The notes under the pieces were generated by a model, which worked only from the letters and a program-made list of their open reading frames with translations, did no database searches and was not told the origin of the DNA. 32,313 bases of DNA from Saprospiraceae bacterium (lineage in GTDB: Bacteria; Bacteroidota; Bacteroidia; Chitinophagales; Saprospiraceae), in the NCBI GenBank assembly GCA_021298575.1, contig JAJTFM010000032.1, positions 1 through 32,313 of the forward strand, written 5' to 3'. The first letter of the stretch is position 1; the number at the start of each line of letters is the position of its first letter. The position numbers and the translations under genes were made by a program. This document shows positions 1 through 32,313 of the stretch, piece after piece.

Positions 1-1
1 T

Positions 2-481
2 AATGTCATGACGGCCATTGCCCTCGGGATATATTTCAAGGTACCTGCCATGAAAATCAGGGATGCGCTGGAGCAGTACACGCCATCCAACAACCGGTCG
101 CAGGTCGTTGCATTCAGGGGGGCGAAGGTGTTGCTGGATGCCTACAATGCCAATCCGAGCAGTATGAGACCGGCACTGGACAGTCTGGTCTCCATGCCGG
201 CAAAAAGAAAAATTGCCATTTTGGGCGATATGCTGGAACTCGGTCAGGAGAGCGAGAAAGAGCACGAAGCCATTATGCGGCTGGCTGTCCGCTTGAGGAT
301 TCATCAGCTGGTACTGGTTGGCCCGGAGTTCGGGAAGACCTCTTACAGAGATTACGGAGTACTGCACTTTGCCGATAATTCTGGTGCAAAAGACTGGCTC
401 GACAGGCAGGAGCTGAATGATAAAACACTGATACTTATAAAAGGCTCCAGAGGGATAAGGCTGGAGACGCTGGTGCAATAA
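2..481 (+). CDS. murF: UDP-N-acetylmuramoyl-tripeptide--D-alanyl-D-alanine ligase, C-terminal part
   Basis: This is the 3' end of a Mur ligase whose start lies before the window; the open frame runs from base 2. Known role: MurF adds D-Ala-D-Ala to UDP-MurNAc-tripeptide in the cytoplasm, the last soluble step of the peptidoglycan precursor pathway. Visible evidence: an N-x-x-x-AIALGIYF segment at the domain 2/3 junction, the NNRSQ motif, and the strongly conserved DAYNANPSSMRPAL block that is diagnostic of MurF. These are followed by the Rossmann-like ligase C domain (AILGDMLELG, then LVGPEFGK and LIKGSRGIRLE). The KGSRG/R-x-E ending is normal for MurF, so the 3' end is intact. The next gene is convergent, with only about 14 bases between the stop codons. 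The function call is sure; only the N-terminal ATP-binding half is missing, because of the window edge. Confidence 0.95.
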   Translation, partial: NVMTAIALGIYFKVPAMKIRDALEQYTPSNNRSQVVAFRGAKVLLDAYNANPSSMRPALDSLVSMPAKRKIAILGDMLELGQESEKEHEAIMRLAVRLRIHQLVLVGPEFGKTSYRDYGVLHFADNSGAKDWLDRQELNDKTLILIKGSRGIRLETLVQ

Positions 482-495
482 ACCGGGGTTATTTT

Positions 496-972
496 TCAGA
501 ACCTTTCCATGGCCTTGAGAAGTCGTTCGGGCAATTCTTCGCGGCAGGCTGCCTGATAGTCCTGAAGCGAGCACGGTATCAGGCGGTGTCGTTCCAGTTT
601 GCCTGTGGTTGTTACAGGCACCTGCATCCACCAGCGGCCGCTTTTATTGCTTTTCCAGAAGGTAATCTGGTAATTCAGTTTCCGCAGATAGACAACATAC
701 TCGGTGAGGCCGGTCTGAGCGGCCGGATAATCGCCCTTTCTGCTGAAGAAACCATCGAGAAAATACCAGAGCATTTGTGCAGTCACCTGCGCGGTTTGTG
801 CATCCCGGTCGCGCTCGTGAGTAAATCCGTATATACCGAAAGATGTCAGTTTATCGCTCATGCCGGCATACCTGCATATCTGGCAGGCTTCTTCGACGAA
901 CAGGCCGGAGGGCGTTGGCCTATCTACCCCCGGGGCTTCCGACTGTCTGATGGCCGACAGGTGAAAAGCCAC
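496..972 (-). CDS. arginase/formimidoylglutamase-family protein, C-terminal part of a frameshifted gene
   Basis: C-terminal piece of the same gene. The in-frame coding probably begins earlier than the ATG at 972, at about base 1010, where this frame reads LEETEPVIRDADLVAFHLSA. Visible family blocks: EPVIRDAD, SAIRQSEAPG (where active enzymes have SxDxDxxDPxxAPG; both aspartates are replaced), EEACQICRYAGMSDK, AQMLWYFLDGFFSRKGDYP, FWKSNKSGRWWMQVP, and the ending CSLQDYQAACREELPERLLKAMERF. The lost metal ligands mean that even a restored protein would probably be a non-catalytic family member, as is common in this Bacteroidota subgroup (family knowledge). It ends about 14 bases from the murF stop, convergently. 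The C-terminal half has an intact family-like ending, so the disruption looks recent or artefactual. Confidence 0.7.
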   Translation of the reverse strand: MAFHLSAIRQSEAPGVDRPTPSGLFVEEACQICRYAGMSDKLTSFGIYGFTHERDRDAQTAQVTAQMLWYFLDGFFSRKGDYPAAQTGLTEYVVYLRKLNYQITFWKSNKSGRWWMQVPVTTTGKLERHRLIPCSLQDYQAACREELPERLLKAMERF

Positions 973-1523
973 CAGATCGGCGTCGCGGATAACAGGTTCT
1001 GTTTCTTCCAGTGCTGAATATCTGCTGCCGGAGTCTGATGCACCTGAAGCCCTATTTGTCCGAAGTGAAACAACAGCGGATGCCTGGGGTGTAAAACAGC
1101 ATCATATACGTCCTGTCCGCGGTAGGTTTCGTCTATTGCCACCATATTAACCAGTGCCTTGGTATCCTGGTATGCCAGAAACTGGGCACGTGCCAGATCA
1201 TTCTTTGTGCCAATTACGATCGGGACGATCTTCCCGCTCAGCAGTTCATACAGAACAGGGATCAGAAAGGATGCCTCATTTTTCCGCAGGTTGCCGAGGT
1301 CGGCTACCGACAGGGCGGGGAAGGGATTTTCGTAGCGGTACAGTTGTTCCCTGACAGCATTGGCCTCCTTCTCCCCGGCACCAATAATGGCTACGCGTAT
1401 TTTTTTCAGATCGGGCAACTGACCATGAAACAGCAGCATGTTTGGTCCGAGGGTGTTCTTCGGAAGCTGACCGGTCGTTTTGACCAGTGGGGCGGGAATT
1501 GTTTTTAACCAGTTTTGCAGCAT
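924..1523 (-). CDS. arginase/formimidoylglutamase-family protein, N-terminal part of a frameshifted gene
   Basis: N-terminal piece of a Bacteroidota ureohydrolase-fold protein. The family pattern is recognisable: RVAIIGAGEKEANAVREQLY, then VADLGNL, then IGTKNDLARAQFLAY (where the family has GGSQDLTYAQY), then LLFHFGQIGLQ. True arginases and formimidoylglutamases bind two manganese ions through an early His, a DAHxD motif and an SxDxDxxDP motif. Here the corresponding segments read IGTKNDL and AIDETYRG, so the metal ligands are absent and hydrolase activity is unlikely. The frame matches the family to about HWKKQN (near base 995-1013), after which its last roughly 30 residues are out-of-frame translation. 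The rest of the protein continues in another frame. A -7 box (TATTTTTG, minus strand) lies 30 bases upstream of the ATG at 1523. This is either a pseudogene or a sequence error, on top of an already degenerate active site. Confidence 0.72.
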   Translation of the reverse strand: MLQNWLKTIPAPLVKTTGQLPKNTLGPNMLLFHGQLPDLKKIRVAIIGAGEKEANAVREQLYRYENPFPALSVADLGNLRKNEASFLIPVLYELLSGKIVPIVIGTKNDLARAQFLAYQDTKALVNMVAIDETYRGQDVYDAVLHPRHPLLFHFGQIGLQVHQTPAADIQHWKKQNLLSATPIWWLFTCRPSDSRKPRG

Positions 1524-1553
1524 GAGAGGAGGTTACATAGGGTGTTTTCGTTG

Positions 1554-1561
1554 CAAAAATA
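1554..1561 (-). promoter_or_regulatory. Bacteroidota -7 box for the arginase-family gene
   Basis: Reads TATTTTTG on the minus strand, matching the TAnnTTTG consensus, 30 bases before the ATG at 1523. No clear -33 TTTG is seen upstream. Confidence 0.45.
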
Positions 1562-1626
1562 GGAGATGATTGTGGAGCAGGTGATAATTAATGTGAAATT
1601 CCGCTTTCCGACATTCATTTAGGTAG

Positions 1627-1634
1627 TACATTTG
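1627..1634 (+). promoter_or_regulatory. Bacteroidota -7 box for the alanine dehydrogenase/epimerase operon
   Basis: TACATTTG followed by C matches the TAnnTTTG consensus, 21 bases before the ATG at 1656. It overlaps an in-frame TTG at 1632, which argues against that TTG being the start codon. Confidence 0.5.
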
Positions 1635-1655
1635 CATTCAGGATCACTTAAATCC

Positions 1656-2849
1656 ATGGAACCTTTACCATACCATCAGACTCAGCCTGAAATGCTGGAT
1701 GTACACCCCCGGCAGCAGCGGCTTTTCATAGGAATCCCAAAGGAAACAACCCTTCAGGAGAATCGCGTGGCACTCGTACCGCATGCGGTTGCGACCCTCA
1801 CGGCTCATGGGCACAGGGTGATTGTAGAGAACGGTGCAGGCGAAAAGTCGAGTTTCAGTGACTATGAGTATGCCGAGGCCGGCGCCCAGCTGGCCCACAA
1901 CACAGAAGAAGTTTTCAAGGCCGATGTATTACTGAAGGTGGCGCCGCCCACTCATGCTGAAATCGAGCTGATGAAACCCGGTCAGGTGATTATCTCTCCC
2001 ATACACCTGCCGCTGATGGACGCCGAATACATAGCCCAGCTGCAGAAAAAACGCGTGATAGCGCTCGCCATGGAGTATATCCGCGACGATGAGACCGGCA
2101 ATTTCCCTGTGGTAAATGCCATGAGTGAAATATCGGGTACCAGTGCCATTCTGATTGCTGCCGAACTTCTTTCCAATACGCGAGGGGGGAAGGGCGTACT
2201 GCTCGGTGGCATCGCCGGGGTGCCACCAGCCAAGGTAATTATTCTGGGAGCCGGCGTGGTGGCAGAATTTGCTACCCGGACAGCCCAGGGCCTCGGAGCC
2301 GAGGTGCGTATTTTCGACAATAATGTGTACAAACTGATGCAATTGCAGAGCCAGCTGGGGCGACAGTTGCACACATCGGTAATCAATCCGAGTCACCTGA
2401 AGGAGCAGTTGCAAACTGCCGACGTCGCTATCGGAGCCTTTCACTCTGCCAGCGGGGGCAGTCCGCTGATTGTACCGGAGGAAATGATTATGCGCATGAG
2501 GCCCGGATCGGTTATTGTAGATATCAGCATAGATCAGGGCGGCTGCTTTGAAACCTCGAAAGCAACCACCCATGAAAAACCGACATTTGTACAGCACGGA
2601 GTGATTCACTACTGTGTGCCCAATATCCCTTCCCGGGTAGCCCGCACAGCTTCCCTTGCCATCAGCAATATTTTTGCCTCTATGTTGCTGAGAGCGGAAG
2701 CCGGCGGTGTGCTGCCGCTCATTATTTCCCAGCCCGGCCTGCGAAACGGTGTGTATGTCTATCGAGGTTCCCTCACCAATGCCCATATTGGCGAGCGCTT
2801 TCAGATACGAAGCACCGATCTCGATCTGCTGATTACTTCTCATTTCTGA
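1656..2849 (+). CDS. ald: alanine dehydrogenase, long Bacteroidota-type paralogue
   Basis: About 397 residues in the AlaDH/PNT family, which deaminates L-alanine oxidatively to pyruvate, ammonia and NADH in the cytoplasm. The N-terminal domain begins LFIGIPKETTLQENRVALVP and contains the conserved substrate arginine (ENRVAL). The NAD domain has the glycine motif VIILGAGVVAEFATR, and IDQGGCFETS carries the catalytic aspartate. The histidine of the YFHF region of classical enzymes is kept (SPIHLP), but the second lysine of the KVKEP motif is alanine (LLKVAPP), as seen from alignment with the second copy at 11929. It has an extra N-terminal segment of about 25 residues relative to that copy. The ATG at 1656 was chosen because the upstream TTG overlaps a promoter box. 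Its stop lies one base before the dipeptide epimerase start, so the two are surely co-transcribed. A related NAD-dependent dehydrogenase role cannot be excluded. Confidence 0.85.
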   Translation: MEPLPYHQTQPEMLDVHPRQQRLFIGIPKETTLQENRVALVPHAVATLTAHGHRVIVENGAGEKSSFSDYEYAEAGAQLAHNTEEVFKADVLLKVAPPTHAEIELMKPGQVIISPIHLPLMDAEYIAQLQKKRVIALAMEYIRDDETGNFPVVNAMSEISGTSAILIAAELLSNTRGGKGVLLGGIAGVPPAKVIILGAGVVAEFATRTAQGLGAEVRIFDNNVYKLMQLQSQLGRQLHTSVINPSHLKEQLQTADVAIGAFHSASGGSPLIVPEEMIMRMRPGSVIVDISIDQGGCFETSKATTHEKPTFVQHGVIHYCVPNIPSRVARTASLAISNIFASMLLRAEAGGVLPLIISQPGLRNGVYVYRGSLTNAHIGERFQIRSTDLDLLITSHF

Positions 2850-2850
2850 T

Positions 2851-3870
2851 ATGCGGCTTTCGCACCATCCGCTTCTGCTTGAACTGTGTCACCCCTTCCG
2901 GCTGGCCACGGGCGTGCGCACGCACACGAACGTCACCCTGACGCGTATTGAACTCGGCCCGTTTTCGGGCGATGGAGAGGCTGCTATGCCGCCCTATTAC
3001 GGAGAGACACACGCCTCTTCTGCCCTTTTTCTCGATCAGGCCACACGCATACTTGAAAACACCGGAGATGAGTTTCTCCGGCTGGATTCAGCAAATCGCA
3101 GCCGGTGGATTGCTGATTTAATGCGTAAAGTGGATGATATTGCTCCCGGAAACAACGCGGCCAAAGCATCGGTGGACATTGCCCTGCACAACCTGTGGAG
3201 CAGTGTTGAGGGCAAACCGCTTCATATATTACTCGGGATCGACCCCCGGAAAATGCCACCGACCAGTTTTACACTGGGCATGGACACACCGGAGATACTG
3301 CGTCAGAAACTGACCGAAGCAACCGGATTCGAAATCATAAAAATAAAACTCGGTTCTGACGACGACAGGGCCATCATACGAACAGTCAGGGAGTACAGTG
3401 ACCTGCCGATATATGCCGATGCCAATCAGGGCTGGCGCGACAGAGGCCAGGCGCTGGAGCTGGTACACTGGCTGGCGGAGCAGGGAGTAAAACTCATCGA
3501 ACAGCCCTTTCACAAGGATGACCTGGTATCGTCGGCCTGGCTCACAGAACGATCGCCCCTGCCGGTATTCGCTGATGAAAGTTTCCAGCGACTGGCCGAT
3601 CTGGATTGGGTGGCATACTCCTTCCACGGGGTAAATGTGAAACTCATGAAGTGTACCGGTATATCGGAAGCACTTCGAATCGTGGAGGCGGCGAGAAAAA
3701 AAGGCTTGAAACTGATGACAGGCTGTATGACAGAAACCTCGTGTGGCATACTTGCTGCTGCAGCAATTGCCCCGCTTTTCGATTACGCCGACCTTGACGG
3801 ATGCTGGCTTGTAAACAACAATCCATACCCGGTACCACTGCTGGAAAACGGTAAAGTCATACTCCGGTAG
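2851..3870 (+). CDS. L-Ala-D/L-Glu (dipeptide) epimerase
   Basis: A 339-residue member of the enolase superfamily, MLE/dipeptide-epimerase subgroup. These enzymes invert the alpha carbon of the second residue of dipeptides such as L-Ala-D-Glu from peptidoglycan. Visible catalytic set: KxK (K164, K166) in IIKIKLG; metal ligands D190 (ADANQGW), E217 (LIEQPF) and D242 (FADES); opposite-face lysine K264 (NVKLMKCTGI); and a DxD near the C-terminus (D314, D316 in DYADLDG), which in the Ala-Glu epimerases contacts the dipeptide ammonium group (family knowledge). The length is normal. Its ATG follows the alanine dehydrogenase stop by one base. The likely joint job is turning L-Ala-D-Glu into L-Ala-L-Glu, which peptidases split, with the L-Ala going to the dehydrogenase. 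The exact dipeptide specificity is not proven by sequence. Confidence 0.88.
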   Translation: MRLSHHPLLLELCHPFRLATGVRTHTNVTLTRIELGPFSGDGEAAMPPYYGETHASSALFLDQATRILENTGDEFLRLDSANRSRWIADLMRKVDDIAPGNNAAKASVDIALHNLWSSVEGKPLHILLGIDPRKMPPTSFTLGMDTPEILRQKLTEATGFEIIKIKLGSDDDRAIIRTVREYSDLPIYADANQGWRDRGQALELVHWLAEQGVKLIEQPFHKDDLVSSAWLTERSPLPVFADESFQRLADLDWVAYSFHGVNVKLMKCTGISEALRIVEAARKKGLKLMTGCMTETSCGILAAAAIAPLFDYADLDGCWLVNNNPYPVPLLENGKVILR

Positions 3871-3986
3871 CGGAGAAAAATATTCTTTTTTCCAGTAAAA
3901 TGGATTGTTATGAGGCAGATTCGGGCATAACGCAACCTTTTTTTATTTGAAATCAAATTTTCTTTCTTTATTTGCCTGACTAATAG

Positions 3987-4006
3987 GGTTTTACAAAACC
4001 GGTTTT
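3987..4006. promoter_or_regulatory. overlapping palindromes upstream of the TonB receptor gene
   Basis: Two overlapping inverted repeats: GGTTTT-AC-AAAACC (3987-4000) and the perfect 12-base palindrome AAAACCGGTTTT (3995-4006). They lie 37-56 bases before the receptor ATG. They could be an operator or an mRNA hairpin; the AT-rich context means chance is possible. The rest of the 172-base gap is AT-rich with no clear -7 box. Confidence 0.3.
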
Positions 4007-4042
4007 CTGAGATAGTTTTTTCTGAAAAAACAACCAATCTGT

Positions 4043-6865
4043 ATGAGGGGACTCTACAAAATTTTGATTTTCAATTCATTGTACCTGCTCTGCTCATTCT
4101 CTGTAATCAGTGCACAGGTAACCTTGAAAGGACGGGTACGGGATGCCGGAACAGGTGAAGACCTGATTGGGGTGACAATTCTCGTTGCCGGACAGAAGGG
4201 TGGAACCCAGACTGACTATGAAGGTCAGTTCTCTGTACGCGTCGAGTCTCTGCCTGCCACGCTGAATGTTTCCTATACCGGGTATGAAAGTCAGGAGGTG
4301 AAGGTAGCCACAGCTGCAGAGCGTCTTGAAATACGCCTGAGTACCAGTACCATCATCATGAGTGAAGCGGTGGTAGTGGGTCAGCGTATTGATGACAAAC
4401 AAAAGGCAGCACCACTGACCATAGAGAATCTGGATGCCATTGCCATCAAGCAGACTGCCGCTGTGAGTTTTTACAACGGACTGGGCAATCTGAAGGGGGT
4501 TGACCTCACCACGGCCTCGCTTGGTTTCACTATTATCAATACACGCGGCTTTAACTCCACCAGTCCGGTGCGTTCGCTGCAGATTATTGATGGAGTGGAC
4601 AACCAGGCACCGGGACTCAACTTCTCACTGGGTAATTTCCTGGGAGCCAGCGATCTGGACGTGCTCAAGGTAGATCTGGTGCAGGGTGCGAGTTCGGCGT
4701 TTTATGGTCCGAATGCATTCAACGGGGTTATTTCGATGGAAACAAAGAACCCGTTTGTTCACCGCGGCTTGTCGGCAAGCGTGAAGTACGGCAGCCGGAA
4801 TCTGGCAGAGACAGCTATTCGCTGGGCAGAGGCTTTCAAAAACAAGAAAGGAGAGTTTGCTTCAGCCCTGAAAGTGAACCTCTTTTACCTGCGTGCCGAC
4901 GACTGGGAGGCACAGAACTATTCGCCTGTGGATGGCAGTGACTCGGGTGCCGACAATCCGGGCCGTTTCGATGCCGTGAATATCTATGGCGACGAGTACT
5001 ATTCACTCAGCGATTTTTCGGACCCGGCCAACCTGTCACAAAGCCGCGCTGGTCTGGGTGTGTTTCACCGGACGGGCTACAGGGAGGAAGACCTCGTTGA
5101 TTACAATACGAAAAACCTGAAAGCGGGTATGGCGTACCACATACGAACGAAGCCTTCGCTGGAGTACGATTCGCCCGAACTGATTATTGCGTCCAACTTC
5201 GGCAGCGGTACAACCGTATATCAGGGTGACAATCGTTTCAGTCTGAGGGGAATAAAATTTTTCCAGAACCGTCTCGAGTTCAGGAAAAAAGATAAATATT
5301 TCATCCGGATGTATGCCACCCATGAAGATGCCGGCAGGTCGTTTGACCCATATTTCACGGCTCTGCGCCTGCAGAGTGCCGTGAAGAGCGATGAAATATG
5401 GTCTAAGAACTATAACCGCTACTGGGGCGACGAAATCTATCCGCAGATGCGCCAGGCAGGTTACCCCGACCCACAGGTCATTTTCGTGGATACCTTCCCG
5501 TTTGTAGTACTTAATTATACAGCCAACGAGGAGTGGATCAGGAATAATCAGGACAAGCTTGCCGAGTGGCATCAGGTGGTGGAGCAACTGGCCAATCAGG
5601 CTGATCCGCAGGAGGCTTCCACGAGGGCATTTCTTGTGCCGGGCACTCCCGAGTTCCAGCAGGAGTTCGACAGAATAACTTCGCTGAAATCAACAGAGGG
5701 CGGTACCAGATTTTACGACAAGTCGGCACTTTACCATGTGAACGGAGAACACCGTTTCACCCCGAAATGGACAGACGAAATACGCATTGGCGCTTCGGGC
5801 AGGCTGTACACCCCCAACTCCCAGGGAACCATCTTCAAGGATACGGCAGGTACAGAGCCTATCAGGAATATGGAGTTCGGTATATATGCAGGTATTGAGA
5901 AGAAACTCTTCGATGATCGCGTTATCACGAACCTGACCGCCCGGGTTGACAAAAACCAGAACTTTAACTGGGTATCCACTCCGGCTGCTTCGGTAGTGTG
6001 GAAGCCCAAAGACAATAACTATCTGCGCCTGTCCTTCTCGTCGGCTGTCAGAAATCCGACGTTAACCGATCAGTACCTGAACCTGAATGTAGGTCGTGCC
6101 ACCCTGCTGGGTAACCTCGAAGGGTTTTACGATCTGATTACCGTGGAATCGTTCAGAAAATATCTCGATGATTATACCCCTGTGGTGCGGTTCGATGCTG
6201 CACCAATTCAGCCGGAAAAGGTGAAGACATTTGAGGCGGGTTACCGTACTACTCTTTTTGACCGGCTCTATGTTGATGCTGGCTATTATTTCAGTATCTA
6301 CAATGACTTCATCGGCTACAATATCGGCATTGACTCCGATTTTGATCCACAGACCGGTTTCCCGATCAATACCAGGGTTTACAGGGTGGCTGCCAATTCG
6401 ACGAATGAAGTGACCACGCAGGGACTGGCTGTGGGTCTGAACTATTATTTTTCGAAGTACTATATGCTGGCTGGTAATTACTCCTGGAACCGTCTGAACA
6501 AGACCTTTGCCGACGACCCGATCATTCCTGCATTCAACACACCCGAGCACAAGTATAACATCAGTCTCTCGGGCAGAGACGTTCCGGTAAACCTTGGTTT
6601 TGCCCGTTTGAAAAAAACAGGCTTCAATATCACCTACAAATGGATAGAGGGTTTCACCTTTGAGGGTTCTCCGCAGTTTACAGGCAGGATACCTACCTAT
6701 GATCTGCTGGACGCACAGGTAAATGCTACCTTCGACGAAATCAACACGACAATAAAAATAGGAGCATCCAACATTCTGAACAATCAGGTGGCTCAGACAT
6801 ACGGCGGGCCGCGAATCGGAACTATGGCCTATGCCACCATTCTGTACGATTTTTCAAAAAAATGA
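4043..6865 (+). CDS. TonB-dependent outer-membrane receptor
   Basis: 940 residues. A signal peptide ends near SVISAQ (about residue 25). A carboxypeptidase-regulatory-like beta-sandwich follows (about 26-105; VTLKGRVRDAGTGEDLIGVTILVAG, then FSVRV and LNVSYTGYES). Next is the plug domain (about 115-240; TIENLDAIAIKQTAA, IINTRGFNSTSPVRSLQIIDGV, and VDLVQGASSAFYGPNAFNGVI) and a long beta-barrel rich in aromatic residues, ending with ATILYDFSKK. Such receptors import ligands across the outer membrane using TonB/ExbBD energy. There is no SusD gene beside it, so it is not a standard SusCD glycan pair. Instead a secreted hydrolase-like gene follows after 43 bases, probably in the same operon. The substrate is unknown. 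The start ATG at 4043 is set by the signal peptide. Confidence 0.93.
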   Translation: MRGLYKILIFNSLYLLCSFSVISAQVTLKGRVRDAGTGEDLIGVTILVAGQKGGTQTDYEGQFSVRVESLPATLNVSYTGYESQEVKVATAAERLEIRLSTSTIIMSEAVVVGQRIDDKQKAAPLTIENLDAIAIKQTAAVSFYNGLGNLKGVDLTTASLGFTIINTRGFNSTSPVRSLQIIDGVDNQAPGLNFSLGNFLGASDLDVLKVDLVQGASSAFYGPNAFNGVISMETKNPFVHRGLSASVKYGSRNLAETAIRWAEAFKNKKGEFASALKVNLFYLRADDWEAQNYSPVDGSDSGADNPGRFDAVNIYGDEYYSLSDFSDPANLSQSRAGLGVFHRTGYREEDLVDYNTKNLKAGMAYHIRTKPSLEYDSPELIIASNFGSGTTVYQGDNRFSLRGIKFFQNRLEFRKKDKYFIRMYATHEDAGRSFDPYFTALRLQSAVKSDEIWSKNYNRYWGDEIYPQMRQAGYPDPQVIFVDTFPFVVLNYTANEEWIRNNQDKLAEWHQVVEQLANQADPQEASTRAFLVPGTPEFQQEFDRITSLKSTEGGTRFYDKSALYHVNGEHRFTPKWTDEIRIGASGRLYTPNSQGTIFKDTAGTEPIRNMEFGIYAGIEKKLFDDRVITNLTARVDKNQNFNWVSTPAASVVWKPKDNNYLRLSFSSAVRNPTLTDQYLNLNVGRATLLGNLEGFYDLITVESFRKYLDDYTPVVRFDAAPIQPEKVKTFEAGYRTTLFDRLYVDAGYYFSIYNDFIGYNIGIDSDFDPQTGFPINTRVYRVAANSTNEVTTQGLAVGLNYYFSKYYMLAGNYSWNRLNKTFADDPIIPAFNTPEHKYNISLSGRDVPVNLGFARLKKTGFNITYKWIEGFTFEGSPQFTGRIPTYDLLDAQVNATFDEINTTIKIGASNILNNQVAQTYGGPRIGTMAYATILYDFSKK

Positions 6866-6908
6866 TTCTCCTTTCTCGCAATTGATTTATAAACCAACCA
6901 CTTTTATC

Positions 6909-8432
6909 ATGAAGCAATTCAAACTACTCCTGTTTTTTTGCCTCGCATTCGTTGTTTCGGCAAGCGCACAGCGCCGCTACTTCGACGAGGTGTTTTCCAG
7001 CGTTAAGGTGACGGAGTCAGTTACTTATGGCGTAAATGCCACGGTACTCTATCTGTCTCCTCCGCCAAACGGTCTGGGTCAGGCTATCCCGGAAGCCCTC
7101 CGCTGCGATATTTATGAGCCGGAAGGCGACGATCCGAACGTGAATCGCCCCCTCGTCATCATGCTGCACTCCGGTAACTTCCTGCCCCCGCTGGTGAACG
7201 GCGGTTGCACGGGTACCAGAAAAGACGCCTCTGACGTGGAAATGGCCAAACGCCTTGCCAAAATGGGTTATGTTGTTGCCTGCGCAGACTATCGTCTGGG
7301 CTGGAACCCCATTGCCGGTACACAGACCGAGCGCGTTTACACGCTCATTAATGCTGCCTACCGCGGTGTACAGGACTCCCGTACCTGCGTGCGTTTCTTC
7401 CGCAAATCTGTAGCTGAGTCAGGCAACCCGTTCAAAATTGACACCGACAAAATCACTATGTGGGGTATCGGCACCGGCGGCTATATTTCTCTGGCCTCTG
7501 CCACACTTGATACTATCACCGACACGTATATCCCCAAGTTCCTGACTCCTCAGGGCCCTATGGTGATCGAACTGCTTAGTGGTGATATCAATGCCACAAA
7601 AGTGGGTCGCAATCCCGGTATCCCCGACCTGCCTTACCCGGCTGGTGATACGCTTTGCTACCCCAACCACCTGGGATACAGCTCCAGCTTCGCCATGGGT
7701 GTGAACCTTGGTGGTGCCCTGGGCGATTCCAGCTGGATTGATTCCGGCGACCTGCCGTTTATCTCTTTCCACAACCCGAGCGATCCGTTCGCTCCGTGCG
7801 ATCTCGGTGTGGTACTTGTTCCGCCACCGCTGAACCTCCCGGTTGTGGAAGTTTCCGGCAGCTGTGGCGCTCAGCCCATGTTTACTGCTGCTGGTGTACA
7901 AAGTCCGCTCTACAATGCCAATTTCGACGATTTACTCTCTCAGAAGGCACGCACACTCAACGGCAATCTGGAAGGTTTCTATCCTTTCCTCGGCAACGAC
8001 TCCAGCCCGTGGGCATTCTCTGCCAGTTCTAACCCGTACAACCTGACAACTGACCCGGGCTGCGAAACACTGGCTGCCACGCACGACTCCTACATTGATA
8101 CAGTAATGCGCTACTTCGCTCCGCGTGCCTGCGCTGTACTGGGTCTTTCTGCCGACTGCCAGCTGGTGAACACCAAAGAACTTTCTTCCAGCCAGGTAGG
8201 TATGTCGCTCGCACCAAACCCAGCTTCCGATTACTTCATCCTGAAAACAGATGCCCGTTATGAAATGACCCGCATCGAACTGGTTGATATCGCAGGTCGC
8301 GTTTGTGCAACTTATCAGGACATGAACAGCAGCCGTTTTGAAGTGCGCAGGAACAATCTCGCTCCTGGTGTTTACTTCGCCCGCGTACAGTTCAAAGAAG
8401 GAACTGTTACCCAAAAAGTGATACTTAACTAA
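6909..8432 (+). CDS. T9SS-sorted alpha/beta-hydrolase-fold protein lacking the nucleophile serine
   Basis: 507 residues, starting at the ATG at 6909 (MKQFKLLLFFCLAFVVSASA|Q); an upstream in-frame start would overlap the receptor gene and bury the signal peptide. The fold evidence is RPLVIMLHSGNF (oxyanion-loop position, 81-91), MAKRLAKMGYVVACADYRLGW (112-132), AAYRGVQDSRTCVRFFR, and the nucleophile elbow MWGIGTGGYISLASATL (184-200). Esterases of this type carry G-x-S-x-G-G at the elbow; here the serine position is Gly188. Candidate Asp (D292 in NPSDPF) and His (H392 in ATHDSY) are present. There are about a dozen cysteines. Residues 432-507 form a type A T9SS sorting domain (LAPNPASDYFIL, VDIAGRV, LAPGVYFARV, TVTQKVIL). 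It is likely secreted and surface-attached, working with the upstream TonB receptor, perhaps as a binding protein. Enzymatic activity is doubtful. Confidence 0.82.
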   Translation: MKQFKLLLFFCLAFVVSASAQRRYFDEVFSSVKVTESVTYGVNATVLYLSPPPNGLGQAIPEALRCDIYEPEGDDPNVNRPLVIMLHSGNFLPPLVNGGCTGTRKDASDVEMAKRLAKMGYVVACADYRLGWNPIAGTQTERVYTLINAAYRGVQDSRTCVRFFRKSVAESGNPFKIDTDKITMWGIGTGGYISLASATLDTITDTYIPKFLTPQGPMVIELLSGDINATKVGRNPGIPDLPYPAGDTLCYPNHLGYSSSFAMGVNLGGALGDSSWIDSGDLPFISFHNPSDPFAPCDLGVVLVPPPLNLPVVEVSGSCGAQPMFTAAGVQSPLYNANFDDLLSQKARTLNGNLEGFYPFLGNDSSPWAFSASSNPYNLTTDPGCETLAATHDSYIDTVMRYFAPRACAVLGLSADCQLVNTKELSSSQVGMSLAPNPASDYFILKTDARYEMTRIELVDIAGRVCATYQDMNSSRFEVRRNNLAPGVYFARVQFKEGTVTQKVILN

Positions 8433-8473
8433 CCTTTGAGTCTTAAAGTCGCGTATCTGTAACAGTTACGCAG

Positions 8474-8511
8474 GAAGCCGCCTGTTTTTACAGGCGGCTT
8501 CTGCTTTTTTT
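8474..8511 (+). terminator. Rho-independent terminator after the receptor/hydrolase-like operon
   Basis: A perfect 12-bp stem (GAAGCCGCCTGT, TTTT loop, ACAGGCGGCTTC) is followed by TGC and a run of seven T, 42 bases after the stop at 8432. This is one of the clearest terminators in the window. It ends just 20 bases before the next ATG, so the next gene needs its own promoter in this small space. Confidence 0.9.
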
Positions 8512-8516
8512 GCCGT

Positions 8517-8524
8517 TACTTTGC
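8517..8524 (+). promoter_or_regulatory. possible variant -7 box before the nucleotidyltransferase
   Basis: TACTTTGC is one base shorter than the TAnnTTTG consensus. It sits between the terminator and the ATG at 8532, where a promoter is expected. No -33 element can be assigned, because that region is the terminator stem. Confidence 0.25.
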
Positions 8525-8531
8525 AGCACGA

Positions 8532-9536
8532 ATGAAAGTAGTTATTCCCGTCGCAGGCGCGGGTATGCGTCTGCGGCCGCATACCTACACACAACCCAAA
8601 CCGCTGGTACCCGTAGCCGGCAAGCCCATTATTTGCTTTATCATAGACAAGCTCAGGGCGGCTGGTCTTACCGACTTCGTTTTTGTTATCGGATATCTCG
8701 GCGATAAGATAAAGGGCTTTATACAAGAAACATACCCCAATCTGAACGCCGAATTTGTTTGCCAGGAAAACCGGGAAGGATCCGCACATGCTATCGCAAC
8801 AGCACGGGAGCTTATCAAGGATGAAGATGAAATATTTATAGCCTTCGGAGATACTATATTCGAAGTGGACCTCGAACAGATGCTTTCCTGTGAGTATTCC
8901 TGTATTGGCGTCAAAAAAGTGACAGACCCCCGCGAGTTCGGCGTCGCCGAATACGGAGATGACGGAATGATTCAGCGGGTCGTTGAAAAGCCGCGTATCC
9001 CGAAATCCAATATGGCCATCGTAGGCCTCTATAAAATCAGGGAAATAAAGGATCTGCTCGACTCTATTGACTACTTGATCAAAAATGATATACGTACGGT
9101 TGGTGAATACCAGCTCACCGATGCCTTGCAGTTTATGATTGATCAGGGCATAGAATTCAAGGCTATTCCGGTAAATAACTGGTTCGACTGCGGCAGAAAA
9201 GATGTGCTGCTCGAAACCAATGCTGTCCTTCTTGACCAGCGATTCAGACAACCATCGGGTGGCGGACAACTTCCCGTTTTCCAAAATACCATATTCATAC
9301 AACCCGTGGCCGTCGGACAAAACTGTACTATCAGCAACAGTATCATCGGTCCGCACGTAACTATCGGCGATAATGCTACAATTCACCGTTCCATTGTGCA
9401 GGACAGTATTGTGGGTAATTTTGCCGCACTCGACGAGGTGGTGCTGAAGCACTCCGTCATTGGCAGCGACGCCAGTATCAAGGGAATACAGCTCAGCCTG
9501 AACATCGGCGATAATACCGAGATTGATTTTGACTGA
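8532..9536 (+). CDS. sugar-phosphate nucleotidyltransferase (RmlA/glucose-1-phosphate thymidylyltransferase-like) with C-terminal left-handed beta-helix
   Basis: 334 residues. The nucleotidyltransferase domain starts directly at the N-terminus with VVIPVAGAGMRLRPHTYTQP and KPLVPVAGKPI, the NTP-binding signature G-x-G-x-R-L-x-P...PKP. AFGDTIFEVD holds a metal-binding aspartate, and VVEKPRIP is the sugar-binding EKP motif. From about residue 245 there are hexapeptide-type repeats (VAVGQNCTISNSIIGPHVTIGDN, split over two coils, then IVQDSIVGNF and SVIGSDASIKGI), giving a left-handed beta-helix as in the long archaeal-type enzymes. The reaction is sugar-1-phosphate plus NTP to NDP-sugar and pyrophosphate, for surface polysaccharide or glycosylation pathways. 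No other sugar-pathway gene is adjacent, so the sugar and nucleotide cannot be assigned. It is probably monocistronic, set apart by a strong upstream terminator. Confidence 0.85.
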   Translation: MKVVIPVAGAGMRLRPHTYTQPKPLVPVAGKPIICFIIDKLRAAGLTDFVFVIGYLGDKIKGFIQETYPNLNAEFVCQENREGSAHAIATARELIKDEDEIFIAFGDTIFEVDLEQMLSCEYSCIGVKKVTDPREFGVAEYGDDGMIQRVVEKPRIPKSNMAIVGLYKIREIKDLLDSIDYLIKNDIRTVGEYQLTDALQFMIDQGIEFKAIPVNNWFDCGRKDVLLETNAVLLDQRFRQPSGGGQLPVFQNTIFIQPVAVGQNCTISNSIIGPHVTIGDNATIHRSIVQDSIVGNFAALDEVVLKHSVIGSDASIKGIQLSLNIGDNTEIDFD

Positions 9537-9640
9537 TGGTTACAGTTTGAGTTTTTTTTAACATAAATAACTCAACCTTTCAGGCACTGTGTTTGTCTTG
9601 AAAGTGCAGCATCTGACTTGAGTTACAGTTCATTCTAAAA

Positions 9641-9656
9641 CCGGAATTGTTTCCGG
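9641..9656 (+). other. short perfect hairpin just upstream of trxB
   Basis: CCGGAA-TTGT-TTCCGG forms a 6-bp GC-rich stem with a 4-base loop, 12 bases before the trxB ATG. It could lie in the 5' leader and affect translation. The 132-base gap before trxB also holds a 7-bp pair TTGAGTT...AACTCAA (about 9547-9579) around a T-rich stretch, which could be a weak terminator of the preceding gene. Confidence 0.35.
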
Positions 9657-9668
9657 CCAGACTAAATT

Positions 9669-10598
9669 ATGGAAAAGGTTAAATGCCTCATTATCGGTTC
9701 CGGTCCAGCCGGATATACCGCTGCAATCTACGCTGCCCGTGCCGGTCTCTCCCCGGTACTCTACACTGGTCCTCAGCCGGGTGGCCAGCTTATCACCACC
9801 AACGACGTGGAGAACTACCCGGGTTACCCGGAAGGGCGTATGGGCCCTGAAATGATGGAAGATTTCAGAAAACAGGCTGAACGTTTCGACACCAGTATCA
9901 GGAATGAAATGATCAACAAGGTGGATTTCACCGGACCCGTTCACAAAGCCTGGTCGGAAAGCGGACACGAAATTCATGCCAGTACGGTCATTATTGCTAC
10001 CGGAGCCAGCGCCAAATGGCTGAGAATACCGGGCGAACACGAGCTCGAAAACAAAGGTGTATCCGCCTGCGCTGTCTGCGACGGATTCTTCTACCGCCGC
10101 CAGAAAGTAGCCGTGGTGGGCGGTGGCGATACGGCTGCCGAAGAAGCTACCTACCTCTCCAAAATATGCTCCGAAGTGCACCTGATCGTACGCCGCGATG
10201 AAATGCGTGCCTCCAAAATTATGCAGGAACGGGTACTCAATACTCCCAATATTACTGTTCACTGGAACAGTGCTCCGGTAGAGGTGCTCGGTACCGACGG
10301 AGTGGAAGGCGTAAGACTTCAGGATACAAAAACCGGGGAGGAACGCGTGCTGGAAATTACCGGGTTTTTCGTAGCCATCGGCCATAAACCCAATACGGAT
10401 GTGTTCAATGGCTGGATAACCCTCGACGATACAGGGTATATTGTTACTCAGCCCGGCCGCAGTTTTACCAATATTCCGGGGGTATTCGCCTGTGGTGATG
10501 TGCAGGACAGAATTTATCGTCAGGCAGTAACCGCCGCCGGTTCAGGCTGCATGGCGGCACTGGATGCCGAGAGGTACCTTGTGGAACACGGAATGTAA
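9669..10598 (+). CDS. trxB: thioredoxin-disulfide reductase
   Basis: 309 residues, the usual length. This flavoenzyme passes electrons from NADPH to thioredoxin in the cytoplasm. Visible features: the N-terminal FAD motif CLIIGSGPAGYTAAIYAARAG (split here only by length), GGQLITTNDVENYPGYPE, the redox-active CAVC pair (C134, C137) in SACAVCDGFFY, the NADPH domain VAVVGGGDTAAEEATYL, the 2'-phosphate-binding VRRDEMRAS, and the C-terminal FAD motif GVFACGDVQDRIYRQAVTAAG. All expected residues are present. The gene stands alone between a nucleotidyltransferase and an unrecognised membrane-protein gene. The start ATG at 9669 places the FAD motif at the expected distance. Confidence 0.96.
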   Translation: MEKVKCLIIGSGPAGYTAAIYAARAGLSPVLYTGPQPGGQLITTNDVENYPGYPEGRMGPEMMEDFRKQAERFDTSIRNEMINKVDFTGPVHKAWSESGHEIHASTVIIATGASAKWLRIPGEHELENKGVSACAVCDGFFYRRQKVAVVGGGDTAAEEATYLSKICSEVHLIVRRDEMRASKIMQERVLNTPNITVHWNSAPVEVLGTDGVEGVRLQDTKTGEERVLEITGFFVAIGHKPNTDVFNGWITLDDTGYIVTQPGRSFTNIPGVFACGDVQDRIYRQAVTAAGSGCMAALDAERYLVEHGM

Positions 10599-10746
10599 CT
10601 TTCCGGCGAGTATCGTCCGTAGTATGATGGCGGGAACCTTTCGAATGCTTCGGGGGCTCCCGCCATTGTTGTTTATTTCGTTGATTATATCCGACAAACA
10701 GGTGGATAATTCCAAGGCCATATCTGTTTCTCCGGGATGTTCTTGC

Positions 10747-10754
10747 TACCTTTG
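10747..10754 (+). promoter_or_regulatory. Bacteroidota -7 box before the duplicated membrane-protein gene
   Basis: TACCTTTG matches TAnnTTTG, 31 bases before the ATG at 10786. Its position supports that ATG rather than earlier in-frame starts, which would overlap trxB. Confidence 0.5.
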
Positions 10755-10785
10755 TTATACATCATCAGTTAGAATAAATGACCTT

Positions 10786-11844
10786 ATGAATTTAAACTCG
10801 CAAACCACTCCCGAAGCAGTCTCAACCGATAACCGGATTCTTTTGAAGTCACACGCCAGGTTCTTCATCGTTCCTGCTGCAATCTCGTGTTTGCTGCTTG
10901 CCGCCGTCAGTATTGTCATTTTTATGAATATCGAAGTGCCTGACAGTTTTTCGGCTGAAATACTCATGGGATTAGTCCCGCTCTTGTTTTTGGTCCGAAT
11001 CGTCTGGCAGATTCCGGATTACATCAAGGCTCCCGAGTATGTTCTGATAGATTTTGAAAACCGGACGCTGACCGTCAATCCCGGAAAACCGGATGCAAGA
11101 GAGATTTCATTCAGGGATATTCTCCGAATGAAATATTCCAGCAACCTGTATCTCTTTGCCACGGCCCATAATTTTTATCTGAAACTGGCCACTGGTTCGA
11201 TGACGACGCCACTTCTGATTGCCATGAGAAGCGACCCCATGTCTAACGCCCTGTATTTTACCCTGCAGAACAAAGGAGGAATTGAAATGCGGCAGGACGG
11301 TATTGCGGCCTCTGTCCGACCAAAAAACAGATCAACAGGCAGTGAACCGGATCTGCAGGGGATGGCCGCCGACCCTGCGTTGATTGCCGTTAACTCCGTT
11401 CGATATGCTCATTCCATCCTTTCGGTGGGAAGGGCAGGAGTTTTGGCTGTTTTTGTTTTTGCCATGCTTCAATTGCTTTCGACGTGGGTTCTGGCGCTGG
11501 TCATCATCGGTTGCCTTGTGATTCTGGTTATATATTCACGCAGATTATTCCAGAAATACTTAATCAGCCTCTGGAATAACAAAAAGATAGTATTTGACCC
11601 GACAAACAGGGTAATCAACGAGTATGCGGGCAGCAAAACGAATCAGATACATTTTGATGATATTGATTATATCCGCTTTGAAGCCAGCTCTGCGCTTTCT
11701 TCAAAATATACGGATTATCTCTTCTGGATCAGGCCGAAGGGTTTCCGGGAGCGTCCGCTTTTCGCCGTGACGGAAGACGCGGCAGCTACCGAGTACTATT
11801 TTATCCTGCAGAACGAGCTCGGAATTCCAATGCGTCAGGATTGA
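10786..11844 (+). CDS. membrane protein of unknown function made of two tandem 2TM-plus-beta units
   Basis: 352 residues, not assigned to a family. The start is the ATG at 10786, which follows a -7 box; longer in-frame starts would run into trxB. The protein is an internal duplication. Unit 1 (about 19-171) has two hydrophobic segments (about 25-47 and 57-74), a soluble beta-rich part (ENRTLTVNPGKPDAREISF, then RDILRMKY), and the ending ALYFTLQNKGGIEMRQD. Unit 2 (about 203-352) repeats this: two helices (about 215-250), FDPTNRVINEYAGSKTNQI, then HFDDIDYIRFE, and the ending YYFILQNELGIPMRQD. The general layout (TM pair, then a small beta domain with an IxFxDI-type strand) resembles bacterial PH-like/YcxB-like membrane proteins, but this is only a fold-level guess. 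The soluble parts probably face the cytoplasm. No operon partner is evident. Confidence 0.7.
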   Translation: MNLNSQTTPEAVSTDNRILLKSHARFFIVPAAISCLLLAAVSIVIFMNIEVPDSFSAEILMGLVPLLFLVRIVWQIPDYIKAPEYVLIDFENRTLTVNPGKPDAREISFRDILRMKYSSNLYLFATAHNFYLKLATGSMTTPLLIAMRSDPMSNALYFTLQNKGGIEMRQDGIAASVRPKNRSTGSEPDLQGMAADPALIAVNSVRYAHSILSVGRAGVLAVFVFAMLQLLSTWVLALVIIGCLVILVIYSRRLFQKYLISLWNNKKIVFDPTNRVINEYAGSKTNQIHFDDIDYIRFEASSALSSKYTDYLFWIRPKGFRERPLFAVTEDAAATEYYFILQNELGIPMRQD

Positions 11845-11856
11845 CCAACTCTTTGC

Positions 11857-11864
11857 TACCTTTG
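11857..11864 (+). promoter_or_regulatory. Bacteroidota -7 box before the second alanine dehydrogenase
   Basis: TACCTTTG, identical to the box at 10747, 64 bases before the ATG at 11929. The leader between them contains a very GC-rich patch (about 11877-11898) unlike its surroundings. Confidence 0.5.
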
Positions 11865-11928
11865 TGCCCGGTTAAGCCGCCCCCGGGGCCGGCGCCCATT
11901 CCTCACCAGTTAAAATCAATCATTCAAT

Positions 11929-13041
11929 ATGGTAATCGGTGTACCAAAAGAGATTAAAAGCAATGAAAACCGCGTTGCCCTCACGCCCGCAGGTGCGATG
12001 GAGTTTACCCGAAGGGGCCATCAGGTGTTCGTACAAAGTATAGCCGGTGTAGGTTCCGGCTTTGAAGACCGCGACTACGAAGAGGCCGGTGCCACTATTC
12101 TGACCACGGCCGACGAGGTGTGGGCAAAGGCTGAAATGATTATCAAGGTCAAGGAGCCCATTGCTGAAGAATACGCACGCTGCCGTCCCGATCAGCTGAT
12201 TTTCACCTATTTCCACTTTGCATCCAGCGAGGAACTCACGCATGCCATGATAAAAAGCAATGCCGTGTGCCTTGCCTACGAAACAGTGGAAACAAAAGAC
12301 CGTCAACTTCCATTGCTCATTCCAATGTCGGAAGTAGCAGGTCGTATGGCCATCCAGGAAGGTGCCAAGTATCTGGAGAAACCCGTCAAGGGCCGTGGCG
12401 TCCTGCTGGGCGGTGTACCCGGTGTGCCTCCCGGAAAGGTGCTTGTTATTGGTGGCGGTATTGTGGGTACTCAGGCGGCAAAAATGGCGGCCGGACTCGG
12501 CGCCATGGTAACTATCCTTGATACCAGTTTGCCACGTATGCGCTACCTCAGCGATGTGATGCCGGCCAATGTTATTACTGAGTATTCCAATGAATATAAC
12601 ATACGCCGCCTGATCCAGACGCATGATCTGGTGATAGGCGCGGTACTGCTTCCCGGAGCCAAGGCTCCAAAACTCATCCGCCGCGATATGCTCAAACTCA
12701 TGCGCCCCGGTACGGTTATCGTGGACGTAGCGGTGGATCAGGGTGGTTGTGTGGAAACAACCAAACCTACCACACACGCAGATCCTACCTTCATTATTGA
12801 CGATGTGGTGCACTACTGCGTGGCCAATATGCCGGGAGCTGTACCTTTCACGTCAACGGTGGCACTTACCAACGCGACGCTCCCCTACGCTATTCAACTG
12901 GCCGAAAAGGGCTGGAAAAAGGCTTGTCAGGATAATCAGGAGCTGAAGCTGGGGCTCAACGTGGTGAATGGTCAGGTAGTTTACAGTGGTGTGGCGGAAG
13001 CATTCAATCTTCCGCTGGTTTCTGTGGAAAAAGTGCTCTGA
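11929..13041 (+). CDS. ald: alanine dehydrogenase, canonical
   Basis: 370 residues, the classical length. It catalyses reversible NAD-dependent deamination of L-alanine to pyruvate and ammonia. Every key residue sits at its textbook number: R15 (ENRVAL), K75 (IIKVKEP), H96 (FTYFHFAS), the glycine motif VLVIGGGIVGTQAAK at about 171-185, and D270 in VDVAVDQGGCVETT. It also has the family strings SEVAGRMAIQEGAKYLE and GVLLGGVPGVPPGKV. It differs from the first copy (1656-2849), which has alanine at the K75 position and a longer N-terminus. This one is therefore the better candidate for the true catabolic enzyme. It appears monocistronic, with its own -7 box. Confidence 0.95.
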   Translation: MVIGVPKEIKSNENRVALTPAGAMEFTRRGHQVFVQSIAGVGSGFEDRDYEEAGATILTTADEVWAKAEMIIKVKEPIAEEYARCRPDQLIFTYFHFASSEELTHAMIKSNAVCLAYETVETKDRQLPLLIPMSEVAGRMAIQEGAKYLEKPVKGRGVLLGGVPGVPPGKVLVIGGGIVGTQAAKMAAGLGAMVTILDTSLPRMRYLSDVMPANVITEYSNEYNIRRLIQTHDLVIGAVLLPGAKAPKLIRRDMLKLMRPGTVIVDVAVDQGGCVETTKPTTHADPTFIIDDVVHYCVANMPGAVPFTSTVALTNATLPYAIQLAEKGWKKACQDNQELKLGLNVVNGQVVYSGVAEAFNLPLVSVEKVL

Positions 13042-13098
13042 GTTCGCCGGGTTGGCGGTGTGGAATACAGATAAATCAAACTGAAAAATTGTATTAGC

Positions 13099-15933
13099 AT
13101 GAAAAGGTTAGTCTCAATACTCCTCTTTTTCTGCCTGCTGTTCCGCGTACTGCCGGCTCAGGTTACCTGTGATCCCGTTTTCCCGAACGTGGACGACAAC
13201 GTGACAATCTATTACAACGCCACTCAGGGTAATGGTGCCCTGAGTGGCGTTTCTCCCGTGTACGCGCACCTGGGCGTGATCACCAGTCTGAGCTCGGGTC
13301 CTTCCGACTGGAAACACGTGGCAACTACCTGGGCTGTGAATAACGCAGCGGCCACCATGACGAATGTTTCGCCCAACGTATGGAGTAAAACTTTCAATAT
13401 CCGCACGTTTTTCGGTATCGGAGCCAATGAAACGGTACTAAAACTGGCATTTGTTTTCCGGAATGCCAATGGCAGTATCGTTGGCCGCGCCAGCGACGGC
13501 TCGGATATGTTCTACAACGTGTACCCGGACAATGCGCCCCTGCAGACGCTGATGCTGGAGCCGGTAAATCTGTCCCAGATTACCAGTCTGAATGCCCAGA
13601 TCAATGTCAGGGTGGCTGCCTCCAAGCCGTCCACCATGACGCTGTACGATAATGGAGCCGTCGTTTCCTCACAGGCCAATACGGAGCTATTGCAGAAAAC
13701 ACTGACGGTTTCAACCGGTGGTTTTCACCAGGTTTATGCTGTGGCAGTAGCCGGCAATGAACGCGACACAGCCTCTTTCACCTATATTGTGCCGGACAAT
13801 CTGCCCGTACAGGATCCGCCCGCAGGCTCCAAAAACGGTATCACTCAACTCACCACGGGCAGTGTACGCCTGTCGCTGTACGCCCCGGGCAAGCAAATAG
13901 TGTATGTCATCGGTGACTTCAACGACTGGACACCCGCACCTTCATTCCAGATGCGAAAGAGCCTCGACGGGAATACGTTCTGGATTGATCTGCAAAATAT
14001 TCCGCCCGGAGAACCGGTTCGTTTCCAGTATCTGGTGGATGGCGCCCTGCGTATCGCTGATCCGCTCAGCACACTCGTGCTGGATCCCTGGAATGATTCC
14101 TACATCCCTCCGTTTACTTATCCTGCTCTGCCAGCCTATCCTGTTGGTCGTACTTCGGGCATAGTTTCTGTGATCAAAACGGAAGTTCAGCCCTTTAACT
14201 GGCAAATTCAGAACTTCAACAAGCCTGAAAAGTCCGATCTGGTTATTTACGAACTGTTGATGCGCGACTTCATCAGTCGCCACGACTACCAGACACTGCT
14301 CGATACCCTCGACTACCTTGATAATCTGGGCGTAACAGCCATCGAGCTGATGCCGGTAAATGAGTTCGACGGGAATATAAGCTGGGGTTACAACCCGGCC
14401 TATCACAAGGCACTCGACAAATACTACGGAGATGCCGATGCACTGAAAATACTGATTGATGCCTGTCACCAGCGCGGGATAGCCGTTATTCTAGACGTGG
14501 TATTTAATCAGGCTACCGGCGCCAGTCCGCTGGCACAGCTCTACTGGGATGCCGCCAACAACAGGCCTGCCGCCAATAATCCGTGGCTGAACCCCACTGC
14601 CCGCCACGATTTCAATGTTTTCAATGATTTTAACCACGAGTCGGCTGCCACAAAATCGTATGTGAAAAATTGTGTGGAATACTGGATTACCGAGTTCAAG
14701 GTGGACGGATTCCGATTCGATTTGTCGAAGGGATTTACCCAGAAAAATACTGTTGGGAATACAGCAGCCTGGGGTGTTTACGATGCCTCCCGTATTTCCA
14801 TACTGAAAGATTACGCTGATTTTATTTGGGATATTGACCCTGATTTTTACGTCATTCTGGAACATTTTGCCAACAATGACGAGGAAAAAGAGCTGGCTGA
14901 ATACGGCATGATGCTCTGGGGTAATATGTGGGGCGCCTACAAGGAAACTGCACTGGGCTATACCACCTCCACCAATCTGGGAGGAATCAGTTATCAGCAG
15001 CGTGGCTGGTCGGTACCACATCTGGTGGGCTACATGGAAAGTCACGATGAGGAGCGTATTGCTTATGAACTGAAGACCTACGGCAACGCTATCCCCGCCT
15101 ACAACCTTCGCACCCTGCCTGTGGGTATGCGCCGGATAGAGATGTTGAATAATATTTTTTACACCATCCCAGGTCCGAAGATGCTATGGCAGTTCGGCGA
15201 GGTTGGCTATGACTTCTCCAAGTTTCTCTGTGAAAACGGGGTACTTGATCCAGGGTGCAACGTATCTCCCAAGCCCATTCGCTGGGACTATTTCAACGAC
15301 CCATGGCGCAGGCACCTGTACGATGCCACGGCCTCCCTGCTCCACCTCAGAAAGAGCCACGATGTTTTTGAAACCGGCAGTTTCCAGGCCAATCTGAACA
15401 GCGCACCTGTGCGAACCGTATTTCTCAACCACCCGGATATGAACGTGGCTGTTTTTGCCAACGTGGGTACAACGTCCAATTCCGTATTCAACCCTCCGTT
15501 TCAGCATACTGGTTACTGGTACGAATACTATACCGGCGATACGCTGCTGGTCACCTCCGGTGTTCCGGTTTCCTTCAGTCTGGCCCCGGGTGAGTACCGG
15601 CTTTATCTCGATAAAAAGGTAGAACTGCCACCGTACGTGACCCTTCCGGCCGGAGAACCGGCGGGTGCGACTGATTATTTCGCTGTTCAGCCCAATCCGG
15701 TTGCCGAACAGTTCATGGTTCGCTTCTCACTGAATGAAAGAACGGAAGTGTGGCTGGAGGCAAGAGATATGTCGGGTCGTGTAGTGGAAACACGGAATCT
15801 GGGAACCCTTTCCGAGGGAGAATACGAGACCCTGGTATCGTCGGCCGACTGGCCATCGGGTATATATCTGGCTACCCTGCGTGACGGTAAGGGAGGTTTT
15901 ACGTCAAAAAAAATAGTCCGTTCGGTGGACTGA
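13099..15933 (+). CDS. secreted GH13 alpha-amylase-family protein with T9SS sorting domain
   Basis: 944 residues. A signal peptide ends at VLPA|Q (about 20). Beta-sandwich domains follow: about 22-145 (starch-binding-like) and 150-232. A CBM48/E-set-type module is at about 250-340 (VYVIGDFNDWTP, PVRFQYLVDG). The catalytic GH13 barrel begins at about 380 (VIYELLMRDF) with region I DVVFNQ (466-471), region II GFRFD with nucleophile D541, region III ILEHF with acid/base E588, and region IV ESHD with D650. The usual histidine closing region I is Gln471. The C-terminal about 75 residues are a type A T9SS signal (VQPNPVAEQFMV, DMSGRVV, WPSGIYLATL, TSKKIVRS). It probably hydrolyses or transglycosylates alpha-glucans at the cell surface or outside. 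A terminator follows at 16011. Confidence 0.9.
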   Translation: MKRLVSILLFFCLLFRVLPAQVTCDPVFPNVDDNVTIYYNATQGNGALSGVSPVYAHLGVITSLSSGPSDWKHVATTWAVNNAAATMTNVSPNVWSKTFNIRTFFGIGANETVLKLAFVFRNANGSIVGRASDGSDMFYNVYPDNAPLQTLMLEPVNLSQITSLNAQINVRVAASKPSTMTLYDNGAVVSSQANTELLQKTLTVSTGGFHQVYAVAVAGNERDTASFTYIVPDNLPVQDPPAGSKNGITQLTTGSVRLSLYAPGKQIVYVIGDFNDWTPAPSFQMRKSLDGNTFWIDLQNIPPGEPVRFQYLVDGALRIADPLSTLVLDPWNDSYIPPFTYPALPAYPVGRTSGIVSVIKTEVQPFNWQIQNFNKPEKSDLVIYELLMRDFISRHDYQTLLDTLDYLDNLGVTAIELMPVNEFDGNISWGYNPAYHKALDKYYGDADALKILIDACHQRGIAVILDVVFNQATGASPLAQLYWDAANNRPAANNPWLNPTARHDFNVFNDFNHESAATKSYVKNCVEYWITEFKVDGFRFDLSKGFTQKNTVGNTAAWGVYDASRISILKDYADFIWDIDPDFYVILEHFANNDEEKELAEYGMMLWGNMWGAYKETALGYTTSTNLGGISYQQRGWSVPHLVGYMESHDEERIAYELKTYGNAIPAYNLRTLPVGMRRIEMLNNIFYTIPGPKMLWQFGEVGYDFSKFLCENGVLDPGCNVSPKPIRWDYFNDPWRRHLYDATASLLHLRKSHDVFETGSFQANLNSAPVRTVFLNHPDMNVAVFANVGTTSNSVFNPPFQHTGYWYEYYTGDTLLVTSGVPVSFSLAPGEYRLYLDKKVELPPYVTLPAGEPAGATDYFAVQPNPVAEQFMVRFSLNERTEVWLEARDMSGRVVETRNLGTLSEGEYETLVSSADWPSGIYLATLRDGKGGFTSKKIVRSVD

Positions 15934-16010
15934 AAGAGAGCGGTGGAATCCTTGCCTTTGAGCGGGACCGCCGTCGTTCCACCCCGCACAGTCGAGGGTG
16001 TCCTCATATA

Positions 16011-16043
16011 AGGGGCGTGCTGACAAGGCGCGCCCCTGTTTTT
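16011..16043 (+). terminator. Rho-independent terminator after the amylase gene
   Basis: A 10-bp stem with one G-U pair (AGGGGCGTGC / GCGCGCCCCT), a 7-base loop and then GTTTTT, 78 bases after the amylase stop. It overlaps the last codons of a doubtful minus-strand ORF (16043-16303), which argues that the ORF is not a maintained gene. Confidence 0.8.
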
Positions 16044-16327
16044 CAGGACGCCTGCGGGGGCTGGAAACCTGTATTCGTCAGATTGTGCGGAATTCCCCGC
16101 CTCAGAATCCTTGCCGCTCCGCGCTGGTGGGCATGCCCGAATAATGGATGTGAACGATTTTCCAGTCGTTTCTGAATTTCTTCAATATCTGCCTGATTGA
16201 TAGACATCCGGTAATTGCGCAGTATGTCGCCTATAGCTTCTCTGTCATCCCGCTCCTCAATTGCGGTACTCACGGTGCTATAAGATCCCGTTATTATGGC
16301 CAAAAACAGGAGAACGATGAATTTCCT
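16043..16327 (-). pseudogene. possible degraded gene for a small secreted protein, start codon lost
   Basis: The only coding signal in the 433-base gap between the amylase and Fic genes. The open frame has a TTG at 16303, but the residues in front of it read (AGG)KFIVLLFLAIITGSYSTV followed by STA, which looks like a complete signal peptide. It would begin MKFIVLL if AGG at 16325-16327 were ATG. No ATG exists in this frame. After the signal comes REAIGDILRNYRMSINQADI, reminiscent of the first helix of SnoaL/NTF2-like secreted proteins, then about 40 residues with no recognisable pattern, ending inside the amylase terminator. I read it as a remnant with a lost start and a probably corrupted or truncated 3' part. 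Use of the TTG start is possible but would cut the signal peptide. Confidence 0.35.
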
Positions 16328-16366
16328 AGTGAATAGAAGTGGTTGGTTAAATTCAACGGGAAAACG

Positions 16367-17146
16367 CTACGTATATCCGAGACCCGAAATCAGCATTTTT
16401 GCAAATGCCCCGGCCTTGCCATAGTCCAGTGCCTCATATTCCAGTCCCAGCACCCTCAGGTTATTGTAATATTCCCGGTGATGCTGATAATACATCCGCT
16501 CGCTCTGCAGGTACCAGGCCTTTTCTCCCAGCTTTTCAGCCAGAAACCACTTCTCCAGTAAACGTGCAGTCCGGCCATTCCCGTCGTTAAAAGGGTGGAT
16601 TTTAACCATAACGAGGTGGATCATTGATGCATAATAGAATGATTCACCCGCAGACAGTTTTGCGCTGAGCAAATCATGTATGTCCGCAAATAGTTTCGAC
16701 ATTTCTTCCGATACAGAACCGGGATGCGCGGCGACATACTCAATACTCCCGTTGTCGGCAGCTACGTACATATTGCCGGTTCTGTATCTGCCTTGCCAGG
16801 TACCGGATAAAATATGGCTGCTGAGTATCCGGTGCGCCTGCTTCACATTTTCCTCGTTCAACTTGCTGCTCTGTGCAAACTGATAAGCTGCATACAGGTC
16901 GTCAATTTTTCTGGTATAATCGGGTAGAAAGGGGATGCTATCCCGTTTATGCCTGATATAACTGTCCAGCTCTATCTCTTCACCTTCTATTTTACTACTG
17001 AAAACGGATGCCACCGAAGTATAAAAGCTGAAATCAGGAGTGGATAACTCCGCATCATGCAGGGCGTCGAACAGCTCCACCAGATTTTCAGGTGCCGATG
17101 AAAGGTACTGTTTCAGCAAATCCGTTGGAACAAGACGTAGTAACAT
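16367..17146 (-). CDS. Fic-domain protein (protein AMPylase) with N-terminal self-inhibitory motif
   Basis: 259 residues. Fic enzymes transfer AMP from ATP to hydroxyl side chains of target proteins. The active-site motif HPFNDGNGRTAR is complete (H184 to R195, with D188 and both glycines). An N-terminal inhibitory helix is visible: SSKIEGEE, where S50-x-x-x-E54-G55 matches the (S/T)xxxE(G/N) motif of class II Fic proteins, in which the glutamate blocks ATP placement. A linker (YRTGNMYVAADNGSIEYV) resembles the beta-hairpin flap over the active site of Fic/DOC-family proteins. There is no adjacent small antitoxin gene, consistent with self-inhibition. The DNA-binding winged helix seen in some longer Fic proteins (about 370 residues) is absent. 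Role unknown: it may regulate a housekeeping target or be a toxin-like element. Confidence 0.9.
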   Translation of the reverse strand: MLLRLVPTDLLKQYLSSAPENLVELFDALHDAELSTPDFSFYTSVASVFSSKIEGEEIELDSYIRHKRDSIPFLPDYTRKIDDLYAAYQFAQSSKLNEENVKQAHRILSSHILSGTWQGRYRTGNMYVAADNGSIEYVAAHPGSVSEEMSKLFADIHDLLSAKLSAGESFYYASMIHLVMVKIHPFNDGNGRTARLLEKWFLAEKLGEKAWYLQSERMYYQHHREYYNNLRVLGLEYEALDYGKAGAFAKMLISGLGYT

Positions 17147-17217
17147 GATTGACGGGTATTATCTCTGGCGATTTTGAGGCACACGGATTCCAGTAGCGCC
17201 GGGGTATTCGGGATGCC

Positions 17218-17409
17218 CTAGCCCGTCAGTTGATCGAGTTTCTCCTCGGTCTGTCGAAGGCGCGTGCGACAGAAGGCGACGAGTGCAGCTGCGCGTTCCA
17301 CTTTTTCGGTCAGTTGATCCACAGAAACTGACTCGGCCTGCAATTCGGCCACTATTTGCTGCAGCTCGTTCCAGGCTGTCTCGTAGGTTATTTCTTCCTG
17401 CTTTTTCAT
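17218..17409 (-). CDS. xseB: exodeoxyribonuclease VII small subunit
   Basis: 63 residues, the usual size for XseB, which together with XseA degrades single-stranded DNA in both directions. The sequence begins MKKQEEITYETAWNELQQIV and continues with SVDQLTEKVERAAALVAFCR and LRQTEEKLDQL, the typical two-helix XseB pattern (Y-E-x-A-x-x-E-L-x-x-I-V ... L-x-E-x-V-x-R-A ... C-x-x-x-L). The frame is open far upstream, but the ATG at 17409 gives the family-length protein. It starts only 7 bases after the xylulokinase stop and is probably translated from the same message. The xseA partner is not in this window. Confidence 0.88.
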   Translation of the reverse strand: MKKQEEITYETAWNELQQIVAELQAESVSVDQLTEKVERAAALVAFCRTRLRQTEEKLDQLTG

Positions 17410-17416
17410 ATTCCTG

Positions 17417-17980
17417 TTATCTGAGGTTTCTTTTCCAGCGCCGGTACAGGTCTCGGTACTGGCGCCATTTGTTCTCGTCAGGTTCCACCGTGTGCAGTAC
17501 CGGACTTTCCTGCATGGCCTCTCCAATGTCGCTGTAGGCGCCTGCGGCCACGCCTGCAGCGTACGCAGCACCCGCAGCGCCGGTAGTGGATCTCAGTTCG
17601 ATACGGGTATGTGCCATGCTTGCCAGTGTCTGCGTGAAAACGTCCGACTGAAACAGGTTGTCGGCGCCCACCCGCAACACTTTGATCGGGACTTCCATTT
17701 CCCGCATGGCCTCGATGCCATACATGAACGAACAGGCAATGCCTTCCAGTATGGCTCGGTAAAAATGACGGGCCTCATGCCGGTTGAACTGTATGCCTGA
17801 AAAAGTGGCTCCCGGATTTTTATTGCCAAGTATGCGTTCGGCGCCGTTACCAAAAGGGTGTACCAGCAGTCCGTCGGAACCCGCCGGCACAGTGGCAGCC
17901 ATCTTTTCCAGCTCGTCGTAGGAATACGCCTGATGTCCGAATGATTGTCGCGCCCACCATCGGCTCGCTGCTGACGGCAT
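17417..17980 (-). CDS. xylB: xylulokinase, C-terminal part of a frameshifted gene
   Basis: C-terminal piece of an FGGY-family sugar kinase. In-frame family similarity begins at about WARQSFGHQAYSYDELEKMA (around base 17955), not at the apparent ATG at 17980. Then come VPAGSDGLLVHPFGNGAERI, RAILEGIACSFMYGIEAMRE, the ADP-binding RVGADNLFQSDVFTQTLASM, and RSTTGAAGAAYAAGVAAGAYS, all classic FGGY C-domain motifs; the piece ends normally. It continues the N-terminal piece at 17847-18785, but between the two about 35-50 residues of the standard protein are missing (the SRVNTFxHxNH and GVLLCxNGxGI stretch). The enzyme would not be functional unless this is a sequence or assembly error. xseB follows after 7 bases. 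Confidence 0.8.
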   Translation of the reverse strand: MPSAASRWWARQSFGHQAYSYDELEKMAATVPAGSDGLLVHPFGNGAERILGNKNPGATFSGIQFNRHEARHFYRAILEGIACSFMYGIEAMREMEVPIKVLRVGADNLFQSDVFTQTLASMAHTRIELRSTTGAAGAAYAAGVAAGAYSDIGEAMQESPVLHTVEPDENKWRQYRDLYRRWKRNLR

Positions 17981-18785
17981 AAACCACGCCAGAGGTGCCG
18001 CCGGTAGCAGCTACCTCTCCGGGTCTGAGTACGTTCAGAGCGAGGGCATTATTGGGCTGGTCGCCGGCTCTGTAACACACAGGGATACCGGCAGGAAGGC
18101 CTATCTCTTCACAGGCTTTTCCGGAGAGCACTCCCTGTCTGGAAAAAACCGGCACTATATCCGGCAAAATATCATCGGGAAAACCGAAATAACGCATCAC
18201 TTCGGTAGCTACTTTTTCCTTCTGAAAGTCCCAGAGAATTCCTTCGGAGAGCCCGGTGATGGTAGTCGCCATTTCTCCGGTCATTCGGTAGGCGATATAG
18301 TCGCCCGGAAGCATGATTTTGTATATTTTCTCAAAAGTACGCGGCTGCCATTGTTTCACCCATGCCAGTTTGGAGGCGGTGAAATTGCCCGGTGAGTTCA
18401 GGTAGTGATTGAGGCAGTACGCTTCGCCGATGGTCTCAAACGCATTTTGACCCTGTGCGACGGCGCGACTGTCGCACCAGATAATCGCCGGCCGCAGAAC
18501 CTGTCCGTCCTTGTCAACGCAAACCAGTCCGTGCATCTGATAGCCGATGCCGATACCGCCGATATCGCCTGCACGTGCGCCCGTTTGCGCGAGCAACTTC
18601 CGCGTAGCTTCACAGACTGCCCGCCACCAGTCCCCGGGATCCTGCTCCGCATAGTCGGCAGAGGGCGAGGAAATAGGCATTTCAGTTTCAGGATGCCGGG
18701 TTATACCCAGCACATGGCCGGTGCTAGTATCCACCAGCGCCGCCTTTACAGAAGAAGAACCAATGTCAAAACCGAGAAGAAGCAT
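17847..18785 (-). CDS. xylB: xylulokinase, N-terminal part of a frameshifted gene
   Basis: N-terminal piece of an FGGY kinase, which phosphorylates D-xylulose with ATP to feed the pentose phosphate pathway. Motifs: phosphate-binding LLLGFDIGSSSVKAALVD (D7, G9), the substrate motif GYQMHGLV (M84-H85-G86, the MHG of xylulokinases), IIWCDSRA, LPGDYIAYRMTGE, SEGILWDF, and the catalytic base D242 in YRAGDQPNNAL, then ATGGTSGVVYAVSSEP. Family similarity stops at about residue 276 (near base 17958); the remaining roughly 35 residues are out-of-frame. The MHG motif favours xylulokinase over other FGGY kinases. The start ATG at 18785 places the first motif at the N-terminus as usual. No xylose isomerase gene is adjacent. 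Confidence 0.8.
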   Translation of the reverse strand: MLLLGFDIGSSSVKAALVDTSTGHVLGITRHPETEMPISSPSADYAEQDPGDWWRAVCEATRKLLAQTGARAGDIGGIGIGYQMHGLVCVDKDGQVLRPAIIWCDSRAVAQGQNAFETIGEAYCLNHYLNSPGNFTASKLAWVKQWQPRTFEKIYKIMLPGDYIAYRMTGEMATTITGLSEGILWDFQKEKVATEVMRYFGFPDDILPDIVPVFSRQGVLSGKACEEIGLPAGIPVCYRAGDQPNNALALNVLRPGEVAATGGTSGVVYAVSSEPMVGATIIRTSGVFLRRAGKDGCHCAGGFRRTAGTPFW

Positions 18786-18789
18786 ATCG

Positions 18790-18797
18790 CGAAGGTA
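18790..18797 (-). promoter_or_regulatory. weak -7-like box before xylB
   Basis: TACCTTCG on the minus strand differs from TAnnTTTG by one base. It lies only 4 bases before the ATG at 18785, which would give an almost leaderless message. Low confidence. Confidence 0.2.
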
Positions 18798-18880
18798 GTA
18801 AAATATGTGTAAAATACAGTTTGTTTCAATTTTTTGCCCTGTTTTGCGTTTAATCTTCTGATTGTGGCCGTTTTTCTCTA

Positions 18881-18888
18881 TAATTTTG
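18881..18888 (+). promoter_or_regulatory. Bacteroidota -7 box before the SprB-repeat/OmpA gene
   Basis: TAATTTTG followed by C matches TAnnTTTG, 19 bases before the ATG at 18908. A TTG 16 bases upstream of it is too close for a standard -33 element. Confidence 0.55.
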
Positions 18889-18907
18889 CGGCCATTTTTA
18901 GCGGACC

Positions 18908-21900
18908 ATGACTATTTCAAGCAATCAGCCAATGTCTATATCTCGTTCTGTATTTCAGAAACACTTTTTCCTGCTGTCGTTTCTTTCGGTAGCAGTTTCT
19001 TCTTTTGCTCAAAAGGCGGGTCTGGAGGTGACGCGCTGCAGCGCCATTGACCGCTCGGTGGGTGTGGTGAATGTCATGGCTGACTTCACTGGTCATCGGT
19101 ATGCCGCCAATAAAAAAGGTGTTTTTCAGGTGAAGGCCAACGATCTGGCTACACCCGTCCCGGTAGAGCCCGGTACAATGAACGTGATGTCTTTCAGGGG
19201 CGGTAATGCCAATTATGCCTGGCCGGTTGAAAAATTCAAAGAACAGGTAACTACCCCCTGTACGGTCACAGCTGCCTGGTACGATCTGAAAACCCAGATG
19301 CTTTGGCTCGGTACTGATGAGGCCGGACTCATACAGTTTGCCACGCAGCCCGAGTTCAAAATGCTGCAGCAGTATCTGCCAGTGAACTCCAAACTCAAAT
19401 CGCCCAATATCAGCACTATTTTTCAGGATGCCTCCGGCAGATTGTGGGTAGGCAATGAGGGCGGACTGATGTACGGTGCGCCCGGACGCTGGAAAGCGGC
19501 ACTCAGCGGGTTCACGGCTGAACGCGTGCGCGAGTTCAACGGTGTCATTTATGTGCTTTCAGAGGGTGTTATTTCCAAGGCCCCGGGCGGTGAAAAGTGG
19601 TCTGATCTGCCCGTTGAAGACAAGTATATTGACGGAGATATCCGCGACTTTGATATTGATCCGACCGGAAAACTCTGGCTGCTCTCCGGTATTGTTACCA
19701 GGCATGATATGACCGAAGATACGTACGATACCTTCGGCGGTTCCGAGTACTACACCAGTGAGTACGGTACTTGTCTTGCTGTTGATCAGGATGGCGCCGT
19801 ATGGATAGGAACCAGCGACAAGGGCCTTTACAGCATTGACAAGGCCTCCAATCTGGTGCTGAATCTTGAACTGGCTGCCCCTATCAGTTGCGAAGGAAAC
19901 GGCCGTGATGCAGCGCTTTCTGCGAAGGTAACCGGCGGTACACCGCCCTTCACATATAACTGGAATGCCGGACTGGCTGGTGACCGTCCCGCAGGCCTTG
20001 GGGCAGGTACTTATCTGGTAACGGTAACCGACAGCAAAGGTATCAGCCGGACAGCCGAAAGGGTGATTGCCGACAACAGACTCAAACTCAAGGTTCGCCA
20101 GAAAAAACCCGCCAGCTCGGCTACCGCTGCCGATGGTTCCGCCGAGGTGGATATCGCTACCAATGCCAGCGGTATCGTTATTACCTGGGATAATGGAGAA
20201 AACAAAGTACAAGCTACTCAACTTACTCCCGGTGAACATAAAGTAACGGTAGCTGACCCCAAAGGCTGTACCATGACGCTCACGGTTACAATTACGGTTC
20301 AGGGGCAGGCACTTCAGGCCGACCTGAAACTGGAGAGCAATATTCAGTGTGCCGGACAAACCGGATTGGTGACTGCCAAAGTTACCGGCGGTAAAACACC
20401 TTATCAGTATGCCTGGAGCAATCCTTCTTACAAGGGCGACAGGGCAACTGTTCAGGCGGGTGACTATTCGCTCACTGTCACTGACGCAGCCGGGGCCACT
20501 GTTACCGCAGAGATATCGGTGGGAGAACCGGCAGCACTCGGCCTCACCGCCGTCGTACAGGGCGTCGCATCTGCCGGCGGTGCCGACGGCAAGGCTATTG
20601 CACAGGCCAAGGGAGGTACCGGAATTTACACATTCAAGTGGGACAGCGGTGAAACCACTTTCAATGCCGTGAAACTGACAGAGGGCAATCATACGGTCAC
20701 CGCCACGGATGCCAATGGTTGTGTTGCCACTGCCACGGTAAAAATTGATGCCAAAGTGGATGCGTTTGCTGTTATTCTCCGGGAAGCACGCCCTGTTCGC
20801 TGCTATGGCGAAAAAACAAACCTGACGGTAGCTGCGGTAGGTGGCAAAACGCCCTACAAGGAGTACAAATGGTCGCCTGCCATCAAGTTGTCTGATGGCG
20901 TGGGCGCCGGTACATACTCGGTTACTGCTACAGATGCCGCCGGCACTACAGCTACTGCCACTATTGTGATAAAAGAACCAAAGAAACTCACAGTATCCAC
21001 GCTTCTCCAGTCGGGTACGAGTCCCGGCAAAGCTGATGGCAAAGCACTGGCAATTGTGGAAGGCGGAACAGGCTCCATGTTCTTCCGTTGGGACAACTCG
21101 GAGGCCACCGCAGCCACCAATGAACTGACACCCGGATTACACTATGTGACAGTCACCGATGAGAACGCCTGTACGCAAACTGCTTCAGTTTTTATTCCGG
21201 AAGGTATAGACCCGCTTAAGGTTACCCTGAATGAACGTGACCGGATCAAGTGCTCCGGTGGCAAAGCGGTGCTCGAAGTGAAGGCCTCCGGCGGCAAGGA
21301 ACCGTACCAGTATGTGTGGAGTGTGTCTTCAGTAAAGGGTACCAATCCTGCTGTTGCAGCCGGCGATTATATGCTTACCGTAACGGATGGATCCGGCACT
21401 ACCGTTTCTGCCAGCGTCAGTGTAAAACAGCCTGATCTGCTCGCGGCCACTGTCACAGTTAATGCTCCTGCAGGTATTGGCGCTTCCGATGGCAAGGCCA
21501 CTGTTGATATCACCGGTGGTACCACACCTTACAAAATCAGCTGGGATAACGGAGAAGATGCCCGCGAGGCATCCCGGCTTTCCGCTGGCAGGCATACGGT
21601 TTCTGTGACCGATGCCAATGCCTGCGCCGCCACGGCCACGGTCGTCGTCACTGAAAATATTCTCCCCTTGTCTGTGGTCGTGCGTGAAACGACACCGATA
21701 AAATGTCCGGGTGAGAAAGCGGGACTTGAGGTCAGCGTCACTGGAGGAAAGAGTCCGTTCCGGTATGTATGGAGTGTTCCCTCGCTCGCGGGTGAGCGCA
21801 CGAGCGCCCCTGCGGGAACGTACAGTGTTACCCTCACCGATGCCGCGGGTACCACCGCCTCGGCTGCGATCCAGGTCAGTCAGCCGGCTCAACTCGCTGT

Positions 21901-23863
21901 GGTGGCTACTGCCACCTCTCCGGCAGGCGTGGGTGCTTCCGATGGCAAGGCTACTGTTACTGCCACCGGAGGAACAGCGCCTTACACTTTCAGCTGGAGC
22001 AGCGGTGAAACTGGCGCTTCTGCCGCCAGATTGTCGGACGGCAAACATGGCGTCACGGCTACCGATGCCAATGGCTGTGCAGCTGCCGCCTCGCTGGAGA
22101 TAACAGAAAATATTCTGCCGCTTGCTACTTCCGTTTCCGAAACGGTCAATATCAAATGTGCCGGCCAAAAGGCATCACTGGAGGTGAAAATATCCGGAGG
22201 CAAGGGTCCGTTCAAATATGTCTGGAATACGCCGTCGGTTACAGGTGCCAGTCCGGGTGTGAGTGCAGGAGAATATACCGTGACCGTGACTGATGCGGTG
22301 GGAACCACTGCTTCCGCTTCCGTCAAAATAAATCAGCCAGCCCAGCTCACTATTTCGGCTTCGATGAAGAGTCCGGCCGGTATGGGCGCTGCCGATGGCA
22401 AGGCACTGGCAAAAATCAATGGCGGAACGGAGCCATATTCCATCATCTGGAGCAATGGTGAAACCACTGCGGAAGCCACTGCGCTGAAATCCGGGGCACA
22501 CACCGTCACGGTCACGGATGCCAACAGCTGCACTGCAGCCACCGGCCTCGGTATAGACGAAAATATCCCCCCGCTCACAATCAGTCTGGCTGAAATAGTA
22601 GCTCCCCGCTGTGCGGGTGATAAAACCACGCTGTCTGCCGATGTGAACGGCGGTAAAAAACCTTACAAGTTTGTCTGGAGCGATCCAGGTATTGAATCCG
22701 GGAAGCCCGTACTCCTGTCAACAGGCATGTACGGATTCACGGTCACGGATGCCACGGGAAATACGGCCAGCAGCTCTATCAGCGTGAAGATGCCCGCCCA
22801 GCTTTCCGCGGCTGTCGAGGTACAGGCACCGGCCAGCACCGGTGGCACCGACGGAAAAGCCACGCTGAAAGCCACGGGCGGAGTGCAGCCCTTTACATTC
22901 TCCTGGAGCAGCGGCGAAACAACCGCCGCCGCCGCCGCACTTCCCCCCGGAAAACAAAGTGTCACGGTCACCGATGCCAACGGATGCGTGGCTGCCACCA
23001 CTTTTGAAATTCGGGAGAATATACTGGTACTCACAGCTACCCTCACCGAGGAAAAATCCATCAAGTGCGCCGGTGACAAGGCTGCGCTTCGTGTGAAAGT
23101 AACCGGTGGCAAAGGGCCCTTCACTTACGCCTGGAACAATCCGGCAGCCACCGGCGATATACCGTCGGATCTCGATGCAGGAAACTACACCGTGACGGTC
23201 ACTGATGTCAAGGGCGCTACGAAAACAGCTTCGGTGACGCTGAAAGCCGTTACACCACTGGAGGTCACTCTTGTCCGCAATATTGGTGCAACCAGTGAGC
23301 GCAACAGTGATGGGAAGGCCGAGTTGAGCGTGAAAGGCGGTACGCCCAGGTACTCCATTATCTGGGATACCAAACAGACCGGATTGTCGGCTCCCAAACT
23401 GGCGCTCGGCAAACACAGCGTGACGGTCACCGATGCCAATGGATGTACAAAGACCATTGACTTCGAAACAGAAAAGCGCATACTTCCCGAACTCACCGGC
23501 TCTTTGGAAAATGGCCAGACGATCCGGATGCGCCTGCTGAATTTCGATACCGACAGTTCCACCATCAAGCCGGAAGCGCTGCCCATGCTCGACGAGTTAT
23601 TCGATTTCATGACAGAAAACAGTGCTGTGATGATTGAAATAGCCGGGCATACCAATAACCTGCCCAGCGATACTTTTGCCGACCAACTGTCAACCGCCCG
23701 TGCCAAAGCCGTGGCCGATTACCTGGCAGCCAAGGGGATAGATTCAAAGCGACTCGTCTATAAAGGATACGGGAAACGCCTGCCGCTGGTGCCGAATACA
23801 TCGGCGGAAGGCCGGAAGACAAACCAGCGGGTGGAGATAAAGATTTTGAAGGTGAAGGGGTAG
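18908..23863 (+). CDS. giant surface protein: beta-propeller, 16 SprB-like repeat modules, C-terminal OmpA domain
   Basis: 1651 residues. A signal peptide ends at SSFAQ (about 35); an in-frame ATG at 18932 is a possible alternative start. Residues about 40-320 contain propeller-type blades (MLWLGTDEAGLIQF, GRLWVGNEGGLMYG, GKLWLLSG, GAVWIGTSDKGLYSID), as in sensor-type propellers. Residues about 325-1525 are 16 SprB-like modules (GGKxPYxYxW ... AGxYxVTVTDA) in eight alternating A/B pairs with a period of about 151 residues. Residues about 1530-1651 are an OmpA-type domain (LNFDTDSSTIKPEALPMLD, IEIAGHTNN, LSTARAKAVADYL, GRKTNQRVEI) that should bind peptidoglycan. The HTD aspartate of the usual OmpA motif is Asn here; the LSxxRA arginine is kept. 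There is no T9SS tail, unlike SprB itself. It is probably outer-membrane or periplasm anchored. Roles in adhesion, envelope structure or gliding are possible but unproven. Confidence 0.88.
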   Translation: MTISSNQPMSISRSVFQKHFFLLSFLSVAVSSFAQKAGLEVTRCSAIDRSVGVVNVMADFTGHRYAANKKGVFQVKANDLATPVPVEPGTMNVMSFRGGNANYAWPVEKFKEQVTTPCTVTAAWYDLKTQMLWLGTDEAGLIQFATQPEFKMLQQYLPVNSKLKSPNISTIFQDASGRLWVGNEGGLMYGAPGRWKAALSGFTAERVREFNGVIYVLSEGVISKAPGGEKWSDLPVEDKYIDGDIRDFDIDPTGKLWLLSGIVTRHDMTEDTYDTFGGSEYYTSEYGTCLAVDQDGAVWIGTSDKGLYSIDKASNLVLNLELAAPISCEGNGRDAALSAKVTGGTPPFTYNWNAGLAGDRPAGLGAGTYLVTVTDSKGISRTAERVIADNRLKLKVRQKKPASSATAADGSAEVDIATNASGIVITWDNGENKVQATQLTPGEHKVTVADPKGCTMTLTVTITVQGQALQADLKLESNIQCAGQTGLVTAKVTGGKTPYQYAWSNPSYKGDRATVQAGDYSLTVTDAAGATVTAEISVGEPAALGLTAVVQGVASAGGADGKAIAQAKGGTGIYTFKWDSGETTFNAVKLTEGNHTVTATDANGCVATATVKIDAKVDAFAVILREARPVRCYGEKTNLTVAAVGGKTPYKEYKWSPAIKLSDGVGAGTYSVTATDAAGTTATATIVIKEPKKLTVSTLLQSGTSPGKADGKALAIVEGGTGSMFFRWDNSEATAATNELTPGLHYVTVTDENACTQTASVFIPEGIDPLKVTLNERDRIKCSGGKAVLEVKASGGKEPYQYVWSVSSVKGTNPAVAAGDYMLTVTDGSGTTVSASVSVKQPDLLAATVTVNAPAGIGASDGKATVDITGGTTPYKISWDNGEDAREASRLSAGRHTVSVTDANACAATATVVVTENILPLSVVVRETTPIKCPGEKAGLEVSVTGGKSPFRYVWSVPSLAGERTSAPAGTYSVTLTDAAGTTASAAIQVSQPAQLAVVATATSPAGVGASDGKATVTATGGTAPYTFSWSSGETGASAARLSDGKHGVTATDANGCAAAASLEITENILPLATSVSETVNIKCAGQKASLEVKISGGKGPFKYVWNTPSVTGASPGVSAGEYTVTVTDAVGTTASASVKINQPAQLTISASMKSPAGMGAADGKALAKINGGTEPYSIIWSNGETTAEATALKSGAHTVTVTDANSCTAATGLGIDENIPPLTISLAEIVAPRCAGDKTTLSADVNGGKKPYKFVWSDPGIESGKPVLLSTGMYGFTVTDATGNTASSSISVKMPAQLSAAVEVQAPASTGGTDGKATLKATGGVQPFTFSWSSGETTAAAAALPPGKQSVTVTDANGCVAATTFEIRENILVLTATLTEEKSIKCAGDKAALRVKVTGGKGPFTYAWNNPAATGDIPSDLDAGNYTVTVTDVKGATKTASVTLKAVTPLEVTLVRNIGATSERNSDGKAELSVKGGTPRYSIIWDTKQTGLSAPKLALGKHSVTVTDANGCTKTIDFETEKRILPELTGSLENGQTIRMRLLNFDTDSSTIKPEALPMLDELFDFMTENSAVMIEIAGHTNNLPSDTFADQLSTARAKAVADYLAAKGIDSKRLVYKGYGKRLPLVPNTSAEGRKTNQRVEIKILKVKG
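19876..23490 (+). repeat. eight tandem A/B SprB-like module pairs inside the giant surface protein gene
   Basis: Protein-level tandem repeat with a period of about 454 bases (151 residues). Each A module starts with a cysteine (I-K-C-x-G-x-K; codons 328, 481 ... 1387) and ends TDAxGTT without cysteine. Each B module starts without cysteine around (A/S)DGKA and ends TDANGC (codons 454 ... 1513). The middle pairs (about pairs 4-7) are the most alike, sharing the linker TENILPL. Confidence 0.85.
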
Positions 23864-23864
23864 C

Positions 23865-25292
23865 CTAAAACCTGATCAATACCAGCCGCAACTTGTTCCT
23901 GAATTCCGATGGTACCAGTGTCTCCGTGGCACTCAGTTGTATGGCATCTCTGAAGCGCAGGCGCAGGCTCTGGTTCACGGTATTCAGCAGGCCATTTCTG
24001 TCGAAAGCACCCGTTGGCGAAAGGATATATTCGCTGCAGGTGTTCTCGTATTTGATTTCATCGTTGAAGAGAAAATGCAGGTTTCCGGCACTCCGGTGCA
24101 GAAAATAGGATGAAAAAACGCCTTCATCGTCCTGTGAATACTGCTTTTTGTGCAAAACCGAGTTCCAGTGTGTCTTGCCGTCCGGATTGAAGGCCCACAC
24201 AAACATGTCGTCGTAGTAATAGTCAATTACCAGGCGGGTGCCTTCGCGCATGAATCCCCGGCCGGCTACGGTGCCGCGCTGCACTTCGTGATGCCGCTCC
24301 GCTATCAGCAGGGCTCCCCCGTCGCGCCGGAGTATCACATCGCGTATGTCGGTGTCGCTGATGCCCCGTGTATTTTCTTCCACGTCTTTTTGGCGCAGTA
24401 TTGAAACGAACTTGTCGTCGAAAACTTCGTACTGTATGGTATGCGCACCTCCGTCGAAGGGTACGCTGATGTACATCACACCGTTGGCTCTGCTTCGAAG
24501 TTTATCGCCCCAGAGCCCGACTCCGGTGAGTCTCTTGTTCTGATTGTCCACCTGGTACATAGTTTCCAGTGTGGAGTATTCGCCCATTTTTACCGTATAA
24601 ACCTGATCCCCTGTCGAGTTGATGCGCAGGATGCTCAGGAAGTGGTTGTCGAGTTTGTTGCGCCGGTTATTTCGTTCTACAACGTAAAACAAATCACCAT
24701 CGTTACCAAGCGACATTTCCCAGGGATCCGGATCATACCGGTCGCTCTGTTCCAGCGTGATGGTTTTGTCCCACAACAGGATCATCTTGTCTGTTCGGAA
24801 ACAGGTAAGTTGCAGTTTGCCCGGTTCTGCATCGTTGAAAACCAGCATGCAGTTTCTGTCTTCACTGCGCACCAGGTGAAGGGAGGGTGGTGAAAACACC
24901 TGTTCGCCGTAGTCTTTGACGGTGAGTGTATCAATCAGATTGGCACCGGGATCGTACTTGTGCACGCGCAGATACACGCGACCGCGGCGCCTGATTTTGT
25001 GAACTACGGAAAAGTCATTTTTCCCTGCTGTTACCGATAGTACCTGAATGCCTCTGTGGTCGAGATCTTCCAGTTGTTTGCTCCAGGAAAGATGCATCTG
25101 GCCGTCAAAAGCCTGTACTTCAAAGTTGTCGTAGCGGTCGCGAAACAGCAAAACCCGGTCGCGAAGACGCCCGATCAGGTCGTATCCATAGTCATTTCTG
25201 ATGGGCAAAGGGTCGGAAATAAGGGCACCCTGAGCGCATAAAAGACTGTTTATGAATAAGTTGAAGGTGAATAACAAAGTTCTGCTTCGCAT
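23865..25292 (-). CDS. secreted protein of unknown function, propeller-like
   Basis: 475 residues from the ATG at 25292, chosen because it gives a signal peptide (MRSRTLLFTFNLFINSLLCA, cleavage near CAQG) and sits 23 bases from a -7 box. Earlier in-frame starts would overlap aroQ antisense. No family is recognised. The mature protein is rich in short beta-strand patterns with aromatic and charged residues (VLLFRDRYDNFEVQAFDG, LHLVRSEDRNCMLVF, GDLFYVVERNNRRNK, DMFVWAFNPDGKTHWN), which suggests a beta-propeller of about six or seven blades. There is no lipobox and no T9SS tail, so it is probably periplasmic. It meets the giant SprB/OmpA gene tail to tail, with one base between the stop codons. 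Confidence 0.75.
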   Translation of the reverse strand: MRSRTLLFTFNLFINSLLCAQGALISDPLPIRNDYGYDLIGRLRDRVLLFRDRYDNFEVQAFDGQMHLSWSKQLEDLDHRGIQVLSVTAGKNDFSVVHKIRRRGRVYLRVHKYDPGANLIDTLTVKDYGEQVFSPPSLHLVRSEDRNCMLVFNDAEPGKLQLTCFRTDKMILLWDKTITLEQSDRYDPDPWEMSLGNDGDLFYVVERNNRRNKLDNHFLSILRINSTGDQVYTVKMGEYSTLETMYQVDNQNKRLTGVGLWGDKLRSRANGVMYISVPFDGGAHTIQYEVFDDKFVSILRQKDVEENTRGISDTDIRDVILRRDGGALLIAERHHEVQRGTVAGRGFMREGTRLVIDYYYDDMFVWAFNPDGKTHWNSVLHKKQYSQDDEGVFSSYFLHRSAGNLHFLFNDEIKYENTCSEYILSPTGAFDRNGLLNTVNQSLRLRFRDAIQLSATETLVPSEFRNKLRLVLIRF

Positions 25293-25315
25293 GGTATAAC
25301 AGGTTTTCGATTGTC

Positions 25316-25323
25316 CAAAATTA
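25316..25323 (-). promoter_or_regulatory. Bacteroidota -7 box for the secreted unknown protein (divergent from aroQ)
   Basis: TAATTTTG on the minus strand, 23 bases before the ATG at 25292. It lies in a 48-base divergent intergenic gap that must also promote aroQ; on the plus strand GAATTTTG (25328-25335) is a one-mismatch -7 box close to the aroQ ATG. Confidence 0.5.
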
Positions 25324-25340
25324 GGCCGAATTTTGCAACC

Positions 25341-25766
25341 ATGAAAATTCTGATTATAAACGGCCCGAATCTGAACCTGCTCGGCCGTCGGGAACCCGGT
25401 ATTTATGGCAGCAAATCCTTTGAGGATTACCTGTCCGAACTGCATACGCTCTTCCCTGAAACGGATATTTCCTGCTTTCAGAGTAATCATGAAGGGGCTA
25501 TTATTGATAAACTCCATGAGGCCGGTTTCTCTGCCGATGGTATTGTGCTGAATGCAGGTGCTCTCACACATACTTCTATCGCGCTGGCCGATGCTGTTGC
25601 TGCCATACCGGCACCTGTGATTGAGGTACACATCAGTAATGTGCACGCACGCGAGGAGTTCCGCAGGCACTCGTTCATTGCCGCGAAATGTGCGGGCAGT
25701 ATTACGGGTCTGGGCCTCGATGGCTACCGGCTGGCGTTGTCGTATTTCATCGGCCGGGGAAGGTGA
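25341..25766 (+). CDS. aroQ: type II 3-dehydroquinate dehydratase
   Basis: 141 residues, normal length. It dehydrates 3-dehydroquinate to 3-dehydroshikimate in the shikimate pathway (cytoplasmic, dodecameric in the family). Visible features: ILIINGPNLNLLGRREPGIYG with the catalytic arginine and tyrosine (R17, Y22), CFQSNHEGAIIDKLHEA, the substrate-loop VLNAGALTHTSIALADA (N71, H77), VIEVHISNVHAREEFRRHS with catalytic H97 and the conserved arginines, and GLGLDGYRLALSYF. The ATG at 25341 is the correct start; an upstream TTG would add unneeded residues. Its TGA stop overlaps the GTG start of the TatD-like gene, so the pair is translationally coupled. Confidence 0.95.
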   Translation: MKILIINGPNLNLLGRREPGIYGSKSFEDYLSELHTLFPETDISCFQSNHEGAIIDKLHEAGFSADGIVLNAGALTHTSIALADAVAAIPAPVIEVHISNVHAREEFRRHSFIAAKCAGSITGLGLDGYRLALSYFIGRGR

Positions 25767-26410
25767 AACTGCTGAATGTACATACGCATTATCCGTCCGG
25801 TAGCCACGCCGCAGATGAAATTGTGAATCTGAGGCCCGGCGAATATTCAGGCGTATTGCCCCGCCTGTACTCGGCCGGACTGCATCCGTGGTTTCTGCGT
25901 GAAGCATCCCTGGAGTCAGATCTGGAATGGCTACACGCTTGTGCCCCGGGCGCCGTTGCCATCGGAGAGGCCGGCCTCGACAAGCTTGTCAATACCCCTG
26001 CCGACTTGCAGATGGCCGCGTTCAGGGCTTGTATTACCGTTTCTGAGCAAACCGGCAAGCCCCTGATTATCCACTGTGTAAAGGCCTATGAGGCTGTTAT
26101 TGCTGTCAAGAAAAATCTGAAACCGGTACAGCCCTGGATTATTCACGGTTTCGACAAGCACCCGCAGACTGCTGCAGAACTGCTCAGAGCGGGTTGTTAC
26201 CTGTCTTTCGGCAAGGCCTTGTTTAATGATCGCAGCCACGCAGCCCGTTCGCTTCAGAGTGTTCCCGCCGACCGTTTTTTCCTGGAAACCGACGATGCGC
26301 GGGATCTGACTATTGAGGCTGTTTATACCCGTGCCGCTCGGATTCGCGGGGTAACACAGGAGGAAATGACCACTGGGGGAGTTCGACCTGACAGTATATT
26401 CAGGCTGTAA
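25763..26410 (+). CDS. TatD-family metal-dependent hydrolase, short form
   Basis: 215 residues starting at the GTG at 25763, which overlaps the aroQ stop (GTGA). An in-frame upstream ATG at 25688 would lie deep within aroQ and add about 25 unlike residues. The TatD metal set is complete: HxH in NVHTHYP (H7, H9), E69 in IGEAGLDKL, H104 in LIIHCVKAYE, H128 in WIIHGFDKH, and D177 in FLETDDA. TatD proteins are metal-dependent DNases or related phosphohydrolases. It is shorter than the usual 255-265 residues, as in the compact Bacteroidota versions. The substrate is uncertain. It ends 90 bases before the CotH gene. Confidence 0.85.
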   Translation: MKLLNVHTHYPSGSHAADEIVNLRPGEYSGVLPRLYSAGLHPWFLREASLESDLEWLHACAPGAVAIGEAGLDKLVNTPADLQMAAFRACITVSEQTGKPLIIHCVKAYEAVIAVKKNLKPVQPWIIHGFDKHPQTAAELLRAGCYLSFGKALFNDRSHAARSLQSVPADRFFLETDDARDLTIEAVYTRAARIRGVTQEEMTTGGVRPDSIFRL

Positions 26411-26476
26411 TACGGCATTAATCCGGCACTTGACGACAATTTTCCGCTTTGATGCCAATATCATAACACTGGGGTA

Positions 26477-26484
26477 TATCTTTG
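26477..26484 (+). promoter_or_regulatory. Bacteroidota -7 box before the CotH-family gene
   Basis: TATCTTTG followed by C matches TAnnTTTG, 16 bases before the ATG at 26501. A TTTG at 26448-26451 is a possible -33 element, with a slightly long 25-base spacer. Confidence 0.6.
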
Positions 26485-26500
26485 CTTCAAACAAAATAAT

Positions 26501-28123
26501 ATGCGCCTGTTTTTTCCGCTGCTGTTTCTTCTGCCCCTGTTTTCTTCCGCTCAGGTGGGATTCACCTCCTCCAATCTGCCCATTGTTATTATAAACACCA
26601 ATGGTCAATATATACCCGATGAACCGAAGATTACAGCGCAGATGCAGGTGATTTATAACGGCCCCGGCGTGCGGAATAACCTGAGCGATCCGCCCCAGCA
26701 CTTTAATGGCCTGATTGGTATCGAGATGCGCGGAAGCTCATCCTCCGATTTGTCGGAAAAAAAGCCTTATGCAGTGGAAATACGCGATACCGAGGGCAAC
26801 GACCTGGATTTTCCGCTGCTTGGAATGCCGGAGGAGTCCGACTGGGCCTTTATTGCGCCTTACAGTGACAAAACCCTGTTGCGCGATGCACTTATTTACG
26901 AACTGGCCCGGCGTATTATGCCCTGGGCGCCCCGCACCCGTTTCGTAGAACTCATACTGAATGGCAAATATGAGGGCGTTTACACAGTTACCGAGCGTAT
27001 CAAACGCGGGAGTGACAGGGTTGATATTTCTAACCTGGAGCCCGACGAGACAACCGGAAATGACCTGACTGGCGGTTATATCGTCAAAATTGACAAAATA
27101 GAGGGTACCCCGTCGCCAAACTGGATTTCACCCTACCCGGTGGCAGCCAATGCCTGGCAGCGCACCACCTGGCAGCTCCACTACCCTAAAGCAGAGGACG
27201 CACAACCCGAGCAGGTGAACTATATACAGTCGTGGATTACACAATTTGAATCAGCTACTTTCGGACCCGATTTCGCTGATCCCGAAAAAGGCTTCAGGAA
27301 ATATGTTGACGTGCCGTCTTTCATTGATTTTACACTCCTCAATGAACTGGCCAAAAATGTGGATGGGTACCGTATCAGTACTTATCTGCACAAGGACCGC
27401 GATGATAAAGATCCTCTGCTCCACGCAGGCCCTGTATGGGATTTCAATATCGCTTTCGGAAATGCCAATTACTGTAACGCCGAGCAGCCTTATGGCTGGC
27501 AGATTATTGACATGAACTTCGTCTGCGGAGGCGATGGCTGGCTGAATCACTTCTTCTGGACCCGGATGTGGCAGGACCCAAAGTATAAAAAACAGCTTCG
27601 CGATCGCTGGTTCGAGTTGAGGAAAGATGCCCTGAGCGACGAAGCCATCTACGGGGTACTCGACTCGCTCAGTCAGGTGCTGCAGGAAAGTCAGTACCGG
27701 AATTTCCAGCGCTGGCCTATACTTAACGTCTGGATATGGCCCAACTACTATTGCTGTGGCTCCTACAACGGCCACATCAATTACCTGCGCGACTGGATCA
27801 GGCAGCGCCTGGCGTGGATGGACAGGGCCTCCGGGGAGCTGTATCTGGGTGAGTATGTCGAGAAAGACCGCTTTGATACGCAGATTTTCCCCAGTCCTTC
27901 ACTGGGGAAAGATATTAACTTCCGCATGTACCTGCACGCGCGCGACTTTGTACAGATCCGCATATACGACAGTACGGGCCGGTTCATTACAGAACTGGAG
28001 CACAGTCCGGAATTGCACGGCGAGAGTATTCTCAACTGGCCGAACAGCCTGAGCAAAGGTGTTTACTTCTACGAAGTTATTATTGACGGGAAAAAGGAGT
28101 CAGCCGGCCGGTTTGCAGTCTGA
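26501..28123 (+). CDS. CotH kinase-family secreted protein with T9SS-type C-terminus
   Basis: 540 residues. A signal peptide runs 1-18 (FFPLLFLLPLFSSAQ). CotH-fold proteins are atypical kinases; Bacillus CotH phosphorylates spore-coat proteins. Visible family motifs: IEMRGSSSS (74-82), YAVEIRD, SDKTLLRDALIYELAR (122-137), LNGKYEGVYTVTERIKRG (153-170), GGYIVKIDK (191-199), LNELAKNVDGYRISTYLHKD (280-299), and GPVWDFNIAFGN (310-321), where W-D-F/D-x-x-x-G is the metal-binding element. The last about 75 residues (IRIYDSTGRFITE, SKGVYFYEVIIDGKKESAGRF) form a T9SS sorting domain. In Bacteroidota such proteins are exported and often linked to surface matrix or adhesion, which is inference here. Monocistronic. 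Confidence 0.9.
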   Translation: MRLFFPLLFLLPLFSSAQVGFTSSNLPIVIINTNGQYIPDEPKITAQMQVIYNGPGVRNNLSDPPQHFNGLIGIEMRGSSSSDLSEKKPYAVEIRDTEGNDLDFPLLGMPEESDWAFIAPYSDKTLLRDALIYELARRIMPWAPRTRFVELILNGKYEGVYTVTERIKRGSDRVDISNLEPDETTGNDLTGGYIVKIDKIEGTPSPNWISPYPVAANAWQRTTWQLHYPKAEDAQPEQVNYIQSWITQFESATFGPDFADPEKGFRKYVDVPSFIDFTLLNELAKNVDGYRISTYLHKDRDDKDPLLHAGPVWDFNIAFGNANYCNAEQPYGWQIIDMNFVCGGDGWLNHFFWTRMWQDPKYKKQLRDRWFELRKDALSDEAIYGVLDSLSQVLQESQYRNFQRWPILNVWIWPNYYCCGSYNGHINYLRDWIRQRLAWMDRASGELYLGEYVEKDRFDTQIFPSPSLGKDINFRMYLHARDFVQIRIYDSTGRFITELEHSPELHGESILNWPNSLSKGVYFYEVIIDGKKESAGRFAV

Positions 28124-28126
28124 GCA

Positions 28127-28169
28127 GTCAGGCTGAACAGGCAGGAAAATGGTCAGTCAAGGACCATTT
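28127..28169. terminator. possible bidirectional hairpin between the CotH and GHMP genes
   Basis: An 8-bp stem (28147-28154 with 28162-28169; AAATGGTC/GACCATTT) with a 7-base loop, lying between convergent genes and overlapping the GHMP stop. There is no strong T run on either side, so termination is plausible but weak. Confidence 0.35.
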
Positions 28170-29088
28170 CATTCCACCGGAGCATGGTGTTGTAGCCTCT
28201 GGATGCAAAATAGGCCCTTGTCTCCTCTTCCTTGCCCGGACTGGTTACCAGAGCGAAGTCGCCGCCCCAGGCACCGAGGCTCTTAATTTCCCCTTCAAAA
28301 TCGGGGAAAAGGCGGTTTTTGACGGGCTGGAAAGCCAGGGCTTCGCCAATCAGTGTTTCGTGTTCGCGCAGGAGTGTGCCAAATTCTTCAAGCGTTTCAG
28401 CATTAAGAATACGCTCCGTGAGAATGGACACCTCGGGCAGGTACCCTTTTATATCTCTCGACCGTTCGCGGTACCGGGCGATGCCTTCGCGGGAATTCTG
28501 TTTCTTTTCCAGGTAAACAAAAAACAGCCTGTCTGAAAAGTCAGGCTCAAAAGAAACCGGCCGGATTACAGGCTCATCCCCGTTCAGACGATATAACAGT
28601 GGTGTGGTGGCGTAGGCACATGCCAGATCATATCCGGAACCACCAAAAGTACTTGCGAGCACCGGATACGGATTTACCCCGGCCCATTTGGCAATGGCTG
28701 CAATGAGCGTACTGCTGGTGCCCAGTCCCCACTCGCGCGGGAAATCACTCTGTGTATTGACTTCGAGTCCCTCAAGACCTGAGAGGAACGAGGGATTTTG
28801 TCGCTGGCACTCCCGGATAATGGAAGCGAGCATTTCGGCGATACTTCGGTCGGATGTTTCCAGCACACTCAGGTAAGGAAGTTCATATTCGACGCTGAAC
28901 CACGGGTTTCCGTGTTCGTCGCGACTGTTCCAGGCGAAAAGTCCTGAGGGTCGGGTGGGAGACACCTCCAGACGCTGACCGTAGCGGACGGGCAGGGCGA
29001 GCGCAGTTGCGCCGTCCAGGACGAAGTACTCGCCTGTCAGAAGCAGTTTACCGCTTGCGCGTGTTTCAAATTGTGTGGGTAGCGACAT
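28153..29088 (-). CDS. GHMP kinase of the Bacteroidota GYDIA type (probable mevalonate-pathway kinase)
   Basis: 311 residues. The GHMP fold is shown by GKLLLTGEYFVLDGATALALP (residues 13-33, split by length), the phosphate loop WGLGTSSTLIAAIA (G121-S126, the P-x-x-x-GLGSSAA motif), and GGSGYDLACAYA (149-160), which is the GYDIA signature of a family confined to Bacteroidota. The C-terminal LGAWGGDFALVTS matches the glycine-rich GHMP C motif. By family context this is most likely a mevalonate-pathway (isoprenoid) kinase, though the substrate has not been shown from sequence. No other mevalonate gene lies in the window. The start ATG at 29088 is backed by a full promoter (-7 TACTTTTG and -33 TTTG). 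Confidence 0.85.
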   Translation of the reverse strand: MSLPTQFETRASGKLLLTGEYFVLDGATALALPVRYGQRLEVSPTRPSGLFAWNSRDEHGNPWFSVEYELPYLSVLETSDRSIAEMLASIIRECQRQNPSFLSGLEGLEVNTQSDFPREWGLGTSSTLIAAIAKWAGVNPYPVLASTFGGSGYDLACAYATTPLLYRLNGDEPVIRPVSFEPDFSDRLFFVYLEKKQNSREGIARYRERSRDIKGYLPEVSILTERILNAETLEEFGTLLREHETLIGEALAFQPVKNRLFPDFEGEIKSLGAWGGDFALVTSPGKEEETRAYFASRGYNTMLRWNEMVLD

Positions 29089-29103
29089 ACTTCAGTCGTT
29101 GGG

Positions 29104-29136
29104 CAAAAGTAATGCGCCAATCTGGTTTTGAACAAA
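29104..29136 (-). promoter_or_regulatory. full Bacteroidota promoter for the GHMP kinase gene
   Basis: On the minus strand: TTTG (29133-29136), a 21-base spacer, then TACTTTTG (29104-29111), 15 bases before the ATG at 29088. Both elements match the Bacteroidota primary sigma consensus with good spacing, making this the best-supported promoter in the window. Confidence 0.65.
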
Positions 29137-29148
29137 AAAAATGAAAAA

Positions 29149-29508
29149 TCAATAATTTCCGATGGAGAGCATGACCAGTGTGCAGGCCTCAACGGTTTCG
29201 ATACCGTTGGCTTCTGCGAGGGCAGCCAGTTCATCATTTTCGGTTCCGGGGTTGAAAATGATTCTTTTCGGTTTCAGGGACAGGATGTAATCGTAATATT
29301 CCCGCTGTCTTTCGGGGCCCAGATACAGCGTTACTGTGTCAATGCCTTCGGGTAACGGTCGCCCGTTCACAATCTCCAGATCGCCAATCATTCCTTTTTT
29401 GATTCCGACGGGTACTACCTCGTGACCATAGGCGCACAATTTTTCCGTTGCAAGATAAGCATAGCGGTCGGGATTGGGCGTTGCACCGAGAACAAGCGTT
29501 TTTTTCAT
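29149..29508 (-). CDS. small CoA-binding (Rossmann-fold) protein
   Basis: 119 residues from the ATG at 29508; an in-frame ATG 7 codons earlier would put extra charged residues before the first strand. The sequence starts KKTLVLGATPNPDRYAYLAT, the glycine-rich nucleotide loop of the YccU/CoA-binding family, and continues with LCAYGHEVVPVGIKKG, DTVTLYLGPERQREYYDYIL, KRIIFNPGTENDEL and GIETVEACTLVMLSIG, all typical of this single-domain family. The conserved NPG-T/A-E motif and the late Cys are present. The molecular role of the family is poorly known; it is a cytoplasmic CoA- or nucleotide-binding protein. It reads toward the GHMP gene (61 bases) but that gene has its own promoter. Confidence 0.85.
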   Translation of the reverse strand: MKKTLVLGATPNPDRYAYLATEKLCAYGHEVVPVGIKKGMIGDLEIVNGRPLPEGIDTVTLYLGPERQREYYDYILSLKPKRIIFNPGTENDELAALAEANGIETVEACTLVMLSIGNY

Positions 29509-29611
29509 GACATCCTTCAACTTATTCAACCACTAACAACGTATTCTGATAAAAGTTACGGGAAGAAGGCCTGTAACTGCAATAAAAGTAGAAATATGAT
29601 ACAAATGACGG

Positions 29612-29619
29612 TATTTTTG
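29612..29619 (+). promoter_or_regulatory. Bacteroidota -7 box before the dCTP deaminase gene
   Basis: TATTTTTG followed by C matches TAnnTTTG, 72 bases before the ATG at 29692. No clear -33 element. The resulting leader is rather long (about 65 bases) for this window. Confidence 0.45.
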
Positions 29620-29691
29620 CCCTCTTAAATACATCCAACAGGGTTTCAGGCCCTTTTCAACAAATCTGTAACGTTTGAACCCGAAAAGATT

Positions 29692-30225
29692 ATGATTCTG
29701 AGCGATAAAAAAATACTGGAAGCCATTGAAGACAGGCAGATTATCATTGAGCCCTTCCGCATAAAAAGTCTGGGAACCAACTCCTATGACGTACATCTCG
29801 GACGCTGGCTGGCAGTTTACGAAGATACGGTGCTGGATGCACGCATACACAACAAAGTTCGCTATCTCGAGATTCCCGAGGAGGGTTTTGTGCTGCAGCC
29901 GGCCACTTTATACCTTGGTGTTACCGAAGAATACACAGAAACACACAATTCAGTGCCATTTCTGGAGGGTAAAAGCAGTGTGGGTCGCCTTGGTATTGAT
30001 ATCCATGCCACCGCTGGCAAGGGCGATGTGGGGTTCTGTAACCACTGGACGCTCGAGATCTCTTGCGTGCAACCCGTGCGCGTGTACGCGGGCATGCCAA
30101 TCGGACAGCTGATTTATTTCGCCGTGGAAGGCTCCATTGAAAACTATTACAACCGAAAGCCCAATGCCAAGTACAATGAGCGGAGCGACAAGCCCGTGGA
30201 GAGTATGATGTGGAAAAACTTCTAG
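29692..30225 (+). CDS. dcd: dCTP deaminase
   Basis: 177 residues, the family length. It deaminates dCTP to dUTP, feeding dTMP synthesis. Visible features: the N-terminal MILSDKKILEAIEDRQIII, SLGTNSYDVHLGRW, LQPATLYLGVTEEY, the signature PFLEGKSSVGRLGIDIHATAG (90-109, split here by length) and GFCNHWTLEISCVQPVRVYAGMPIGQLIYF with the catalytic glutamate (E122 of WTLE). Members of this family are either mono-functional or bifunctional DCD-DUT enzymes; the sequence alone does not decide which. The usual GxIDxGFxG segment reads GKGDVGFCN here, a mild departure. It stands alone between divergent and downstream genes. Confidence 0.92.
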   Translation: MILSDKKILEAIEDRQIIIEPFRIKSLGTNSYDVHLGRWLAVYEDTVLDARIHNKVRYLEIPEEGFVLQPATLYLGVTEEYTETHNSVPFLEGKSSVGRLGIDIHATAGKGDVGFCNHWTLEISCVQPVRVYAGMPIGQLIYFAVEGSIENYYNRKPNAKYNERSDKPVESMMWKNF

Positions 30226-30272
30226 AATCTGTCTCAGTACTGGTTCTAATCACTTTTTAATAAGGTTTGCGC

Positions 30273-30280
30273 TAAGTTTG
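30273..30280 (+). promoter_or_regulatory. Bacteroidota -7 box before the haloperoxidase-like gene
   Basis: TAAGTTTG followed by C matches TAnnTTTG, 55 bases before the ATG at 30336. A second partial copy (TAAGGTTTG) lies directly upstream. Confidence 0.5.
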
Positions 30281-30335
30281 CGCGAATGTGTGGCGGGCAG
30301 AGCCGCCAGCACCAACTGTTTAATAATTTGAGCTT

Positions 30336-31679
30336 ATGAAACTGAATCACAAAATCCTGCTTGCCCTGCTTGGAACGGGACTGCTGTTCTTCACACAGAG
30401 CTGTGAGACCACCAGCAAAGACTACCAGCAAAAAGCCGCCAACCCCGAGTTTATTCACGCAGGTATTCGCAAAATCACCGATATTATCCGGCATGATATT
30501 TTCGCTCCTCCGGTATCTTCAAGAATATACTCCTATTCTGCTGTGGCAGCCTATGAGGCGCTTGTACCCGGCTACCCCGAATACCAAAGCCTTGCAGGCC
30601 AGTTGAATGGTCTTACGCCCTGCCCGCAGCCCGAGGCCGGCAAGGAATACTGCTATCCGCTGGCCAGTGCCAACGCACTGCTCATTGTAGGCAAACAGCT
30701 CGTCTTCTCCGAAGGCGATATGGAAGACCTGAAAGAAGATTTTTTCGCACAGTTCAAGGCGATGAGAATGCCGAAGGATGTGTACGATCGCTCTATGGAT
30801 TATGGATCTGCTGTGGCAAAACATATTCTGGCCTGGTCCAAATCCGATAACTATGCCCAGACGCGCAGCGCTCCCAAATTCACCATCGAGGTGGATGATC
30901 CTGCCCGCTGGCGCCCTACTCCCCCTGCCTATGGCGACGCACTCGAGCCTCACTGGCCCGAGATACGCACCTGGGTCATAGATTCCAGTGGCCAGTTCTC
31001 AGCAGAGCCGCCTGTGCCTTTCAGCAAGCAAAAGGGCAGTGATTTTTACAAACAGGCTATGGAAGTATATGAAATGGTGAAGGCCCAGAAAGAGGACGAA
31101 ATTGCTACTGCCTGGTATTGGGACGATAACCCGTTTGCCATGGAGGTGAGCGGCCACATTGCTTTTGCCAAGAAAAAAATCAGTCCGGGCGGCCACTGGA
31201 TGAATATCGCCGCGCATGCCTGCCGTAAAGCCAATGCCGATATTATGAAATCGGCGGAAACGTATGTGAGGGTGGCTACTTCGCTCGCAGACGGGTTTAT
31301 AGCCAGCTGGCACGCCAAGTACAAATATAACCTCATCCGTCCGGAATCATATATCAATCAGTATATTGATCCTGAATGGAGACCGCTTATCCAGACTCCG
31401 CCATTCCCCGAACATACCAGCGGCCACAGCACCATTTCCAGTGCTGCTGCAACTGTTTTGACAAATATTTACGGAGATAATTTTACGTTTGCCGACTCAA
31501 CCGAACTTGAGTTTGGTATTGATCCGCGTAATTACCAGTCATTCCGTCAGGCTTCCGATGAGGCGGGCGTCAGCCGTATGTATGGCGGTATCCACTACCG
31601 TCGCGGCAACGAAGCCGGCCTGAAATGCGGCCGGGAACTCGGTCAGTATGTGTATGACAAAATAAAAACTAAAAAGTAA
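30336..31679 (+). CDS. vanadium-dependent haloperoxidase/PAP2-family lipoprotein
   Basis: 447 residues. A lipoprotein-type signal (HKILLALLGTGLLFFTQS|C23) predicts membrane attachment. The PAP2/vanadate-binding set is in the C-terminal half: K328-x6-R335-P336 (KYKYNLIRPESY), S362-G363-H364 (PEHTSGHSTISSAAATV), and R414-x5-H420 (SRMYGGIHYRRGNEAG). In vanadium haloperoxidases these residues bind vanadate and an acid-base histidine enables halide oxidation by peroxide; in related acid phosphatases they bind phosphate, so the chemistry is not fixed by sequence. The long N-terminal helical part (ANPEFIHAGIRKITDI, AAYEALVPGYPEYQ) matches Bacteroidota haloperoxidase-like proteins. It probably sits on the periplasmic side of the inner membrane or on the outer membrane. 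Its last 11 bases overlap the convergent hydrolase gene. Confidence 0.88.
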   Translation: MKLNHKILLALLGTGLLFFTQSCETTSKDYQQKAANPEFIHAGIRKITDIIRHDIFAPPVSSRIYSYSAVAAYEALVPGYPEYQSLAGQLNGLTPCPQPEAGKEYCYPLASANALLIVGKQLVFSEGDMEDLKEDFFAQFKAMRMPKDVYDRSMDYGSAVAKHILAWSKSDNYAQTRSAPKFTIEVDDPARWRPTPPAYGDALEPHWPEIRTWVIDSSGQFSAEPPVPFSKQKGSDFYKQAMEVYEMVKAQKEDEIATAWYWDDNPFAMEVSGHIAFAKKKISPGGHWMNIAAHACRKANADIMKSAETYVRVATSLADGFIASWHAKYKYNLIRPESYINQYIDPEWRPLIQTPPFPEHTSGHSTISSAAATVLTNIYGDNFTFADSTELEFGIDPRNYQSFRQASDEAGVSRMYGGIHYRRGNEAGLKCGRELGQYVYDKIKTKK

Positions 31680-32313
31680 CCAAACTCCTGACCGCCGCAA
31701 TGACCGCCTCCGGAGCCTCGTACATGCCCATGTGACCGACACCCGGTAGCATCTCCACCCGGGCCATGTCCGGTAGCAATGCCGAGCTCCAGGTAACTTC
31801 AGCGGGGATGAGCGTGTCCTCTGTGCCGGCAATGAACAAAACCGGACAAAGGGCTGTCCTCAGCGTTTCACGGTGGTCTTTGCGGCTCATCATGGCTTCA
31901 AGGGCTGCTATAATGCCTTCTGTGGACTGCCGCTTGCCGTTTTCAACAAGCGCTTGTATTGTTTCCGGGTGCGCCTGCGCATAGGCGGGTGCAAACAACC
32001 CGGGGAACAGTTGCGAAACGTACAGGTCTTTCCTGCCCGACTGAAGCAGTTCTATCCCCCTGCGCCGGGCGTCCAGGCGTTCCGCACCGTCGGCCAGCGG
32101 ATGTGAATGTACCAGTCCCATACCGGCCAGTCGGCTTCCGTAACCGGCCAGTATTTCCAGTGCCACGTAGCCACCCAGCGAGTGACCCATCAGATAAAAT
32201 CGGGAGATGCCAAGCGCATCAAGTGCCTGAATAACTGCCTCCGCATAGTATCCGATAGTGGCCGTGCGTGGCAGGTCGGATTCTCCGAAACCCGGCAGGT
32301 CGGCGGCTATCAC
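31669..32313 (-). CDS. alpha/beta hydrolase, N-terminus cut by the window end
   Basis: 214 residues visible; the gene continues past the window edge, because the first visible residues VIAADLPGFGES are an internal motif of the fold. The catalytic triad is present (counting from the visible end): Ser45 in the elbow LMGHSLGGYVALE, Asp166 in LFIAGTEDTLIP, and His194 in GVGHMGMYE. It resembles the broad esterase/lactonase/haloperoxidase-like cytoplasmic hydrolases (MhpC/BioH-type); the substrate is unknown. It ends overlapping the last 11 bases of the haloperoxidase-like gene on the other strand. Confidence 0.85.
   Translation of the reverse strand: MIAADLPGFGESDLPRTATIGYYAEAVIQALDALGISRFYLMGHSLGGYVALEILAGYGSRLAGMGLVHSHPLADGAERLDARRRGIELLQSGRKDLYVSQLFPGLFAPAYAQAHPETIQALVENGKRQSTEGIIAALEAMMSRKDHRETLRTALCPVLFIAGTEDTLIPAEVTWSSALLPDMARVEMLPGVGHMGMYEAPEAVIAAVRSLVTF

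Follow-up and report, generated by a model that had tools for sequence, protein, structure and literature searches.

Two envelope proteins of Bacteroidota, PorE and CHU_0125, combine a propeller with an OmpA-like domain, as described in the consulted parts of three reports (PMC7192894, PMC5053529, PMC5891637). In the relevant part of one of these reports, loss of the T9SS protein PorE (PG1058) blocks the T9SS and leaves the barrier intact (PMC5053529). For CHU_0125, a Pal-like protein of Cytophaga hutchinsonii linked to outer-membrane integrity, the corresponding part of another describes leakiness of the outer membrane and increased vesicle numbers upon loss (PMC5891637). A literature search found no paper joining the SprB repeat with OmpA, nor SprB and OmpA with the term Saprospir. 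Most knowledge of SprB modules comes from exported adhesins. The protein described below shares tandem SprB modules (PF13573) with the T9SS-exported SprB-repeat proteins but differs from them in having no sorting tail and in having its cysteines divided over two modules.

We analyzed a gene for a giant protein in a window of 32,313 nucleotides (the whole stretch of DNA studied; contig JAJTFM010000032.1 of the Saprospiraceae bacterium assembly GCA_021298575.1). Its frame runs without an internal stop in the translation of the window, and residue 9 (base 18932) is a Met in the same frame and thus an alternative start (Table 1). Upstream of the gene, at 18862-18888 (+), TTG is followed by TAATTTTG, which we take to resemble the Bacteroidota promoter consensus; this promoter-like element suggests that the gene is transcribed on its own. 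The gene is flanked by a divergent FGGY carbohydrate kinase upstream and a convergent frame downstream. The kinase (17417-18785, -) lies in two overlapping frames (17417-17980 and 17847-18785), either as a broken gene or through an assembly error, and forms a single frame in the nearest relative (L046, 5217-6827). A CotH kinase-like protein is encoded at 26501-28123 (+) and has a weak T9SS tail match of 24.8 bits, under the cut-off. No conserved gene neighbor naming a partner was found in the loci of 20 relatives; the sole common neighbor, the divergent FGGY kinase, occurs in 5 of these 20 loci, which are unequal in reach, and was rejected as an operon partner.

Table 1. Features of the propeller-SprB-OmpA gene in the window (residues are those of the encoded protein)
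Feature	Position	Strand	Description
Whole gene	18908..23863	+	1651 aa + stop; single open frame
Signal peptide	18908..19009	+	Residues 1-34, read from sequence; cleavage probably before Q35
Reg_prop-type beta-propeller	19013..19867	+	Residues 36-320; Pfam Reg_prop, HTCS profile match, model and fold search
Stalk pair 1 (A1-B1)	19847..20305	+	Residues 314-466; first few residues shared with the end of the propeller match
Stalk pair 2	20306..20758	+	Residues 467-617
Stalk pair 3	20759..21208	+	Residues 618-767
Stalk pair 4	21209..21661	+	Residues 768-918
Stalk pair 5	21662..22114	+	Residues 919-1069
Stalk pair 6	22115..22567	+	Residues 1070-1220
Stalk pair 7	22568..23023	+	Residues 1221-1372
Stalk pair 8	23024..23482	+	Residues 1373-1525
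OmpA-like domain	23498..23860	+	Residues 1531-1651; Pfam OmpA; GHTN variant of the diaminopimelate pocket

The initial annotation of this locus, made from the sequence alone, had described a chimera of a sensor-like propeller, 16 SprB modules and an OmpA anchor, and had proposed domain searches, structure modeling and a survey of the architecture in Bacteroidota. All of these parts, including the propeller and the OmpA-like end, were recovered by profile search above the Pfam cut-offs: SprB (PF13573) with E 8e-71 and 233.8 bits (cut-off 28), OmpA (PF00691) with E 4e-18 and 65.9 bits over residues 1546-1639 (cut-off 27.2), and Reg_prop with E 2.6e-7. The module count was exact, since the stalk (residues 314-1525) consists of eight A-B pairs of 150-153 aa each. 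AlphaFold2 models of residues 36-617 (mean pLDDT 88.8, pTM 0.56) and 1221-1651 (mean pLDDT 89.6, pTM 0.56) likewise showed a propeller of ~25 strands, which by strand count corresponds to about six blades, together with Ig-like modules and the OmpA fold. With their low pTM and large rmsd, these models inform on the folds of the domains rather than on their orientations. In fold searches, the OmpA end matched OprF, Pal, and PorE, with TM scores, normalized by target, of 0.81 against OprF (5u1h) and 0.88 against Acinetobacter Pal (4g4v). The stalk matched five pieces of GhpA, the grappling hook protein of Aureispira sp. CCB-QB1, at ranks 1-5; the two differ in their ends, the sequence match is weak (E 0.018) and the rmsd is 9-11 over the chain, and single stalk pieces had no sequence match to solved structures at E<=0.001.

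Profile and fold searches matched the propeller best to the periplasmic sensor domains of hybrid two-component systems (HTCS; BT4663, BT3049, and BT4673), with which it shares Reg_prop blades. Profile matches reached E 9e-34 for 4a2l and 2e-29 for 3v9f, and the fold search returned BT4673 and BT4663, with PorZ at rank 41. These matches would fit a soluble periplasmic sensor, whose propeller would bind a glycan as in HTCS and signal to a membrane partner. We consider such a role very improbable: the window protein has one short propeller, its Pfam families at E<=1 include no kinase or membrane-helix family, and Reg_prop blades also occur in PorZ and other non-sensors.

Comparison with the two described tethers placed the protein outside both families. 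Like PorE (NF052230), it is an exported envelope protein that carries both a propeller and, at the C-terminus, an OmpA-like domain, but it has a Reg_prop-type propeller, an SprB stalk, no lipobox and no membrane anchor at the propeller end, and TPR and CRD are absent from its Pfam families at E<=1. Membership in the PorE family was rejected on these missing domains and on a score of 62 bits against a cut-off of 600, confined to the OmpA part. CHU_0125 (NF053607) resembles it in joining a PD40 propeller to an OmpA-like domain; here, the score was 80 bits against a cut-off of 620. Identity with CHU_0125 was dropped, as that protein is described, in the part of the source consulted, with TPR and PD40 in place of Reg_prop and SprB.

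The architecture itself proved to be widely conserved. The nearest species has a full-length copy with 91% identity, and the propeller profile matched in 38 of 42 genomes of the genus, at one place each (two matches being partial at contig ends), which together exceed what chance would give. Twenty relatives were selected among 36 genomes of the same genus for the usefulness of their contigs, and all encode both ends within a single frame, of 1043 to 1673 aa. Beyond the genus, scoring the best eight candidates per genome, we found propeller matches in 49 of 298 genomes of the order (47 of which belong to the same family as the window) and in 2 of 295 genomes of the class, both again within that family. 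The taxa most often named among the loci were Saprospiraceae, Lewinellaceae, Haliscomenobacter, and Phaeodactylibacter; one of the collections of homologous loci comprised 80 of 132 relatives' loci. One genome (G228; L167 and L176) has two copies, both with two modules, and is alone in this among the 49 matching genomes of the order. The architecture is also present in a record titled Thermoanaerobaculia (Acidobacteriota; L108), whose gene groups with Saprospiraceae rows and which may be a mislabeled assembly.

Among 64 loci with a strong propeller match, the frame continued into the OmpA domain at 49, met the end of the contig at 12 and ended within the stalk at 3 (L096, L124, and L147, the second with a run of unknown bases). 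A further 40 loci yielded both ends in 34 cases, a propeller without SprB and OmpA in 2, and no reach to OmpA in 4. The two propellers without SprB or OmpA are of the same type and come from another family within the order, in two genomes (L190, 1429-2952; L191, 313-1860); by eye, the sequence after the propeller in L190 resembles a von Willebrand A domain. Altogether, 84 frames with both ends were collected, 80 of them distinct, and all 80 show one and the same order of parts. The window protein is thus a real conserved envelope protein and no one-off chimera; what had looked chimeric is a protein family in which the ends are fixed and the stalk varies, having only two modules in 24 of the 80 members.

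The number of stalk modules in the 80 homologues was 2 in 24 proteins, 4 in two, 6 in one, 7 in one, 8 in two, 10 in nine, 12 in 27, 14 in eight, and 16 in six. The count was therefore even in 79 of 80 proteins over a range of 2 to 16, and the odd one (7) has 34 masked residues. The long forms have ~76 residues per module between the ends and the two-module forms ~170 residues in all (a few up to 307), so that the stretch from propeller to OmpA ranges from ~170 to 1220 residues over the family and the reach of about 1200 residues named in the initial annotation is not a conserved property. On a tree built from the propeller and OmpA columns of 78 rows (leaving out L087 and L199), one branch (SH-aLRT 100) separates the two-module from the longer forms, and at least 23 changes of module count are needed. 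As odd counts were never met in complete data, the unit of change is the pair. We also compared 311 pairs from proteins with at least 4 pairs, leaving out matches of 85% identity or more. The best match was the first pair of another protein for all 51 first pairs and the last pair of another protein for 43 of 51 last pairs, and it lay inside the same protein for 31 of 209 inner pairs. This difference between end and inner pairs suggests that the stalk gains new pairs in its interior, with the caps at both ends fixed.

The pair unit is also visible in the cysteines. The 16 stalk cysteines of the window protein (P0001), at residues 328 and 454, 481 and 605, 632 and 755, 782 and 906, 933 and 1057, 1084 and 1208, 1235 and 1360, and 1387 and 1513, strictly alternate, the first SprB Cys standing in A and the second in B. 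Across 78 homologues, only the first was present in 336 of 342 A modules and only the second in 334 of 342 B modules. Loss of cysteines within this family showed too little variation for a test of partners (among 342 pairs there were three apparent losses, and the proteins concerned were near-identical relatives), and the test was therefore moved to ordinary SprB arrays in other proteins of the lineage (40 loci, L210-L249; 656 modules scored).

In these ordinary arrays, 621 of 656 modules have both cysteines, 17 and 18 have one or the other, and 0 have neither; as none of the 35 deficient modules lacks both, a disulfide inside each module, which we had expected at first, was not supported. For the first Cys of module n and the second Cys of module n+1, both were present in 505 cases, the first only in 0, the second only in 6, and neither in 3, and their joint loss was significant (Fisher P 3.7e-6, resting on three joint losses with six exceptions in rows related to one another). 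The third possible pairing gave P 0.23. Eight arrays start with a module that has the first Cys only, and inner breaks read as second only followed by first only. The losses fit a bond between the first Cys of module n and the second Cys of module n+1, and such bonding between neighbors may extend to SprB proteins in general. Applied to the window protein, this rule would make each A-B pair a closed array of two and leave the B-A joint unstapled; in the 24 two-module members, A1-B1 is the sole pairing possible within the stalk. Judged from titles, the literature search found nothing on disulfides in Ig-like SprB modules.

The remark in the initial annotation that a T9SS tail is missing was borne out. 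The 18 Pfam families at E<=1 and the 25 of 42 NCBIfam matches listed include no C-terminal sorting domain, and the best OmpA-type matches extend to residue 1646 of 1651, leaving no space for such a tail. A tail concealed by a frameshift was rejected in view of the 0 to 7 residues that follow the OmpA match in the 80 homologues (L199 leaves its contig at this point). The missing tail does not mean a missing T9SS, as Por_Secre_tail has 106 matches at E<=0.001 in the genome, several of them within the window. A hydrophobic stretch precedes the propeller in 79 of 80 homologues, and a loose lipobox pattern is absent from 78 of 80; in the window protein, no Cys ends the signal peptide and there is thus no lipoprotein signal. 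With a Sec signal peptide but neither lipobox nor barrel nor T9SS tail, the sequence suggests the periplasm as the first candidate location, and passage of the propeller over the outer membrane, implied where the initial annotation spoke of display, found no support.

The alternative of a surface rod, whose stalk would cross the outer membrane through some channel and hold the propeller outside with the OmpA-like end on the wall, gains from stalk length. An SprB module is about 4 nm long, and 16 modules at this figure would span ~60 nm, beyond the length of the periplasm, which counts against a periplasmic tether. The nearest solved stalk folds, moreover, are the pieces of GhpA, which we take to be a cell-surface device. 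The lack of a barrel, lipobox or T9SS tail speaks against this alternative, as do the 24 of 80 members with two modules only, which would fit the periplasm, and we judge it distinctly unlikely.

The OmpA-like domain raises a separate question. In PorE, the side chains of Asp576, Asn584, and Arg591 hold the diaminopimelate of peptidoglycan, as given in the consulted part of the structural report (PMC7192894). Measured against these three contacts, all 80 homologues have Asn at the position of Asp576 and Cys (55) or Ala (25) at that of Asn584, and all retain the Arg. Among the 21 OmpA domains of the same genome, the Asp is kept in 15, and the GHTN motif occurs only in the window protein and in L069 (1462-2658, -), a protein of 398 aa with no further Pfam domain above the cut-off. 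For the peptidoglycan-binding end named in the initial annotation, the fold and profile therefore stand, while two of the three side-chain contacts described for PorE are replaced throughout the family. Peptidoglycan binding is likely from the modeled fold and has partial backing from the residues, and the two changed contacts may mean that it is weak or lost.

If so, the OmpA-like domain could dock a protein partner in place of peptidoglycan, and the protein would be a periplasmic scaffold and no wall tether. The replacement of GHTD by GHTN and of Asn by Ala or Cys in 80 of 80 homologues, together with the rarity of GHTN in a genome that keeps the Asp in most of its OmpA domains, would agree with this. 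However, all 80 retain the Arg, which contacts the carboxylate of diaminopimelate, the Asn could still supply a side-chain oxygen like that of Asp576 in PorE, and the OmpA domain is the most conserved end (61-98% identity across the 20 relatives, against 39-94% for the propeller); a scaffold thus appears unlikely to us.

By its ends, and by analogy, the window protein would belong with the Bacteroidota envelope tethers. We give about an even chance to a periplasmic Saprospiraceae tether like PorE and CHU_0125, with a stalk of stapled pairs between a propeller head and an OmpA foot. In such a tether, Sec would export the protein into the periplasm, the C-terminal OmpA-like domain would hold the peptidoglycan side, and the N-terminal propeller would be the head that binds some partner or ligand. 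Head and foot would be connected by an articulated stalk, made of stapled pairs of Ig-like SprB modules: within a pair, a disulfide would link the Cys that follows the first strand of A to the one that precedes the last strand of B, the B-to-A joint would remain unstapled, and the pair would thereby be the unit duplicated or lost. In size and arrangement of parts, the short forms match a PorE-like tether; the long forms retain both ends and have further links. The 24 of 80 proteins that manage with two modules favor a function inside the envelope, and the tolerance of sixteen argues against a stalk that serves as a strict ruler between two layers. Points against the tether are the propeller end, which lacks the membrane anchor of PorE, the changed OmpA pocket, the missing partner gene among the neighbors and the weak sequence match to any solved stalk. 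Of the tether model first proposed for this locus, the envelope tether is retained as the likeliest role by the PorE/CHU_0125 analogy, and surface display is not. We regard as possible, if rather doubtful, a distinct class of tether whose length comes in quanta, with stapled Ig pairs as stiff links, B-A joints as hinges, links added between fixed end pairs, and a reach beyond the periplasm.

In this family, near-universal in one genus, SprB modules form a stalk between tether-type ends. As a by-product, the cysteine data suggest a rule for SprB arrays, in which neighbors, rather than single modules, would be cross-linked. The even-number rule and the split cysteines together make a clear, testable proposal for the stiffening of such arrays, one that would also concern many of the phylum's large adhesins. 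Finally, the homologues provide a natural length series of 2 to 16 modules with the same ends, which would allow the effect of stalk length in the envelope to be asked.
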